From assembly GCF_000814005.1 (NCBI RefSeq), contig NZ_JWLK01000001.1:744001-808000 (forward strand): DNA of 64,000 nucleotides, in the 5' to 3' direction. The stretch is from Ruegeria sp. ANG-S4 (GTDB lineage: Bacteria; Pseudomonadota; Alphaproteobacteria; Rhodobacterales; Rhodobacteraceae). Under the pieces are notes generated by a model. It did not search any database and was not told where the DNA came from. It worked only from the letters and a program-made list of their open reading frames with translations. Made by a program: the position numbers and the translations under genes. Positions 1 to 64,000 of the stretch are shown piece after piece (position 1 is the first letter of the stretch; the number at the start of each line of letters is the position of its first letter).

Positions 1-485
1 GAGATAGAGGGACCGATTGCAACGCGCGTGTTTTCTCGGCTGGCCCCGAGCGCCTCCATCGCGTCAAGCGTTGCCTCCAGAACACCGTCCAGCGCTCCGC
101 GCCACCCGGCATGCGCGGCACCAATCACGTTCGCGTCAGGATCCGCAAAAAGAACCGGTTGGCAATCTGCGGTCAATATTGTCAGTGCAAGGCCCGGTGT
201 CGCTGTGACAACGGCATCAGCCCTGGGCTTTTCGCCTTCGATTGGGCCGTCGATGGTCAGAACAGTCGGGGAATGCACCTGATGAACACCGATAAGGGCC
301 TCTGGCGAAACGTCCATCGCGTCAGCAACGCGGCTGCGGTTAATGGCAACAGCCTCAGTCAGGTCAGATGAACCATGACCGCAGTTCAAACCTGAAAAAA
401 TGCCGGAAGATGCGCCACCGCGCCGTGTGAAAAAACCGTGTTTCAAAGGGGACAGCAGATCCGAGGTCAGAATTTCCAGTGTCAT
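1..485 (-). CDS. pgeF: Peptidoglycan editing factor PgeF (YfiH / polyphenol oxidase family), C-terminus cut by window edge
   Basis: About 161 residues are visible; the 3' end lies outside the window. The family (also called laccase-domain or multicopper polyphenol oxidase) is a metal-dependent cytosolic enzyme that hydrolyses mis-incorporated UDP-MurNAc-L-Ser and acts on purine nucleosides. The reading shows GVHQVHS (His68, His71), TADCQPV (Cys108) and AAHAGWRG (His125), which match the family's zinc-binding His-Cys-His set. The ATG at 485 overlaps the stop of the upstream methyltransferase gene by 4 bases (ATGA), so translation is probably coupled. The order lgt-midA-pgeF is common in alphaproteobacteria. 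Confidence 0.92.
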   Translation of the reverse strand, partial: MTLEILTSDLLSPLKHGFFTRRGGASSGIFSGLNCGHGSSDLTEAVAINRSRVADAMDVSPEALIGVHQVHSPTVLTIDGPIEGEKPRADAVVTATPGLALTILTADCQPVLFADPDANVIGAAHAGWRGALDGVLEATLDAMEALGASRENTRVAIGPSI

Positions 486-1549
486 GGTTCCAGTCCCGGT
501 GGCGGTGCGCTTTGCGCCGGGTAAAGCCCCAGCACCTTGAACAGGTTTCCCATTTCCTGAGGATGCGTCAACCGCCGATGTGCTGCGATCACCTCATCAT
601 GTGCCTTTCCCCTCATTGAAGCGGCAAGGTTTTGCGCACGCGCAGTAATGCCAAGACGTTCCAGAAACACGCCCTGTGGCGTCAGCCGGGTGTGCCGACA
701 CCCTGCCGTCTGGGCGGCTTGGGCCAATGGTTCAAAATCAACATGTGCTGTTAGGTCCGCTTGACCGGGCGACGCCAAGGGGTCGACGCGTTGATGGGAG
801 TGGAGAGCCTGAAATGTGTCACCTAACGAGCGCCAATCGCCGTAGTCGATGACCAAAGCCGCTCCGCCGAACCGGGAAATCCGATCAGAAACTTCGGACA
901 CAACCGGAATGGCGGCAGAACACAGTTCAACCAGATCGCCATCCTTGGTGTCGGTAAGCCGTTCGTCCAGCGCGGGTTGGTTCGCCTGCGTGCCTAACCC
1001 AAATTTCAGCGTCGTCTCATTCAGCCCGACCAAGCGTTCGTTCCACGCGTCGCCGTTGCGAATGAATTGCCGAATTGGCAGCGCATCAAAAAACTCGTTT
1101 GCAACCAGAAACAAGGGCTGTTTCGGCAGATCGGCGATCGTATCTATCCAAGTGGCTGTATAGGCCTGAAGAGCTTCGCGCTGTATCTTTCTCAGGGCGG
1201 GCGAGACCTCCAGTAAGGTGATCTGTGCGGCTTCATTGAATCCGGGTACCGCTCGTGTGGCACGCAGAATGTCCGCCATCAAAGTCCCGCGCCCCGGGCC
1301 CAGCTCGGCCAAGACAAATGGCCGCGGGCTGCCCTGATCAAGCCAACTTTGGGCAAGACACAGGCCGATCAATTCCCCGAACATCTGGCTGATTTCAGGC
1401 GCAGTGACAAAGTCGCCAAGCTGGCCCAGCGGGTCGCGGGTCGTGTAATAGCCCAGTTCGGGATGCAACATGCATTCCGTAGTGTAATCAGCGATGGTAA
1501 GGGGACCGGTCTGCCGGATTCGGGCGATCAAATGGTCCTTCAGGCTCAT
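482..1549 (-). CDS. Class I SAM-dependent methyltransferase, MidA/NDUFAF7 family
   Basis: 355 residues. The SAM-binding loop [16 protein letters not shown] sits at about residues 81-96, and the N-terminal [15 protein letters not shown] block is typical of the family. In eukaryotes NDUFAF7 methylates an arginine of a respiratory complex I subunit; the bacterial target is not established, although complex I is the natural guess. The ATG at 1549 was chosen because it forms an ATGA overlap with the lgt stop; an in-frame ATG at 1579 would add ten residues inside lgt with no family similarity. It is the middle gene of a reverse-strand lgt-midA-pgeF operon. Confidence 0.9.
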
Positions 1550-2433
1550 GTTGCCTGCCGAGCCCGCAAGACAAACCACAGTCCGATCGCGATCATCGGC
1601 AGGGACAAGATCTGTCCCATCGTCAATCCATACCCGCCGACATGCCAGGCCAGACCAAGCGGATTACCGGGTGAGACGAATTGCGCATCCGGCTGGCGCA
1701 CAAATTCGACCACAAACCGCGAGGCGCCATATCCCGCAAGAAAGACGCCCATGATGAAGCCCGGTTTGCGAAATGCTCCTTTTCGGTACACCAACCACAA
1801 AAGCAGTGCGCCGAGCAGAAGCCCCTCCAATGCTGCTTCGTAAAGCTGCGAAGGGTGGCGGGCACACATGCCCGTCACGACCCCGGGGCAATCCTGCGCC
1901 GCCGCGCCGGGAAAGATAACGGCCCATGGCAAGTCGCTGGGGCGGCCCCAAAGCTCGGCATTGGTGAAATTCGCCAACCGGCCCAGCAAAAGACCAGGCG
2001 GAACGGTGTGCGCGACCAGATCGGCCAGTGACAAGACAGGGGCCTTGTGCCTTCGTGCGAAAAAGTAGGTGGCAATGATCACGCCCAGCAAGCCGCCGTG
2101 AAACGACATGCCGCCCTGCCAGACTTTCACGATCTCAAGAGGATGCGATAGGTAGTAGCCCGGTTGGTAGAACAGCACAAATCCCAGTCGTCCGCCAACG
2201 ATCACGCCAATGATGATCCACGTCACAAGATCTTCCAACTGATCGGGCTGCATTGGCGCTTGCTCACCGGCCCAAAGGCGCGGGCGGCGTAAGGCAACGA
2301 CGGCCATGCGCCACGCGATCAGAATGCCTGCGATATAGGCCAGTGCATACCAGCGCAGCGCAAGATCAATCCCGAAGACTGAGATCGAGAAAAGGTCCGG
2401 CGACAAATCGGGGAAGTTCAAAACTGCCTGCAT
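1546..2433 (-). CDS. lgt: Prolipoprotein diacylglyceryl transferase
   Basis: 295 residues and polytopic. Lgt transfers diacylglycerol from phosphatidylglycerol to the lipobox cysteine of preprolipoproteins in the inner membrane. Visible family marks are [13 protein letters not shown] (containing the conserved His) and the signature [15 protein letters not shown] in the middle of the protein. About seven hydrophobic segments are seen. The start at 2433 ([12 protein letters not shown]) matches the usual N-terminus, which runs straight into an F-P-x-x-S-P motif; an ATG at 2463 would add ten residues. It heads the lgt-midA-pgeF group, and several lipoproteins in the window (24827, 26818) would be substrates. 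Confidence 0.95.
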
Positions 2434-2530
2434 GTGCGTCTCATTGCCCGGGGTGAATGGCACAAGTCAACCTTGAGCCTGCGCCATTCTTTACCCATAT
2501 AGAGACCAAGCGCGATATCGGAGTAAAGCC

Positions 2531-2779
2531 ATGCAGACCCGCAACAAAATTCTGGACGATATGTCTCAGCTTATGACCAACGCGATGGGCGTGGCCCAAG
2601 GCGCGCGGCAAGAGGCCGAGACAGCGATGAAGTCAATGATCGACCGCTGGCTGGCCGATCGCGATTTTGTGACGCGCGAAGAGTTTGATGCGGTTCGCGC
2701 CATGGCGCAAAAAGCACGCGAGGAAAACGCAGCACTTGAGGCGCGCATAGCTGCGCTTGAAGCAAAGCTCGACAAGTAA
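2531..2779 (+). CDS. BMFP / UbiK-type accessory factor
   Basis: 82 residues, strongly charged and almost entirely helical. The N-terminus MQTRNKILDDMSQLMTNAMG and the C-terminal coiled coil of about 25 residues (EENAALEARIAALEAKL) are the hallmarks of the BMFP (YqiC) family. In enterobacteria UbiK binds the ubiquinone-biosynthesis complex and membranes, and the Brucella member was described as a membrane-fusogenic protein. A role in ubiquinone assembly is therefore inferred from family only. It is divergent from lgt and stands alone; the 5' side has a plausible RBS (GGAG at about 2520). Confidence 0.85.
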   Translation: MQTRNKILDDMSQLMTNAMGVAQGARQEAETAMKSMIDRWLADRDFVTREEFDAVRAMAQKAREENAALEARIAALEAKLDK

Positions 2780-3096
2780 GGCCGGCGCTTCTTTCCGTTT
2801 TGATTTCAGGGGCATCGGTCCCGCGCGATCCACCATCGGATTGTGCGGTGTCGCGTATGATGACGCGTTGCAGCAATTAATCAAGCCAAAGCTGCCTAGT
2901 CCGCCAATATTTTGATCGGCGTTGCTGTCTGTCCACAACTTATTGCTGTTATCCCCAAAATTGGGGGTTGCCACAGACTCAGCCACATCGCACCATATTT
3001 AGTACAGGCCCAAGGGGGAAGCCCGGCTTGTAGAGCAGGCAACTAGCGCTGGGGCGCTGCCAGCCCCAAAACGCTAGAGATTAGTGAGGTGGCATT
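2780..3096. other. 317-base intergenic region with palindrome and leader hairpin
   Basis: No credible gene is seen. The stretch holds a perfect 14-base palindrome (CCCCAAAATTGGGG, 2953-2966), an A/T-rich segment around 2985-3003 that could carry a promoter, the hairpin at 3043-3077 annotated separately, and the GAGGTGG ribosome-binding site at 3086-3092 for the YbjN-like gene. Confidence 0.6.
3043..3077 (+). promoter_or_regulatory. Stem-loop in the 5' leader of the YbjN-like gene
   Basis: CTAGCG (3043-3048) pairs with CGCTAG (3072-3077), and GGGGC (3051-3055) pairs with GCCCC (3063-3067) inside it, separated by a small asymmetric internal loop, with a 7-base terminal loop. There is no T-tract, and the structure ends 8 bases before the RBS, so it is more likely a translational or mRNA-stability element than a terminator. 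The function is unknown. Confidence 0.5.
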
Positions 3097-3597
3097 ATGG
3101 CCCTTTCCGAGCAGTATCTCGAAGAAGACCTTCATCCGATCGATATAGTTGAACATCTTGCAGAACATCACGACTGGGACTTTGACCGGATCGGGGATGA
3201 TCAGATTGCGATGGCCGTCGAAGGCCAGTGGCGCACATATTCAATCACCTTGGCTTGGTCCAACTACGACGAAACGCTGCGCATGGTCTGTTCCTTCGAG
3301 ATGGAACCGCCCAGCGAACGAGAATCCGACCTGTACGAGCTGCTCAACAGAATGAACGATCAGTGTTGGGCGGGGGCGTTTACGTACTGGGCCAATCAAA
3401 AGCTGATGGTCTATCGTTACGGTCTGGTTTTGGCCGGCGGCCAAATGGCCAGCCCCGAGCAGATCGACACCATGATCAATGCAGCAGTGCTCAGCGCCGA
3501 GCGGTATTATCCCGCGATTCAGCTGGTAACGTGGGGCAACCGCACACCTGAAGATGCGATGCAAGTCGCCATTGCAGAGGCATACGGCCGCGCGTAA
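3097..3597 (+). CDS. YbjN domain-containing protein
   Basis: 166 residues, acidic and soluble. The fold family is the type III secretion chaperone-like YbjN domain; conserved pieces visible include an N-terminal DLHPIDIVEHLAE, a central WAGAFTYW and the C-terminal YYPAIQLVTWGN. The molecular role of YbjN proteins is poorly defined; in E. coli YbjN affects motility and stress responses, and no secretion system is present here. It lies 38 bases before proC and is probably co-transcribed with proC-csaA. The start has a strong GAGGTGG box 4 bases upstream. Confidence 0.85.
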   Translation: MALSEQYLEEDLHPIDIVEHLAEHHDWDFDRIGDDQIAMAVEGQWRTYSITLAWSNYDETLRMVCSFEMEPPSERESDLYELLNRMNDQCWAGAFTYWANQKLMVYRYGLVLAGGQMASPEQIDTMINAAVLSAERYYPAIQLVTWGNRTPEDAMQVAIAEAYGRA

Positions 3598-3635
3598 ACC
3601 TTTGCCCCGAACCACGTCGCAGGGGAGGGGCAAAA

Positions 3636-4451
3636 ATGGACATGTCGCGGGTCGCCGAACAGGGGCTTGTGCTTCTGGGATGCGGCAAGATGGGGTCTGC
3701 CATGCTGGCTGGTTGGTTGGATCACGGCCTGCCAGCCTCAAGCGTCTGGGTGATTGATCCGTACCCCTCTGATTGGGTGAAATCGCAGGGTGTCAACGTG
3801 AACACCGCGTTGCCCGAAACGCCGGCGGTTGTTCTGGTTGCAGTCAAGCCGCAAATGATGGGCGAAGCCCTGCCTGCAATTCAGGCGCTCGGCGGTGGCG
3901 GCAGCCTGTTCATTTCTGTTGCTGCAGGCACGTCGCTGGCAACGTTCGAGGGTGTGTTGGGGCAGGCGACGCCGATTGTCCGGGCGATGCCGAACACGCC
4001 AGCGGCGATCCGTCAGGGAATAACGGCGCTTGTCGGCAACGACAATACCTCGGACGCACAGATCGAATTGGCGGAAAACCTGCTTTCTGCGATTGGGGAG
4101 ACGGTTCGTTTGGACGATGAGGCCCAAATGGACGCGGTCACGGGCGTGAGTGGATCCGGCCCGGCTTATGTCTTTCACTTGATCGAAGCATTGGCGCAAG
4201 CGGGTGAATCACATGGATTGCCGCACGACCTTGCGATGAAGCTGGCGAAATCGACTGTCGCTGGTGCTGGTGCGCTGGCAATAGCCGCTGACGAGGACCC
4301 GTCCCAGTTGCGGGTCAATGTCACTTCGCCCAATGGTACGACGCAGGCCGCGCTAGAAGTTCTGATGCATGAGGAAGAGGGATTTCCCGACCTTTTGCGC
4401 CGCGCCGTGAAAGCCGCAACCGAGCGATCCAAGGAGCTGTCGCGTGAGTGA
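3636..4451 (+). CDS. proC: Pyrroline-5-carboxylate reductase
   Basis: 271 residues. The enzyme reduces pyrroline-5-carboxylate to L-proline with NAD(P)H in the cytosol, the last step of proline synthesis. The Rossmann loop GCGKMGSAM is at residues 15-23, a second region carries PNTPAAIRQG, and the C-terminal helical domain has the P5CR signature GVSGSGPAYVFHLIEALA and TSPNGTTQAAL. The length is normal. Its stop overlaps csaA by 8 bases. The proline-degrading putA is about 45 kb away in the same window. Confidence 0.97.
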   Translation: MDMSRVAEQGLVLLGCGKMGSAMLAGWLDHGLPASSVWVIDPYPSDWVKSQGVNVNTALPETPAVVLVAVKPQMMGEALPAIQALGGGGSLFISVAAGTSLATFEGVLGQATPIVRAMPNTPAAIRQGITALVGNDNTSDAQIELAENLLSAIGETVRLDDEAQMDAVTGVSGSGPAYVFHLIEALAQAGESHGLPHDLAMKLAKSTVAGAGALAIAADEDPSQLRVNVTSPNGTTQAALEVLMHEEEGFPDLLRRAVKAATERSKELSRE

Positions 4452-4782
4452 AATATCCTTTGATGACTTTTTGAAAGTCGATATTCGCGTGGGTCAGATT
4501 GTGCGGGCCGAGCCGTACCCAGAAGCTCGCAAGCCTGCAATCAAGATGTGGATCGATTTTGGTGACGAAATCGGCGAGCGTAAAACCTCGGCCCAAGTAA
4601 CGGCGCATTACGACCCAGCCGGATTGGTGGGCAAGCAAGTGATGGCCGTGATCAATTTTCCACCGCGCCAGATTGGCAAGTTCATGTCCGAGGTGCTTGT
4701 TCTGGGCTTGCCTGATGATAATGGCGAAGTCGTTTTGATCGGCCCTGATGAAACCGTTCCTTTGGGTGGAAGGATGCATTGA
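4444..4782 (+). CDS. csaA: CsaA-type tRNA-binding domain protein
   Basis: 112 residues comprising one EMAP/tRNA-binding OB fold: FLKVDIRVGQIVRAEPYPEA at the N-terminus, then QVTAHYDPAGLVGKQVMAV and NFPPRQIGKFMSEVLVLG. CsaA binds tRNA and has been described as a secretion-related chaperone in Bacillus; its role in alphaproteobacteria is not established. It overlaps proC by 8 bases at the 5' end, and its TGA stop shares one base with the next gene's ATG (TGATG), so three genes (proC, csaA, dehydrogenase) look translationally coupled. Confidence 0.93.
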   Translation: MSEISFDDFLKVDIRVGQIVRAEPYPEARKPAIKMWIDFGDEIGERKTSAQVTAHYDPAGLVGKQVMAVINFPPRQIGKFMSEVLVLGLPDDNGEVVLIGPDETVPLGGRMH

Positions 4783-5732
4783 TGAAGCTGTTGATCGCCC
4801 GACCGATGACAGCGGCCGTTGAAACGCGCGCGCGGTCTGAATTTGACGTCGAAATCCGTGACGATACACAGCCACTTTCAACCGAGGAAATGTTGCGCGC
4901 CTTGACCGAATTTGATGTGATCGTGCCAACTTTGGGTGACCAGTTCTCGGCACAGGTTTTTGCCCAGGCACCCGATCTGCGCTGCAAGTTGCTTGCCAAT
5001 TTCGGCGTGGGCTACAACCATATTGATGTACAAGCAGCTCTTGCGTCTGGTGTAGCCGTGTCGAACACACCAGGCGCCGTAACTGACGCAACCGCCGATA
5101 TCGCAATGACCCTGTTGTTGTGCACCGCACGACGCGCGGGGGAAGGCGAACGGCTGGTTCGAGCAGGTCGGTGGCAGGGATGGCACCCGACCCAGATGCT
5201 GGGCCATCACGTCACGGGCAAACGCGTCGGGATCGTTGGGATGGGTCGCATTGGTCAGGCAATTGCCCGGCGGTGTCATTTCGGCTTTGGCATGCGGGTT
5301 GCCTATCAATCCAGACAGCCCAAGACCGTTGAATTTCCTGCCGAGTATATCCCGAACCTGAAATCGTTGGCGTCTACGGTGGATTTTTTGGTCTTGGCTG
5401 TTCCCGGTGGCTCGGAAACGCATCATCTGATCGATGCTGATGTTCTGGGCGCGATGCCTCCGAGCGGCATTCTGATCAACATTGCACGCGGCGAGGTGAT
5501 CGACGAATCCACGCTGATCGCAGCTTTGCGAGACGGGCGGATCGCGGGGGCAGGTCTGGATGTTTACGAATTCGAGCCAAGTGTTCCACTGGCCTTGCGC
5601 GAGATGGAGAATGTGACCTTGCTCCCCCATCTGGGGACCGCGACCGAGGAGGTGCGGACCAGTATGGGGCATATGGCATTGGATAATGTCGCGGCATTTG
5701 TAGACGGTCGACCGCTGCCCAACCCGGTCTAG
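4782..5732 (+). CDS. D-isomer-specific 2-hydroxyacid dehydrogenase, glyoxylate/hydroxypyruvate reductase-like
   Basis: 316 residues. The NAD(P)-binding loop GMGRIGQA is at residues 153-160. The catalytic trio of the family is visible: Arg236 (INIARGE), Glu263 (GLDVYEFEP) and His283 (LLPHLGTAT). The substrate cannot be read from sequence, but the architecture fits glyoxylate or hydroxypyruvate reductases (D-glycerate dehydrogenase type). The start at 4782 is an ATG sharing a base with the csaA stop; a TTG three bases upstream is less likely. The 3' end overlaps the convergent tdk gene by 4 bases. Confidence 0.88.
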   Translation: MKLLIARPMTAAVETRARSEFDVEIRDDTQPLSTEEMLRALTEFDVIVPTLGDQFSAQVFAQAPDLRCKLLANFGVGYNHIDVQAALASGVAVSNTPGAVTDATADIAMTLLLCTARRAGEGERLVRAGRWQGWHPTQMLGHHVTGKRVGIVGMGRIGQAIARRCHFGFGMRVAYQSRQPKTVEFPAEYIPNLKSLASTVDFLVLAVPGGSETHHLIDADVLGAMPPSGILINIARGEVIDESTLIAALRDGRIAGAGLDVYEFEPSVPLALREMENVTLLPHLGTATEEVRTSMGHMALDNVAAFVDGRPLPNPV

Positions 5733-6307
5733 GAACCGACCGCCTCGCGCCAGTGTTTGCGGCACAGCGAAACATAGGTTTCATTACCGCCAATCTGGAC
5801 CTGCGCGCCTTCGGTAATTGCCCGGCCGTTCTCATCCTGACGGATCACCATCGTCGCTTTGCGACCGCATTTGCAGATGGTGCGGACCTCGCGCATTTCG
5901 TCCGCTAACGCCAGCAGGGCGGCAGAGCCGGGAAACAGCTTACCCTGAAAATCGACGCGAAGGCCGTAAGCCAAAACCGGAACGTTCAGGTCATCCACAG
6001 CGCGGGCCAGTTGCCAAACCTGAGTTTCAGTCAAAAACTGTGCCTCATCCACAAAGACGCAAGCGACTTCCCCAGCGCTCAGGCGCGTCTGGATCATTTC
6101 GAACACATCATCCTCTGCGCGGAAGGTGTCGGCCTCTTCCGAAATCCCAATCCGAGAGGCGATTCTGCCGGACCCAGCGCGCCCATCGACGGCTGCCGTC
6201 AGCAGATAGGTGTCCATTCCCCGCTCGCGATAATTATAGGATGCCTGCAGCAAGACAGTCGACTTGCCGGCGTTCATCGTGGAGTAGTTGAAGTAGAGTT
6301 TTGCCAT
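5729..6307 (-). CDS. tdk: Thymidine kinase (type II)
   Basis: 192 residues. It phosphorylates thymidine to dTMP in the salvage pathway. The P-loop STMNAGKST is at residues 9-17, the Walker B-like FVDEAQF at 85-91, and the C-terminal zinc site CKCGRKA plus a later C-x2-H (LCRKHW). Length and layout are typical of bacterial tetrameric thymidine kinases. It is convergent with, and overlaps by 4 bases, the 2-hydroxyacid dehydrogenase gene. Its promoter should lie in the 355-base gap to its right. Confidence 0.97.
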   Translation of the reverse strand: MAKLYFNYSTMNAGKSTVLLQASYNYRERGMDTYLLTAAVDGRAGSGRIASRIGISEEADTFRAEDDVFEMIQTRLSAGEVACVFVDEAQFLTETQVWQLARAVDDLNVPVLAYGLRVDFQGKLFPGSAALLALADEMREVRTICKCGRKATMVIRQDENGRAITEGAQVQIGGNETYVSLCRKHWREAVGS

Positions 6308-6662
6308 GCCGCGGGTCTAAATCGCCAGGGCTGTTCGGGCAAGCCAACAGTTTTAAGGATTAGTGCGACGCCGCCGTTACAGTTACCGAGGTCGAGCCTG
6401 AGCTCTTGGGGATGGAAACCCCTGCTTCCGTAACAGCAGCGCCGCCGGCCACCATGAGGCCTAAACACTACAAGGCTGAATTGTGCCTTGCATTTACTCA
6501 TTACCGGCACGAACGGCCGCCACTCACTCACAAAATCCCTGCATATCTGAGGGATAGTCAATTTATGGCATTTCAATTATGAATTAAATATGGGAAATTT
6601 CCCTACCCTTTCCCCCGCCCGTGTAAACGGGGGCAGGTGCGCAGGTAACAAAGGTAAAATAA
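6308..6662. other. 355-base intergenic region between tdk and an HTH-like gene
   Basis: No gene is supported. Three short adjacent hairpins lie at 6394-6438 (arms GAGC/GCTC, GGGG/CCCC, TGCT/AGCA). The right half is A/T-rich (6520-6600), likely holding promoters for tdk leftward and for the 6663 gene rightward. A perfect 12-base palindrome GGGAAATTTCCC sits at 6592-6603, followed by a small GC-rich hairpin (CCCCCG 6612-6617 with CGGGGG 6628-6633) and the RBS AAAGG just before 6663. Confidence 0.5.
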
Positions 6663-7124
6663 ATGGCGGATATCGGGGCCTATCTGAAAAAGCACACCGA
6701 AGCGCTGGTCAAGGATGTCGGGATTGAGGCCGCGTGCGAAATCACCGGCAAATCCAAGGCGACCTTGGGCCGGTACTATTCGGATAACGCGGAGCATTCG
6801 GACCGGTTCATGCCGGTTGACGCCGTGGCGCGGCTCGAGTCGGTTGCGACTTACCCGCATGTCACATCGGCTCTGGCCGACCTCCAGAATATCACGCTGT
6901 CCTATGATGGCCGCAATTCGACAAGCCCGCGCACCGGCGGCGTCAACGCAGATGTTATCGCGCTGAGCCAGCGCTTTGCCATGTTGATGACCGAATATCA
7001 GGCCGCCATCGAAGATGGTATCATTACGGTGAACGAGGCCAAGCGCCTGCTAAAAGAAACCAGTCTTTTGCAGCAGGTTCTGATTGAAATGAAGCTTCAC
7101 CTGGAAGAAGAAAGCGTGAGCTAA
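6663..7124 (+). CDS. Unknown protein with helix-turn-helix-like N-terminus
   Basis: 153 residues, unrecognised as a named family. Residues about 18-40 (VGIEAACEITGKSKATLGRY) look like a helix-turn-helix of the phage regulatory/CII sort, and the C-terminal third is helical with EYQAAIEDGIITVNEAKRLL and a leucine-rich tail. It may be a DNA-binding regulator. It is a single gene with a long, A/T-rich upstream region and a 12-base palindrome at 6592-6603 that could be its own operator. It converges on the ketoacyl synthase gene, from which it is separated by 27 bases. Confidence 0.75.
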   Translation: MADIGAYLKKHTEALVKDVGIEAACEITGKSKATLGRYYSDNAEHSDRFMPVDAVARLESVATYPHVTSALADLQNITLSYDGRNSTSPRTGGVNADVIALSQRFAMLMTEYQAAIEDGIITVNEAKRLLKETSLLQQVLIEMKLHLEEESVS

Positions 7125-7151
7125 ACTGGCCCCGCCCGTCGCGTTGCCATC

Positions 7152-8276
7152 TCAAACGTGACGTTTGACGATCACCGAGCCAACGGAATACCCTGCACCG
7201 AACGAGCAGATCAGGCCGATATCGCCATCCTGCAAATCGTCAGAGTATTTCGAGAACGCGATAATCGATCCTGCGGATGACGTGTTTGCGTAATCCTGAA
7301 GAATGTTGGGCTGTTCACCCTGCAACGGCTCGCGCCCAAGTACCTTTTTGCCGATGAAATCATTCATGGTCTTGTTGGCCTGATGCAGCCACAGACGCTT
7401 GAGGTCTGTGTTGGTCAAACCCTCGTCGGTCATATGTTCGGCGATGTGCCGGCTGACCATAGGCAGGACTTCTTTGAACACTTTTCGGCCGTTCTGCATG
7501 AACTGCATGTCGCGGCGATCCACCAGGCCATCTGGCCGGGAGCGACGCAAAAAGCCATTATTATTCCGAATGTTATTGGAAAACTGCGTCGCACACCGAG
7601 TCGAGATGACCTCAAAATGCGGGCCTTGTGCGTCGTCGATGCGCTCGATCAGTGTCGCTGTGGCGACGTCACCAAAGATGAAATGGCAATCGCGATCCCG
7701 CCATTCCAGATGGCCCGAACAGATTTCAGGGTTGACGACCAATGCCGCACGAACCGAGCCTGACCGGACCATGTCTGCCGCCGCCTGAATGCCGAATGTG
7801 GCCGAAGAACAAGCCACGTTCATGTCAAATCCAAAACCGTCGATCCCCAACGCCTGCTGAATCTCGATTGCAATCGCCGGATAGGCGCGCTCGTGATTTG
7901 ATGCAGCACAGATCACCAGATCAACGTCAGATGCCGTCCGTCCCGCCTGATCCAGCGCTTTGGTGCAGGCATCCACAGCCATTTCGGTCATGATGCCAGG
8001 TTCGTCATCGGACCGTTGGCGCAGGGCCGGGTGCATAACCTCGGGATCAAGAATGCCCGTTTTGTCCATTACAAAGCGGTTTTCGATCCCGGACGCCTTG
8101 ATGATGAATTCCTCGGACGAATGCTGCATCGGCTCGATCTCACCAGCGGCGATTCCCTTGGCATTCTCGGTGTTTTTCCTGTCGGCGTAAGCGTTAAACG
8201 CTGCGACAAGCTCGGCGTTTGTGATTACGTTCTGGGGCGTGAAAACACCTGTACCGGTGATGGCGGGCGTATACAT
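7152..8276 (-). CDS. 3-oxoacyl-ACP synthase III-like (KAS III) enzyme
   Basis: 374 residues, thiolase fold. The catalytic triad is visible: Cys156 in NVACSSATFG, His in LWLHQANK, and Asn in DYANTSSAGS. It is longer than FabH (about 320) with an extra block near residues 30-60, as in the secondary KAS III proteins common in Rhodobacterales, so it need not be the housekeeping fatty-acid initiator. The start at 8276 has a CAGGA box 8 bases upstream; an ATG at 8318 would lack one. It is divergent from the marR-RND operon, and a nested inverted repeat lies between them, which hints at shared control. Confidence 0.88.
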   Translation of the reverse strand: MYTPAITGTGVFTPQNVITNAELVAAFNAYADRKNTENAKGIAAGEIEPMQHSSEEFIIKASGIENRFVMDKTGILDPEVMHPALRQRSDDEPGIMTEMAVDACTKALDQAGRTASDVDLVICAASNHERAYPAIAIEIQQALGIDGFGFDMNVACSSATFGIQAAADMVRSGSVRAALVVNPEICSGHLEWRDRDCHFIFGDVATATLIERIDDAQGPHFEVISTRCATQFSNNIRNNNGFLRRSRPDGLVDRRDMQFMQNGRKVFKEVLPMVSRHIAEHMTDEGLTNTDLKRLWLHQANKTMNDFIGKKVLGREPLQGEQPNILQDYANTSSAGSIIAFSKYSDDLQDGDIGLICSFGAGYSVGSVIVKRHV

Positions 8277-8371
8277 GAGGCGTCCTGGCGGTTTCGGATT
8301 TGCACAAGATGAAGGCACGGATCGGTTTGATCAAGATATCTTGACCCAAGGGAATGTGAACAAGTTTCTCA

Positions 8372-8404
8372 ACTTCACATCTTGAATGGTTCAGAAAATG
8401 AAGT
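8372..8404. promoter_or_regulatory. Nested inverted repeat, candidate MarR-family operator
   Basis: The layout is ACTTCA-5-TGAA-3-TTCA-5-TGAAGT, symmetric about TGG at 8387-8389. It lies 30 bases before the marR start and about 95 bases before the divergent KAS III start. Perfectly spaced outer and inner arms of this kind fit a dimeric winged-helix repressor. The assignment to the adjacent MarR protein is inference. Confidence 0.55.
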
Positions 8405-8434
8405 ATATGGCGAACTCGAATACGGAGCGCCCAC

Positions 8435-8902
8435 ATGACAGACGACAATGGCAACGGATTAAGACGCCTCAGTCCTGAAATTCAGGCCATGATGGGGGTC
8501 TACGCCCTGTACTGGAAACTGGAAGAGAGCTTTGACAGCATCGAAACGGACCTGAGCCATCAGGAATGTCACATGCTGATCAAGCTGGACCAACCCAAAC
8601 GCATGGGCGTTCTGGCGTCTGACATGCTGAGCGTGCCGTCCACGATCACGGCCACGGCAGACGCTTTGGAGGCTGCCGGCTATCTGACCCGACAACGCGA
8701 CCCCGAAGACCGACGCGCCTGGCTGTTGGTTTTGACCGATCAGGGTGAAGACGCCCGAAACATGCTGGTCGCTACGGCCGGTGAGCTTTTTCATCGCGCA
8801 TCCGGGCTGAGTGATACCGAAACGACAGAATTCGCGCGTTTGGCGTGCAAAATCCGAGAAAATATCCTTAAAACCGGAATTCCCGAGGGATTGACGAAAT
8901 GA
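8435..8902 (+). CDS. MarR family transcriptional regulator
   Basis: 155 residues, winged-helix. The recognition helix region is KRMGVLASDMLSVPSTITATADALEAAGYL, followed by the wing RQRDPEDRRAWLLVLTDQG, whose D-x-R-(A/S) is the classic MarR signature. Repressors of this family usually control a neighbouring efflux pump and respond to phenolic or lipid-like ligands. The gene overlaps the pump adaptor by 4 bases (ATGA), so autoregulation of the whole pump operon is likely. The nested repeat at 8372-8404 is the candidate operator. Confidence 0.92.
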   Translation: MTDDNGNGLRRLSPEIQAMMGVYALYWKLEESFDSIETDLSHQECHMLIKLDQPKRMGVLASDMLSVPSTITATADALEAAGYLTRQRDPEDRRAWLLVLTDQGEDARNMLVATAGELFHRASGLSDTETTEFARLACKIRENILKTGIPEGLTK

Positions 8903-9936
8903 GACTCCTGACTTCTCTGGCCTTGTCGCTGGCCGTTCTTGCGGCGCCAACCACCGCACAGGAAACCCCCAAGCCTGTCAAATTGATGCAAGTGAAGGAA
9001 ACCGCGCCCGGATTCTCGCGCCAGTTCTTTGGACGCGTCGCCGCGCGGCAAACGGTTGATCTGGCGTTTCAAGTCGCCGGGCAGATCGTCGAAATGCCGG
9101 TCAACGAGGGTTTTGTGATCCCCGAAGGCGAGTTGATCGCCCATCTGGATCAGGAACCTTTCGAATTGAAGCTGGATCGCGCGCGGCTGCAAAAAGACCA
9201 AGCGGACCGCACCGTCGCGCGCCTGTCCCGCCTGCGAGGCACAACCGCCAGTCAGGTGGCGGTGGACGATGCGGAAACGGCGGCCCAACTGGCGGCGATC
9301 GCAGTGCGGGATGCCGAGTACGAGTTGGAGCATGCGACATTGACCGCGCCATTTGATGCGTTGGTTTCAAGCCGCGCGGTCGAGGCGTTTACGACCGTTT
9401 CTGCCGGTACGCCGATTGTGCGCATTCACGACATGTCTGAACTTCGAATTGAAGTTGACGTGCCCGAGATCCTGTTCCAGCGCTCGAGCCAGGAAGACGA
9501 AATCACGATCACGGCAAGGTTTCCCGTCAGTGATGAGATTTTCCCGCTCGAGATACGGGAATTCGACGCCGAATCGTCCAGCGTCGGGCAGACGTTTCGC
9601 ATCCAGTTTGGGCTGACGCCTCCAGAAGGTCTGCAGATCCTTCCCGGATCCTCGGTCACCGTGAACGTTCAGGTACAAGACCAGCAAACGGGAATAGTGG
9701 TCCCTGCCACTGCAATCGTGGCGGATGCCAACGGGGATCTGAACGTGGTCGTGTTCTCTCCGGTCGGGGCAGATGAGGGCACGGTGACCCGGGTTCCTGT
9801 GAAAATCGAGCCGACACAATCGGGCGATGTTCGCGTTCTCGAGGGGCTGTCAGATGGGGATGAAATCGTCGTCGCCGGCGGCAGCGCTTTGAGTGATGGG
9901 CAATCAGTGCGCCGCTTTGTCGGCTTTTCCAACTGA
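8899..9936 (+). CDS. RND efflux periplasmic adaptor (membrane fusion protein)
   Basis: 345 residues. An N-terminal signal peptide of about 20 residues ends at APTTAQE. The order of parts is typical of HlyD/AcrA-type adaptors: lipoyl half-motif (VAGQIVEMPVNEGFVIPEG), a short helical hairpin (RLSRLRGTTASQVAVDDAE), second lipoyl half (LTAPFDALVSSRAVEAFTTV), beta-barrel and membrane-proximal domain ending GDEIVVAGGSALSDGQSV. It bridges the inner-membrane RND pump to an outer-membrane channel, which is not encoded here. It overlaps marR by 4 bases. Confidence 0.93.
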   Translation: MRLLTSLALSLAVLAAPTTAQETPKPVKLMQVKETAPGFSRQFFGRVAARQTVDLAFQVAGQIVEMPVNEGFVIPEGELIAHLDQEPFELKLDRARLQKDQADRTVARLSRLRGTTASQVAVDDAETAAQLAAIAVRDAEYELEHATLTAPFDALVSSRAVEAFTTVSAGTPIVRIHDMSELRIEVDVPEILFQRSSQEDEITITARFPVSDEIFPLEIREFDAESSSVGQTFRIQFGLTPPEGLQILPGSSVTVNVQVQDQQTGIVVPATAIVADANGDLNVVVFSPVGADEGTVTRVPVKIEPTQSGDVRVLEGLSDGDEIVVAGGSALSDGQSVRRFVGFSN

Positions 9937-9947
9937 GGTGCAGAGCA

Positions 9948-12900
9948 ATGAACATCGCACGTGCCTCGATTGATCGACCGCTCTACACATGGCTGATCAT
10001 CCTGATCGCCCTGTTCGGCGGGATCTGGGGGTTTCTGTCGCTGGGGCGGCTGGAAGACCCTGCATTCACCATTAAAAACGCAGTCATCATAACGCAGTAT
10101 CCCGGTGCCACGGCGGAACAGGTGGCGCTGGAAGTTTCGGAACCGCTGGAATCGGCCATCCAACAAATGGGCGAAGTGGACGAGATCACGTCGGTCAACC
10201 AACCTGGTCAATCGATCATCGAGGTCGAGATCAAATCCACCTATGATGGAAGCGAACTGCCCGACATCTGGACCCGTTTGCGTGCCAAGGTGAGCGATGC
10301 CGCCCGCGCCTTGCCGTCGGGCGTTGGCCAACCGTTTGTCAATGACGGGTTCGGGGATGTCTTCGGGTTGTTCTACGCGGTCACGGCCGAGGGGTTTTCG
10401 GATGCTGAAAAGCATGAGTTCGCAACCTTTCTGCGACGCGAGTTGTTGACCGTCGAAGGCGTTGCCGATGTCGAGGTGCAAGGGCTTCCCGACGAGGCGA
10501 TATTCATCGAACCGGATTTGGCAATCTCGGTGAACCAGAATGTGCCTTTGCAAGCGATCAATGATGCGATTGCAAACGCGGATTCGGTCAACGCCTCGGG
10601 TTCGCTTCGCTCAAGCGATGACCGGACAACGATCCTGACGGCAGAAGGGTCGGACAGTGTATCGGCCATCGCCGGGCTGTCGGTCGGGTCGCAGGGGCAG
10701 GTCATCAACCTGTTCGATATGTCAAACGTGTACCGGGCGCGACAGAACGATCCCGACATTATGATCCGGTACAACGGCGTTGAAGCGTTTACATTGGGGA
10801 TCGCAGGACTGGCCGATGAGAATATCGTCGAAGTGGGCAAGCGAGCGGATGCCAAATTCGCCGAATTGAACTCGGACATTCCCTACGGCGTCGAGATTCT
10901 GCCCATCTATCAGCAACACGTCGTGGTCGAGCAGGCATCGAACGATTTCCTGGTAAACCTCGTTATGTCCGTGACGATTGTCGTCTTTGTGTTGGGCGTC
11001 TTCATGGGATGGCGCGCCGCCGTGGTCGTGGGGTCCACGCTTTTGCTGACCGTTGTAGGTACATTGCTCTTCATGTCGCTTTTCTCGATCGAGATGGAGC
11101 GGATTTCACTGGGCGCGCTGATCATCGCGATGGGGATGTTGGTCGACAATGCGATTGTGGTCGCCGAGGGCATGCAGATCGCCATGCTGCGCGGAAAGTC
11201 GTCACGCGATGCGGCGGAAGACGTGGCTGGCAAAACCCAGATACCACTTTTGGGCGCGACCGTGATCGGCATCATGGCTTTTGCCGGGATTGGCCTCAGC
11301 CCCGACGCGACCGGAGAGTTTCTGTTCTCGCTCTTTGCCGTGATCGGGATTTCGCTGCTGCTGAGTTGGGTATTGGCGATCACCGTGACGCCAATGCTGG
11401 GACACTATTTCTTCAAACAGGGCTCAGGCGAGGAACCCGACGCTTATGGCGGTCCGCTCTTTCGGGTTTACGGTGCCATTTTGCGCGGCGCTTTGCGGCT
11501 TCGATGGCTTGTTGTGGCCGGTTTGGTCGGGATCACAGTGGTTTGCTATGCCGGTTTTGGTCTGATGAAGCAGCAGTTTTTCCCGGATTCTAACACGCCC
11601 CTGTTCTTCGTGCATTACAAACTACCGCAAGGAACTCCCATTGCACGAACGGCCGAAGACATGGCGGTGTTCGAAGATTGGTTGAAGGCGCGCGACGATG
11701 TCGTTTCGGTCACCACTTTCGTGGGACAAGGCGCGACCAGGTTCATGTTGACCTACTCGGCGGAAAAACCGAACCCCAGCTATGGGCATATGATCATCCG
11801 CACCGAAAGCCTTGAAGACATTCCAGCGCTTCAGTCTGACCTCGAAGCCTTTGGCACAGCCAGCTTTCCGGAAGGTGAGTTCAGAACCAAACGTCTGGTT
11901 TTCGGTCCCGGTGGCGGTGACCCGATTCAGGCACGTTTTTCCGGTAGCGATCCGGCGGTTCTTCGGCAGCTTGCGGATCAGGCGGTTCAGGTCATGACCG
12001 CGGCGTCCCCAAATGTGCTGAACGTGCATCATGACTGGCGCGAGAAAGAACTGGCGGTCCAGCCGATCTATGCCACAGAACGCGCGCAGACCGCAGGGGT
12101 GACCCGCGAAGACATCGCTGCAACCCTGCAGTTTTCCACGGATGGCATCAATGGTGGCGTCCTTCGCGAACGCGATCGTTTGATCCCCATTATTTTGCGG
12201 CGTCAGGCCGATGGCGACTATTCGATTGTGGATCAGGTCGTTTATTCGGATCAGTCCGAAAGATTTGTGCCAATTGAACAGATGGTGGATGGATTTGAGT
12301 ATCAGGCTCTCAACACATTGGTGCATCGCCGGGACCGGGTTCTTACGATTACGGTTGGCGCCGACGTTCCGCCTGATCTGACTGCAGCGCAGGTTCATTC
12401 CGAAGTGCGCGACGCGATCGAGGCCATCGAGCTGCCGCTTGGTTACAGGCTGGATTGGGGCGGAGAATACGAAAACTCGCGCGATGCCCAGCAGAGTTTG
12501 GGACGGCAGCTGCCGCTCAGTCTGCTGATCATGGTTTTGATATCGGTCCTGCTTTTTAACGCGATACGGCAACCGATCATCATCTGGTTGCTTGTGCCCA
12601 TGTCCGTCAACGGCGTTGTCATCGGCCTATTGGGAACCGGTCTGCCCTTCACCTTTACGGCATTGCTTGGATTGCTGAGCCTGTCAGGCATGCTGATAAA
12701 GAATGGCATCGTGCTGGTTGAGGAAATTGACCTTGTTCGGGCAACAGGAAAGCCCCTAAAAGAGGCAATAATCGAAGCTTCGGTTTCGCGTTTGCGTCCG
12801 GTCATGCTGGCGGCAGTTACGACGATTCTGGGTATGGCACCGCTTTTGACGGATGCGTTCTTTGTCTCGATGGCCGTCACAATCATGGGCGGGCTGGCCT

Positions 12901-12989
12901 TCGCCTCGATTCTGACAATGGTTGCGGCCCCGGTCTTTTACATGATTTTCTTTGCGCGGGAAGAAAAGCGAAGGCTGGTCACAAACTGA
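9948..12989 (+). CDS. RND efflux transporter permease (AcrB/MexB superfamily)
   Basis: 1013 residues with the duplicated RND plan: one N-terminal membrane helix, a large periplasmic loop, six helices, then the same again. Proton-relay marks are visible: MLVDNAIVVAEGM in helix 4 and a lysine in SGMLIKNGIVLVEEI in the second half. The export substrate is unknown; drugs, fatty acids or phenolics are usual. It lies 11 bases after the adaptor, with a GAGGTG RBS. No outer-membrane TolC partner follows, so a channel encoded elsewhere must be used. Confidence 0.93.
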   Translation: MNIARASIDRPLYTWLIILIALFGGIWGFLSLGRLEDPAFTIKNAVIITQYPGATAEQVALEVSEPLESAIQQMGEVDEITSVNQPGQSIIEVEIKSTYDGSELPDIWTRLRAKVSDAARALPSGVGQPFVNDGFGDVFGLFYAVTAEGFSDAEKHEFATFLRRELLTVEGVADVEVQGLPDEAIFIEPDLAISVNQNVPLQAINDAIANADSVNASGSLRSSDDRTTILTAEGSDSVSAIAGLSVGSQGQVINLFDMSNVYRARQNDPDIMIRYNGVEAFTLGIAGLADENIVEVGKRADAKFAELNSDIPYGVEILPIYQQHVVVEQASNDFLVNLVMSVTIVVFVLGVFMGWRAAVVVGSTLLLTVVGTLLFMSLFSIEMERISLGALIIAMGMLVDNAIVVAEGMQIAMLRGKSSRDAAEDVAGKTQIPLLGATVIGIMAFAGIGLSPDATGEFLFSLFAVIGISLLLSWVLAITVTPMLGHYFFKQGSGEEPDAYGGPLFRVYGAILRGALRLRWLVVAGLVGITVVCYAGFGLMKQQFFPDSNTPLFFVHYKLPQGTPIARTAEDMAVFEDWLKARDDVVSVTTFVGQGATRFMLTYSAEKPNPSYGHMIIRTESLEDIPALQSDLEAFGTASFPEGEFRTKRLVFGPGGGDPIQARFSGSDPAVLRQLADQAVQVMTAASPNVLNVHHDWREKELAVQPIYATERAQTAGVTREDIAATLQFSTDGINGGVLRERDRLIPIILRRQADGDYSIVDQVVYSDQSERFVPIEQMVDGFEYQALNTLVHRRDRVLTITVGADVPPDLTAAQVHSEVRDAIEAIELPLGYRLDWGGEYENSRDAQQSLGRQLPLSLLIMVLISVLLFNAIRQPIIIWLLVPMSVNGVVIGLLGTGLPFTFTALLGLLSLSGMLIKNGIVLVEEIDLVRATGKPLKEAIIEASVSRLRPVMLAAVTTILGMAPLLTDAFFVSMAVTIMGGLAFASILTMVAAPVFYMIFFAREEKRRLVTN

Positions 12990-13008
12990 TCTGGACGGGG
13001 CGGCTGTT

Positions 13009-13419
13009 TCAGCCGCCCTGATCCTGTTCCGGATCGTAATGATAACAAAAGCATGAAATCTTGTTGCCGTCCGGGTCGCGCAAATAACAGACGTAAAAGT
13101 CGGGTTCATACCTGTCCCGAATTCCGGGTTCGCCTTCGTCACTTCCGCCGTTTTCCAAACCAGCCGCGTGAAACCGACGAACCAGATCTCCGCTCTCAAC
13201 GGGAAATGCGATCATTGTCCCGTTCCCAACGGATGCCGGGGCCGCGTTGAAAGGCTGGCATATCCAGAAACCTGTTCCTTGGTCCGGCTTGCTTCCCCAT
13301 CCGGCCCAGGTTTCTGACCAACCCGGCAGGCGAGGCTGACCAAGCACGGAAAAGATCGCGTCATAAAACCGGATCGCACGTTGCAGATTGTTGGTTCCTA
13401 CAGTCGTAAAAAGTTCCAA
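13009..13419 (-). CDS. VOC family (glyoxalase/dioxygenase-fold) protein
   Basis: About 136 residues from a TTG start. Family marks are FTTVGTNNLQRAIRFYDAIF at the N-terminus and DPDGNKISCFCYH at the C-terminus; a single betaalphabetabetabeta pair is present. The TTG at 13419 is preferred because a GAGGTG box sits 5 bases upstream and because the upstream ATG at 13479 lies inside the carB terminator tail. The substrate is unknown. It is the convergent neighbour of the RND pump gene, 19 bases from it. Confidence 0.78.
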   Translation of the reverse strand: MELFTTVGTNNLQRAIRFYDAIFSVLGQPRLPGWSETWAGWGSKPDQGTGFWICQPFNAAPASVGNGTMIAFPVESGDLVRRFHAAGLENGGSDEGEPGIRDRYEPDFYVCYLRDPDGNKISCFCYHYDPEQDQGG

Positions 13420-13477
13420 AGCGCACCTCGAACAACCAGTCGACCCAAGCATGGGGTGCAAATCGTCGAAGTTAAAC

Positions 13478-13504
13478 AAAAAAGACCCCGGATGGTCCGG
13501 GGTC
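13478..13504 (-). terminator. Rho-independent terminator of carB
   Basis: A perfect 8-bp stem GACCCCGG/CCGGGGTC with a 5-base loop (13484-13504) is followed on the reverse strand by six T residues (13483-13478). It lies 31 bases past the carB stop. Confidence 0.9.
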
Positions 13505-13534
13505 GAATTTGCCGTTATTTTGCGTTCCTTGGCG

Positions 13535-16500
13535 TCATCCTTGCAGGGATTTCACCTCAACATCGCCTTCGGTCTGCGCCTTGATGGCCAGCGCAGCCGC
13601 ATGACTCGCGGCGGCTGTTGTATAGTAGGGGATACGGTCAAAAAGCGCGATGGAACGGATCGAGCGGCTATCCTCGACCGCTTGTGCGCCTTCGGTCGAG
13701 TTCATGACCAACTGGACGCCGCCATCCTTCATCAGGTCGGTGACATCAGGGCGGCCTTCGTACACCTTGTTGACCACCCCGCACGGCACGTCGTGCGCAT
13801 CCAGCCAGCTTTGGGTGCCGCGCGTCGCGACCAGAGTGAAGCCCTGATCGACCAGAACCTTGGCCGCCTCAAGCATTGCAGGACCTTTGTCCGCGTCCTT
13901 GATCGAGATGAACGCGCACCCGGTATGGGGCAAAACCATCCCGGCACCCATCTGTGCCTTCAGGAAGGCGCGGGGGAAGTTGCGGTCCCAACCCATAACC
14001 TCTCCGGTCGAACGCATTTCGGGGCCCAGAATGGTATCCACACCGGGGAATCGCGCAAAAGGCAGAACTGCTTCCTTCACCGAGAACCACGGCATATCCG
14101 GGTCAACCAGTGTCATTTGGTCGGCGATCTTTGTGTCGTCCACTGTCTTGTAGGCAGGGCGCATCGGGAAGTCCGACAATTTTTCACCAGCCATCAGGCG
14201 AGCCGCGATCGAGGCAATCGCGCTGTCGGTGGCTTTTGCGACGAAGGGTACAGTGCGCGAGGCGCGCGGGTTCACTTCGATCAGGTAAATCTCGTCGTCC
14301 TTGATCGCGAACTGCACATTCATCAGGCCGACAACGTTCAGTGCCTTGGCCAGTTTAAACGTTTGATCCTTGATCTGGTCGATTGTCTCTTTGGACAGCG
14401 AATAAGGCGGCAGCGAACAGGCGGAGTCACCCGAATGAACGCCAGCCTCTTCGATATGCTGCATGATGCCGGCAACATGCACGTCGGTGCCGTCACACAG
14501 CGCATCCACGTCCAGTTCCACCGCACCGGCCAGATAGCTGTCGAGCAGAACCGGGCTGTCGCCCGAGACCACCACGGCCTCGTTGATATAGCGTTTCAAC
14601 TGATCCATATCGCGCACGATTTCCATCGCACGCCCGCCCAGAACGTAAGAGGGGCGGATCACCAGCGGGAAGCCGATCTCTTCCGCGATTTCCAACGCTT
14701 GTGTGTCGGTCGAGGCGATGCCGTTCTTGGGCTGCTTCAGACCCAGTTCGTTGACCAGCGCCTGGAAACGCTCACGGTCTTCGGCCAAATCAATGGCGTC
14801 CGGGGTGGTGCCAAGGATCGGGATGCCCTCGGCCTCAAGCGCATTCGCCAGTTTCAGCGGGGTTTGGCCACCAAACTGAACGATCACACCGTGCAATGTT
14901 CCGTTTTCCTGCTCTTTGGTCAGGATTTCCATCACGTGTTCGAAGGTCAGTGGCTCAAAATACAGACGGTCCGAGGTGTCGTAGTCGGTCGATACCGTCT
15001 CGGGGTTGCAGTTAACCATGATGGTCTCGTACCCCGCGTCGGTCAGTGCGAAACAGGCGTGGCAGCAGCAATAGTCGAACTCGATCCCCTGACCGATCCG
15101 GTTCGGGCCGCCGCCGAGAATGACGACCTTTTTGCGGTCAGATGGGCGCGCTTCGCATTCGACCTCACCCATCATCGGGGCTTCGTAGGTCGAGTACATA
15201 TAGGGCGTCTGCGCTTCGAACTCTGCCGCGCAGGTGTCGATGCGTTTGAACACCGCATTCACACCCAGATTTCGGCGCGCGCGGCGAATGTTGCTTTCTT
15301 CCCGACCCGTCAGGTTTCCCAGACGCGCATCGGTAAAGCCCAGCATTTTCAGTCTGCGAATACCATCTTCAGTAACGGGCAGACCCTCTTTGCGCACCGT
15401 GCGTTCTGCGTCGACGATTTCGCGGATACGGGCAAGGAACCACGGGTCGAATTTGGTGACACCAAAAATCTCGTCATCGCTCAACCCGTGGCGCATTGCC
15501 TGCGCGATAGTGCGCAAGCGATCCGGCGTCTGTTGGCTGATGGCTTTGGTGACTGTGGCCTTGTCGTCGGCCTCTTCCCAGACGCCCACGTTCAGCCCGG
15601 GGATTTCGATTTCGTCGAACCCGGTCAGACCCGATTCCATCGAGGCGAGCGCCTTCTGCATGGATTCGTGGATAGTCCGGCCGATGGACATGGCCTCACC
15701 CACCGATTTCATCGCGGTGGTCAGATAGGGTTCGCTGCCCGGGAATTTCTCGAACGCGAACTTCGGGATCTTGGTGACGACATAGTCAATCGTCGGCTCG
15801 AACGAGGCCGGTGTGACTTTGGTAATGTCATTGTCCAATTCGTCCAGCGTGTAGCCCACCGCCAGTTTGGCCGCGATCTTGGCAATCGGGAATCCGGTCG
15901 CCTTGGACGCCAGCGCGGACGACCGCGACACGCGTGGGTTCATCTCGATGACGACCATCCGGCCATCGTCGGGATTGATCGCCCACTGTACGTTCGACCC
16001 TCCGGTTTCGACACCAATCTCACGCAGTACCGCAATCGAGTGATTGCGCATGACTTGGTATTCCTTGTCGGTCAGCGTCAGGGCTGGGGCCACAGTGATC
16101 GAATCCCCTGTGTGCACGCCCATTGGATCCACGTTCTCGATCGAGCAGACAATGATGGCGTTATCCGCAGTGTCGCGGACCACTTCCATCTCGTATTCTT
16201 TCCAGCCCAACAGGCTCTCGTCGATCAGGATCTGACCCACGGGCGAGGCATCCATACCCGAGCGGCAAATATGGATATAATCTTCGCGGTTATAGGCAAC
16301 ACCGCCGCCTGTGCCGCCAAGCGTGAATGCAGGGCGAATGATCGCGGGCAGACCCACTGTTTCAAGGGTTTCGAGCGCCAGCGCCACGCCCGCATCCAAA
16401 TCCTTTCGGTCCTGGTCGTCCTTTGGTGCCGTTACAATCTCGGCCTTGGGGTTTTCGATACCCAGCCGGTCCATCGCCTCGCGAAACAGCTTGCGGTCTT

Positions 16501-16879
16501 CGGCCATTTCGATTGCATCACGCTTGGCACCGATCATCTCGACCCCGAACTTGTCCAAAACACCCATCTCTTCCAGCGCCAGAGAAGTGTTCAGCCCGGT
16601 CTGACCGCCCATTGTGGGCAGCAAGGCGTCGGGGCGTTCCTTTTCGATGATCTTCGCGACAACCTCGGGCGTGATGGGTTCGATATAGGTCGCATCGGCC
16701 AGACCGGGATCGGTCATGATCGTTGCAGGGTTCGAGTTCACCAGAATGACCCGGTATCCTTCTTCCCGCAGCGCCTTACACGCTTGTGCGCCGGAATAGT
16801 CGAACTCGCATGCCTGGCCGATAACGATGGGGCCTGCCCCGATGATCATGATCGACTGGATGTCGGTTCTTCTCGGCAT
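13535..16879 (-). CDS. carB: Carbamoyl-phosphate synthase large subunit
   Basis: 1114 residues, the expected size. It makes carbamoyl phosphate from ammonia (delivered by CarA), bicarbonate and two ATP for arginine and pyrimidine synthesis. The N-terminus [20 protein letters not shown] opens the first ATP-grasp half; the second half restarts at [20 protein letters not shown]; the C-terminal MGS-like allosteric domain includes [11 protein letters not shown]. carA is not adjacent. A terminator follows at 13478-13504, and the upstream 171 bases are shared with divergent pabB. Confidence 0.98.
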
Positions 16880-17050
16880 GGCCTTGTTCCTTCGATTGTC
16901 CGCGAGTCAGGGCACCGCCCCAGCGCCCAAATTGTCCTGCGTTATAGGGACCGCGCGAAAAGGTGCAAGTGGTATCGGAAACAGAGGCGAAATTGCCGCT
17001 TTCCCCCCTTTCCCTTGGTGGCGTATTCTCTATATCGCGCAGCACGGCTT

Positions 17051-18184
17051 ATGAGGATGCAATTGCGTATTCGTTTTGATCAGGGGCCTGCCGGGCGCGG
17101 AACCCGGTTTGACCGCCCGTCCCGGATTATTCGCGCCGACCGCGCGGATGAGGTGCCCCAGGCTCTGGCGGCGCTGGATGCGGCGCGGGCGGACGGGTCA
17201 TGGTTGGCGGGCTATGCCAGCTATGAATCGGGCTACGTGCTTGAGCCGCGCCTGGCCAAGCGGTTGCCCGATGGTCGGCGTTTGCCGCTGCTGTGCTTTG
17301 GCGTCTATGACGCGCCGGATCGGGTTGGGCTGTCCAAAGACCTTGGTGAGGTGACGGGTTTTCAGCCGCGTTGGGATGAAGCGCGGTACGAAGCTGCGTT
17401 TCGCTCTGTCCACGAGGCGATCGGCGCGGGCGATATCTATCAGGCCAACCTGACATTTCCGATTGATCTGACGGTCTCCGGTGACAGCGCCGCGCTTTAT
17501 GCCACATTGGCCGCGGGCCAACCTGTCGGGCACGGTGCGCTGGTGCAGCAGGATGGGTTGCCGGACCTGCTCAGCCGTTCGCCCGAGCTGTTCTTTCGCA
17601 CCGATGCGGATGGCGGCATCGAAACGCGCCCGATGAAGGGAACACAGCCGCGCAGCGAAGATCCCGACGAAGACGCCAGGTTGCGCAGTTTTCTTGCTTC
17701 GGACGCAAAGAACCGTGCTGAAAACCTGATGATCGTTGACCTGCTGCGCAATGACATCAGCCGCGTGGCCCTTGCCGGATCGGTGCGTGTGCCGGAACTT
17801 TTCAAGGTTGAGACCTATGCCACCGTGCATCAGATGGTTTCCCTGGTGCAGGCGCAACTGCATCTGGGCGTCGGATTGTCCGATATCCTGACCGCGTTGT
17901 TCCCCTGTGGCTCAATCACCGGCGCGCCGAAAATTCGTGCGATGGAGATTCTGTCTGAATTGGAGCCGTGGCCGCGCGACATCTATTGTGGCACCATCGG
18001 CTGGGCCGCGCCGGACGGGCGATCCGAGTTCAATGTCGCGATCCGAACCCTGATGGTCGAAGGCGACAGCGCGACCCTGAACGTGGGCGGCGGCGTCGTT
18101 TGGGACAGCACCGCCCATTCGGAATATGAGGAGGCTCTATGGAAAGCCCGCTTCGCGCACCATCTGAGCCTGATTTCCGCCTGA
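17051..18184 (+). CDS. pabB: Aminodeoxychorismate synthase component I
   Basis: 377 residues. With a glutamine amidotransferase it aminates chorismate to 4-amino-4-deoxychorismate for folate. The chorismate-binding core is clear: GDIYQANLTFP, a central ETRPMKGTQPR, AENLMIVDLLRND, and CGSITGAPKIRAMEI near the C-terminus. The start is uncertain: ATG at 17051 or 17057 has little RBS support, whereas a TTG at 17063 has GAGG 7 bases upstream and gives the more typical N-terminus MRIRFDQG. It overlaps the next gene by 46 bases, forming a folate pair. Confidence 0.92.
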   Translation: MRMQLRIRFDQGPAGRGTRFDRPSRIIRADRADEVPQALAALDAARADGSWLAGYASYESGYVLEPRLAKRLPDGRRLPLLCFGVYDAPDRVGLSKDLGEVTGFQPRWDEARYEAAFRSVHEAIGAGDIYQANLTFPIDLTVSGDSAALYATLAAGQPVGHGALVQQDGLPDLLSRSPELFFRTDADGGIETRPMKGTQPRSEDPDEDARLRSFLASDAKNRAENLMIVDLLRNDISRVALAGSVRVPELFKVETYATVHQMVSLVQAQLHLGVGLSDILTALFPCGSITGAPKIRAMEILSELEPWPRDIYCGTIGWAAPDGRSEFNVAIRTLMVEGDSATLNVGGGVVWDSTAHSEYEEALWKARFAHHLSLISA

Positions 18185-18786
18185 TCGAAACGCTCGCGTT
18201 CCGGCCAGAACAGGGTTTTGTCCGCAAGAACCGCCATCTGGCCCGGATGGCACGGTCAGCAAGCGCTTTTGGCGTTCCGTTTGATACGCACGCAGCCGAT
18301 AAGGCCTTGATGACCGCCAACGGAGACGCGCCCCTGCGCTGCCGACTGACACTTGATGCGGCTGGCCGATTTGATCTGACAACCGGGGCGTTGGGCCCAA
18401 CCCCCGATTTGTGGCGCATCGCAATATCGGACGTTCGGCTTGAGGCTTCGGATATCTGGTTGCAGCACAAGACAACACGCCGCGCTGTTTATGACGTTGC
18501 GCGGGCCTCTTTGCCGCAGGGCGTGGATGAGTTGGTGTTTCTGAATGATCGTGAAGAACTTTGCGAGGGGACAATCACAAATCTCTTTCTCGATATGCCG
18601 GATGGACGTCGCCTGACGCCGGATCTCGCCAGTGGGCTGTTGCCCGGAATTTTGCGAGAGGAGCTTTTGGAGACCAAAAAGGTCACCGAGGCAACACTGA
18701 CCTTGACCGATTTGCGAAATGCACAAACTGTTCGAATGGGGAACTCCCTGCGTGGGTTGATCCGGGTGGAGCTTGTAGAACATTGA
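18139..18786 (+). CDS. Aminotransferase class IV, probable aminodeoxychorismate lyase
   Basis: 215 residues, short for fold-type IV PLP enzymes (usually 250-290). The likely reaction is release of 4-aminobenzoate and pyruvate from aminodeoxychorismate, inferred mainly from the overlap with pabB. Visible parts are LIETLAFRPEQGF near the N-terminus, LQHKTTRRAVYD around residues 112-123 (Lys114 is in the position of the PLP lysine), ELCEGTITNLFLD (conserved E-x-T-x-S/T-N) and GLLPGILREELL. The 46-base overlap with pabB and 4-base TTGA overlap with the protease gene suggest one transcript. Confidence 0.85.
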   Translation: MESPLRAPSEPDFRLIETLAFRPEQGFVRKNRHLARMARSASAFGVPFDTHAADKALMTANGDAPLRCRLTLDAAGRFDLTTGALGPTPDLWRIAISDVRLEASDIWLQHKTTRRAVYDVARASLPQGVDELVFLNDREELCEGTITNLFLDMPDGRRLTPDLASGLLPGILREELLETKKVTEATLTLTDLRNAQTVRMGNSLRGLIRVELVEH

Positions 18787-19454
18787 AAGCAAACAGCGAA
18801 TGGTCACTGTCCGCACCAAACCAACAGTGGTTGAGGCTGGAGTTTGGGCTGTTCTTCGTTGCTGTCCCAATCCTGATCGCCGTCTTGTTCCCACCCGATT
18901 GGATGTTCCCGTCGCTGTTCACGTTTACGGCAATCGGTATCGCGCTGCTGCACTTCACGCCCGGATTTGCATGGGCTGAACTGCGGTACAACTGGCGTAA
19001 CTGGTCGTGGTTGGAGCTTGTCGTTTTTACCGTTCTGATGGCGGGTTTCTGCACGGCATTGGTTTTGATCACCCGACCCGGCGCAGCGTTTTCCCTGCTT
19101 ATCCACCGACCGGAATTGCTGGCCTTCATCTGGGTCGGCTACCCTCTGGCGTCTGCATTGCCGCAAGAATTGTTGTTCCGCTCTCTGTATTTCCGCCGTT
19201 ATCAGGCAATCCTGCCAAGCGGCCGGGCGGCCTATCTGCTGAACGCCGCGCTCTTTTCACTGGCCCATCTGATGTATTGGAGCTGGATCGTCGCGGTCAT
19301 GACCTTTGGCGGCGGGCTGTTGTTTTCGTGGGCCTATCGCAAACGCGGGTCGTTCTTTTACGCCGTTTTGCTGCACGCGATTGCGGGGAATATCATCTTC
19401 GCTGCCGGGCTGGGTGTCTATTTCTACTCGGGCAATGTGCAAAGGCCGTTCTGA
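18783..19454 (+). CDS. CPBP family intramembrane metalloprotease (Abi domain)
   Basis: 223 residues with about six membrane helices. The CPBP motifs appear as [14 protein letters not shown] (motif 1, with Gln in place of the first Glu of EExxxR), FSLAHLMYW (motif 2, catalytic His) and [11 protein letters not shown] (motif 3). Members resemble eukaryotic CAAX prenyl proteases; bacterial substrates are mostly unknown. The TTG start overlapping the aminotransferase stop (TTGA) is chosen because no ATG lies before the first membrane helix in this frame, except far upstream inside the previous gene. Confidence 0.82.
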
Positions 19455-19533
19455 CGGCGCGACCTGCCTTGACTTTCCCGGCGCGACGGGGTGTATCGGC
19501 GCGACGAATTCTGCGCCCGAAGGGATAACATCC

Positions 19534-21309
19534 ATGCACGCCTACCGCAGCCACACCTGCGCCGCTCTGACCGCCGCCAATGTCGGTGAAACCGTCCGCC
19601 TGTCCGGCTGGGTGCATCGGGTCCGAGATCACGGCGGCGTGCTGTTCATCGACCTGCGCGACCACTTTGGCGTGACACAGGTTCTGTGCGATGGCGACAG
19701 CGCGGCTTTTGCCGAGTTGGAGAAGGTCCGCTCGGAATGGTGCATTCGTATCGACGGCACCGTCAAGGCGCGTGACCCTGAGTTGGTGAACCCGAAGCTG
19801 CCGACCGGCGAAATCGAGGTTTACGTGCGCGAGCTTGAGGTTCTGGGCGCTGCCGAGGAACTGCCGCTGATGGTCTTCGGCGATCAGGAGTATCCCGAGG
19901 AAACGCGCCTGCGCTATCGCTACCTTGATCTGCGCCGCGAGGTGATGCAGCGCAACATGACCCTGCGCTCGGACGTTGTGGCCTCAATGCGCAAGCGTAT
20001 GTGGGATCAGGGGTTCCGCGAGTACCAAACGCCGATCATCACGGCCTCGTCCCCCGAAGGCGCGCGCGACTTCCTCGTGCCCTCGCGCCTGCATCCGGGC
20101 AAGTTCTACGCGTTGCCGCAGGCCCCGCAGCAGTTCAAACAGCTGATCATGATGTCGGGCTTTGACAAATATTTCCAGATCGCGCCGTGCTTCCGTGATG
20201 AAGACCCACGGGCCGACCGCTCGCCCACCGATTTCTATCAGCTGGACCTTGAGATGTCCTTTGTCGAACAGCAGGACGTTTTCGACACGATCCAGCCCGT
20301 TCTGACTGGCGTGTTCGAAGAGTTCGGCGGTGGCCGCAAGGTGGATCAGGAGTGGCCGCAGATTTCCTACAAGGACGCGGCGCTTTGGTACGGCACCGAC
20401 AAGCCCGACCTGCGGAACCCACTTAAAATGCAAGTGGTCTCGGACCACTTTCGCGGGTCTGGCTTCGCGATTTTCGCGAAGCTGCTGGAGCAGGAAGGTA
20501 CCGAAATTCGCGCCATCCCGGCGCCGTCTGGCGGCAGCCGCAAGTTCTGCGACCGGATGAATGCATTCGCCCAAAAAGAGGGTTTGCCGGGGATGGGCTA
20601 CATCTTCTGGCGCGATCAGGGTGAGGGGATGGAGGCCGCAGGACCGCTCGCCAAGAATATCGGACCCGAACGGACCGAGGCGATCCGGCAGCAGCTGGGT
20701 CTGGGCGTCGGTGACGCGGCGTTCTTCCTCGGCGGCAAGCCGAAGGCCTTTGAAAAGGTTGCGGGTAAAGCGCGTGACGTCATTGGCGAAGAACTGGGCC
20801 TCACCGAGAAAGACCGGTTTGCCTTTGCCTGGATCGTGGATTTCCCGATCTATGAGCAGGATGAAGAGACAGGCGCGATTGATTTTGAGCACAACCCGTT
20901 TTCAATGCCGCAAGGTGGGATGGAGGCGCTGAACGGCAATCCGCTCGACGTGCGCGGTTACCAGTATGACCTTGCCTGTAACGGGTATGAGCTGGTCTCG
21001 GGCGCGATCCGGAACCACAAACCCGAGATCATGCTCAAGGCCTTCGAACTCGCCGGTTATGGCGAGGATGAGGTGAAGTCCCGCTTTGGGGCGCTCTTCA
21101 ATGCGTTCCATTATGGCGCGCCGCCGCATGGGGGCTGTGCTGCAGGGATCGACCGGATCGTGATGCTGCTGGCCGATGAGGCGAACATCCGCGAGGTCAT
21201 GATGTTCCCGATGAACCAACGCGCCGAGGATCTGATGATGGACGCGCCCTCTGACCCGACTTCGGATCAGTTGATGGAACTGGGGCTCAGGCTGATCCCT
21301 CAGGAATAA
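19534..21309 (+). CDS. aspS: Aspartate-tRNA ligase
   Basis: 591 residues, bacterial type. The N-terminal OB anticodon-binding domain begins [20 protein letters not shown] and includes [13 protein letters not shown]; class II motif 2 is visible as [19 protein letters not shown]; the bacterial GAD insertion domain follows; motif 3 is [14 protein letters not shown] near the C-terminus. The ATG at 19534 has AAGGGA 8 bases upstream. Alphaproteobacterial AspRS may be non-discriminating (also charging tRNA-Asn); sequence reading alone does not decide this. A GC-rich stem-loop follows. Confidence 0.98.
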
Positions 21310-21314
21310 ACGCG

Positions 21315-21340
21315 GACCGCCCCGGCGCGGGCGGTCGTTT
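21315..21340 (+). terminator. Stem-loop after aspS
   Basis: A perfect 8-bp stem GACCGCCC/GGGCGGTC with a 6-base loop (21315-21336) is followed by GTTT only, so it is a weak intrinsic terminator or an mRNA end-protecting hairpin. Confidence 0.6.
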
Positions 21341-21361
21341 GATGAACAGACCGGGGCGGCG

Positions 21362-21487
21362 CTATTTGGAAACCAGATATGCGCCGCTTTTTCGGCGGCT
21401 TGTCCGAATTTTCCTGGCCGTGCGTCGCGTCCGCAGATACATCCAAATGCAAAGCAGCGACGCAGTAATGAAGTAGGCAATTTCCAT
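21362..21487 (-). CDS. 41-residue single-pass membrane peptide
   Basis: The peptide starts MEIAYFITASLLCIWMYL, one hydrophobic helix of about 17 residues, then a strongly basic tail rich in Arg/Lys/Thr/Ser. An AGGAGG ribosome-binding site lies about 9 bases before the ATG, overlapping the end of the response regulator gene, whose stop is one base away. This strong RBS and tight spacing argue for real translation. No family is recognised. It could anchor or modulate the regulator, but that is a guess from position. Confidence 0.6.
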   Translation of the reverse strand: MEIAYFITASLLCIWMYLRTRRTARKIRTSRRKSGAYLVSK

Positions 21488-21488
21488 G

Positions 21489-22205
21489 TCAGATCGCCTC
21501 CTGCTGCTGTAGGCGGAACTGCACCAAACCGGCGACTCTGGCGGCTTGCGCGGTGACCGGTGCGCCCTGCTCCCGCGATGTCGCCAATTGCCGTGCAGCT
21601 TCTGCCAGAACGGTGTCCTCTGCATCGCGTGCCACGCCGCTCAGGAATTGGACTACGTAATCCAGCGTTCGTTGATCCGTGGGACCTGCCAGCACATCGG
21701 CGATGTGGGCCATATCGTCCTGATACGCCATCGGGTCTGGATGAACGGTATCATCTTGCACAGCTTCCAAACCGCTTGGCCGCCGGTCTTCGGGCAATAG
21801 TTGCAGTATGGTCGACTGAAAATAGGCCAAGGATGTCATTGGTTTGGCCAGAAACCCATCGGCACCGGCATTGAATGCCAGAGCCTCGGCCCCGTCATCG
21901 CCGGACAGGCCCAAAATGGCGTCGATTCTTGGCACCTCTTGCGTCAGTTCGGCGATCAAATCCGCACCAGAGCCGTCGGGCAAGCCCATGTCCACAATGA
22001 TAACCGACGGTCGATAAATTTGAAGATGCCGCCGGGCCGATGTCAGGCAGTCCGCCCGCCTGATCCGGGCACCGCTATGCAGACACATCAGTCGGATTGC
22101 ATCGCAGGCGTAGCGGCTGTCCTCGACAACAAGGATCGTCTGACCCAGCAGCGGGCGCAGTCTTGTGGGCGAAGGATAAGGGGCGAATGGTCCCGAATCG
22201 TCCAT
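21489..22205 (-). CDS. Response regulator receiver protein with unknown helical C-terminus
   Basis: 238 residues. The receiver domain (about 22-140) has acidic pocket residues Glu28-Asp29, phospho-acceptor Asp72 (IIVDMGLPDGSG) and Lys121 (FLAKPM). The remaining 100 or so residues are helical, ending in a Gln-rich tail, with no recognisable DNA-binding or enzymatic domain. The start at 22205 has AGGAG 8 bases upstream; an ATG at 22226 lacks one. No histidine kinase is adjacent, so it is an orphan regulator, followed by a tiny membrane peptide gene. Confidence 0.85.
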   Translation of the reverse strand: MDDSGPFAPYPSPTRLRPLLGQTILVVEDSRYACDAIRLMCLHSGARIRRADCLTSARRHLQIYRPSVIIVDMGLPDGSGADLIAELTQEVPRIDAILGLSGDDGAEALAFNAGADGFLAKPMTSLAYFQSTILQLLPEDRRPSGLEAVQDDTVHPDPMAYQDDMAHIADVLAGPTDQRTLDYVVQFLSGVARDAEDTVLAEAARQLATSREQGAPVTAQAARVAGLVQFRLQQQEAI

Positions 22206-22340
22206 GGCAGAACTCCTAATCAGCATGAGCTTTAGGCTAGGAACTCCTGGCTAACACCGGGTTAACGGGCAATTTGGCGCACTTGCCCTTTGATCGGACA
22301 GCCCCCATAACCGCTGCAACGCAGAACGCAGGAGCTTTTT

Positions 22341-22745
22341 ATGATCGGTCGTCTGAACCACGTCGCCATTGCCGTCCCGGACCTCGAGGCCGCATCGGCC
22401 CAATACCGCAGCGCGCTGGGCGCCAAGGTTGGTGCGCCACAGGACGAACCCGATCATGGCGTGACAGTCGTTTTCATTGAATTGCCGAACACCAAGATCG
22501 AATTGTTGTACCCGCTGGGCGACGACAGTCCGATCAACGGATTTTTGGAAAAGAACCCGGCGGGTGGCATTCACCATGTCTGCTATGAAGTCGAGGACAT
22601 TATCGCCGCGCGGGATCACCTGAAGGAAACCGGAGCGCGCGTTCTTGGTTCCGGCGAGCCCAAAATCGGCGCGCACGGTAAGCCGGTTCTGTTTCTGCAT
22701 CCCAAGGACTTCAACGGTTGCCTCGTTGAATTGGAACAGGTCTGA
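22341..22745 (+). CDS. mce: Methylmalonyl-CoA epimerase
   Basis: 134 residues of the VOC fold: IGRLNHVAIAVPDLEAAS at the start, then IELLYPLGDDSPINGFLEKN and GGIHHVCYEVEDI, ending FLHPKDFNGCLVELEQ. The metal ligands His7, His and Glu are in place. It interconverts (S)- and (R)-methylmalonyl-CoA, needed for propionyl-CoA use through the methylmalonyl or ethylmalonyl-CoA pathways. The next gene is DUF1467, a pairing repeatedly seen in Rhodobacterales. Confidence 0.95.
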   Translation: MIGRLNHVAIAVPDLEAASAQYRSALGAKVGAPQDEPDHGVTVVFIELPNTKIELLYPLGDDSPINGFLEKNPAGGIHHVCYEVEDIIAARDHLKETGARVLGSGEPKIGAHGKPVLFLHPKDFNGCLVELEQV

Positions 22746-22754
22746 GGCCCCGCA

Positions 22755-23030
22755 ATGACGATAACTGCCGCTCTGGTCCTGTTCGCCGTTATCTGGTTTC
22801 TGACGCTACTGGTTGTCTTGCCCGTGCGGATCAAAACGCAGGGAGATCTGGGCGACATTGTTCCCGGAACCCATGCAGGCGCCCCGGAAGTGCATCACAT
22901 GAAGAAAAAGCTCTGGATAACCACAGGAATTTCATTCGTTCTGTGGGCGATCATCGCCGGAGTCATCATTTCGGGTCTGATCTCGGTGCGTGATTTTGAT
23001 TGGCTCAACCAGCTTGAACCGCGTGTTTAG
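22755..23030 (+). CDS. DUF1467 family membrane protein
   Basis: 91 residues with two membrane helices (about 4-24 and 52-74) separated by a polar loop containing PVRIKTQGDLGDIVPGTHAGAP, the conserved DUF1467 segment. The function is unknown. It starts 9 bases after mce and is almost certainly co-transcribed with it; the enzyme link has not been explained. Confidence 0.88.
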   Translation: MTITAALVLFAVIWFLTLLVVLPVRIKTQGDLGDIVPGTHAGAPEVHHMKKKLWITTGISFVLWAIIAGVIISGLISVRDFDWLNQLEPRV

Positions 23031-23033
23031 TCA

Positions 23034-23732
23034 TCAAGGCCTGTCGCCCGACAGATTGTGATAGATATGGGTGAACGTGGCGGCACCCAGGATCGGGATC
23101 ACAAGGTTAACAAGTGGCACCGACAGCGGAATAGCCATGAGCGTACCCGCGACCCAGATCGTCGTGGCATGTTTTGCCCGCAGTTTTCGCGCACCCGCAC
23201 GCCCTAACCGCCGCATCGCTGCAAGGGTGAAGTATTCCCGCCCCAGCAAAAACCCGTTCATGGCCCAGAAAATGAAGGGTGCCAGCGGCGTGAAGATGAC
23301 ATACAGGATCAACGCCAGAAGGTTGGCGACGATCAACACGCCAAGAAAACTCAGCGAGTCCCACAACGCGTCTGCAAACGGGACGGGTGGCACTTGTGGC
23401 AAGCTTGGATAATGCTTGTCTTCGACTGCCTGCGCGACCTCGTCCAGAAACAAAGATGTTATGGCCGAAGCCACTGGAACCATCAGAAAAACGGGCAAGA
23501 TCAAAACGAGGAATATGCCGGAGTAATTCAACACATCGTTGAGCCAGGGAACTGGTCCGACGAAAGGTAACGAGATTTCAGTCCCTGACAAAGCGTTGAT
23601 CAGCCAGATCGCGCCCGCGCAGGTCAAAATCAGCAGGATCACAGTCAGGCCCACGCCGCGCAGCAGAACCGACCGAAATCTGGGATCACCAATCTGGCCG
23701 AGGGCCGCGAAAAACGCGTTGAGTACGGTCAT
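23034..23732 (-). CDS. EI24/CysZ-like membrane protein
   Basis: 232 residues with about five hydrophobic segments and the family's central FLLGREYFTLAAMRR and RAKHATTIWVAG. The family includes CysZ (sulfate uptake) and eukaryotic EI24; this member cannot be assigned a substrate from sequence. The start at 23732 forms an ATGA overlap with the nitroreductase stop, preferred over an ATG 12 bases upstream. It converges on DUF1467 with 3 bases between stops. Confidence 0.85.
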   Translation of the reverse strand: MTVLNAFFAALGQIGDPRFRSVLLRGVGLTVILLILTCAGAIWLINALSGTEISLPFVGPVPWLNDVLNYSGIFLVLILPVFLMVPVASAITSLFLDEVAQAVEDKHYPSLPQVPPVPFADALWDSLSFLGVLIVANLLALILYVIFTPLAPFIFWAMNGFLLGREYFTLAAMRRLGRAGARKLRAKHATTIWVAGTLMAIPLSVPLVNLVIPILGAATFTHIYHNLSGDRP

Positions 23733-24307
23733 TCCGAAACCCATTGCGTCAGCGACGCAACATCAGGCCTTGGGCGTTCCGGCGGGGCCACCTTTTCCGT
23801 CGCGATGTAGATGAAACCCGCCACACGCTCATTCTCATCAAGACCCAGCGCCTGTTCACAGAATTCCCGATCGTGCGATTGCCAGCCCGACAACCAATTT
23901 GCGCCCCAGCCTGCCGCCAGCGCGGCGTTCAACAGCGCAAGACAGACGGCCCCAGCGGAATAGGTCTGTTCGATCGCGGGCACTTTTTCCGATGTCTTTT
24001 GGACTTCGATAACGGCAACGGCCAGTTGCCCCAAATCGAACTGACTGCGTGCTTTGGTAATTTCTTCTTCGGTCTTGCCCAAAACCCGGGCGCGTTCTTC
24101 GGTCAAATCCGCCAGTCGTGGCATCGCCCCTTTTTCGAGTACGATAAAGCGCCACGGCTCCAGCTTTCCATGATCCGGGCTGCGCGCAGCGGCGGTCAAC
24201 AGGGGCAACAGTTCCTTACGCGACGGGGCAGGGCCAACCAATGTCTTTGCCGGTCGCGAACGGCGCGCCAGCAGAAATTCCAGTGCTGCGGGGTTTTTGA
24301 GGGACAT
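23729..24307 (-). CDS. Nitroreductase family protein (FMN-dependent)
   Basis: 192 residues. The N-terminal FLLARRSRPAKTL contains the family's R-R-S, followed by TAAARSPDHGKLEPWRFIVL (flavin contacts) and the C-terminal AGFIYIATEKVAPPERPRP. This is the YdjA-like short group. The substrate is unknown; NAD(P)H-dependent reduction of nitro or quinone compounds is the family activity. It is translationally coupled with the downstream EI24 gene by a 4-base overlap. Confidence 0.9.
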   Translation of the reverse strand: MSLKNPAALEFLLARRSRPAKTLVGPAPSRKELLPLLTAAARSPDHGKLEPWRFIVLEKGAMPRLADLTEERARVLGKTEEEITKARSQFDLGQLAVAVIEVQKTSEKVPAIEQTYSAGAVCLALLNAALAAGWGANWLSGWQSHDREFCEQALGLDENERVAGFIYIATEKVAPPERPRPDVASLTQWVSE

Positions 24308-24456
24308 ATGTTAACTCTCTTCACATGGGCCGAGTTCTATCTCGTCCCTGGACGGGCAGTTTTCAAGGGCGAACTGAATGGATTGGCAGTACAAAATCAA
24401 TCGCAATCGCCAAGACGGGGATATGGTCGCAGTTCGGGCAGGAGCCGGTGGCGCGC

Positions 24457-24705
24457 CTACGAGTCCTGACGGTCGGATTCCCGAATCTGGTAGACGCCTT
24501 CGGGCAGGTCCAGTGCCGCTGCAAGATCGCGGATTTGTTCTGGTGACAGGGTTATCTTTTGTATCTTGTCGGATCTCGGGTCCAATTGTTCCAACGTCAC
24601 ACACTCGGCAAAGCTGTTGATAACAATGTCCTCTTGCAAAGGCTTGGGGCCTTCGTCCACCAACGTGATAACCGTCGCGTCGAATTCATGCTCAATCGAA
24701 AACAT
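24457..24705 (-). CDS. Small acidic hypothetical protein
   Basis: 82 residues, no recognised family. It starts MFSIEHEFDATVITLVDEG and contains a helical LSPEQIRDLAAALDLPEGVYQIRE. The ATG at 24705 has GGTGG 4 bases upstream; longer in-frame extensions to 25068 run antisense through the neighbouring protease gene and look unreal. It is divergent from the M48 lipoprotein gene with 121 bases between. Confidence 0.7.
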   Translation of the reverse strand: MFSIEHEFDATVITLVDEGPKPLQEDIVINSFAECVTLEQLDPRSDKIQKITLSPEQIRDLAAALDLPEGVYQIRESDRQDS

Positions 24706-24826
24706 GCCACCACAGTGCAGGGCAGCGCAGCTAATTGCAACCCGTTCTCGGGCAATTCCGAGGTGGCCCAGCAATGATTGCCGCGCTATGGTTGCCTGCC
24801 GGCAAGACTGATGGAAAGGATATGGA

Positions 24827-25531
24827 ATGCGCCGTCTCGCCCTGATGCTGGTTCTGTTTCTGGCGGCGTGTGACAGCTCGTCTGTCGTCGTTATTCCGGC
24901 GGCCAACTGGGCCCCGACGTCGCCAGACCTGCGCGCTGTTGCGCCGGCCTTCAAGCAGGTCAGTACTGCGGTGGGTGACGCGTCTCGTGCAGAATGCAAA
25001 CGGCGCACCCGCGCGGTGAACTGCGATTTTGTCATTCTGGTCGATCTCGATCCGCGTGCGCCTGCCAACGCGTTTCAAACCCTTGATGAAAACGGTCGAC
25101 CGCTGATCATCTTCACCCAGTCGATGATCCTGTCCACGCAGAACCCTGATGAGATGGCGTTTGTCATGGGGCATGAAGCCGCGCATCATGTTTTGGGGCA
25201 TATTGCCCGTCAGGCCGAAAACGCGAAGGAGGGTGCCCGCATTTTCGGTGATCTGGCCCGAAAGCAGGGCGAGGACGCAGCCGGAGTGGAACGCGCGCAG
25301 GAAATTGGGGCCGAAGTCGGGGCACAGTATTATTCCCGGGCGTTTGAGTTGGAAGCGGACCAACTTGGCACCGTCATCACCAACTCTGCCGGATACAACC
25401 CATTGGTCGGGGCCGAGTTCTTTCAGCGGATCCCTGATCCCGGCGACCGGTTCCTTGCATCGCATCCGCCCAATGCCGAACGGGTACAGGCCGTTCTTCA
25501 AACTGCGTCCGAGCTGGGTTTGACGCGATGA
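24827..25531 (+). CDS. M48 family metallopeptidase, lipoprotein
   Basis: 234 residues. An N-terminal lipoprotein signal ends at the lipobox LAAC (Cys15). The zinc motif is HEAAHH (His116, Glu117, His120), and Glu174 in the E-x-x-A-D block FELEADQLG would be the third ligand. It is a periplasmic, membrane-anchored protease of the LoiP/YcaL/BepA kind, probably in envelope quality control. Its stop overlaps the next gene by 4 bases. Confidence 0.93.
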   Translation: MRRLALMLVLFLAACDSSSVVVIPAANWAPTSPDLRAVAPAFKQVSTAVGDASRAECKRRTRAVNCDFVILVDLDPRAPANAFQTLDENGRPLIIFTQSMILSTQNPDEMAFVMGHEAAHHVLGHIARQAENAKEGARIFGDLARKQGEDAAGVERAQEIGAEVGAQYYSRAFELEADQLGTVITNSAGYNPLVGAEFFQRIPDPGDRFLASHPPNAERVQAVLQTASELGLTR

Positions 25532-25896
25532 GCGATTTGACCCGATTGGGTGTTGTTCTGACCGACCGGGGGTCAAGATACGCGGTTTCAGGTGGAATTG
25601 TCAGCAGCCGCAAGGACGTCGACGCGTTGTTGGCTGACCTGAAGTCCGATAAGTCTTATGCCAAGGCAACCCACAACACCTGGGCGGCGGTTTTGCCGAC
25701 CGGCGCGCTCAAGGCGGACGATGGCGAGTCGGGCGCGGGCATGGTCATTCTAAGGATGATGGAACGGGCGGGGATTTCCAACCACGTGATCATCGTGACG
25801 CGTTGGTACGGCGGCAAGAAGCTGGGCGGTGACAGGTTTCGACGTGTTCAGGACGCGACGCGGGATTATCTGGACCACTTGGAGACTGGGCTTTGA
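25528..25896 (+). CDS. UPF0029 / YigZ-like (IMPACT N-terminal domain) protein, single-domain
   Basis: 122 residues carrying only the N-terminal UPF0029 fold: SSRKDVDALLADLKSDKSYA, then ATHNTWAAVLPTG, DDGESGAGMVILRMM and RWYGGKKLGGDRF. Classical YigZ (about 200 residues) also has a C-terminal DUF1949 domain, missing here. The function is unclear; eukaryotic IMPACT regulates the translation kinase Gcn2. It overlaps the M48 gene by 4 bases. Confidence 0.88.
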   Translation: MSDLTRLGVVLTDRGSRYAVSGGIVSSRKDVDALLADLKSDKSYAKATHNTWAAVLPTGALKADDGESGAGMVILRMMERAGISNHVIIVTRWYGGKKLGGDRFRRVQDATRDYLDHLETGL

Positions 25897-25965
25897 CCTA
25901 AATCAAAGGCGCGCGGCTTTTGCCCCGGTACCGTTTCGCCCATGGCGACACGGAAAGGACCTCGG

Positions 25966-26217
25966 ATGCCTGACCTTAAAAAACTGAAGCACCACGCCGG
26001 TCTTGTCGATCTGATGGCGCAGAATCTTGGTGTCGATTTGCAGGAGGCCGCGATTGCCGGGGCACTCGAGATTGATGACATTTCCGAGGCTGTGTTGCGA
26101 TGCACGAAGTGTGCCAATCCGGGCCATTGTGAATCCCTTCTGGGGCAACCCAGCCCGCCTCGGAACGCGCCGGAGTATTGCAGAAACCGGGATTTACTGA
26201 ACAGGCTACGTCCCTAA
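25966..26217 (+). CDS. DUF6455 family protein
   Basis: 83 residues. The C-terminal cysteine pattern CTKCANPGHCESLL followed by APEYCRNRDLLNRL is the DUF6455 signature, a small family common in Rhodobacterales with no known function; four Cys could bind a metal. The ATG at 25966 has AAAGGA 8 bases upstream and is preferred over 25942. Confidence 0.82.
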   Translation: MPDLKKLKHHAGLVDLMAQNLGVDLQEAAIAGALEIDDISEAVLRCTKCANPGHCESLLGQPSPPRNAPEYCRNRDLLNRLRP

Positions 26218-26345
26218 AGCCAGAGATTCGTGCCCCCATTTTCGGCTACATCAACCAGCCCAGGCAGCCTTCCGCCAGCTTCAGACCGAATCTGAACGGG
26301 CCAAATTTGCAGGCGATGAAACAGGGCAGAACCGGCTGGGCAGGC

Positions 26346-26588
26346 TCAGAGCTTGGCGTGGCTACCGTCGCAGAGTGGCGGATTTCCGCAGTGTTTGCAG
26401 CCACAAAAGAAGACTTTCTTGGTGGCGTCAGCTGTGTATTTCACGGGCTCAAACCCGGTGTCTTTGTGGGAACCGTCGCAAAACGGCTGTCGTTTGGATT
26501 TTCCGCACGCACACCAGAAATAGGACTTACCTTCGACAACTTCGACAGGATATGGGGTTTTCTGGGCAATCACCGGGGCTTGTGACAT
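26346..26588 (-). CDS. CDGSH iron-sulfur domain protein, tandem motif
   Basis: 80 residues with two CDGSH modules: CACGKSKRQPFCDGSH and CGCKHCGNPPLCDGSH. Each has the C-x-C-x(n)-C-x(2)-(S)-H ligand set that binds a 2Fe-2S cluster, so the protein probably holds two clusters and is soluble. Roles proposed for the family are redox sensing or cluster transfer. It stands alone on the reverse strand. The start at 26588 fits the usual N-terminus; an ATG at 26660 adds 24 unlikely residues. Confidence 0.9.
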   Translation of the reverse strand: MSQAPVIAQKTPYPVEVVEGKSYFWCACGKSKRQPFCDGSHKDTGFEPVKYTADATKKVFFCGCKHCGNPPLCDGSHAKL

Positions 26589-26817
26589 GTGGCTACTCCG
26601 TCTTTGGCTGATGTCAGTAGCAGAGCCTAAGGCGATGCCTAAAAATTGGTAGCGTTTCACGTCCGCTTTGACCGGTCCAATTGCCGATACAGCGTGCTTT
26701 CGCCAGTAATCACGACCTCGTGATCAACGCTGTTGCCAGAGCGTCTTCTTGCGCCTATCCTGATCGCGGCCCCGAAAAACTGGGCAATATCAGAAAAGTA
26801 ATAGAGGACTGACGGAC

Positions 26818-27006
26818 ATGAAACTCAAACTCGCTGCTATCTGTGCCACGGCATTTGTACTGACCGCTTGCTCGCAGCAGGAAGAGCCGACCCCGGTTTT
26901 TATCACCCCTGAATACGACAAATACGGCACGCCAAGCTGCCCGGCTGGTTATGACCTGGCCACGACAGAAGCTGGCCAGACAGTTTGTAACCCGGTCACA
27001 CAGTAA
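26818..27006 (+). CDS. Small lipoprotein
   Basis: 62 residues with signal MKLKLAAICATAFVLTAC ending at lipobox LTAC (Cys18). The mature part of about 45 residues has two further cysteines (SCPAGYD and VCNPV) that could form a disulfide. The function is unknown. A clear intrinsic terminator follows at 27056-27081. Confidence 0.82.
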   Translation: MKLKLAAICATAFVLTACSQQEEPTPVFITPEYDKYGTPSCPAGYDLATTEAGQTVCNPVTQ

Positions 27007-27055
27007 AGGTTTCGCAGGCGCTCCTGTTGCGGGGCGCCTGCATTCGCCAGACAGG

Positions 27056-27081
27056 AAAAGCCGCCCGATGGGCGGTTTTTT
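27056..27081 (+). terminator. Rho-independent terminator after the small lipoprotein
   Basis: The stem is CCGCCC (27061-27066) / GGGCGG (27070-27075) with a 3-base loop, extended by G-T and A-T pairs, followed by six T residues (27076-27081). A preceding smaller GC hairpin lies at about 27016-27038. Confidence 0.88.
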
Positions 27082-27119
27082 CTTCGCCGCCCCACGAACC
27101 GGAAACACCGAGGTGCTGA

Positions 27120-27476
27120 ATGCGCAATTTCTTTGTCCGTCTGCGCGACCGCACCGTCTGGAGTTGGCAGGGACTGGCTGACACCTACCGGGAAGAATAT
27201 TCGTTCCGGGCCTGGGTATGGGCAAATGCGATCTCGCTTGCATTGGCGATCTGGTTGCCGCTGAGTGGAAGCGCCAGAGTTTTGATCATTGTTCTGGGTG
27301 TTCTGGTCTTGGTGGCCGAGCTGTTTAACACAGCGATCGAGCGCGCGGTTGATCACACTTCGACGGATCAACACCCCTTGGCCGGTCAGGCGAAAGATGC
27401 CGCAAGTGCAGCAGTTGCATTGACCGCGATCGCCGCCGGAGTAGCATGGGTCGGGGCATTGATCAGCCTGATCTGA
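27120..27476 (+). CDS. dgkA: Diacylglycerol kinase
   Basis: 118 residues and three membrane helices. It phosphorylates diacylglycerol to phosphatidate in the inner membrane, recycling lipid left by envelope glucan synthesis. Motif marks are GLADTYREEYSFR at the N-terminal amphipathic helix, ELFNTAIERAVDH (catalytic region) and KDAASAAV. It converges on rimO with 8 bases between the stops. Confidence 0.95.
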   Translation: MRNFFVRLRDRTVWSWQGLADTYREEYSFRAWVWANAISLALAIWLPLSGSARVLIIVLGVLVLVAELFNTAIERAVDHTSTDQHPLAGQAKDAASAAVALTAIAAGVAWVGALISLI

Positions 27477-27484
27477 CCCATCGC

Positions 27485-28882
27485 CTAAACGTTGCTGACC
27501 CGTCGGCCCCACAGGTCGTATTCCCCGGCCTCATCCACCTCGACTGTCACGATATCGCCCGGGTTCAGCCCGTCGAAACCTTCGTCGATAAACAGGTTGC
27601 CATCGATTTCCGGCGCATCGGATTTGGTGCGGCAGGTTGCCGCCTCGGCATCGACATCATCGACGATGACCTGAAGAGTTTGGCCGACTTTGGCCGCCAG
27701 TTTGGCCTCAGAAATGGCCTGTGCCTTTTCCATGAAGCGTTCCCAGCGGTTCTGCTTCACCTCGGGCGCAACATGATCCGGCAGGTCGTTTGATCGGGCA
27801 CCGTCCACGTTTTCGTACTGAAAACAGCCGACGCGATCCAATTGTGCCTCATCCATCCAATCCAGCAGAGTTTGAAACTCGGCTTCGGTCTCGCCCGGAT
27901 AGCCGACGATAAAGGTCGAACGCAGTGTGATGTCAGGACAAATGTCACGCCATGCAGAGATTTCGTCCAGCGTCTTGGCCGCTGCGGCGGGACGGGCCAT
28001 ACGTTTCAGAACATCAGGGTGGGCGTGCTGAAATGGAATGTCCAGATAAGGAAGAACGTTGCAACCGGCATCCGCCATCAGAGGTATCAACTCGCGGACG
28101 TGCGGATAGGGATAGACGTAGTGCAGCCGAACCCAGGCGTCGAACTTGCCCAACTCCCGTGCCAAGTCCGTGATGTGACTGCGCACGTCGCGGTCTTTCC
28201 AGGGGTTGAGGTCGTATCTGCGATCCAGACCATAAGCCGAGGTGTCCTGTGAAATCACCAAGAGTTCACGGACCCCGTTGTCCACCAGCTTTTCCGCTTC
28301 GCGCAGCACAGCATGGGCAGGTCGACTAGCCAGTTTGCCGCGCATGTCAGGGATGATGCAGAATTTGCACTTGTGATTGCAGCCCTCCGAGATTTTCAGA
28401 TAGCTGTAGTGGCGCGGTGTCAGTTTCACGCCAGAGGCCGGAAGAAGATCAACGAACGGGTCAGGGTCCGGCGGCACCGCCGAGTGAACGGCGTCCAGTA
28501 CCTGTTCATATTGATGCGGTCCTGTCACAGCCAGAATGCGGGGGTGATGCTCGCGGATATAATCCGGCTCGGCGCCCAGACAGCCGGTCACAATGACCTT
28601 TCCATTCTCCACCAATGCTTCGCCAATGGCTTCCAGGGATTCAGCCTTGGCGCTGTCCAAGAACCCGCAGGTGTTCACGATCACGGCATCCGCCCCTGCA
28701 TAGTCCGGTGATATACCGTAGCCTTCAGCGCGCAGGCGCGTGAGAATGCGCTCACTATCGACCAATGCTTTGGGGCAACCCAGCGACACCATTCCCAGGG
28801 TCGGTTGCCCACGGCGTGGCGCATCGGTGATCCGGGCTGCAGGCGCAAGGTCCGGGCGGAGGTTTGGCGGGTTCGTACTCAT
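27485..28882 (-). CDS. rimO: Ribosomal protein S12 methylthiotransferase
   Basis: 465 residues. This radical-SAM enzyme adds a methylthio group to the S12 aspartate. Parts in order: N-terminal UPF0004 domain ([30 protein letters not shown]), radical-SAM loop [13 protein letters not shown] with three Cys for the catalytic cluster, and a C-terminal TRAM domain ending YDLWGRRV. The start at 28882 ([12 protein letters not shown]) was chosen; longer in-frame extensions run antisense through asmA. It is divergent from asmA. Confidence 0.96.
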
Positions 28883-28979
28883 GGCGCGGCATATAGTGGG
28901 GAAAGCTTCCCCTTGCAAATGTTGCGCGCCGGGTGGACTCTGAACACGAGCAGACAAGCCGAGAAGGCAGGTGGCGGAC

Positions 28980-30932
28980 ATGAAGTGGCTGATCAGACTC
29001 CTATTCATCCTTGTTGCGGCTTTTGGGCTGGTCATCGGCGCCTTGCTGCTGATGCCGGCAGACAAGCTTGGTTCAATTCTGGCTGAACAGGTCAAGGCCC
29101 AGACCGGTCGTGATCTGACGTTGTCGGGCGACGTCAGCTTGTCGTTCTGGCCGGTTCTGGGGATGGAGACAGGGCCTGTTACCTTTGGCAATGCGCCGTG
29201 GGCCGGGCCCGAGCCCATGCTGAGTGCGCAAAGCCTGTCGGTTGGCGTGGATGCGGCCGCACTGCTGGCCGGCGAAATGCGGATCAAGCGGGTTATCGCC
29301 GAAAAACCAGTTCTACGGCTGGAGGTTTCGGACGGGCGCGGGAACTGGGTTCTCGGTACGCACAACACCGCGCCACAATCGTCGTCGAGCGATGGTGCAT
29401 CCCAAACGGTTGAGAGCAAACCGGTGACGCTGGATCGGCTGGAACTGTCGGACGCGCGGCTGATCTACATCGAAAACGGCGCAACGAGTATGGATTTCCT
29501 CGAAGTTGACTTGTTTGCCAGCTGGCCAGATGCCACCTCTCCTTTGGATGTGCAGGCCCAGATGCCGGCTCCGGGGGGGACTGTGCAGGTCGACATGACG
29601 ATCCCGGACCTTCCAGCCTTTTCATCGGGCGCTGTGACGCCTTTGCAGGTTAACCTGTTGGCTCCGGGCGGCGAGATCGGTTTTGACGGTCGGGTCAACC
29701 TTGCGGGTGAGATGGACGGGAAGATGACGGTCACCGCCAAGGACACCCACAAAATGCTCGCGGCCTTTGGGCAAGCTGGTGTCACGGTGCCAAAAGGGTT
29801 GGGACGCGTTGCCAAGGTTGACGGCCAGATGACGTATACACGCGAAGGCCGCGTGTCCTTGCGCGAAATGGTTGCGCAACTGGACGACAACCGCCTGACG
29901 GGCGAGGCCGACATTGTGATCGCAGACCCGCCGCAAGTGACCGCACGGGTCAGCACGAGGGACCTTGACCTGTCCCAAGTTGTCGATGACGAAAGTAACG
30001 GAGGAAGCGGCTCTTCCGGTACCGGTTCGTCTGATGGATGGTCCAAGGATCCGATTGATGCCTCAGCGTTGTCGCTGGCCAATGCGTCGATCCGGTTGCA
30101 GGCCAATTCAATCGCGGTGCCGGGCATGACACTTGGCAAAAGTGACTTGACGCTCAGCCTGGATCGGTCGCGGGCCGTTCTGAAGATGCATCCAGCGACC
30201 CTGTTCTCGGGTCAGTTGAATGGTCAGGTCGTGGCCAATAACCGCAATGGTTTCTCTGTTGGCGGGGACCTGAAGGCCACGGATATCGACCTGAAGGAAG
30301 CGTTGGTCACACTTGCCGATATAAAACGTCTTTCCGGAACCGCATCGGGGTCCTTGCAGTTTCTCGGGGTGGGCCAGAGCGAAGATCAGATCATGCGATC
30401 CCTTAGCGGTAAAGGCGATATCAAGGTGGGCAAGGGGGTGATCTCTGGCTTTGATCTGGACAGATTGATGGGGCGCGGCAACGGGTCCGGTGGGACCACG
30501 GTGTTCAACAGCCTGACTGCAAGCTTCACGATGGCCAACGGTGATTTGCAAAACGATGATCTGCTGATGCAGCTGAACAACTTCCGCGCCGATGGCAAAG
30601 GGCGCGTTGGAATCGGCGCGCGCGATATCGATTATTTGTTCACGCCAGTCGCCTTACGGGCAAATTCCGGTGAAGGCATTTCGGTGCCCGTACGAATAAA
30701 AGGGTCGTGGAGCGATCCGTCCATCAAGCCGGACTTGACCAAAGTGATCGAGGCCGCAGCCGAGGGCAAGGTGAAAGAGCTTGAAGATGACGCCAAGCAA
30801 AAGGTTCTGGACAAGGTCGGAGATGAGTTGGACACATCCATCACGGACAGCGGCCAAATAGAGGACGCGCTGAAGAACAAGCTCGAAGACGAAGCGAAGA
30901 AGGGCCTTCTGAAGCTATTTGGGGGCGACTGA
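28980..30932 (+). CDS. AsmA family protein
   Basis: 650 residues. An N-terminal membrane helix ([18 protein letters not shown]) is followed by a large periplasmic, beta-rich region typical of AsmA, whose members are thought to form bridges carrying phospholipids to the outer membrane. It contains a low-complexity Ser/Gly stretch around residue 340 and a charged helical C-terminus. An ATG at 28980 with AGGTGG 5 bases upstream is preferred over a GTG at 28971. It converges on the phosphohexomutase gene. Confidence 0.9.
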
Positions 30933-30965
30933 ATTCCGTCTTCCTTTTTTGACGCCTCGAATTGC

Positions 30966-32462
30966 TCAGATGGTCTGGTCGTATTCGCCAACACCGGGTT
31001 CCGTCCGGATAACGGCATCTATTTCGGCAAAAATATTGCGCATTTCCTGCTCGCCGTCACTGCTCTCGCAAACAACGACAAGGTTGGGCGTGTTAGAGGA
31101 CGCGCGTACCAAACCCCAACTTCCGTTATCCAGTATGACCCTCGCGCCATTCACCGTGACAACCTCTTTGATGGCGCGACCGGCAAAGGGTTCTCCGGCA
31201 TCTGCCTTGGCGACCAGCTTTTCGACGAGGCGCTGCAGGATGTCATACTTTTCGGTGTCCGATGCGTAAGGCGACATTGTTGGGGTAGACCAGGTCTTGG
31301 GCAGCGCTTTTCGCAGGTCCGACATGCTTTGATCCGGGTTCCGGTCCATCAGCTTGCAGATTTCCACCGCAACGCGCATTCCGCAGTCGTACCCCCGCCC
31401 AATGGGGTCGGCGAGGAAATAGTGGCCGGACTTTTCGAAACCGGCCAGAGCACCGATTTCTTTGACGCGCCGCTTCATGTGGCTGTGGCCTGTTTTCCAG
31501 TAATCGGCCTTGATGCCTTGCGCCTGAAGTTCGGGGTCGCTGGCAAACAATCCGGTGGATTTTACATCCGCGACAAATGTTGCGCCGGGATAGAGTTTGG
31601 CCAGATCGCGCGCCATGATGACACCGACTTTGTCCGCAAATATCTCTTCGCCTTCGTCATCCACAACGCCGCAGCGGTCGCCGTCGCCATCAAAACCAAG
31701 CGCCAGATCAGCGCCGCTGGATTTCACGGTTTCCGCCATGTCGTGCAACATTTCCATGGCTTCCGGGTTCGGATTGTAGTTCGGGAAGGTATAGTCCAGC
31801 CGGTTGTGGCTGGGCACAACTTCGACGCCCAGACGCTCGAATATTTCCGGTGCAAAGGCCGAGGCGGTGCCGTTGCCCGTAGCACAAACGACCTTGAGTG
31901 ATCGGGTCATTCTGAAATCGCCGACCAGATCGTCGATATACGCCTCCCTGACCCCATCAACAAACTCGTACGTGCCACCGTCGCGGGTTACGCCATCCCC
32001 ATTCAGAACGATGTCGCGCAGTTCTGACATTTCATCCGGACCATGGGTCAGAGGACGATCAAAGCCCATTTTCACGCCGGTCCACCCATTCGGGTTGTGG
32101 CTGGCCGTGACCATCGCCACGGCGGGAACATCCAGGTGAAATTGCGCAAAATATGCCATGGGGCTGAGCGCGGGACCAATGTCCTTGACCTGAATTCCGG
32201 CCTGCATCAGGCCAAGCATCAGGGCGTTTTTTATCGAAAGAGAATAGTCTCGGTAATCGTTCGCAACGGCGATTACCGGTTCCAGCCCGCGCCGGTGCAT
32301 CTGGGTGCCAAGACCCAATCCCAACGCGGTCATGCCGGGCAGGTTGATTTCGTCCGGGTATTTCCAACGGGCGTCGTATTCGCGAAACCCGGTCGGTTTG
32401 ATCATGGGATCGCGCAGAAAGCTCCAGGTGTTTGGGGTCACCACAGGATCAGGTTTGGCCAT
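30966..32462 (-). CDS. Phosphomannomutase/phosphoglucomutase
   Basis: 498 residues of the alpha-D-phosphohexomutase family. The phosphoserine loop TASHNPNGWTG (Ser121) and the metal loop FDGDGDRCG are intact. It interconverts hexose 1- and 6-phosphates, giving GDP-mannose or UDP-glucose precursors. It is the last gene of a reverse-strand group kpsT-kpsE-kdsA-this gene, 15 bases after kdsA, so a role in capsule or LPS sugar supply is likely. Confidence 0.93.
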   Translation of the reverse strand: MAKPDPVVTPNTWSFLRDPMIKPTGFREYDARWKYPDEINLPGMTALGLGLGTQMHRRGLEPVIAVANDYRDYSLSIKNALMLGLMQAGIQVKDIGPALSPMAYFAQFHLDVPAVAMVTASHNPNGWTGVKMGFDRPLTHGPDEMSELRDIVLNGDGVTRDGGTYEFVDGVREAYIDDLVGDFRMTRSLKVVCATGNGTASAFAPEIFERLGVEVVPSHNRLDYTFPNYNPNPEAMEMLHDMAETVKSSGADLALGFDGDGDRCGVVDDEGEEIFADKVGVIMARDLAKLYPGATFVADVKSTGLFASDPELQAQGIKADYWKTGHSHMKRRVKEIGALAGFEKSGHYFLADPIGRGYDCGMRVAVEICKLMDRNPDQSMSDLRKALPKTWSTPTMSPYASDTEKYDILQRLVEKLVAKADAGEPFAGRAIKEVVTVNGARVILDNGSWGLVRASSNTPNLVVVCESSDGEQEMRNIFAEIDAVIRTEPGVGEYDQTI

Positions 32463-32477
32463 GCAAAATCTCGATCT

Positions 32478-33311
32478 TTAAATTTGAACAGGGTTGGCTT
32501 TTGCCAGCGCGTCAAAACGCATCAACATTTCGACCAGCTTGGGCATCTGGTCCAGGTAAACCATGTTTGGCCCGTCGGACGGTGCGTTGTCGGGGTCCTG
32601 ATGCGTTTCGATGAACACCGCGCCAACCCCCAATGCAACAGCTGCCCGCGCCATGACTGGCGCAAACTCGCGCTGGCCGCCCGATGATCCGCCTTGCCCG
32701 CCCGGCTGTTGAACGGAATGGGTCGCATCCATGACAACCGGATATCCGGTTTTTGCCATCTGCGGCAAAGATCGCATGTCCGCCACCAGCGTGTTGTATC
32801 CAAAAGAGGTCCCGCGTTCTGTCAGAAGGATATTCTGATTGCCCGTACTTTCGATCTTGGTGACGATGTTCGGCATCTCCCACGGAGCCAGAAACTGACC
32901 TTTTTTCACGTTCACGGCATTTCCGGTTTTGCCGGCCGCCAACAGCATATCCGTTTGCCGGCACAGGAAGGCTGGTATCTGCAGGATGTCCACCGCTTCG
33001 GCGGCAATTGCGCATTGCGCTTCCGTGTGGACGTCCGTCAACGCAGGAATGCCCATCGTTGCACGGATATCGTCCAGAACCTTTAGGCCCGCATCAATTC
33101 CCATACCGCGCTTGCCTGACAACGACGTGCGGTTGGCCTTGTCATAAGAGGCTTTGAAAACGTATTGCGCGCCAGCAGCCTCGCAGGCTTCTTTCATCGT
33201 ACCCGCGATCATTTGCGCGTGGTCTGCGGATTCAAGTTGGCACGGACCGGCAATGATGGTCAGAGGAAGGTCGTTACCGACGGTGATGTCGGCGATTTTT
33301 ACATGTTTCAT
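32478..33311 (-). CDS. kdsA: 3-deoxy-8-phosphooctulonate synthase
   Basis: 277 residues. It condenses phosphoenolpyruvate with D-arabinose 5-phosphate to Kdo 8-phosphate. Visible family blocks are IAGPCQLES, FKASYDKANRTS, GIPALTDVH, FLCRQTDMLLAAGKTG, LTERGTSFGYN and DATHSVQQPGGQGG. The cysteine in AGPCQLES fits either class; the metal type was not judged. Placement between capsule-export and sugar-phosphate genes suggests the Kdo is wanted for a Kdo-anchored capsule as well as LPS. Confidence 0.97.
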   Translation of the reverse strand: MKHVKIADITVGNDLPLTIIAGPCQLESADHAQMIAGTMKEACEAAGAQYVFKASYDKANRTSLSGKRGMGIDAGLKVLDDIRATMGIPALTDVHTEAQCAIAAEAVDILQIPAFLCRQTDMLLAAGKTGNAVNVKKGQFLAPWEMPNIVTKIESTGNQNILLTERGTSFGYNTLVADMRSLPQMAKTGYPVVMDATHSVQQPGGQGGSSGGQREFAPVMARAAVALGVGAVFIETHQDPDNAPSDGPNMVYLDQMPKLVEMLMRFDALAKANPVQI

Positions 33312-33316
33312 GATTC

Positions 33317-34885
33317 TTACGAGGATACCTGTTCACGAAGGACCGACGCGGTAAGCGAGATCATCAGGTAGATACCAGCAAACAAGAGGAATGCCAAAAT
33401 CGTATTTTCGAACTTGCGCGGATATGTGGGTTCCTGACTTGCGACGGGGTTGACCGACACAGTGAGGTAACGGACCTTTCGGTTCGCTTCGGTCCGCGTC
33501 GTTTCCACCTGCTGCAAGGCCGACTGAAGCATCATGTCCCGCGATGCGAGGTCTGCCTGCGCCATCTGTATCCGAACGTTCAGCCGCGCCAGCGAGTTTT
33601 CACCGGCGGATACATCCAGCATTTCGGCGTTCAATTCGGCCAGAACCGTCTCGAGGCGTTCGATGTCAGCGCGAACGCCATCCACTTTGGCCTGATTGGG
33701 CCGAAGATTGTCCAAGAGCGCTGCAAGTTGCAGTTCTTTGTCCTGAAGTTCGATTTCGAATTGATTGATGCGCGCACGCAGCCCGGCGATCACGCTTTCG
33801 GGGTCCAGGATCGAGCCCTGCAATTGCAGCTCGATCAGGTCTTCTTGCGCCTGTCGACGCGCTTCCTGAGCGTTTTCAAAGCTATTCAAGGCCTCGCGCA
33901 TCTGATCATCGCGTTTTAGTTCCGACAGGTTGTTGATCGTCTCTTCCGCATATTGAATCAGACGTCGCGAGATCTCGACCGAGTATTCGGGATCTGGCGT
34001 TGCTACTTCCATGCGAACAATTCCGTCCGCAGGGTCATATCCGATGGTGACGACCTTTTTGTATAGCTTATAGGCCTCTTCCAGCGTCGCATCCGGCGAC
34101 AGTCGTTGGATCGGGTCGATCCATGGCTGTTTGAATACATCCTCAAAGCCGGTGTCCCGGTTCAACCGTTCAAGCGCATCCTTCGATTCCAGAAACTCTT
34201 GGCTGGCCACCGAATCCTGCGCGGTTGCGTATTGAGTTCCAGACAGAAACCCGCCAATTGCGCCAGCCGCCCCGTCCGCTTGAAGAATCGAGAACGCCGA
34301 AGAACTGGCATACATCGGCGTGGCCACGCGGTAGAAATAGTATCCAACCAGAAGGGTTGGCAAAAAAACAAAAACGGCCAGCCGCGCGAACATGGCAAAC
34401 AGTTTGCGTTTGCGCCGCCGCGCGATGTCTTTCTGGATCTGCCCGATCTCGTAATCCCGGCGTTGGCTTGGCGTCAATTCCGGGCCAGGCAGGGTATTTT
34501 GCGCCTCCCCCGCCATTTGAGGCAGTTGCACCTTTACGGTCGACGAGCCGGATTTGGGTTGATCATTGGCCGCAAGGTCCAGCAAGTTCGCACGCTGAAA
34601 CGGATCGATTCCTTTTTGCCGCAGCAGGCGCACCGCGTCATAGTCGGAGGTTGCCGGCAACCCGTTCTTTTGCGCCAGACGCCGCGCCACGCGCAATTGC
34701 CGACCGGTCAGCCCTTCGCGCTTGATTGCGTCGATGTCCGTGGCGGGTTCGGGCGCTTGGACCTCTTCCTGACCTTGGGTTGCACGCCTGATCCGTGCAA
34801 TCGCATCTGCGCGCGCCTCTGGCGTGCCTTCGCCACTGGGCGAACGGCTGGGGTTGTATTTTCTAGCCTTGGGTTTCGTAGTCAT
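33317..34885 (-). CDS. Capsule polysaccharide export inner-membrane protein (KpsE/CtrB-like), N-terminally extended
   Basis: 522 residues, against about 380 for classical KpsE. Residues 1-164 form an extra cytoplasmic, basic region with EGLTGRQLRVARRLAQKNG and DYDAVRLLRQKGIDPFQ. Then come a membrane helix (about 165-187), a periplasmic domain with long coiled coils (about 300-460), and a C-terminal helix (NTILAFLLFAGIYLMISL). KpsE-type proteins link an ABC polysaccharide exporter to an outer-membrane channel. The start at 34885 overlaps kpsT by 23 bases. Confidence 0.88.
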   Translation of the reverse strand: MTTKPKARKYNPSRSPSGEGTPEARADAIARIRRATQGQEEVQAPEPATDIDAIKREGLTGRQLRVARRLAQKNGLPATSDYDAVRLLRQKGIDPFQRANLLDLAANDQPKSGSSTVKVQLPQMAGEAQNTLPGPELTPSQRRDYEIGQIQKDIARRRKRKLFAMFARLAVFVFLPTLLVGYYFYRVATPMYASSSAFSILQADGAAGAIGGFLSGTQYATAQDSVASQEFLESKDALERLNRDTGFEDVFKQPWIDPIQRLSPDATLEEAYKLYKKVVTIGYDPADGIVRMEVATPDPEYSVEISRRLIQYAEETINNLSELKRDDQMREALNSFENAQEARRQAQEDLIELQLQGSILDPESVIAGLRARINQFEIELQDKELQLAALLDNLRPNQAKVDGVRADIERLETVLAELNAEMLDVSAGENSLARLNVRIQMAQADLASRDMMLQSALQQVETTRTEANRKVRYLTVSVNPVASQEPTYPRKFENTILAFLLFAGIYLMISLTASVLREQVSS

Positions 34886-35522
34886 AAAGCTGCTTAGCCT
34901 CTTCCAAGGAATCAAACATATACAATTGCCCGTCCAGCAAGACCGCCGCCTGACGCGCAAATTTTTCCAGGATCGACGGACTGTGGGACACGATGACCAA
35001 TGTCGTTGTGCGCAACCGTTCCTGCAGGATGTCGCCGGCCTTTTTGTTGAACTCGACGTCGGTCGTCGATGGCATGCCTTCGTCGATCAGGTACATGTCG
35101 AAATCCAGCGCCAACATCAGCGCAAAGGTAAACCGACCCCGCATCCCGGCAGAATATGTTCCAAGCGGTTGGTCGAAATACTCACCCAGATTGCACAGCC
35201 ATTTACAGTAGGCTTCGACATAATCGGGGTCCATGCCGTAGATGTTTGCGATGTAGCGTGCATTTTCCAGTGCGGACAGGCGCTTGGCCACACCCCCTGT
35301 AAAGCCCATCGGAAAAGACACGCGGCAATCCCGGCGAATGACGCCCTCATCCGGTTTTTCCAGCCCTGCCATCATGTTGATAAGAGTTGTCTTGCCGGTG
35401 CCGTTTGGTGCCAGAACACCCAGTGACGTTCCAAGTTCGACCCGAAACGAGACCCGGTCCAGAATCACCTTGCGGCTGCTTCCAGTCCAAAATGATTTGC
35501 TGACATTCTCAAATTCCAGCAT
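34863..35522 (-). CDS. Capsule polysaccharide ABC transporter ATP-binding protein (KpsT-like)
   Basis: 219 residues. The Walker A region is APNGTGKTT (38-46), in which Ala38 replaces the first glycine of GxxGxGKT; the signature loop is YSAGMRGR (123-130, KpsT style) and Walker B is MYLIDEG (143-149). It would energise export of a lipid-linked polysaccharide. It is first in the kpsT-kpsE-kdsA-phosphohexomutase group. No KpsM permease, KpsD channel or KpsC/S transferase is adjacent. Confidence 0.9.
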   Translation of the reverse strand: MLEFENVSKSFWTGSSRKVILDRVSFRVELGTSLGVLAPNGTGKTTLINMMAGLEKPDEGVIRRDCRVSFPMGFTGGVAKRLSALENARYIANIYGMDPDYVEAYCKWLCNLGEYFDQPLGTYSAGMRGRFTFALMLALDFDMYLIDEGMPSTTDVEFNKKAGDILQERLRTTTLVIVSHSPSILEKFARQAAVLLDGQLYMFDSLEEAKQLYDYETQG

Positions 35523-35575
35523 CCGGGGCCTGTATTGCGTTGCTCTGCATCGTTTTTAAATGGCGAGGTTTAACG

Positions 35576-35609
35576 TTCCATGTTGGCTACATTATGTCGA
35601 AACATGAAA
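35576..35609. promoter_or_regulatory. Imperfect inverted repeat upstream of the capsule operon
   Basis: TTCCATGTT (35576-35584) and AACATGAAA (35601-35609) form an 8-of-9 inverted repeat with a 16-base gap. It lies about 55-90 bases upstream of kpsT in the divergent region with the uracil-DNA glycosylase gene, and the surrounding stretch (35551-35615) is A/T-rich. The binding protein is unknown. Confidence 0.4.
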
Positions 35610-35723
35610 CAAATGATCAATGCGCATCAAGACATGGTCAGCCAAGTGTGATGTTGTGGTGCCTTGGAGCGCGCAATCCCGTGCCATATCTTCGCGCGAA
35701 CACTGCGTGGTGATGATTGTGAT

Positions 35724-36311
35724 ATGTCCGAACTGATCAACGACATCAAAGCCTGCCGGATCTGCGCGGATCGGTTTGCCCGAACGGCAACGGCGCATCA
35801 ACCGCGCCCCGTTGTCTGGTACAGGCCCGGTGCGCGTATTCTGATCGCGGGGCAAGCACCGGGCGCGCGTGTACATGAGACCGGCAAGCCTTTTACTGAT
35901 CCGTCCGGGGACCGGCTTCGCGCCTGGTTGGGAATTAACGAGAGCGTGTTTTACGACCTCTCGGTTGTTTCGATCGTGCCAATGGGTTTTTGCTTTCCGG
36001 GCTACAACGATCGCAAGGCCGACTTGCCGCCACCTGCCATTTGCCGACAAACGTGGCACGACAGGGTTATGGCAGAACTCGGGGATGTTCCGCTGACCGT
36101 ACTGGTCGGCGGCCACGCTTTTGCCTATCACCTCGGAAGCAAGTTTTCCGTGACGGACACCGTGCGTAGCTGGCGGGACCATGCGCCACACGTCTTTGCC
36201 TTGCCTCATCCGTCCTGGCGCAATACGGCTTGGCTGAAGAAAAACCCCTGGTTCGAGGCCGAATTGCTGCCGGTTCTAAGGGCCAGGGTGCAAGAGGTGC
36301 TGAATGACTGA
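35724..36311 (+). CDS. Uracil-DNA glycosylase superfamily protein, four-cysteine (Fe-S) type
   Basis: 195 residues. The motif GQAPGARVHETGKPF resembles the GEAPG uracil-binding motif of family 4 enzymes, and HPSWRN matches the H-P-S motif near the C-terminus. Four cysteines fit the iron-sulfur ligand pattern: Cys11-x2-Cys14 and, far downstream, a Cys pair spaced by 16 residues (FCFPGYND...AIC). Removal of uracil or another damaged base from DNA is the family function; the exact subfamily is not clear. The stop overlaps sseB-like by 8 bases. Confidence 0.85.
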   Translation: MSELINDIKACRICADRFARTATAHQPRPVVWYRPGARILIAGQAPGARVHETGKPFTDPSGDRLRAWLGINESVFYDLSVVSIVPMGFCFPGYNDRKADLPPPAICRQTWHDRVMAELGDVPLTVLVGGHAFAYHLGSKFSVTDTVRSWRDHAPHVFALPHPSWRNTAWLKKNPWFEAELLPVLRARVQEVLND

Positions 36312-37092
36312 GACAACCGCCTTGGATTTGGCACATGCGGCGATGGATGCCGCCCCGCAGGACGATGCCGCCCGTTTGCGTTTCTTTGAACGTCTGGCGG
36401 ATTCCGAGCTGTTTTTGATGCTGACCGAAGAGGCGCAAGGCGAAAACATCTCGCCCGAGTTGTTCGAGGTGGCAGATGGACGATTTGTTCTGGTTTTCGA
36501 CCGCGAAGAACGCTTGGCGCAGTTTTCCGGACAACCGGTGCCGTACATTGCACTGTCAGGCCGCGTGCTGTCATCAATGCTGTCGGGGCAGGGGATTGGC
36601 TTGGGGCTGAATCTGGATGTCGCGCCTTCTTCCATGTTGTTGCCTGCCGAAGCGTTGGGGTGGCTGGCCGAGACGTTGCAGCACGGGCCGGAAGAGGTGC
36701 GGCAGGAATTGTCGGCGTTTTTGCCACCGTCAGACTTGCCAGAAAACCTGCTGCAAGCTTTGGATACGAAACTTGCAACCGCCGCAGGGCTGGCCGCAAC
36801 TGCCTATTTGGTCGGCACGCAAACAAAGACCGGGGGGCAAGGGCACCTGTTGGGTTTCGTTTCTGCCGTTGAAGGCGCAAAGCCTGCCCTGGCGCGGGCT
36901 GTGTCCGAGGCGCTGACATTTTCCGGGATCGAAGCGGGTGCGCTGGACGTTGGGTTTTTTGAAGCTGATGAGCCTGCGGCGGCTGCCTTATCGCGGGTTG
37001 GTCTGCGGTTCGATCTGCCCCAACCGCAAGCACCGGCGAAAGAAAGGGCCGCCCCAGGACGTGATCCTGCGCGGCCCCCAATCCTGAAATAG
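36304..37092 (+). CDS. SseB family protein
   Basis: 262 residues, acidic and soluble. The N-terminal half has the SseB fold pattern (LADSELFLMLTEE, RFVLVFDREERLAQF, PYIALSGRVLSSML, GLGLNL). The C-terminal half is family-specific and ends in a Pro/Arg-rich tail. The function is unknown in this group. It overlaps the glycosylase gene by 8 bases and is probably co-transcribed with it. Confidence 0.85.
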   Translation: MTETTALDLAHAAMDAAPQDDAARLRFFERLADSELFLMLTEEAQGENISPELFEVADGRFVLVFDREERLAQFSGQPVPYIALSGRVLSSMLSGQGIGLGLNLDVAPSSMLLPAEALGWLAETLQHGPEEVRQELSAFLPPSDLPENLLQALDTKLATAAGLAATAYLVGTQTKTGGQGHLLGFVSAVEGAKPALARAVSEALTFSGIEAGALDVGFFEADEPAAAALSRVGLRFDLPQPQAPAKERAAPGRDPARPPILK

Positions 37093-37105
37093 CCAGGGCG
37101 CTCGT

Positions 37106-37981
37106 TTAGTCTGCCGGTTCCAGCTTGTCCTGCGTCTTGGTTTCGAAATCGCCGGCATCATGGCGTTCGTGCAATTGCGTGTGCGGTTCACCGAAGGCGC
37201 GGTTCACCATGCGGCCACGCTGCACCGCAGGCCGGGCGTCGATGGCCTTGGCCCAGCGCAGGACGTTCTTATAGGAGTCGACATCCAGAAATTCTGCCGC
37301 ATCATACAGGCGACCAAGAACCAGCTGTCCGTACCACGGCCAGATGGCCATATCGGCAATCGTGTATTCGTCTCCGGCAATGTAGGTTTTGTTTTCCAAC
37401 TCGTGGTCAAGGACGTGCAGTTGTCGTTTGGCCTCCATCGCAAAACGGTCAATTGGGTATTGCCACTTTTCCGGCGCGTATGCGTAGAAATGACCAAAAC
37501 CGCCGCCCAAATAAGGTGCGCTGCCCATCTGCCAGAAGACCCAGTTCATCACTTCAGTTCGCTCTGGCCCGGACTCTGGCAAGAAAACACCAAACTTTTC
37601 GGCCAGATGAAACAGGATCGAGGCGCTCTCGAAAATGCGAACGGGCTCGTCCCCGGACCGATCCCAAAGCGCGGGTATTTTTGAGTTTGGGTTGGCTTCG
37701 ACAAAGCCCGAACTGAACTGATCGCCTTCGCCGATGTTGATCAGCCAGGCATTGTATTCAGCTTCGGTGTGACCAAGCGCCAAAAGTTCTTCAAGCATAA
37801 CCGTTACTTTTACGCCGTTTGGCGTTGCCAGCGAATAAAGCTGAAAAGGATGCTGCCCGACGGGCAGGTCCTTGTCGTGCGTTGCACCCGCGATTGGTCG
37901 GTTGATATTGGCAAAACGCCCGCCGCTCTCACTGTCCCATGTCCAGACCTTCGGAGGGGTATAGGTGGTTTGATCGCTCAT
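37106..37981 (-). CDS. Glutathione S-transferase-like disulfide-bond oxidoreductase (YghU type)
   Basis: 291 residues. The family's N-terminal tail (YTPPKVWTWD, GGRFANINRPIAG) precedes a thioredoxin-like domain (HPFQLYSLATPNGVKVTVMLEE, NPNSKIPAL) and a helical C-terminal domain (GGGFGHFYAYAPEK, YTIADMAIWPW). E. coli YghU binds two glutathiones and reduces disulfides. It converges on the sseB-like gene; the 245 bases upstream hold no gene. Confidence 0.93.
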   Translation of the reverse strand: MSDQTTYTPPKVWTWDSESGGRFANINRPIAGATHDKDLPVGQHPFQLYSLATPNGVKVTVMLEELLALGHTEAEYNAWLINIGEGDQFSSGFVEANPNSKIPALWDRSGDEPVRIFESASILFHLAEKFGVFLPESGPERTEVMNWVFWQMGSAPYLGGGFGHFYAYAPEKWQYPIDRFAMEAKRQLHVLDHELENKTYIAGDEYTIADMAIWPWYGQLVLGRLYDAAEFLDVDSYKNVLRWAKAIDARPAVQRGRMVNRAFGEPHTQLHERHDAGDFETKTQDKLEPAD

Positions 37982-38226
37982 TTCATGCGTTCCTTGTCAG
38001 AGCCCGGTCAATGGGCGGCCGAATTGAAAGCTAATATTGCAATCCGTAAAGTCCAACCCCGTATCTTGCGGTGGTTTTGTAACAATCCAACCCCCTGGCA
38101 CTCACGTTTTCTCGTCCGTGGTCACAGGGGCGCGAGCGGCACTTCGCGCCGGGCCAGAATCACTTATTGTCTGCACAGACCCGCAAACCGGGCGCCCCGA
38201 AACCGTAAGGACAAGAGGATTACCAA

Positions 38227-38745
38227 ATGAAACGCTTTGCGCTGACCGCCGCTTTCGCCTTGGCTTTTGCCGCCCCCGCTTTTGCCGGAGATCAATATGT
38301 AGACGGGACCGGCTTTGCCGTATCGGGCTATGATGTGGTCTCGTACCGCAATCTGGATCAATCCCCGGTCGGACAATCTCAGCCAGCCCCCGAACGTGGC
38401 CGCGCAGATATCACCGCCGACTATAACGGTGCGACCTGGGCTTTCGCCACGGAAGAAAACCGTGATAAATTTGTTGCAAACCCCGCTTTCTACGCACCCC
38501 AGTATGATGGCCACTGCGCTTACGGCGTCTCGAAGGGGGGTAAGGTTCCGGCGAACCCGAACCTGTGGCGTATTGTTGACGACAAACTTTATCTGAACAT
38601 CACAGACGTGGTCGTTGGCTTCTGGGAAGAAGATGTGCCCGGCAATATCAACCTTGCCGAAGGCAACTGGCCTGGTATCGAAGGCGATGCCGCGTCGACC
38701 AGCGTGATCCCGAAGTTCACCTCGGAAGGCCCGCTGACCAACTAA
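38227..38745 (+). CDS. Exported YHS domain protein
   Basis: 172 residues. A signal peptide of about 20 residues ends AAPAFAGD, so the protein is periplasmic. The YHS-like core is VSGYDVVSYR, then FATEENRDKFVANPAFYAPQ and GHCAYGVSKGGKV. YHS domains bind metals, often copper; the YDGHC motif keeps a Cys-His pair. A strong 11-bp stem terminator follows at once. Confidence 0.87.
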   Translation: MKRFALTAAFALAFAAPAFAGDQYVDGTGFAVSGYDVVSYRNLDQSPVGQSQPAPERGRADITADYNGATWAFATEENRDKFVANPAFYAPQYDGHCAYGVSKGGKVPANPNLWRIVDDKLYLNITDVVVGFWEEDVPGNINLAEGNWPGIEGDAASTSVIPKFTSEGPLTN

Positions 38746-38762
38746 GGCGACGCCATGCAAGC

Positions 38763-38791
38763 AAAGCCCGGCCTTTTGCAGGCCGGGCTTT
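38763..38791. terminator. Bidirectional terminator between the YHS and J-domain genes
   Basis: A perfect 11-bp stem AAAGCCCGGCC/GGCCGGGCTTT with a 7-base loop lies 17 bases after the YHS stop and 24 bases after the convergent J-domain stop at 38815. The short T-run is within the stem end. Confidence 0.85.
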
Positions 38792-38814
38792 CACGTTCCG
38801 GGTTGTCACAAGCG

Positions 38815-39477
38815 CTAGGAGGCCAGCCAGAATGCGTCACGCAGGCTATGGTCTGCCTCGAACCGGATCTTGACGCTTTTGGCCCCGGGAAACTTCCGTT
38901 CGCGGATCGTGTCGGGCACGACGACCTCGCCCGGTCCTGCGTTCCTGGATTGGAACGACAAAATCTCGGGGTCGGATTTCCGACCGCTGGACAGCACTGA
39001 CGTAGGCAGGGCCACCCTGTTCGGGCCTTCGCAAACCGGGGTCGTGACAAAATATGTCAGTTCGCGTCCAAAGCAGCCGACGGCATCGGGCACGTGATCG
39101 GCCGCATCAGTTTCCCCGGCAGGCGGCGTTTCGTCGGCATAGCCTGCCATGTGACACAGCGCCCGATCCGGGCGCAGCATATCGCGGCAAATCTCAATCT
39201 CTGAAGCTGCCAAATCAATGAGCCGCTTTTTCAGTTTTGGGCGCCGCGGCTGGGCCGGACCCGTGGAATCTGCCGCTGTCAGGCCTTCTTTGCGCAGAAA
39301 ATCATAGGCGATTTTCGCTTTCGAAAACCCGGAATAGTCCCCGCCGGTGTGATCCGGATGAGCGCGAAAAGCGACCTCGCGCCAGGCATTTCGGATGTCG
39401 TTGGCCGTGGCGTCCTGAGACAGCCCTAGCGTTCGCAGGGCCTCGGCCCGCGCATTAATCTTGTCTACTGGTTCCAT
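38815..39477 (-). CDS. J-domain (DnaJ-like) protein
   Basis: 220 residues. The J domain is at the N-terminus: LGLSQDATANDIRNAWREVAF then the HPD tripeptide at 40-42 and FSKAKIAYDFLRKEG. The rest has no zinc-finger or G/F region, so it is a type III co-chaperone. Residues 77-220 include several Cys (EICRDM, ALCHM, AVGCFG) without known domain. It would stimulate a DnaK; the client is unknown. Confidence 0.87.
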   Translation of the reverse strand: MEPVDKINARAEALRTLGLSQDATANDIRNAWREVAFRAHPDHTGGDYSGFSKAKIAYDFLRKEGLTAADSTGPAQPRRPKLKKRLIDLAASEIEICRDMLRPDRALCHMAGYADETPPAGETDAADHVPDAVGCFGRELTYFVTTPVCEGPNRVALPTSVLSSGRKSDPEILSFQSRNAGPGEVVVPDTIRERKFPGAKSVKIRFEADHSLRDAFWLAS

Positions 39478-39620
39478 AACTCGGAAAACTCTTCAAAACT
39501 TAACCAATGCCAGTTTGCCATCGGTCACATTTTTGTCAAATTTTTCCGTGTATTGGCAGATGTTTGACCAACAGTTTCCTTGCCAGAAGCGTATTGTTGC
39601 TTGGCTTGCGTTAAGCAGCG

Positions 39621-40487
39621 TCAGGCGACGTTTTGCAAGGCCGTGCGTGGTGTGATCCCCAGTGCAAAGCAAACGTCACGCGTCAGTTCTGGACGGTTCA
39701 GAGTGTAAAAGTGCAGCTTGTCCACACCACCTTCGATCAGGTCGGAACACAGTTCGGTGCATAGTGCGGTCGCCAGCAGCTCTTCGCGATCATCTCGCAA
39801 TGCCTTTTCAAACGCCTGCTCGACCCAACCCGGTATGCGAGTTCCGCAGCGTCGCGCGAAGTTGCGGGCACCTTTCCAGTTTTCAATCGGCAAAATGCCC
39901 GGAACGATGGGCTTGTCGATGCCAGCTTTTTCGCAAGCGTCGCGAAAGCGGAAAAAGGTTTCGGCCTCAAAAAAGAACTGCGTTAGCGCCTCGTCTGCGC
40001 CTGCGTCCAGCTTGGCTTTCAACCAATCCACATTTGTGCGGGCACATTGCGCTTCGGGGTGGACGTCAGGGTATGCGCCGACACGAATGTTGAAACGTCT
40101 GGTTTCGGCAAGCGCTGAAATCAGTTCGACGGAATTGGCAAACCCTTCGGGATGCGGTGTGAACTGATCCTGACCCTTTGGTGGGTCGCCACGCAATGCA
40201 ACAATGTCTGTTACGCCTGCTTCGGCAAACCCGTTGGCGATGTCCAAGGTCTCGGCGCGGGTCGCATCGACGCACGTCAGATGCGCTGCGACCTTCAGGC
40301 CGGACGACTTGTGCAACGTTGAAACAGCGTCACGGGTCAATTCGCGGGTTGCCCCGCCTGCACCATATGTGACCGAAACAAACCGGGGTTCCAGCGGCGC
40401 AAGGGTCTGAACCGTGTCCCAAAGGCGAAAGGATGCCTCAAGCGTCTGGGGCGGGAAGAACTCAAAGGAAATCTCTGGCTTGCTCAT
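39621..40487 (-). CDS. metF: Methylenetetrahydrofolate reductase
   Basis: 288 residues. It reduces 5,10-methylene-THF to 5-methyl-THF with NADH and FAD, supplying methionine synthase. The catalytic Glu is in SFEFFPP; FAD-contact blocks are LRGDPPKG and HPEAQ, and FFFEAETFFRFRD is typical. The start at 40487 is chosen over 40529. It is divergent from metR, with a MetR-like box between. Confidence 0.96.
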   Translation of the reverse strand: MSKPEISFEFFPPQTLEASFRLWDTVQTLAPLEPRFVSVTYGAGGATRELTRDAVSTLHKSSGLKVAAHLTCVDATRAETLDIANGFAEAGVTDIVALRGDPPKGQDQFTPHPEGFANSVELISALAETRRFNIRVGAYPDVHPEAQCARTNVDWLKAKLDAGADEALTQFFFEAETFFRFRDACEKAGIDKPIVPGILPIENWKGARNFARRCGTRIPGWVEQAFEKALRDDREELLATALCTELCSDLIEGGVDKLHFYTLNRPELTRDVCFALGITPRTALQNVA

Positions 40488-40535
40488 CGTCGTCTCTCGA
40501 TTGCCGTTTGTGCTCTTGTGCCATGCCAATCGTTG

Positions 40536-40548
40536 TGAGACAAACTCA
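40536..40548. promoter_or_regulatory. Candidate MetR box between metF and metR
   Basis: The dyad TGAG-N5-CTCA resembles the TGAA-N5-TTCA MetR consensus described in enterobacteria. A second looser pair CTCA/TGAG lies just to the right (40554-40570). It is 34 bases from the metR ATG and 49 from the metF ATG, suitable for divergent control. Confidence 0.5.
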
Positions 40549-40581
40549 TATTACTCAAGAACAACATGAGGCATACTGGAT

Positions 40582-41487
40582 ATGCACATCGAATTCCGCC
40601 ATCTCCGCACCATCAAGGCGATCCATGACTGCGGCGGCTTGGCGCGTGCAGCGGATCAACTGAACATCACACAGTCGGCGCTGAGCCATCAGATCAAAGG
40701 GTTGGAGGATCAGGCCGGGGTCGAGCTGTTCCTGCGTCGGTCCAAGCCAATGAAACTTTCGGCCGCAGGGTTTCGCCTGTTGCGGTTGGCAGAGCAGATC
40801 CTGCCGCAGGTCGAGGCGACACTGGACGAGTTTTCGTCTCTGCGTGACGGGCGCACCGGGCGCATGCATATCGCAATCGAATGTCACGCCTGCTTTGAGT
40901 GGCTGTTTCCGGTTTTGGAGAGCTTTCGGAAATCCTGGCCGGATGTGGATGTCGATATTCGCCCCGGTCTGGCCTTTGACGCGATCCCGGCCTTGCAAAA
41001 AGAAGAAGTCGACTTGGTCGTCTCTTCCGACCCGGAGGACCTGCCGGGCGTCGAATTCGTTGAACTGTTCGACTACAACCCTGTATTCGTCGCTGCATCG
41101 ACGCATCCCTTGGCCAAAAAGCCTTATGTTGAGGCAGAAGATTTTCGCGGGCAGACGCTGATAACGTACCCGGTGGAACGCACGCGTCTGGACGTGTTCA
41201 GCCAGCTGTTGATCCCGGAACGCGTTGAACCGGCGGCGATTCGTCAGGTTGAACTGACCGCGGTTATCTTGCTTTTGGTCGCGTCGAACCGAGGGATATC
41301 GGTTTTGCCGGATTGGGTCGTGCGCGAGGTCCAGTACAGTTCGGATTACGTAACACGCCCTCTAACCAAGGAGGGGATCACGAGGCGACTTTACGCCTCC
41401 GTAAGATCGGAAGATCTGGAAAAGCCCTTTGTGCAGGAACTGGTCAAACTTGCCCGCACCGAGGCGCGCAAACTGCAGGCACAGTAA
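40582..41487 (+). CDS. metR: LysR family regulator, MetR-like
   Basis: 301 residues. The N-terminal HTH is HLRTIKAIHDCGGLARAADQ followed by LNITQSALSHQIKGLE; the effector domain has HIAIECHACFEWLFPVLE, the MetR-typical stretch. MetR activates methionine genes with homocysteine as co-effector. The divergent metF neighbour strongly supports the name. Confidence 0.92.
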   Translation: MHIEFRHLRTIKAIHDCGGLARAADQLNITQSALSHQIKGLEDQAGVELFLRRSKPMKLSAAGFRLLRLAEQILPQVEATLDEFSSLRDGRTGRMHIAIECHACFEWLFPVLESFRKSWPDVDVDIRPGLAFDAIPALQKEEVDLVVSSDPEDLPGVEFVELFDYNPVFVAASTHPLAKKPYVEAEDFRGQTLITYPVERTRLDVFSQLLIPERVEPAAIRQVELTAVILLLVASNRGISVLPDWVVREVQYSSDYVTRPLTKEGITRRLYASVRSEDLEKPFVQELVKLARTEARKLQAQ

Positions 41488-41583
41488 GCACAAAACAAGG
41501 GTCTGCTATGCGCATCATTCCTCTTGGCAAGGACGCATTGCCCCAGTATACGCGCGGTTTGACCGGACAGGAGCCTTTTGAAG

Positions 41584-42369
41584 ATGGTTGGCAGCGCAAA
41601 CCTTAACATCATGATCAAAGCCGCGCGCAAAGCGGGGCGCTCTCTGGTCAAGGACTTTCGCGAAGTCGAGAACCTGCAGGTGTCCATGAAGGGCGCAGGC
41701 GACTTTGTGTCAAAGGCGGATATCGCGGCCGAAGCAATTCTGAAAGAGGAACTGTTGGGCGCACGTCCGACCTATGGTTGGCTGGCCGAAGAGGGCGGTT
41801 CAATCGATGGCGAGGATCCAACCCGCCGCTGGATCGTTGATCCGCTCGATGGCACCACGAATTTTCTGCACGGGCTCCCACATTGGGCGGTTTCCATTGC
41901 ACTGGAACATAAGGGTAAAATCGTTACCGGCGTGATTTATGACGCAGCCAAGGACGAGATGTTCTTTGCCGAAAAGGGCGAAGGTGCTTGGATGAATGAT
42001 ACCCGTATCCGCGTTTCTGGCCGCCACCGTATGATCGAGTCGATTTTTTCTACCGGCTTGCCGTTTGGCGGCCGCGCGGATTTGCCGGAAACGCTTCAGG
42101 ATTTGGCGCGCTTGATGCCCGCCTGCGCAGGCGTTCGGCGCTGGGGTGCTGCCGCACTGGACATGGCGTATGTCGCGGCCGGCCGATACGAGGGGTTCTG
42201 GGAGCGTCGTCTGAACGCATGGGATCTTGCCGCAGGTATTATAATCGTCAAGGAAGCCGGCGGTTTTGTGCAGCCGCTGAACCCCGAAGGTAGCGTTCTG
42301 GAGGATGGCGAAGTCATTTGCTCCAACGAGCCGATCTTTGATCAGTTCGCCAAGGTGATACGGGCCTGA
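41584..42369 (+). CDS. Inositol monophosphatase family protein (SuhB-like)
   Basis: 261 residues. Metal-binding motifs of the family are present: LAEEGG (Glu69-70), WIVDPLDGTTNFLHG (83-97) and NAWDLAAGIIIVKEAGG. It hydrolyses inositol 1-phosphate or related sugar phosphates; SuhB in E. coli also aids rRNA antitermination. ATG 41584 follows an AGGAG with a 10-base spacer; TTG 41578 is possible. A 96-base gap separates it from metR. Confidence 0.93.
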   Translation: MVGSANLNIMIKAARKAGRSLVKDFREVENLQVSMKGAGDFVSKADIAAEAILKEELLGARPTYGWLAEEGGSIDGEDPTRRWIVDPLDGTTNFLHGLPHWAVSIALEHKGKIVTGVIYDAAKDEMFFAEKGEGAWMNDTRIRVSGRHRMIESIFSTGLPFGGRADLPETLQDLARLMPACAGVRRWGAAALDMAYVAAGRYEGFWERRLNAWDLAAGIIIVKEAGGFVQPLNPEGSVLEDGEVICSNEPIFDQFAKVIRA

Positions 42370-42391
42370 GCGGCCCGTAAAAGCAGGAAAG

Positions 42392-42418
42392 CGTGCCCGG
42401 ATGGGTGCGTGTTTTTTT
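42392..42418 (+). terminator. Rho-independent terminator after the inositol monophosphatase gene
   Basis: A 7-bp stem CGTGCCC/GGGTGCG (two G-T pairs) with a 4-base loop is followed by seven T residues (42412-42418). A second perfect 7-bp inverted repeat ACGGGCC/GGCCCGT spans the gene's stop codon at 42360-42378. Confidence 0.75.
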
Positions 42419-43403
42419 AAAGAGTCACTTTGTTGGCCAGACCGGTGTTTTTCGCCAACTGCGCCGCAACCGATGCGACCGCCAGATCCTGAAGCCCCAC
42501 GCCGGTTCCATCGAACAAAGTAATTTCCGCGTCATTGCTGCGACCGATGTGATCGCCGTTGATCACCGCTCCGATTGGGGTGATCGCATCCTGCGAAATT
42601 TCACCCTTCAGCGCCGCGTGTTGGGCCTCGCCAATTGAAATCGACTGCGCCACCTCGTCGGTAAACAGCGTCGCTGCCGCGACCAAGGCGGGGTCCACTT
42701 CCATCTTGCCTTTTGTATCGGTGCCCATACAGGCCAAATGGGTACCGGGCTTGACCCAGTCTTTCTTCAGCAGCGGTTCAAAGGCCGACGTGATGGTGAT
42801 GATGACATCCGCTTGGGCGCCCAGGCCTTCGGGGGTTGTGGCTTCGAATTCAAGCCCGAGATCTTCTGCGACCTCAGCCAACCTCGGCAACATCTCTGGG
42901 TGTGGGTTCCAGGCGACGACTTTCTCAAACTCGCGCTGTTCGGCAGCGGCGCGAAGCTGGAATGTCGATTGATGGCCTGCGCCAACCATCCCCAGAATCT
43001 GTGCATCCGGACGCGCCAAATGAGCGATAGAGATGGCAGATGAGGCTGCAGTTCGCACTGCAGTCATGTAGTTTCCCCCAACCAAAGCGGTAATGCGGCC
43101 CGTATCAGGGTCGAACAGCACGACTGTGGATTGGTGATTTGTCAAACCCTTCTGTGAATTGCCTGGCCAATAGCCGCCGGATTTGACACCCAGCACTTGC
43201 CCGGACCGGTCAAAGCCTGATTTGAACCCGTAAATCGCGTCGGCATGACCAAGTGCTTCCCGCACGACCGGAAAGTTCCGGGCGTCTCCACGTGCCATCG
43301 CAGCAAAGACATCCTGCACGGCGTCAAACGCCTGTTGTCGGCCAACCAACTGTTCGCAAGCGTCTTCGTCAACGATCAACAACCCGTCTGTTTGCGTATT
43401 CAT
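42417..43403 (-). CDS. bhcD: Iminosuccinate reductase, beta-hydroxyaspartate cycle (ornithine cyclodeaminase/mu-crystallin family)
   Basis: 328 residues. The NAD-binding fold is marked by LGMVGAGHQS; GGNYMTAVRTAASSA and GTHLACMGTDTKGKMEVD are typical of the ornithine cyclodeaminase/alanine dehydrogenase superfamily. In the beta-hydroxyaspartate cycle it reduces iminosuccinate to L-aspartate. That role is taken from the gene order bhcA-B-C-D, which is the same as in Paracoccus denitrificans. The start is 43403 (MNTQTDG) or 43415. Last gene of the operon. Confidence 0.9.
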   Translation of the reverse strand: MNTQTDGLLIVDEDACEQLVGRQQAFDAVQDVFAAMARGDARNFPVVREALGHADAIYGFKSGFDRSGQVLGVKSGGYWPGNSQKGLTNHQSTVVLFDPDTGRITALVGGNYMTAVRTAASSAISIAHLARPDAQILGMVGAGHQSTFQLRAAAEQREFEKVVAWNPHPEMLPRLAEVAEDLGLEFEATTPEGLGAQADVIITITSAFEPLLKKDWVKPGTHLACMGTDTKGKMEVDPALVAAATLFTDEVAQSISIGEAQHAALKGEISQDAITPIGAVINGDHIGRSNDAEITLFDGTGVGLQDLAVASVAAQLAKNTGLANKVTL

Positions 43404-43417
43404 CTCATCTCTCATCG

Positions 43418-44581
43418 TCAAAAAGCCTTGCCACGCGCGGAAACCGGCCACAGCGCTTCGACCTTTCCGTTGCGCACCCCGACATACCAATCGTGGACAT
43501 TGCATGTGGGGTCACAGTGGCCCGGTACCAGCCGCAGCTTGTCGTTCACCTTCAACACACCATCCGGATCGCCGATTACGCCGTGCTCATCCGAACACTT
43601 CAGGTATTCCACGTCATCACGCCCGAAAACAAAGGGCAGACCGCTGTCGACAGATTGCGCCTTGAGCCCTGCATCACAAATGGCCTTGTCCGGTTTTGCG
43701 TGGCTCATGACACTGGTCAGAATGAACAGTGCATTCTCCCATTCGCCCTGATCAATCCGCTTGCCATCTTTGTCCAGTATCCGGCCATAGTCGGCATCCA
43801 TGAATGCGTAAGAGCCACATTGAAGTTCGTTGTAAACACCCGAGTTGCTTTCAAAATAGTACGACCCGGTGCCGCCACCCGAGACCAACTCGCACGCGAT
43901 GCCTTCGGCTTTCAGGCCGTCAACGGCGTCTTTGACCATTGCGATTGCGGTATCGAGCTTTTCCTGACGTGCCTCATATGTATCCAGATGCTGCATCGCG
44001 CCCTGATAGGCCTGAATGCCGGTGAACTTTAAGTTCGGCGCAGACTCGACCGCTTTTGCAATTGCGATCACGTCGGACGTGGTGGTCACCCCGCAGCGAC
44101 CGGCGCCGCAGTCGATTTCGACAAAGACCTCCAACTCTGTTCCATGTTTCTGAGCTGCCGCCGATAGATCCGGGATATTGTCGATGTCATCCACGCAGAC
44201 GATTGTGCGCGCTCCAAGCGTAGGCAATTTGGCCAGTCGGTCGATTTTGGCCGGATCGCGAACTTGGTTTGAAACCAGAATGTCCGTGATGCCGCCGCGC
44301 GCGAACACTTCCGCCTCGGACACTTTCTGACAGCACACGCCCACGGCGCCGCCCAGCCTTTCCTGCAGTTTCGCAATGTCCACCGATTTGTGCATCTTGC
44401 CATGTACGCGGTGGCGCATCCCGTGCGTTTTGGCATAGTCGCCCATTTTCCTGATGTTCCGCTCAAGCGCGTCCAGATCCAGGATCAGGCAAGGGGTCTG
44501 TACGTCAGACTCGTCCATGCCGATTGCAGCAGGGATGTCGTATCCGACGTCCAGTTGGTCAATGTTCACGGGTTTGTTCAT
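43418..44581 (-). CDS. bhcC: beta-Hydroxyaspartate aldolase (D-threonine aldolase-like)
   Basis: 387 residues, fold-type III PLP enzyme. The N-terminal TPCLILDLDALERNI and MRHRVHGKMHKS (PLP lysine near 62) match D-threonine aldolases; the metal site is HCDPTCNVHDWYV near the C-terminus. In the cycle it condenses glycine with glyoxylate to (2R,3S)-beta-hydroxyaspartate. The gene lies 11 bases after bhcB and 14 before bhcD. Confidence in the specific role rests on the complete cluster. Confidence 0.92.
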   Translation of the reverse strand: MNKPVNIDQLDVGYDIPAAIGMDESDVQTPCLILDLDALERNIRKMGDYAKTHGMRHRVHGKMHKSVDIAKLQERLGGAVGVCCQKVSEAEVFARGGITDILVSNQVRDPAKIDRLAKLPTLGARTIVCVDDIDNIPDLSAAAQKHGTELEVFVEIDCGAGRCGVTTTSDVIAIAKAVESAPNLKFTGIQAYQGAMQHLDTYEARQEKLDTAIAMVKDAVDGLKAEGIACELVSGGGTGSYYFESNSGVYNELQCGSYAFMDADYGRILDKDGKRIDQGEWENALFILTSVMSHAKPDKAICDAGLKAQSVDSGLPFVFGRDDVEYLKCSDEHGVIGDPDGVLKVNDKLRLVPGHCDPTCNVHDWYVGVRNGKVEALWPVSARGKAF

Positions 44582-44592
44582 CCTGTTCCTCC

Positions 44593-45564
44593 TTACCCCT
44601 GAAGCCAGGGCAGCTTGTCCAAGTCCACATTTCCGCCGGTGACAATCACGCCGACGCGTTTGCCGCCGAAGGCTTCGGGATTCTTCAGTATCGTAGCGAG
44701 CGGCACGGCCGACGATGGTTCCATCACCACACGCAAGTATTTCCAGCCGAGTTTCATCGCCTCAACGATTTCATCTTCAGACGCGGTGAAAATGTCCGTC
44801 ACGTCGTTGGACACAAAGTGCCATGTGTTTTCCTTGAGCGGCACAAGCAATCCGTCAGCGATGGTTTTGGGGGCGTCATCGGCGATAATGTGACCCGCCT
44901 TGAAAGAGCGGTAGGCATCATCGGCCTGTTCGGGCTCCGCCGCGTATATTGCGGTTTCCGAGGCCAGATTGGACACGGTCAGACAAGTGCCCGAGATCAT
45001 TCCGCCACCTCCTATTGGCGCAATGACGGCATCTACGCCCCCCGTTTGTTCGAGCATTTCGGCGGAACAGGTCGCCTGACCCGCAATGACCCTCGGATCG
45101 TTGTAGGGATGCACGAATTCGCCACCTGTGCGGGCTTGAACCTCGGCAAAAGTTGCCTCGCGGGACGACGTTGATGGCTCGCATTCCGTAATGGTTCCGC
45201 CATAGCGCCGTACCGCATCTTTCTTGGCTTGCGGCGCGGTGTGCGGCATGACCACGTTGCATGGAATGCCTCGGCGGCCAGCGGCATAGGACAGCGACAG
45301 TGCGTGGTTGCCGCTGGAATGCGTGCATACACCCCTGGCGGCCATATCCTCGCTCAGACCAAACACAGCGTTGCACGCGCCGCGCACTTTGAAGGCACCT
45401 GCTTCCTGAAAATTCTCGCATTTGAAGAACAACTGCGCGCCGGTGAGGTCGTTCAGGAAGTCCGACCGAAGAACCGGGGTACGCCGAATATACGGTTTGA
45501 TCCGGTCATGGGCCGTCTGCATGTCATCGATCGTCAAGTCGGCGGCAGGGGTATGGTCCAACAT
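44593..45564 (-). CDS. bhcB: beta-Hydroxyaspartate dehydratase (threonine dehydratase-like)
   Basis: 323 residues, fold-type II PLP enzyme. Lys59 in GAFKVRGA is the PLP lysine, SSGNHALS the asparagine loop, and the glycine loop is IGGGGMISG. It removes water from beta-hydroxyaspartate to give iminosuccinate. On its own it could pass for threonine/serine dehydratase; the position between bhcA and bhcC decides. It is 11 bases after bhcA. Confidence 0.92.
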   Translation of the reverse strand: MLDHTPAADLTIDDMQTAHDRIKPYIRRTPVLRSDFLNDLTGAQLFFKCENFQEAGAFKVRGACNAVFGLSEDMAARGVCTHSSGNHALSLSYAAGRRGIPCNVVMPHTAPQAKKDAVRRYGGTITECEPSTSSREATFAEVQARTGGEFVHPYNDPRVIAGQATCSAEMLEQTGGVDAVIAPIGGGGMISGTCLTVSNLASETAIYAAEPEQADDAYRSFKAGHIIADDAPKTIADGLLVPLKENTWHFVSNDVTDIFTASEDEIVEAMKLGWKYLRVVMEPSSAVPLATILKNPEAFGGKRVGVIVTGGNVDLDKLPWLQG

Positions 45565-45575
45565 GATTTCCCTCC

Positions 45576-46766
45576 TTACGCGGCGGCTTGAGCCCGGCCT
45601 TGCGAACCAGACCGAAAATAATCCTGCGCTGCGGCAACGCCGCTGCCCAGTTCAATTGGATAATTCAAGTCCGCCATCGCCATTTCGATCGTGGCCAACC
45701 CTGACAAAACCATGACATCCGTCAGGCTGCCGAGATGCCCGATCCGAAAGGCCTTTCCATTCAGTTGTCCGAGGCCAATCCCGAAGGAAACGCCGTAGGT
45801 ATTGAACGCATGGTCCGTCAACGCGTTGCTGTCGAATCCGTCGGGCACATAAATCGCGCTGACCGTGTCCGAATACAGCTTGGGTGAGGTGGCGACCAAT
45901 TTCAGCCCCCAGGCGTCGACGGCGCGTCTAACACCCTCTGCCAACCGGAAATGACGCGCATAGACGTTGTCCAATCCTTCTTCGAACAGCATCCGAAGAC
46001 TTTCCCGCATGCCGTAGATCAGCTGCAACGGTGGCGTGTAAGGAAAGCCCCCTGACGCATTGGCCGCCATCATGTCAGCAAGATCGAAATACGTTCGCGG
46101 CAATGTGGCTGCGTCCATTGCTGCCAACGCTTTCGGGCTGACGCACAGAATTGCCATGCCTGCCGCCAGCATAAAGCCCTTTTGCGAGCCCGAGACGGCG
46201 ACATCGACGCCCCAGTTATCGAACTCGAACGGCATTGAGGCCAGCGAGCTGACGCAATCGACAAACAGCATCGCCGGGTGCCCGGCAGCGTCAATAGCTT
46301 GTCGAACGGCTGCTATGTCCGAGTATACGCCGGTAGCTGTCTCATTGTGCGTCACAAGAACTGCGCGTATCTCGCGGCCCACGTCATCGGCCAGAATGGA
46401 CTGAAAGGTCGCGGCTGGTGCACCGTCGCCCCACGCGCATTCGATGACTTGTACGTCAAGGCCGTGCCGGGCGCACAAATCGATCCATCGGTGGCTGAAA
46501 ACCCCATAGCGCGCCACCAACACCTTGTCGCCGGGGCTGAGCGTGTTCGTGATGGCCGCCTCCCATCCGCCCGTTCCGCTTGACGGGAAGGTGATGACCT
46601 GACCCTGCTGCGTTCCGAACACACTTTTGGTGTCCTCGAGAACGGGTGCAAAGGTTTCGACAAAATCCGGCGCACGGTGATCCTGGGTCTGGACCTGCAT
46701 CGCAGCACGAAGCCGATCGGGGATATTCGTCGGGCCGGGTATAAAGACCGGGTTCTGATTTGACAT
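45576..46766 (-). CDS. bhcA: Aspartate-glyoxylate aminotransferase
   Basis: 396 residues, class V aminotransferase. Lys196 in SGSQKGFML is the PLP lysine; FIPGPTNIPDRLRAAM is the typical N-terminus of serine/alanine-glyoxylate aminotransferases. In the cycle it makes glycine from glyoxylate with aspartate as donor, regenerating oxaloacetate. The start at 46766 has GGAGG 8-9 bases upstream; 46820 lacks one. It is the first gene of bhcABCD. Confidence 0.93.
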   Translation of the reverse strand: MSNQNPVFIPGPTNIPDRLRAAMQVQTQDHRAPDFVETFAPVLEDTKSVFGTQQGQVITFPSSGTGGWEAAITNTLSPGDKVLVARYGVFSHRWIDLCARHGLDVQVIECAWGDGAPAATFQSILADDVGREIRAVLVTHNETATGVYSDIAAVRQAIDAAGHPAMLFVDCVSSLASMPFEFDNWGVDVAVSGSQKGFMLAAGMAILCVSPKALAAMDAATLPRTYFDLADMMAANASGGFPYTPPLQLIYGMRESLRMLFEEGLDNVYARHFRLAEGVRRAVDAWGLKLVATSPKLYSDTVSAIYVPDGFDSNALTDHAFNTYGVSFGIGLGQLNGKAFRIGHLGSLTDVMVLSGLATIEMAMADLNYPIELGSGVAAAQDYFRSGSQGRAQAAA

Positions 46767-46814
46767 GACTGCGTCCTCCGCTTTGAAGGCAATTCTTGCG
46801 AGGCTTTGGGATTT

Positions 46815-46850
46815 TTGCAATTTTCTTGAAAAATATTTTCATTTCTGCAA
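46815..46850. promoter_or_regulatory. Candidate BhcR operator in the bhcA-bhcR divergent region
   Basis: A perfect inverted repeat TGAAAA-ATA-TTTTCA (46827-46841) is framed by outer arms TTGCA (46815-46819) and TGCAA (46846-46850). It lies 49-84 bases upstream of bhcA and over 100 bases upstream of bhcR, in the most A/T-rich stretch of the neighbourhood. IclR proteins bind dyads of this kind; the link to BhcR is inferred. Confidence 0.5.
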
Positions 46851-46967
46851 GTGTGGAGCTAAACAACTGTATTTGATCAGATTTCTGTTTTTCAATTCAT
46901 GGGTCACGACTCAGCCCAAAGTTCTTTTTTTGCCGGAAGATGAGAAAGTGCTTGGAAAGGACGCGAC

Positions 46968-47786
46968 ATGGAGCCTCCCAAAAGACCGCGTGGCAGGCCC
47001 AAATCCCTGTTCAAGGAAAGCTCTGCCGGGACCATGCAGTCGCTGGATCGCGCGTTGGGCGTTTTGACAGCGGTGGGGGAGGTCGAGCGTGCCGCGCTGA
47101 GCGATCTGTCCCGGGCTACCGGTGTTCCGACAGCAACCACGCACCGTATTTTGTCCACGCTGCAAAAGCACGGGTTTGTCGCATTCGATGACGAGCGACA
47201 GGAATGGATGATCGGGATCGAAGCCTACCGGACCGGTGCTTCCTTTTTGCGACGCAGCAGTGTGCTTGAGGTCGGGCGTCCGATCCTGCGTCGTTTGATG
47301 CGTCAAAGCGGAGAGACCGCAAATCTCGCCGTTCCGGATGGCGCTGAGGTTGTGTTCATCGGGCAGGTTGAGACGCAAAACCCGATCCGCGCCTTTTTCC
47401 CGCCTGGCGCACGAACGCCTATGTATGCCTCGGGAACAGGCAAGGCGATCTTGTCGGCTCTTGATGAAACGGCAGTGACCACTTTGATGACCCGGCTGGA
47501 TCCTGTTGCCTTCACCGAACATACGCGATTGCCCGGTGACGATCTGCTTGAGGATTTGGCTAAAACACGCGCGCGTGGGTGGTCGCATGACCGGGAAGAG
47601 CGGTATTACGGCATGTCCTGTATCGGGGCCGCGATCTTCGACAACAAGGCCGAACCCTGCGCTGGTGTTTCGGTCTCGGGCCCGACGGTCAGGTTCGGAC
47701 CGGATCGCGCACCGGAATTGGCAGCTCTGGTCACGCAAGCAGCGTCAGAGATTACCGAACTCAGCGGAGGACAATTGCCCCCCTGA
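46968..47786 (+). CDS. bhcR: IclR family regulator of the beta-hydroxyaspartate cycle
   Basis: 272 residues. The N-terminal winged helix includes SLDRALGVLTAVGEVERAAL and GVPTATTHRILSTLQKHGF; the C-terminal ligand domain has MYASGTGKAILSAL and the final GISVSGP-like AGVSVSGPT. In Paracoccus the divergent BhcR senses glyoxylate. The divergent position and family are the same here. The stop is 17 bases from the convergent rhomboid gene. Confidence 0.92.
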   Translation: MEPPKRPRGRPKSLFKESSAGTMQSLDRALGVLTAVGEVERAALSDLSRATGVPTATTHRILSTLQKHGFVAFDDERQEWMIGIEAYRTGASFLRRSSVLEVGRPILRRLMRQSGETANLAVPDGAEVVFIGQVETQNPIRAFFPPGARTPMYASGTGKAILSALDETAVTTLMTRLDPVAFTEHTRLPGDDLLEDLAKTRARGWSHDREERYYGMSCIGAAIFDNKAEPCAGVSVSGPTVRFGPDRAPELAALVTQAASEITELSGGQLPP

Positions 47787-47803
47787 GTCTGTCTTGGAAC
47801 CGC

Positions 47804-48547
47804 CTATCGGCGCGGTACACGCGGAATGCGTGATTGGGACAGCTTGTATTTGTACTCTGGATGGGGTGGATGGCCGTGGGTGCGCGTCCAAAACGCAGTG
47901 CCGCCACGTCTGATCCAAATTGGGATACACAAGACAAGACCTACGAAAAAGCCGCCGGTATGGGCCCAATAAGCGACCCCACCCTGATCCGGGTCACTGG
48001 CGAGGCTGCCGACGAATTGCAATCCGAGCCATACGCACAGCATCACATAGGCCGGAATTGCGAATACCCGGAAATAAACGATCAAAATCAGCAGTATATC
48101 AACACGCGCTTTCGGAAACAGCAGAAGGTAGCCGCCCATCACGGCCGCAATGGCACCAGAGGCGCCGATTGTCGGTACAATCGAACCCGGTGCTGTCAGT
48201 ACATGAACCAACCCGGCGCCAACGCCTGCGACCAGATAAAACAACAAAAAGGGCAGGTGGCCCATCTCGTCTTCCAGATTGTCACCAAAGATCCAAAGAA
48301 ACAGCATGTTTCCCGCCAGATGCATCCAGCCGCCATGCAGGAACATTGATGTCACCAAGGTTTCCAGTGCGACGCCATCCGCAATTCGCGCCGGAATGAT
48401 GGCATAGTCGAAGTAAAGACGACCAATAAGCCGGGCATCGTCCATGATCCCTACGTAGCTGAGGAAGATCAGAACGTTGGCCGCCATCAGCAAATAAACG
48501 ACATATGGAGTTCGCCCCGAGGGGTTATGATCACGGATCGGAAACAT
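47804..48547 (-). CDS. Rhomboid family intramembrane serine protease
   Basis: 247 residues, six membrane helices. The catalytic dyad is Ser130 (IGASGAIAAVMGGY) and His196 (YWAHTGGFFVG); the upstream HGGWMHLAGNMLFLWIFG is the family's loop-1/helix-2 signature. Substrates are unknown. It follows putA's 3' side on the same strand, with 42 bases between them, and could be co-transcribed with it. Confidence 0.94.
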   Translation of the reverse strand: MFPIRDHNPSGRTPYVVYLLMAANVLIFLSYVGIMDDARLIGRLYFDYAIIPARIADGVALETLVTSMFLHGGWMHLAGNMLFLWIFGDNLEDEMGHLPFLLFYLVAGVGAGLVHVLTAPGSIVPTIGASGAIAAVMGGYLLLFPKARVDILLILIVYFRVFAIPAYVMLCVWLGLQFVGSLASDPDQGGVAYWAHTGGFFVGLVLCIPIWIRRGGTAFWTRTHGHPPHPEYKYKLSQSRIPRVPRR

Positions 48548-48589
48548 GGCGCGACGCTGGTCTTTTCCCGGTCCAGCGTCAAGGGCCGC

Positions 48590-51500
48590 TTACGCCGCAC
48601 CTCCCAGCAAGGCGGCATTGCCGCCTGCGGCGGTGGTATCGACGCAAACGTGCCGTTCGGCCAGAACGCGGGATCGGTCGGGTAGACCGGGGATCAGGGG
48701 CAAGATCGGTCCCGGGCGTTTCGCCAGATGGCGCTCAATCTCTCGTGCGGCGCCGTCGTCCCCCCACCAAAGGACACCGGAAAAGCCGTTCAGGTTTTCG
48801 AGGCGATGCAGGTCAAGCGCCCCGGTTGCACGGATCGCCGTTCCGCCAAACGCATGCACTGCGTCTGCCTGCGCCTGCGCTGCTTCGTCTCCGGGTCCAA
48901 GGCACAAAAGGGGCGGGCGAGGGTACTCGCTCAGACGGTTGGATTCACCGGTCGGCCCGGGCAGAGATTGCGTCTGAGTGTCCGCAGGGCGACCGGTTGG
49001 GGGCGGCAAGTCGGCCATAGTGGCTGTCCAGTCCTGGGTCGAGCTTTGTCGGTCCGGGGCGCAGAACCTTGACAGATAGTTCGGTCCGCCTGCCTTGGGC
49101 CCGGTGCCTGACAAACCCTCACCCCCAAAAGGTTGCGAGCCGACGATGGCCCCAATCTGATTGCGGTTTACGTAGATATTGCCGGCATGGATGGCATCCG
49201 TCACATGCTGCACGCGGTCGTCGATCCGGGTGTGCAGTCCAAAGGTCAGTCCATACCCCGTCGCGTTAATGTCTGCGATGACCGAGTCGATCTCTTGCGC
49301 CTTGAACCGCGCAACGTGCAGAACGGGGCCAAAGATCTCGCGCTCCAAAGCGGCGATCCCTGAGATTTCGATCAGTGTCGGGGGCACAAACGTACCGGCA
49401 GGTGGCGTTGGCAGTTCTTTCAGAACCCGTCCTTCGTCGCGCGCGTCCGAGATGTGATCGGCGATGGTTTGACGCGCGGGCGCGTCAATGACGGGACCGC
49501 AATCGGTGGACAACGACCATGGATCGCCGACCTGCAACGCATCCATTGCGCCTTTCAGCATGGTCAATAAATCTTCGGCGATGTCTTCCTGGACATAGAG
49601 GCAGCGCAAAGCCGAACACCTTTGGCCCGCAGACTGAAAGGCGCTTTCGATGATCGACTGTACCGCTTGCTCGGGCAATGCGGTGCTATCGACGATCATG
49701 GCATTCAGGCCGCCCGTTTCCGCAATCAGCGGCGTTCCGGGGCGAAGGTTCTCTGCCATCGCGGCCCGAATTCTTTGCGCAGTGGCGGTCGATCCGGTGA
49801 AAGCAACCCCGTTGACCCGGACATCCGATGTCAGCGCCGCGCCCACAGATGGTCCGCCCGGCAACAATTGCAGCGCGTCGCGCGGGACGCCTGCCTTGTG
49901 CATCAATTGAATTGCACGATGGGCGATCAGGGGCGTTTGTGGTGCGGGTTTGGCAAGCACCGCGTTCCCGGTGGCCAGCGCTGCCGCTATTTGGCCGGTG
50001 AAAATTGCCAGTGGAAAGTTCCAGGGGCTGATGCAGGTGAAGGTACCCGCGGGCCGAGCTTGGGGAATTCTGGCCGCATAGTACCGTAGGAAATCGACCG
50101 CTTCGCGCAGTTCCGCCACGGCGTCTGGAATTGATTTGCCCGCCTCGCGCGCGAGCAAAGCAAACAGTTCGCCAAAATGCGCTTCGTACAGGTCGGCGGC
50201 AGAGTTCAGAATCCGCGCACGATCCTCGGGGCCTGCACTCCATGGGCTGGCCGTTGCCAAAGCAAGCTCGACGTCCCTGTCACTGGCGGGGGCAACCGAA
50301 CCGACTTGATCTGCGGGCTTGGCCGGGTTGATGACCGGGTCGTCAGCGCCGGGTTGCTCTTTCCCTGACAGCAACGGCCTTGCGGACCAGTGGTGCGCGC
50401 GAAATGCGTCGCGCGCGGCATCAATCTGATCCAGCGTCGGCGTGTGTTGCAGATCGAATCCCAATGCGTTCGGTCTCTCGGGTTCAAACAACTCGGGACC
50501 AGTCGGCAATATGTTGACCGAAGACCGCACGGACAGAAACGGATCGGCGGCGACCTCTTCGGGGGAGACATCCTCATCCACAATCTGATTTACAAACGAT
50601 GAATTCGCACCGTTTTCCAGCAGCCGCCGTACCAGATAAGCCAGCAAATCGCGATGCGCGCCAACCGGCGCATAAATGCGGCAGCGAGTGTTTTGATGGT
50701 CTTTGACGATTTGGTGCAGGGTTTCGCCCATCCCATGCAGCCTTTGGAATTCGAATGGCTGACCGTCGGCCATGTGCAGAATGGCGCTGACGGTGTGTGC
50801 ATTATGGGTGGCGAATTGAGGATAAATACGATCTGTCATGCCAAGCAGTTTTCGGGCATTGGCGATATAGGACACGTCGGTGGCCAATTTTTCCGTGAAC
50901 ACCGGAAACCCATCCACGCCTTCGACCTGCGCGCGTTTGATCTCGGTATCCCAATAAGCGCCCTTGACCAGCCGTACCATCAGCTTGCGGTCATGCCGTT
51001 CTGCCATCGCGTACAAGGTGTCGAGAACCAAACCTGCCCTGGGGCCATAGGCTTGAACGACGATGCCAAACCCATCCCACCCCACCAGCGCAGGTTCGGC
51101 CATTACCTCCTCGATGACCTGAAGGGACAGGGAAAGCCGGTCGGCTTCTTCGGCGTCCACGTTCAGGCCCATTCCGGCCGCCTTCGCCAGCAGCGCCAAT
51201 GCGCGAAGCCGTGGGACCAATTCGTCCATGACCCGCTGTTGCTGCGCCAATTCATACCGGGGATGCAGCGCCGACAGTTTGACGGAAATGCCTGGATTTG
51301 CGCGGATGTCATCATGCGTGCACGCTTCGGCGATCGCGGCAATGGCACGGGAATAAGAGAGATGATAGCGGGCGGCGTCGGCCTCGGTCCGCGCGGCTTC
51401 GCCCAGCATGTCATAGGAATAGGTATAGCCTTTGCTCTCCATTCCCTTTGCGCGGGACATGGCGGACTGGATCGTCTCACCCAGCACGAATTGCCGCCCC

Positions 51501-51991
51501 ATTTCTTTCATCGCGCGGCCCACTGCGGTCCGGATCACCGGCTCGCCCAGGCGCTTGATCGCGCCACGCAGCGCGCTGACAGGTGAGGTTTTGCCGTCGT
51601 CCAGAACCCGCCCGGTCAGCATCAGCGCCCAGGTCGAGGCATTGACAAGGGGCGAAGATGACTGACCAAGGTGCTTACCCCAATCCGACGGCGCAATCTT
51701 GTCTTCTATCAGTGCGTCAATCGTATCGGCGTCCGGTACACGCAGCAAAGCTTCGGCCAAACACATCAACGCCACGCCTTCGTCGGTCGACAGGCCGTAT
51801 TCGGCCAGAAAAACTTCCATCATCCCGGGCGATGTGCTCGAGCGAATATCGCGCACCAACTGTGCCGCAGCAGCGCAAATCGCGTGGCGGTCCGCTTCAG
51901 TCAGATCGGCCTGTGTGATCAACGAATCCAAAACCTCAGATTGATCGGCATAGGTTTGCGTGTCGATTTTGCTGCGCAGACTGTGTGACAT
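48590..51991 (-). CDS. putA: Bifunctional proline dehydrogenase / L-glutamate gamma-semialdehyde dehydrogenase
   Basis: 1133 residues. Proline is oxidised to pyrroline-5-carboxylate by the N-terminal FAD domain (about 100-480; GMGLNVDAEEADRLSL, RLVKGAYWDTEIKRAQVEG), then to glutamate by the NAD-dependent aldehyde dehydrogenase domain (about 560-1010; ETGGLNAMIVDST and the catalytic Cys in SAGQRCSALRC). The first 100 residues lack the ribbon-helix-helix of trifunctional PutA, which fits control by the divergent Lrp-type regulator. The last 110 residues form a short, poorly conserved domain. Confidence 0.97.
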   Translation of the reverse strand: MSHSLRSKIDTQTYADQSEVLDSLITQADLTEADRHAICAAAAQLVRDIRSSTSPGMMEVFLAEYGLSTDEGVALMCLAEALLRVPDADTIDALIEDKIAPSDWGKHLGQSSSPLVNASTWALMLTGRVLDDGKTSPVSALRGAIKRLGEPVIRTAVGRAMKEMGRQFVLGETIQSAMSRAKGMESKGYTYSYDMLGEAARTEADAARYHLSYSRAIAAIAEACTHDDIRANPGISVKLSALHPRYELAQQQRVMDELVPRLRALALLAKAAGMGLNVDAEEADRLSLSLQVIEEVMAEPALVGWDGFGIVVQAYGPRAGLVLDTLYAMAERHDRKLMVRLVKGAYWDTEIKRAQVEGVDGFPVFTEKLATDVSYIANARKLLGMTDRIYPQFATHNAHTVSAILHMADGQPFEFQRLHGMGETLHQIVKDHQNTRCRIYAPVGAHRDLLAYLVRRLLENGANSSFVNQIVDEDVSPEEVAADPFLSVRSSVNILPTGPELFEPERPNALGFDLQHTPTLDQIDAARDAFRAHHWSARPLLSGKEQPGADDPVINPAKPADQVGSVAPASDRDVELALATASPWSAGPEDRARILNSAADLYEAHFGELFALLAREAGKSIPDAVAELREAVDFLRYYAARIPQARPAGTFTCISPWNFPLAIFTGQIAAALATGNAVLAKPAPQTPLIAHRAIQLMHKAGVPRDALQLLPGGPSVGAALTSDVRVNGVAFTGSTATAQRIRAAMAENLRPGTPLIAETGGLNAMIVDSTALPEQAVQSIIESAFQSAGQRCSALRCLYVQEDIAEDLLTMLKGAMDALQVGDPWSLSTDCGPVIDAPARQTIADHISDARDEGRVLKELPTPPAGTFVPPTLIEISGIAALEREIFGPVLHVARFKAQEIDSVIADINATGYGLTFGLHTRIDDRVQHVTDAIHAGNIYVNRNQIGAIVGSQPFGGEGLSGTGPKAGGPNYLSRFCAPDRQSSTQDWTATMADLPPPTGRPADTQTQSLPGPTGESNRLSEYPRPPLLCLGPGDEAAQAQADAVHAFGGTAIRATGALDLHRLENLNGFSGVLWWGDDGAAREIERHLAKRPGPILPLIPGLPDRSRVLAERHVCVDTTAAGGNAALLGGAA

Positions 51992-52094
51992 GTGTACTCC
52001 GGTGCTTTTGCATAGTATAAACTTGTTCCAGCAGGAGAACGGACTGAATTTTTGTGATCAGTGGTTGATTGGACTGAAAAGTGGACATTTCACG

Positions 52095-52583
52095 ATGCAA
52101 AACGACTTATCGTATTTGGATCGGTTCGATCAGGCGATCCTGACCGTTCTCGCGGAAGACGGTCGGATTTCGGTTGCGGACTTGGCGCGCCGGATCGGCC
52201 TGTCCAAATCGCCGACACAAGCCCGGCTCAAGCGACTTGAGGCGGACGGTATCATCACGGGCTATCGTGCGATGCTGGACCCGATACGATTGGGGCTGGA
52301 CCATGTGGCATTTGTAGAAGTGCGTCTGAACGATACCCGCGAAAAAGCCCTGGCCGAGTTCAACGCGGCCGTTCGCAGAATTGCCGAGATCGAGCAGGCT
52401 CATATGATCGCCTCGAATTTCGACTACTTGCTTAAGGTGCGAACTGGCTCGATGTCGCAATACCGTTCTGTACTGGCCGAGAAAATCTCGTCGCTGCCCC
52501 ATGTGGCCAACACGTCGACCTTTGTCGCAATGGAAGCGGTGAAAGAGACCGGGTTGCTGGGTCCGCGGGGCCACGAGCCATGA
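52095..52583 (+). CDS. Lrp/AsnC family regulator, probable PutR
   Basis: 162 residues. The HTH is RISVADLARRIGLSKSPTQA and the C-terminal RAM domain includes AHMIASNFDYLLKVRTGSM. It is divergent from putA, the standard place of PutR in alphaproteobacteria, where proline acts as co-inducer. The ATG at 52095 is chosen because earlier in-frame starts to 51960 fall within the promoter region and lack family similarity. The 103-base gap holds the presumed operator. Confidence 0.9.
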   Translation: MQNDLSYLDRFDQAILTVLAEDGRISVADLARRIGLSKSPTQARLKRLEADGIITGYRAMLDPIRLGLDHVAFVEVRLNDTREKALAEFNAAVRRIAEIEQAHMIASNFDYLLKVRTGSMSQYRSVLAEKISSLPHVANTSTFVAMEAVKETGLLGPRGHEP

Positions 52584-52585
52584 CA

Positions 52586-52621
52586 ACAAAAAACGCCCCT
52601 GAACGTGCATCCAGGGGCGTT
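52586..52621. terminator. Bidirectional terminator between the putR-like gene and phoX
   Basis: The 10-bp stem AACGCCCCTG/CAGGGGCGTT has a 10-base loop (52592-52621). On the reverse strand it is followed by T residues (52593-52588), making a good phoX terminator; on the forward strand the run is short. Confidence 0.88.
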
Positions 52622-52636
52622 TGAATTTCTACAGGC

Positions 52637-54526
52637 TTAACCGACGAGACCGTTGTCAGCGCGTTTGATCGCGATCACGGACGAGCGGGGCGTTCCGCCA
52701 TCTGGCCAGTTGCTGCCCGGATGCTGGATGCCAACGAACATTGTGCGCAGATCATTCGACCACGCCAGCCCGGTGACTTCGCAACCGTTCGGGCCGGTCA
52801 TGAAGCGGGCAATTTCGCCCGTGACCGGGTCACCAACCAGCATCTGGTTGTTGCCGTTGCCTGCGAAGTCTTCTTCGTTGTCGTCGTTGCCATCCGTCTG
52901 GATCCAGACCATTCCGGTCGAGTCGATCGCCATGCCATCGGGCGAGTTGAACAGGTTGCCTTCGTTCACATTTGGCGAGCCTGCGCGATCATCCGCGTGA
53001 ACAGTCGGGTTGCCTGCCATCACGTAGAGGTCCCATTCAAATCCATCGGCGGCATGATCGTCGTTCGCGGGACGCCAGCGAACAATCTGACCGTATTTGT
53101 TTTCATTCCGCGGATTTGGTCCGTTGGCCGAGGTGTCGTCACCACCTGCATTCGGTTTGACGCCACGGTTTTTGTTGTTGGTCAGGCAGCAATAGGCCTC
53201 GACCGCGACGGGGCTGGAGGCCACCCACTCGGGGCGGTCCATCGTCGTACCGCTGGCAGCCGATGCAGCCATGCGGGTGAAGATCAGAATCTCGTCCGCG
53301 TCCATGCCAGTGGTTTCCGGCGTCAAAGGCAGCCATTTGCCCGACATGTCGTCGTCGAATTTGGCGACGTAGAGCGTGCCGTCATTCAACAGGCTTTCGG
53401 TGTCAGCACCCGGCGCGTATGCCGCGTTGGAGACGAATTTGTAAAGATACTCGCCGCGTTCGTCATCGCCCATGTAGACAACGACACGTCCGTCTGCTGC
53501 CAGGGTGACTTCGGCATTCTCGTGTTTGAAACGACCAAGGCCGGTGTGCTTGACCGGTGTGCTGTCTGGCTTTGTTGGGTCGATTTCGACGATCCAGCCC
53601 GCGCGGTGCGGCTCGTTCGGGTTTTTCGAGGTGTCAAAACGGGGGTCGAACAACTCGTACCCATTCCAGCTTTCTGCCTTGATGCCATACCGCGTCATGC
53701 CGTCCGCAACTTTCGGATCATAGCTGGCATTTTCGTCGGACGAGCCGAAGTAGCCGTTGAAGTTCTCTTCACAGGTCAAATAAGTGCCCCAGGGCGTCTT
53801 GCCCGAGCCGCAGTTGTTCATCGTTCCCAGCGATGCGGTGCCGGTCGGGTCAGCCTCGGTCTTGAGCAGATCGTGACCGGCCGCGGGACCGACAATCTTC
53901 ATCGGGCTGTTGTGATGAATGCGGCGGTTGAACGGGCTGTCCTTGACGACAGACCATCCTTCGGGACCTTCCTGGATTTCCATAACGGTCACGCCCTGAA
54001 GGTTCTGCAGTTTCAGAACGTCATCTGCGCTGGCTGGAACGCCTTCCTGTGCTGCGGCGAGGTTGATCTTGCGGTTCGGGTACTCGTGGTTGATCGCGAT
54101 CAACTCGTGACCTTGGTACGAGAATGTCTCCATTCCGTCCGTATTTTCACCAAAGACCTTGTCCGAGTTCTCGACCGGGCCGCCGTCTGTCAGATCGTAG
54201 CCGTCAGCGTCCGAGAACAGCGGATCGCCCCAACGCATCAGCATCTTCCATTCGTAGCCTTCTGGCACGTGAACGGTGCCATCGGTCTGCGCTGCGATGG
54301 GGGTGAAGGCAAATCGGGAAGTGGATTGTGCGCGCGCAGCGGTCGAATTCATCAGACCCGCACCCATCGCTGCAGCCCCTGAACCGAATGCCACCACGCC
54401 TGCAAGAAAACCACGACGCGATATGGCGCTCTCGACCACGCGATCAAAGTCGTTTTCCTCGGGGCGGGGGAAGTGCAGCTCGTCCCAATCGTCTGCGGAC
54501 AAGGTGGTGGGGTCGACGTCTGTCAT
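52637..54526 (-). CDS. phoX: PhoX family alkaline phosphatase (DUF839)
   Basis: 629 residues. A twin-arginine signal is seen at SRRGFLAG (36-43) followed by a hydrophobic run and ARA-type cleavage, so the folded enzyme goes to the periplasm. PhoX proteins are calcium/iron phosphomonoesterases; blocks such as INHEYPNR, GTMNNCGSGKTPWGTYLTCEE and FNSPDGMAID are typical. The start at 54526 has AGGAG 8 bases upstream. A candidate Pho box lies at 54583-54600, fitting phosphate-starvation control. Confidence 0.93.
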   Translation of the reverse strand: MTDVDPTTLSADDWDELHFPRPEENDFDRVVESAISRRGFLAGVVAFGSGAAAMGAGLMNSTAARAQSTSRFAFTPIAAQTDGTVHVPEGYEWKMLMRWGDPLFSDADGYDLTDGGPVENSDKVFGENTDGMETFSYQGHELIAINHEYPNRKINLAAAQEGVPASADDVLKLQNLQGVTVMEIQEGPEGWSVVKDSPFNRRIHHNSPMKIVGPAAGHDLLKTEADPTGTASLGTMNNCGSGKTPWGTYLTCEENFNGYFGSSDENASYDPKVADGMTRYGIKAESWNGYELFDPRFDTSKNPNEPHRAGWIVEIDPTKPDSTPVKHTGLGRFKHENAEVTLAADGRVVVYMGDDERGEYLYKFVSNAAYAPGADTESLLNDGTLYVAKFDDDMSGKWLPLTPETTGMDADEILIFTRMAASAASGTTMDRPEWVASSPVAVEAYCCLTNNKNRGVKPNAGGDDTSANGPNPRNENKYGQIVRWRPANDDHAADGFEWDLYVMAGNPTVHADDRAGSPNVNEGNLFNSPDGMAIDSTGMVWIQTDGNDDNEEDFAGNGNNQMLVGDPVTGEIARFMTGPNGCEVTGLAWSNDLRTMFVGIQHPGSNWPDGGTPRSSVIAIKRADNGLVG

Positions 54527-54582
54527 GGATAGCTCCTGGCTGTCTGGAATGAACGTAGATGACCCGCATATAGTTCCGAATT

Positions 54583-54600
54583 GTGACAGTTTGTTTTCAG
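54583..54600 (-). promoter_or_regulatory. Candidate Pho box upstream of phoX
   Basis: On the reverse strand it reads CTGAAAA-CAAA-CTGTCAC, two 7-base units with an 11-base period as in PhoB sites (CTGTCAT consensus). The second unit matches at 6 of 7 positions, the first only at 4. It lies 57-74 bases before the phoX ATG. Confidence 0.5.
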
Positions 54601-54781
54601 TTTTCTGATGTCTGCGTTGGAAAAGGCTGAAGGACCCTTTGGCAGAACATCGTGATAGAAGAATCGCCAAACTGCACAAATTTCTTGCACATGAATGGAT
54701 CCGATCTTCGGTTCAGCCCGACGCGGTTCGCCTATCCAAGACGGAAAGCGATTCAATTGGGGTATGCTCTGCTTTCGCGAG

Positions 54782-55732
54782 TCAGTCTACTGGCAATTCG
54801 GAGCTTGGGTTGGCACCAATGTCTTCCAACATCGCAAGAACTTCGGCCTTCCACCCTGCTTTGATCTTGAGCGCCAGTTGCGACGGCGGGCGGTGGGCCG
54901 GTACAAGGACCGCATATTCGTATCTGAGCGGTTCCCGGAACGGAACGAACACCACGCGTCCATTGGACATGTTCAATTCACGCTCGGTCGCTACGGTCAA
55001 AGGATCGACAATGGTGCAACACTGGCCGGAACTGACAAAGGGAATGAGCGGCAGAAAATACTGACAGGTAACGCTGGGATTGTACCTGGAAGCCGCCTTT
55101 TGGAATTCTGATTTGATTTTTTGCTGAAAGGGATGAGCGGCATGCAGCCCACCCATCGGCACACCGTCCAGATCGGAGATCGAGATTCCGTTTTGCGATG
55201 CCAGTGGGTTGTCGCGATCAACCGCGCAATAGCAGTCTCCGTAAATGATCTCTGATGAGAATTGCGGTCTTCGCCCCTGTCTGTCCTCGAAATCCGCAAA
55301 TCCAAAATCGATGTTCTGGGTTCCTGCCAACTCCATGATCTGGGGCGAGCTTCGGGTCGAAAGAGTAATGTCGATTTCAGGGTTTTCCCCAATTGAATTG
55401 CTGATGAAACGCGGGAACAAATAAGCCGAGGGGCCGGGCATGGTGGCGACGTTCAAACTGCCGGTGCTGGCTTTGACCAGCCCATCCATCGTTCTGGATA
55501 TCGTCGATATCCGGTCCAAAATACCGGTCGCCTCTGCCAGCAGGTAATGCGCTTCGGGCACCGGAATGAGCCTGCGGCCACGGCGTTCGAACAAGGTCAA
55601 TCCAAGAGCCTTTTCAAGGTTCTTGATGGCTAGACTGATCGCCGGCTGCGTTCGGTTGAGTTTCTTGGCCGTCTGCGAAATGGAGCCTGTTTCCATCACT
55701 TCGCGAAATACGGTGAGCTGTGTAAGGTTCAT
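54782..55732 (-). CDS. LysR family transcriptional regulator
   Basis: 316 residues. The HTH region is LTVFREVMETGSISQTAKKL then RTQPAISLAIKNLE; the effector domain starts around residue 90 (GSLNVATMPGPSAYLFPRFI). It is divergent from the TRAP transporter operon and is its likely regulator; the inducer would be the transported compound or a breakdown product. A T-N11-A site with internal dyad lies 38 bases before the start. Confidence 0.92.
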   Translation of the reverse strand: MNLTQLTVFREVMETGSISQTAKKLNRTQPAISLAIKNLEKALGLTLFERRGRRLIPVPEAHYLLAEATGILDRISTISRTMDGLVKASTGSLNVATMPGPSAYLFPRFISNSIGENPEIDITLSTRSSPQIMELAGTQNIDFGFADFEDRQGRRPQFSSEIIYGDCYCAVDRDNPLASQNGISISDLDGVPMGGLHAAHPFQQKIKSEFQKAASRYNPSVTCQYFLPLIPFVSSGQCCTIVDPLTVATERELNMSNGRVVFVPFREPLRYEYAVLVPAHRPPSQLALKIKAGWKAEVLAMLEDIGANPSSELPVD

Positions 55733-55769
55733 GGCTTATCCATAAGGAAAAGTTTAGTTTAGTAAAATA

Positions 55770-55782
55770 TAACAAATTTGTA
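55770..55782. promoter_or_regulatory. Candidate LysR-type operator (T-N11-A)
   Basis: TAACAAATTTGTA has the T-N11-A form of LysR sites and contains the perfect palindrome ACAAATTTGT (55772-55781). It sits in the 128-base gap between the divergent regulator and the TRAP substrate-binding gene. Confidence 0.5.
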
Positions 55783-55860
55783 TTTATGGAAATTGTATCT
55801 ACGCTGGCAGGATCGAAATTCGGGCGAACCGATTCCAAACTCTTAAACAGGGAGACTAAA

Positions 55861-56865
55861 ATGAAGTTAGTGAAATGCCTCACCGGGCTCGCTTTGGCAG
55901 GTGCCCTCGCGGCCCCAGCTTTCGCACAAGACCCAACGTTTTTTCGCATCGGAACGGGCGGCGCAGGCGGGACATACTTTCCGATTGGCGGCACCATCGC
56001 CAATGGAATTTCGGCACCTCCGGGATCTCGCCCCTGTGAAGAAGGTGGTCAATGCGGTGTTCCGGGTCTGATCGCCATTGCGCAATCGACGACAGCTTCG
56101 GTTTTCAATAACGCCGCTGTTCAGAATGGCGAACTTGAGGCCGGCCTTGCAGCAGCTGACGTAACCCGTTCGATGTATCTGGGCGAAGGTAAATTCGAAG
56201 GAAAGCCCCATCCAAACCTTCGTATCGTCGCCAACTTGTTCCCCGAAGACCTGCATCTTGTGCTTCCGGCTGGAGAAACAATCAACGACCTGAGCGATCT
56301 GGAAGGCAAACGCGTTGGTATTGCGCAGGCCGGTTCGGGCACCCAGGTCGCGGTTTTGCAGATGCTTGAGGCGTGGGGCGTCAACCGCGACAACATGGAT
56401 GAAGCCGAACTCAACAACAGCCAAAGCGCCGAGCGTTTGGCGGATGGTCAGCTGGACGCCTATTTCTATGCCGCCGGTTGGCCTGTCGCCGCCATGGTCC
56501 AGTTGTCTTCGACAAAAGGCATGAACCTGCATTCCTTCTCGGACGAAGATCTTGCCAAGATCAACGAAATCATACCGGCGTATATTCCTTCGGCCATTCC
56601 GGGCGGGGTTTACGAGGGTGTTGATGCGGACACCAAAACACCGGCGGTAAGCGCGATGTTGGTCGTTTCGTCCGACCTGTCAGAAGATCTTGTGTATCAG
56701 TTGACCAAGGCCCTGTGGAACGACAACACGCGCAAGCTGCTGGATAACGGCCATGCGAAAGGCAAGCAGATTACACCCGATACGGCACTGGACGGCGTCG
56801 AAGCACTTGGTGTTCCCCTGCATCCGGGGGCCGAGAAGTTCTATAAAGAGGCTGGCCTCCTCTAA
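55861..56865 (+). CDS. TRAP transporter substrate-binding protein, TAXI family
   Basis: 334 residues. A signal peptide of about 22 residues ends APAFAQD. The TAXI signature FFRIGTGGAGGTYFPIGGTIANG follows, then PGSRPCEEGGQCGVPGL and LEGKRVGIAQAGSGT. It captures a ligand in the periplasm for the fused TRAP permease. Known TAXI ligands include acidic amino acids and dicarboxylates; the ligand here is unknown. GGGAG lies 8 bases before the ATG. Confidence 0.94.
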   Translation: MKLVKCLTGLALAGALAAPAFAQDPTFFRIGTGGAGGTYFPIGGTIANGISAPPGSRPCEEGGQCGVPGLIAIAQSTTASVFNNAAVQNGELEAGLAAADVTRSMYLGEGKFEGKPHPNLRIVANLFPEDLHLVLPAGETINDLSDLEGKRVGIAQAGSGTQVAVLQMLEAWGVNRDNMDEAELNNSQSAERLADGQLDAYFYAAGWPVAAMVQLSSTKGMNLHSFSDEDLAKINEIIPAYIPSAIPGGVYEGVDADTKTPAVSAMLVVSSDLSEDLVYQLTKALWNDNTRKLLDNGHAKGKQITPDTALDGVEALGVPLHPGAEKFYKEAGLL

Positions 56866-56894
56866 GCCGCTGAAGTTTAACCAGACTTCTAACG

Positions 56895-56919
56895 ACGGCA
56901 CCCCGTTTTGGGGTGCCGT
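56895..56919 (+). promoter_or_regulatory. Intercistronic stem-loop in the TRAP operon
   Basis: A perfect 10-bp stem ACGGCACCCC/GGGGTGCCGT with loop GTTTT lies between binding protein and permease and has no T-tract. Such hairpins often protect the upstream mRNA and lower expression of the downstream permease. Confidence 0.7.
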
Positions 56920-56951
56920 ACCGATACCGTCGCGCAAATCAGGGTGCCTTT

Positions 56952-59165
56952 ATGTCCGAGACCCAAAAACTTGATGACCACGAGCTGACAGCCGAAGAAC
57001 TCGCCGCCATTGAAGAGCAGTTCGACGAAGGTGCGCAAACTCGGAAAGTCACTCCGACCGCAGGCAAGGTGTTGCGTGTCGTCGCGCTGATTTTCGCGTT
57101 CTACGAATTCCTGACTGCGGGGTTCGGCCTGCCGGCGGATCACTGGCACATGGGCATCTATCTCGCGGGCCTGTTTATCTTGATCTATGCGACAATTCCC
57201 ATCTTCGGCTCCAAGAATCTTTACGCTTTGAAGGTCAGCCGATTCCGGGTCGGAAACATCCCGCTGTATGATCTGGTTTTCATGGTCATGGGCGTTATTG
57301 CCGCGCTGTATGTCGGCTTCGCCTGGCGCGGAATTCCGTTTCTTGGCATCGAGGAACAAACGTTCAGAATGGGGAACCCGAACGGGTACGACGTGTTTCT
57401 GGGCGTCGTGATCATCTTGTTAGTTCTTGACATTGCCCGCCGAACCCTTGGGTGGGTTCTGCCGCTGATCATCTGTGTTTTCATCTCCTATGCCCTGTTG
57501 GGGCCCTATTTTCCCGGACTGCTTCAACACCCGGGCGTGAATTTCAAAACATTCGTGTCGTCGATGTATTTCCCGCAGGAAGGCATCTACGGCGTTACGC
57601 TCTGGGTCGTTTCGACCATCGTGTTTCACTTTGTCTTGTTCGGCGTGATTGCGCAGCGCACAGGTCTGGGGCAGCTTTTCATCGACAACGCGACGATCCT
57701 GGCGGGTCGGTATACGGGCGGGCCCGCAAAAGTGTCTGTTGTGTCCTCGGCCTTTTTTGGCACGATTTCAGGGTCATCGGTGGCAAACACCGTATCGACA
57801 GGGGCCTTGACGATCCCCAACATGAAGCGGCTGGGCTATCCGGGTCATTTTGCCGGTGGGGTCGAGGCCGCATCGTCCGCGGGCGGGCAAATCACGCCTC
57901 CCATCATGGGGGCCGCCGCCTTCATCATGGCCGAATTTCTTGAAGTGCCGTATACAACCATCGTGATCGCCGCGATCTTTCCCGCGGTTCTGCACTATGT
58001 CGGCGTCTTCGCGGTGGTTCATCTGATGGCCCGCAAGCTAAGCCTGCAGGGCCTTGCCAAAGATCAACTGCCGCAGCTCAAGGCTGTTTGGAGCGAGGGG
58101 TGGGCGAATATCGTCCCATTGATCGGACTGCTTGTGGTTCTCTTTTCGGGGTACACGCCGTTTATGTCCGCATTTTGCGGCATCTCGCTTGCCGTTATCG
58201 CAGGCATGTCACGCCTGAGGCAACCGCGGACACTGATCTATGCCGCAGCATTCCTGGCCTTTGTCATCTGGAAGTTCTTGGATGGAGGTTTCGATCTGAC
58301 AATGACGGCGATCCTGTGCGCGCTTTCAGTCATTGCCACGCTGAATCCGCAGAAGAGGATCGAGGTTCCTGAAATGCTTCAGGCCGTGGAATTGGGCGTG
58401 AAATACTCGCTGGCGGTTGGGGCAGCAGCGGCTGCAGTTGGCATCGTCGTTGGCGTCATAAACACCACGGGCATTGGGTTCCGCATTGGCTTCATGGTGA
58501 CGCAAGGCGCCGGAAATCTGGCGGCCGATCTGTATAGCATGATTTCCTTCAGCAGCTTTCAACTGTTCGCAATGGAAGACCTGCAACTGTTCATCTCGCT
58601 GGTCTTTATTGCCATCGTCTGCATCCTGATGGGAGCCGGAATTCCAACGACCGCGCTGTACATCATGCTGGTCTCGGTCGCGCAGCCGGCACTGGCGCAA
58701 TTGGGCGTTCCACCGATTGCGAGCCATTTGTTCGTGCTCTACTACGGCGTTGTGTCTGAGATCACGCCGCCGGTCTGCACGTCGGCCTATGCGGCGGCTG
58801 CCATTGCAAATTCGAACCCCTTCCGAACGGGTTTGTCGGCCTTCACGTTGGGATTGGGCAAAGTGATTGCCCCCATGGCCTTCGTTTACGCGCCTGTGCT
58901 GCTGTTTGTATCCTCGACCGGATTTGACCTATGGGAGTTCACCTATACGGCGAGCAGCTGTATCGCCGGTGTGATCGCCCTTTCAGCCGCAGTTGTGGGG
59001 TACTGGTTGCAGCCGTTGAATATGGTGTCCCGGATACTCATGGCAGTTGCGGGTGTGATCTTTGTCGCGCCGTCGCTGACTGCGGATCTGATTGCCTTGC
59101 TGGTTGCGTCGCCTGTGATCGCCACTCAGTTGATCGCGCGCCGCCGAACCGCTTCGCTGCCCTGA
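56952..59165 (+). CDS. TRAP transporter permease, fused 4TM/12TM subunits
   Basis: 737 residues. After a 50-residue acidic cytoplasmic start come about four helices (DctQ-like) and then the large DctM-like part with GTISGSSVANTVSTGALTIP and GGQITPPIMGAAAFIMAEFL, the conserved loops of the family. It moves the ligand of the TAXI protein with a sodium or proton gradient. The start at 56952 is preferred over 56913. The next gene begins 4 bases after its stop. Confidence 0.95.
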   Translation: MSETQKLDDHELTAEELAAIEEQFDEGAQTRKVTPTAGKVLRVVALIFAFYEFLTAGFGLPADHWHMGIYLAGLFILIYATIPIFGSKNLYALKVSRFRVGNIPLYDLVFMVMGVIAALYVGFAWRGIPFLGIEEQTFRMGNPNGYDVFLGVVIILLVLDIARRTLGWVLPLIICVFISYALLGPYFPGLLQHPGVNFKTFVSSMYFPQEGIYGVTLWVVSTIVFHFVLFGVIAQRTGLGQLFIDNATILAGRYTGGPAKVSVVSSAFFGTISGSSVANTVSTGALTIPNMKRLGYPGHFAGGVEAASSAGGQITPPIMGAAAFIMAEFLEVPYTTIVIAAIFPAVLHYVGVFAVVHLMARKLSLQGLAKDQLPQLKAVWSEGWANIVPLIGLLVVLFSGYTPFMSAFCGISLAVIAGMSRLRQPRTLIYAAAFLAFVIWKFLDGGFDLTMTAILCALSVIATLNPQKRIEVPEMLQAVELGVKYSLAVGAAAAAVGIVVGVINTTGIGFRIGFMVTQGAGNLAADLYSMISFSSFQLFAMEDLQLFISLVFIAIVCILMGAGIPTTALYIMLVSVAQPALAQLGVPPIASHLFVLYYGVVSEITPPVCTSAYAAAAIANSNPFRTGLSAFTLGLGKVIAPMAFVYAPVLLFVSSTGFDLWEFTYTASSCIAGVIALSAAVVGYWLQPLNMVSRILMAVAGVIFVAPSLTADLIALLVASPVIATQLIARRRTASLP

Positions 59166-59169
59166 TCAA

Positions 59170-60408
59170 ATGAGCGAACGCATCACGATCCTTGGTGCCG
59201 GCATTGTCGGCATCTGTTGCGCCCTGTCGCTGCAGGAACGGGGCATCGCGGTCCGACTGGTTGATCGCGCGCAACCGGGGCAGGAGACGTCTTTTGGCAA
59301 TGCCGGGGTGGTTTCGCCATGGTCGGTCATCCCGCAGCCAGTGCCTGGCATCTGGAAACAGCTTCCGGCGATGCTTTTCGACAGAAACAGCGCTTTGTCG
59401 GTTCGCCCGGCATTTTGGCCAAGGATGATCCCGTGGGGGCTTCGGTTTATGCGAAACTCCAGCGAGCCAAAAGTCCGGGAAGCGTCCGATGCGATGGAAC
59501 TGCTTTGTCGCCCGTCCATCGAACTGTACCGCAAGCACCTGATTGGCACGGGTCATGAAAACCTGATCGTCGACAGTCATTATGTTCATGCGTTCCGGCA
59601 GCCAGAACAGGCAAGCCTGGAAGACTTGGGTTATCTGATCCGAGCCGAAAAAGGCGGGGATCTGGAGCGGATCGGCAGCGACGAGTTACACCGCCTCGAA
59701 CCCGCCTTGTCCCGGGCTTTCCAGGCGGCGATCCTGATCAAAGGACAAGCGCGGGTAACGTCTCCGGGGCGCGTTGGCGCTGTGTTGGCTGAAAAAGCGC
59801 GGGATCAAGGCGCAGAGATCATCAAGACCGACGTCCAAGGGATTGCGCACGCGGAAGACGGCTATTGGCACCTGACCACGTCGGGCGAACCACTGCAGAC
59901 CCGCAGCATCGTGTTGGCGGCTGGGGTCTGGTCGGCAGACCTGTTGAAACCTTTGGGACTTTCCGTGCCGTTGGTCGCCGAACGCGGGTATCACATCGAA
60001 CTTCCGAATGCGTCTGTCAGCCTCAACCACTCGGTGATGGATGTGGATGCGAAAGTCGTCGCAAGCACGATGCAGGGCGGCCTGCGTGTCGCGGGAATGG
60101 CAGAGTTTGCGGGTATCGAGGCACCGCCCGATCCGCGCAAACAGACGATTTTACAGGAACAAGCCAAGGCCATGGTCCCCGATCTTGATGTGTCGGAGGC
60201 CCGGTTCTGGATGGGACGGCGCCCCTCTTTCCCGGACAGTTTGCCAGCCATTGGCGAGGTGAAAGGCAAACCGGGATTATTCTGCGCGTTCGGGCATTCT
60301 CACTACGGGCTGATGATGGCGCCAAAAACGGGCGAACTGGTGGCCGATCTCGTGTCTGGACGCCGACACAATGTGAACCTTGGAAAATTCTCGTTGGCGC
60401 GTTTTTGA
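59170..60408 (+). CDS. FAD-dependent oxidoreductase, D-amino acid dehydrogenase-like
   Basis: 412 residues of the DAO family. The dinucleotide loop ILGAGIVGICCALSLQERG is at residues 7-25, followed by GNAGVVSPWSVIPQP as in DadA proteins; the C-terminal WMGRRPSFPDSLPAIGE and GHSHYGLMMAPKTGELVADL are also DadA-like. It would oxidise a D-amino acid (or secondary amine) to the keto acid and ammonia, passing electrons to the respiratory chain. Context: next to transport and racemase genes. Confidence 0.9.
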   Translation: MSERITILGAGIVGICCALSLQERGIAVRLVDRAQPGQETSFGNAGVVSPWSVIPQPVPGIWKQLPAMLFDRNSALSVRPAFWPRMIPWGLRFMRNSSEPKVREASDAMELLCRPSIELYRKHLIGTGHENLIVDSHYVHAFRQPEQASLEDLGYLIRAEKGGDLERIGSDELHRLEPALSRAFQAAILIKGQARVTSPGRVGAVLAEKARDQGAEIIKTDVQGIAHAEDGYWHLTTSGEPLQTRSIVLAAGVWSADLLKPLGLSVPLVAERGYHIELPNASVSLNHSVMDVDAKVVASTMQGGLRVAGMAEFAGIEAPPDPRKQTILQEQAKAMVPDLDVSEARFWMGRRPSFPDSLPAIGEVKGKPGLFCAFGHSHYGLMMAPKTGELVADLVSGRRHNVNLGKFSLARF

Positions 60409-60455
60409 ACCCGGCACCATCGTTGGAACTGTTCAGCAGAAAGGACCCAGAGAAA

Positions 60456-61196
60456 ATGCCAGTTTACCGTGGCGGACAAAACATTTGCGGTGCGTCAATC
60501 GGCGTTCTGTGCCTGGAAAGCTATTTCCCCAAGCCGCCGGGGCATATCAAGAACCCCTCTGGCCTGCCGTTTCCCGTACTTTATGAGATGATCGACGGGA
60601 TAACTGTTCCGACGCTGTTGAATAACCCCACACCCGAGTTGCTGGAACCTTTTATTGTCGGCGCGCAACGGCTTGAGGCCGAAGGGGTCAGGGCCATTAC
60701 CGGAAGCTGTGGTTTTTTGGCCTTGTTCCAAAAAGAGCTGGCAGCTGCCGTATCCGTTCCCGTTTTTGCATCAAGCCTTATTCAAGTGCCCTTGGCATTT
60801 CACATGACCGGCGCAAATGCGCCCGTTGGAGTTCTGACGGCTGACGCCTCGGCCCTGACACCCAGACATTTCCAAGGCGTGGGTGCTGACGATATACCGG
60901 TGGTCGTGAAGGGGCTGGAAATCACCAACGAGTTCGCCGACGTGATTTTGCGCAATTTACGCACAAACATGGACACTGATCTGATCGAAACAGAAGTATT
61001 GCAGGCCGCACGCGATCTGAAAACGGAAGCGCCCGAAATTCGGTCTTTGGTTTTGGAGTGTACGGATCTGCCGCCTTATGCCGCTCGCATACAGGCAGAA
61101 CTGCAAGTGCCGGTTTTCGACCTGACAACCCTTGCCCAGATGGCGCATTCCGTTTCCACGCGTGCGCCGTATTCTGGCATTATGCCTTGGGGTTGA
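60456..61196 (+). CDS. Aspartate/glutamate racemase family protein
   Basis: About 246 residues. Two cysteine motifs stand where the racemase acid/base pair is expected: ITGSCGFLALFQ and VLECTDLPPYA. The family also includes hydantoin racemase, maleate isomerase and arylmalonate decarboxylase, so the reaction is open. ATG 60456 has AAAGGA about 10 bases upstream; a TTG at 60405 overlapping the previous stop would add 17 residues. Confidence 0.85.
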   Translation: MPVYRGGQNICGASIGVLCLESYFPKPPGHIKNPSGLPFPVLYEMIDGITVPTLLNNPTPELLEPFIVGAQRLEAEGVRAITGSCGFLALFQKELAAAVSVPVFASSLIQVPLAFHMTGANAPVGVLTADASALTPRHFQGVGADDIPVVVKGLEITNEFADVILRNLRTNMDTDLIETEVLQAARDLKTEAPEIRSLVLECTDLPPYAARIQAELQVPVFDLTTLAQMAHSVSTRAPYSGIMPWG

Positions 61197-61318
61197 ATGT
61201 CGTTGCCACAGGGTCGCAGATACGCAGTATTGCCCGCACATACAAACCAAGTGAACCTTGATCGGATGTTCTGCTCGCGCCAATTGATGCCGGTTCAGAT
61301 CCTGAAAACAGGATTGAA

Positions 61319-62047
61319 ATGTCGTTAGAATTGTCGATCCTGATGTTGGCCGTTTGTCTCGGCGCGGTGCTTCAAGTCGGTATTGGTATCGGGTTTAGCA
61401 TTGTGGCCGGTCCACCAATGATGATTCTGCTGGGGACGGCGACGGCTGTGCCAGCGCTTTTGTTATTGAACACCATCGTGTCGGTGGTTGCCACGGACTG
61501 GCGCGTGCTTGCGGTTGAGAAGCAGACAATAACGACCGGGGTCGCCGGATGCCTTGCCGGCGTTTTGCTGGGGCTTTTGGTTTATCCGTGGCTCAGCGAA
61601 GCGTTCGTATTGGCGCTGACCGGTTTTCTTTTGTTGATCGGTGTCCTGATCACATTATTGCCAATCCATACGATGGTCGGGACCGTGGGATTTGCCGCTG
61701 TCTCAGGCCTGTCAGGGCTCGCGACGGTTTGGGCCGCAACCCCCGGGCCGCTAATGGTCTTTGGATTGATCGCAAGGGGGTTTGGTGCCAAGGACGTAGC
61801 AGTGCTTGTTCAACCGATTGCTTTGGTGGCCTATGGCACGGCATTCTTTCTGCATGGCCTGTCCGATTGGCCGTCAATCCCGTTTGGACCGCAGCTTTGG
61901 TCCTTTGTTGGCGTTGCCGCGGTTGGGAGTTTTTTAGGGCGGGCTGTCAGATCGCATCTGCCGCAGGTCTTCATCAAATCCGCGATCCGAGCGATCTCGC
62001 TGGTAGCCTGCTATGTTCTTTTGCATCGCGCATACATGTTGGCCTGA
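61319..62047 (+). CDS. TauE/SafE family membrane exporter
   Basis: 242 residues, about seven to eight membrane helices. The duplicated TauE pattern is visible: GIGIGFSIVAGPPMMILLG in the first half and AAVSGLSGLATVWAATPGP in the second. Characterised members export sulfite or sulfoacetate made during sulfonate breakdown. Placed 13 bases before a PLP lyase that could release sulfite or sulfide, such a role is plausible. A 122-base gap without clear features precedes it. Confidence 0.9.
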   Translation: MSLELSILMLAVCLGAVLQVGIGIGFSIVAGPPMMILLGTATAVPALLLLNTIVSVVATDWRVLAVEKQTITTGVAGCLAGVLLGLLVYPWLSEAFVLALTGFLLLIGVLITLLPIHTMVGTVGFAAVSGLSGLATVWAATPGPLMVFGLIARGFGAKDVAVLVQPIALVAYGTAFFLHGLSDWPSIPFGPQLWSFVGVAAVGSFLGRAVRSHLPQVFIKSAIRAISLVACYVLLHRAYMLA

Positions 62048-62060
62048 AGTCTGAAGGTGA

Positions 62061-63074
62061 ATGATGATCCAAGATAACCTGTTGTCCGGCTTTCCCAGGG
62101 CTCAACTCATGTCCGGCGCGACGCCGTTGGAACGGCTGGACCGAATGTCGGAAAGAGTGGGCATCGACCTTTGGCTCAAGCGCGATGATCTGACCGGACT
62201 GGGGTTCGGAGGCAACAAAACCCGCCAGTTGGAGTTCTATTTGGGTGATGCGCAGGCACGTGGGGCGGATACCATACTGATCACAGGTGCGGTTCAATCG
62301 AACTATGTGCGTTCCGCAGCCGCAGCCGCAGCACGGTTGGGGATGAAGTCGGTTCTGCAACTTGAAGAACGGGTGCCAGATATGGGGCCGGAGTATTACG
62401 ATTCCGGCAACGTGCTGTTGGCCAAAATTCTGGGTTCGGAGCATATGAGCTTTCCGGTCGGCGAAGATGAGGAAGGCGCCGATGCCGCACTTCATGCCCG
62501 TGCTGATGCGCTCAGGGCGCAAGGGCGAAACCCGTATGTCATTCACCTTGGCCTGAACCACCCGCCGCTCGGCGCGCTGGGATATGTAGCCGCGGGGCAG
62601 GAACTGTGCCGGCAAATGCGGGACTTTGAAGCTGTGGTCGTGCCGTCCGGCAGCGGGGCAACGCATGGTGGGTTGCTGACAGGGGTCAGAGCTTCGGGCG
62701 TTGCCGCTCCGGTTTTTGGGGTTTGCGTGCGGCGCAACAGTGCTTTGCAACGTGAACGGATGGCGACCGTTCTGGAAAAACTGTCAGCTATTCTGAATGT
62801 TGAATCACCAGTGTCCGACAATGACATCAACGTCTGGGATGGCGCGCTTGCCCCGGGTTACGGCAGGCTGGGCCCGAAAACGCAAACTGCGCTCGAGATG
62901 ATGGCGCGGACCGAGGGGATATTTCTGGACCCCGTCTACACGGCCAAGACCTTTGCGGGGTTATTGGACTTGGTTCAGGACAATCAAATCCAAGAAGGGC
63001 AAAAGGTCGTCATGATACATACTGGCGGTGTGCCTGCGTTATTTGGGTACCGCTCGGCGTTGGTTGGAAATTGA
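62061..63074 (+). CDS. PLP-dependent D-cysteine desulfhydrase / cysteate sulfo-lyase / ACC deaminase family
   Basis: 337 residues, fold-type II. The PLP lysine is in GFGGNKTRQLEFYLGDA; ITGAVQSNYVRSAAAAAARLG is the substrate loop and VVPSGSGATHGGLLTG the phosphate loop. Family members split D-cysteine (to pyruvate, sulfide, ammonia), L-cysteate (to pyruvate, sulfite, ammonia) or ACC. The adjacent sulfite-type exporter favours a sulfur substrate, but the sequence does not settle which. ATG at 62061 or 62064. Confidence 0.85.
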   Translation: MMIQDNLLSGFPRAQLMSGATPLERLDRMSERVGIDLWLKRDDLTGLGFGGNKTRQLEFYLGDAQARGADTILITGAVQSNYVRSAAAAAARLGMKSVLQLEERVPDMGPEYYDSGNVLLAKILGSEHMSFPVGEDEEGADAALHARADALRAQGRNPYVIHLGLNHPPLGALGYVAAGQELCRQMRDFEAVVVPSGSGATHGGLLTGVRASGVAAPVFGVCVRRNSALQRERMATVLEKLSAILNVESPVSDNDINVWDGALAPGYGRLGPKTQTALEMMARTEGIFLDPVYTAKTFAGLLDLVQDNQIQEGQKVVMIHTGGVPALFGYRSALVGN

Positions 63075-63173
63075 CTGAATTCAATGCGTCCTTTGCGTAG
63101 CGCGATGTGTTATCGTCACCCAAACAACATCGGAACCGATGGCACGTTACAAGTAAGCAAGTGGGAGGACGTC

Positions 63174-64000
63174 ATGGCAATCCGGAACACCAAGGGGCGA
63201 GGGCGCTTGTATGACAGCGTTCTGGACACTGTGGGTGATACACCCTGCATTCGCGTCGGAAGAATTGCGCCATCCCATGTGGATGTTTACGTCAAATTCG
63301 AGGCATTCAATCCGGCGGGGTCCGTAAAGGATCGTTTGGCGCTCAACATCATCGAAGCTGCCGAGCGCGATGGTCTGCTGAAACCGGGCCAAACCGTTGT
63401 CGAGGCGACGTCGGGAAATACCGGAATAGGTCTTGCGATGGTCTGTGCGGCCAAGGGATATCCTCTTGTCGTGACGATGGCCGACAGTTTCTCGGTAGAG
63501 CGAAGAAAGCTCATGCGTTTTCTGGGGGCCAAGGTGGTTTTGACGCCGCGTGCGCAGAAAGGTTTTGGCATGTACACCAAGGCCAAGGAACTGGCCGAGG
63601 AAAATGGATGGTTCCTTGCCAGCCAATTCGAAACCGCAGCCAATGCCGATATTCACGAGCACACGACAGCCAGGGAAATCCTTGCAGATTTCGATGGGCG
63701 CAGCCTCGATTATTGGATCACCGGGTATGGGACCGGCGGCACGGTGTCCGGCGTCTCTCGTGTCCTTAAAAAAGAGCGCCCGGATACGAAAATCATCCTC
63801 ACCGAGCCGTCCAATGCCGCCATAGTTGGTTCGGGCTATGTCAATTCACGCAATGGAACCCATCAGCCCACTGAAAGCCACCCGGCGTTCGAGCCGCATC
63901 CTATCCAAGGTTGGACACCGGACTTCATTCCCTGGGTGCTGCAAGAGGCGATTGATCAGTCCTACTATGACGACCTGATCCCCATTCCCGGCAGCGACGG
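63174..64000 (+). CDS. Cysteine synthase-like PLP enzyme, C-terminus beyond window
   Basis: 275 codons are visible with no stop. Lys52 in NPAGSVKDR is the PLP lysine; EATSGNTGIGLAMV is the asparagine/substrate loop; GYGTGGTVSGVSRVL the phosphate loop; HPIQGWTPDFIP is found in CysK-type proteins of alphaproteobacteria. The usual reaction is O-acetylserine plus sulfide to cysteine. ATG 63174 has GGGAGG about 7 bases upstream. As the next gene after a sulfur lyase it may recapture sulfide, or it may be unrelated. Confidence 0.87.
   Translation, partial: MAIRNTKGRGRLYDSVLDTVGDTPCIRVGRIAPSHVDVYVKFEAFNPAGSVKDRLALNIIEAAERDGLLKPGQTVVEATSGNTGIGLAMVCAAKGYPLVVTMADSFSVERRKLMRFLGAKVVLTPRAQKGFGMYTKAKELAEENGWFLASQFETAANADIHEHTTAREILADFDGRSLDYWITGYGTGGTVSGVSRVLKKERPDTKIILTEPSNAAIVGSGYVNSRNGTHQPTESHPAFEPHPIQGWTPDFIPWVLQEAIDQSYYDDLIPIPGSD

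Follow-up and report, generated by a model that had tools for sequence, protein, structure and literature searches.

Do the five closely spaced genes at positions 42417-47786 of the window (the whole 64-kb stretch of Ruegeria sp. ANG-S4 DNA that was analysed) encode the beta-hydroxyaspartate cycle (BHAC), and how is this version related to those found in other genomes of the genus? Glycolate is one of the main compounds that algae exude, and the BHAC offers a way of using it that saves carbon. It is very probable that the locus encodes the BHAC under the control of BhcR and represents a stand-alone lineage, here called type II, that appears to have been lost repeatedly in sisters carrying a ureide-embedded type I operon. 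The pathway itself is already known, and the window holds a divergent, free-standing version of it. This reading is based on gene content, gene order, enzyme family membership, conserved alignment columns and a palindrome, all computed from sequence.

Organization of the locus

The locus comprises an intact bhcD-bhcC-bhcB-bhcA operon and a divergent bhcR gene (Table 1), and all five open reading frames are uninterrupted. The original prediction had described five genes at these positions, with gaps of 11-14 bases and a divergent IclR gene, and the open reading frames, the intergenic gaps (14 bases for bhcD/bhcC, 11 for bhcC/bhcB and 11 for bhcB/bhcA) and the Pfam domains (Aminotran_5, PALP, Ala_racemase_N with D-ser_dehydrat, OCD_Mu_crystall, and HTH_IclR with IclR_C) all agree with it. 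The sequence AAGGAGG is found upstream of both bhcB and bhcC. The start of bhcA is the ATG at 46766, the TTG at 46820 being only the mechanical start of the reading frame, and that of bhcD is the ATG at 43403, with 43415 also possible. The order, with bhcR divergent from bhcA, bhcB, bhcC and bhcD, is not a matter of chance: of the best 80 out of 590 BhcC-encoding loci, 70 share it. Among these, the bhcD match is partial in one (L027) and the bhcR match is just 27-29% in three (L013, L028 and L061), and the other 10 had at least one gene below threshold or beyond the end of the locus.

Table 1. Features of the bhc locus and of the genes bordering its genomic site (positions in the window)
Feature	Position	Strand	Remarks
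Inositol-monophosphatase family gene, left border of the genomic site	41578..42369	+	PF00459
bhcD, iminosuccinate reductase (type II lineage)	42417..43403	-	328 aa; NF045643
bhcC, 3-hydroxy-D-aspartate aldolase	43418..44581	-	387 aa; NF045642
bhcB, beta-hydroxyaspartate dehydratase	44593..45564	-	323 aa; NF045641
bhcA, L-aspartate:glyoxylate aminotransferase (type II lineage)	45576..46766	-	396 aa; NCBIfam NF045640
Divergent promoter region bhcA/bhcR	46767..46967	.	201 bp
Palindrome TGAAA-N5-TTTCA, candidate BhcR operator	46827..46841	.	61-75 bp 5' of bhcA start
bhcR, IclR-family regulator divergent from bhcA	46968..47786	+	272 aa; best model NF045644
Rhomboid family gene, right border of the genomic site	47804..48547	-	PF01694

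Identity of the enzymes

All four enzymes scored above the curated cut-offs of their NCBIfam equivalog models (BhcA, 712 bits against 650; BhcB, 575 against 550; BhcC, 772 against 690; BhcD, 565 against 500), and with the Paracoccus-like gene set and order this bears out the proposal of a BHAC operon. The top PDB matches of BhcC and BhcD were 6qkb, a D-3-hydroxyaspartate aldolase (79.8% identity), and 6rqa, an iminosuccinate reductase (62% identity), both of which we take to be Paracoccus enzymes. Because 178 of the 180 BhcC columns invariant across the compared loci are retained in the 6qkb chain, and all 90 BhcD columns invariant over the window and 77 loci in the 6rqa chain, the objection that the active sites have diverged from those of the proven enzymes, which the original prediction had raised against itself, fails for BhcC and BhcD. 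The assignments of the putative BhcA and BhcB are supported at the level of sequence. When the proteins were aligned with those of P. denitrificans HAMBI_2443, the families and their order were the same and BhcC and BhcB were each 80% identical, whereas BhcA (63%), BhcD (62%) and BhcR (42%) belonged to a different lineage. The expectation that single-gene annotations would miss this system did not hold, since named NCBI models cover all five genes and public plasmid records bear bhc names.

Proposed cycle and supply of glyoxylate

In the proposed cycle, BhcA would convert glyoxylate and aspartate to glycine and oxaloacetate, BhcC would join the glycine to a second glyoxylate to give beta-hydroxyaspartate, BhcB would dehydrate this compound to iminosuccinate, and BhcD would reduce iminosuccinate to aspartate and thus close the cycle. 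From the Paracoccus literature, the net result would be one oxaloacetate from two glyoxylate without loss of CO2. The strain may obtain this glyoxylate from glycolate, through an unlinked glcDEF-like enzyme, or from purines, through the ureide pathway. The glcDEF-like genes are contiguous, in the order D-E-F, and unlinked to the bhc operon, and their products scored above the cut-off for GlcF (463 against 333) and below it for GlcE (283.5 against 284) and GlcD (441 against 568). Glyoxylate is also assimilated by the glycerate pathway (Gcl), according to PMC11323563, but no glyoxylate carboligase over the cut-off was found in the genome (best score, 324 against 711). Growth of Ruegeria sp. ANG-S4 on glycolate is predicted. 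The operon might instead serve purine-derived glyoxylate too, rather than mainly glycolate, as the strain has its own ureide cluster with a ureidoglycolate lyase gene; however, that cluster lies on another contig than the bhc operon and glcDEF-like genes are present, and we regard this as unlikely, although the two uses are not exclusive.

Two lineages of the operon within the genus

The trees of BhcA, BhcD and BhcR each split in two, into type I, which is Paracoccus-like, and type II, which includes the window. Among 54 congeneric genomes, type II was found in 32 and type I in 19 (one genome carrying both), and neither in four. Within the genus, BhcA was either 60-63% identical to that of the window or, in the group to which the window itself belongs, 81-86%, with no value between, and BhcB and BhcC showed no fixed differences between the types. 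No report of two bhc lineages was found in the literature, judging by the titles and abstract openings among the matches listed.

The two types also differ in their surroundings. A gene for the glyoxylate-producing ureidoglycolate lyase lies within 10 kb of 18 of the 19 type I operons and of none of the 32 type II operons, and no allantoicase, ureidoglycolate lyase, allantoinase or HIU hydrolase gene was found in the window. Type I operons with the five genes in the order of the window are carried by a megaplasmid of Ruegeria pomeroyi DSS-3, by pTHAF33_a of Ruegeria sp. THAF33 and by a 108-kb plasmid of Leisingera aquaemixtae, unlike the chromosomal operon of the window. Also unlike the window, the THAF33 and Leisingera operons are flanked by genes of all four ureide functions named above; no ureide genes were found within 6 kb in the R. 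pomeroyi stretch. In three named Ruegeria records the type I operon is located on a large plasmid. Type II was not seen on plasmids: a BhcA-like match was present in 148 plasmid records and stayed below 80% identity in every one, at 60-80% in 105 and under 60% in 43, some of which may be other aminotransferases; the highest value among the 60 listed was 64.5%.

Both border genes are present in all 54 congeneric genomes, and type II lies between them in 27. All 27 of these site operons, the window included, retain bhcD, which has been swapped in nine of them, making these operons mosaic, and their bhcA genes are free of inner stops. Scraps of type II were detected at the fixed site in six type I genomes (five by tblastn and one by eye), and the double carrier (G044) has a stop inside its type II bhcC. 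The search covered the 27 unoccupied sites except G032, G038 and G039, whose gaps of 18-22 bp were too short for it. Two further remnant matches looked like chance and were dropped (G022, bhcR, 32 aa, 41%, E 0.005; G036, bhcC, 126 aa, 28%, E 0.008). Apparent stops in bhcD of G015, G019, G031 and G052 fall shortly before the ATG, the reference having begun seven residues early, and those in several bhcA matches were taken to fall within the 18 residues that P0001 carries ahead of its ATG. Insertion of a mobile element at the site was rejected as the main story, since pieces of the operon persist in some genomes that lack it there. Such pieces at unoccupied sites are a sign of loss, whereas at the shortest gaps (18-35 bp) the operon may have been deleted completely or may never have been there. 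A search of 42340-47830 gave no repeat pair linking both borders.

The two lineages might also have arisen by plain vertical descent inside the genus, with no exchange of one operon for another, and the lack of fixed differences in BhcB and BhcC is what would be expected of orthologous copies. We consider this improbable, because the types occupy different places, type I lying within a ureide cluster, one genome carries both types, and type II remnants are found at the site in type I genomes. Furthermore, the flank tree (states I, II and none, the double carrier scored as I) requires at least 15 type changes, although it was built from two genes beside the site that could recombine with it and many of its forks are weak. 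The stand-alone type II operon thus seems to have been lost repeatedly where the purine-linked type I is present, given the ureide linkage of type I, the type II scraps in type I genomes and the stop in the double carrier.

Type II and type I BhcA are set apart by 12 near-fixed positions, among which 171, 247 and 248 adjoin what we take to be active-site segments; these differences count against the BHAC reading, and aspartate is accordingly given here as the predicted amino donor. It is highly improbable that type II BhcA is instead a serine- or alanine-glyoxylate aminotransferase, with glycine made from another donor and no closed, aspartate-regenerating cycle: these differences, the annotation of its best PDB match as a serine-glyoxylate aminotransferase and that of its PDB relatives, among the matches listed, mostly as serine/alanine-glyoxylate or -pyruvate aminotransferases would fit such a role, but the serine-glyoxylate-aminotransferase-like paralogue of the same genome reached 457 bits with the BhcA model versus 712 for BhcA, BhcA is 46% identical to that paralogue versus 60-63% to type I BhcA, and the aspartate-regenerating BhcD is kept in every site operon.

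The regulator and the divergent promoter

The best model of the bhcR product, NF045644, gave 331 bits, narrowly under the cut-off of 350. Five type II relatives scored 334-361, two of them above the cut-off, four type I proteins 398-411, and a deep-branching one (L037) 350.2. The product is termed BhcR-like, on its position and best model. The P. denitrificans operon described in PMC11323563 consists of the five families found here, arranged alike and with a divergent bhcR, and this Paracoccus version, studied there for its regulation, is of type I. According to the same paper, BhcR is needed for growth on glycolate and glyoxylate, its DNA binding is lowered by glyoxylate in vitro, and a palindromic site lies upstream of bhcA. 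The glyoxylate-binding residues G160, D212, S239 and S241 are kept in the window, whereas three pocket residues, at ligand positions 143/154/161, are P/T/T instead of the T/S/I of the Paracoccus table in that paper. By analogy, the divergent promoter would be controlled by BhcR, probably acting at the candidate palindrome (Table 1). Of 68 loci, 45 have a site of a looser class, TGNAA-N5-TTNCA, starting 70-100 bp 5' of bhcA (mean of 0.12 in 200 first-order Markov resamples), and the other 23 intergenic regions have none in this interval.

Implications

The marine bacterium studied here probably makes building blocks from glyoxylate, derived from purines or from the glycolate of algae, and loses no carbon in doing so, while its sister species appear to have lost type II, its place being taken by another version that is linked to the degradation of purines. 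A tentative and more speculative proposal is that the two types are competing BHAC packages, type II being a fixed-site version tuned to glycolate and type I a ureide-linked and often plasmid-borne one tuned to glyoxylate from purines, whose arrival might have rendered type II redundant and led to its repeated decay and to bhcD mosaics; the BhcR pocket could then reflect a different effector response. With carriers of either type, one genome with both, operons in decay and vacant sites side by side, differences in inducer and substrate source are directly testable, and the genus illustrates how an operon of central carbon metabolism can be exchanged as a whole.

Identity of the operon

The original prediction had placed five reading frames and their domains in the window; all five are intact at the predicted coordinates, and a Pfam search gave the same families. 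Corrections aside, its identification of a known pathway, the beta-hydroxyaspartate cycle (BHAC) of glyoxylate assimilation, was also borne out, as BhcA, BhcB, BhcC and BhcD all scored over the cut-offs of the curated NCBI models. The best-scoring NCBI model for the window BhcR was that of BhcR, yet the score was 331 against a cut-off of 350. The closest solved chain to BhcC is the aldolase 6qkb (79.8% identity); of the 180 columns that do not vary among the window and 80 loci, it keeps 178. The closest to BhcD is the iminosuccinate reductase 6rqa (62%), which keeps all 90 of the columns that do not vary among the window and 77 loci. Identities to the Paracoccus denitrificans HAMBI_2443 operon, whose record is without annotation at the bhc stretch so that its genes were placed by tblastn, are 42, 63, 80, 80 and 62% for BhcR, BhcA, BhcB, BhcC and BhcD, respectively. 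Judged by these comparisons, the window operon very probably encodes the BHAC. By analogy with the Paracoccus cycle, in which two glyoxylate are converted to oxaloacetate in four steps with no CO2 release (PMC11323563), the window enzymes would carry out the same conversion.

Two lineages and their mosaics

Lineages were compared over 80 named loci, the best 80 of 590 relatives. In quick trees of BhcA, BhcD and BhcR from these loci, the window groups with Ruegeria, Mameliella and Roseovarius loci (type II), apart from Paracoccus, Leisingera, Shimia and other Ruegeria (type I), with support for the window side of 100 in BhcA, 97-99 in BhcD and only 82 in BhcR. With "fixed" meaning at least 90% in each group, and with the deep-branching L008, L036, L037, L046, L058, L060, L064, L065 and L068 excluded from the type I group, 12 positions of BhcA and 3 of BhcD are fixed differently between the types, and none of BhcB or BhcC. 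In the BhcA and BhcD trees, type II also takes in three gammaproteobacterial loci (Marinobacterium and Marinobacter; L013, L028, L061). Their BhcA (78-82%) and BhcD are type II-like, but their IclR-like regulator looks unrelated, its identity to the window BhcR being only 27-29%. Nioella (L011) and R. denitrificans (L024) combine type II BhcA and BhcR with a type I-like BhcD.

Clusters of other composition were also seen (table below). Among the bhcC matches listed, at least two (L138, G351) have a dehydrogenase gene close to bhcC, in L138 in a cluster lacking bhcA and bhcR; we speculate that the dehydrogenase may replace BhcA, feeding the aldolase via glycine oxidation. An 11-kb record of the cyanobacterium Spirulina subsalsa FACHB-351, whose bhcB and bhcC are 95 and 93% identical to those of Paracoccus sp. 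WLY502 (L049), is probably contamination.

Coordinates of the operon and of related features (L, loci of relatives; G, genomes; C, contigs)
Location	Feature	Observation
Window 42417-47786	bhcD-bhcC-bhcB-bhcA, divergent bhcR	
Window 39621-41487	Divergent pair, metF and LysR-family gene	LysR-family gene presumably MetR-like, by position; similar pair upstream of bhcR in L052, L056, L066
G000:C1:1278382-1282553 (L103)	Serine-glyoxylate-aminotransferase-like BhcA paralogue	Divergent from 957-aa dehydrogenase gene that includes a GlcD-like part
L165:6201-13120 (G029)	Mosaic operon	BhcA, BhcR closer to type I; BhcB, BhcC closer to type II; about 1.6 kb between bhcD and bhcC
L138:5189-9666 (G030:C5)	Second cluster: D-amino-acid-dehydrogenase-like gene, then bhcB, bhcC, bhcD	No bhcA or bhcR; 4-hydroxyproline epimerase gene about 3.4 kb further on
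G351:C8:23482-26901	Dehydrogenase near bhcC	Only feature seen of an L138-like cluster
L051:6060-10246 (Salipiger thiooxidans)	bhcB-C-D	bhcA only a 3'-end scrap, by eye; adjoins 1054-aa FAD/iron-sulphur oxidoreductase-like reading frame

Regulation and glyoxylate supply

In Paracoccus, growth on glycolate and glyoxylate requires BhcR, whose DNA binding is lowered by glyoxylate in vitro, and a potential palindromic site is mentioned upstream of the bhcA -35 region (PMC11323563). Of 68 intergenic regions, 45 (type II, 13/17; others, 32/51) carry a TGNAA-N5-TTNCA palindrome with its start 70-100 bp 5' of bhcA, and 23 have none at that distance; resampling the 68 regions 200 times under a first-order Markov model gave a mean of 0.12. 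Set against the Paracoccus residues tabulated in PMC11323563, the window BhcR has other residues at three IclR positions (143, P; 154, T; 161, T) and matching ones at 146, 160, 212, 220, 239 and 241.

In the 4.53-Mb window genome (20 contigs), the window BhcC is the only PF14031 protein, and just one BhcA exceeds the cut-off. A glcD-glcE-glcF-like cluster lies at about 24-28 kb on contig 1, with GlcF over its model cut-off, GlcE at 283.5 against 284 and GlcD at 441 against 568; no glyoxylate carboligase in the genome passed the cut-off. We predict that the bhc genes decide growth on glycolate; this fits the description of a strain with glycolate oxidase genes but without BhcC, for which glycolate could serve solely to supply energy (PMC7574528).

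Ureide linkage and plasmids

Of 19 type I operons in the Ruegeria genomes, 18 (exception, G053) have a full-length gene for ureidoglycolate lyase no more than 10 kb away, compared with 0 of 32 type II operons, while all 54 genomes carry such a gene somewhere. A second lyase occurs at full length in five type I genomes and split into two pieces in G026. The window genome also holds a ureide cluster that includes ureidoglycolate lyase, but apart from the operon, on contig 17, with no bhc genes found in the 16 kb examined around it. Among the 80 named loci, some from Ruegeria and some truncated, linkage to the lyase was looser (20/61 non-type II versus 0/19 type II; 17/45 versus 0/17 for loci of at least 15 kb). 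The bhc neighbours on pTHAF33_a of Ruegeria sp. THAF33 and on a Leisingera aquaemixtae plasmid are genes for allantoicase/ureidoglycine aminohydrolase, ureidoglycolate lyase, allantoinase and HIU hydrolase; no ureide gene was found within 6 kb of the operon on the R. pomeroyi DSS-3 megaplasmid. Short of proof, the ureide linkage suggests that type I serves purine-derived glyoxylate. Type I is common on plasmids. Among 72,556 plasmid records searched, 148 had a BhcA-like match (three Ruegeria records included), and since none of these reached 80% identity to the window BhcA, type II was unseen on plasmids.

Proposed replacement history at a fixed chromosomal site

BhcC was found in 50 of the 54 Ruegeria genomes, as was BhcA of either type: type II in 32 (81-100% identity) and type I in 19 (60-63%), with both in G044 only and neither in G002, G021, G022 and G037. 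Among the 80 named loci, records named R. arenilitoris, like those named R. lacuscaerulensis, include one type I and one type II strain. The site of the window operon is bordered by an inositol-monophosphatase family gene and a rhomboid family gene, which share one contig in all 54 genomes; between them, 27 genomes hold a type II operon in a gap of 5402-5841 bp, and 27 have a gap of 18-3895 bp without an intact one. Five genomes carry the type II operon away from the site. Of the 27 site operons, 9 combine a bhcD of type I lineage with type II bhcA and bhcR, so single genes were exchanged too.

The unoccupied gaps were searched with type II proteins by tblastn in 24 of 27 cases, three of 18-22 bp being excluded. 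Pieces of all five bhc genes were found in G007, with bhcC reduced to 42 residues, pieces of bhcD and bhcR in G003 and G010, and pieces of bhcR in G013 and G014; a bhcR-like tail was seen by eye in G004. Weaker matches in G022 and G036 were set aside as chance. All six remnant carriers have type I elsewhere. In G044, type II bhcC has one stop and the type I genes have none. The remaining 26 occupied sites, the window included, hold five genes without inner stop or break across the aligned span; apparent stops in four bhcD rows were discounted as an artefact.

In a tree of the flanking proteins (two genes only, with 20 of 51 inner branches well supported), the remnant carriers are spread over three distinct positions and the placement of G044 is unresolved. 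On this tree, type (I, II or none, with G044 counted as I) requires at least 15 changes, and site occupancy 11. The BHAC itself is an already known pathway, of which the window operon adds another example; it is the proposed history of operon replacement that deserves specialist attention.
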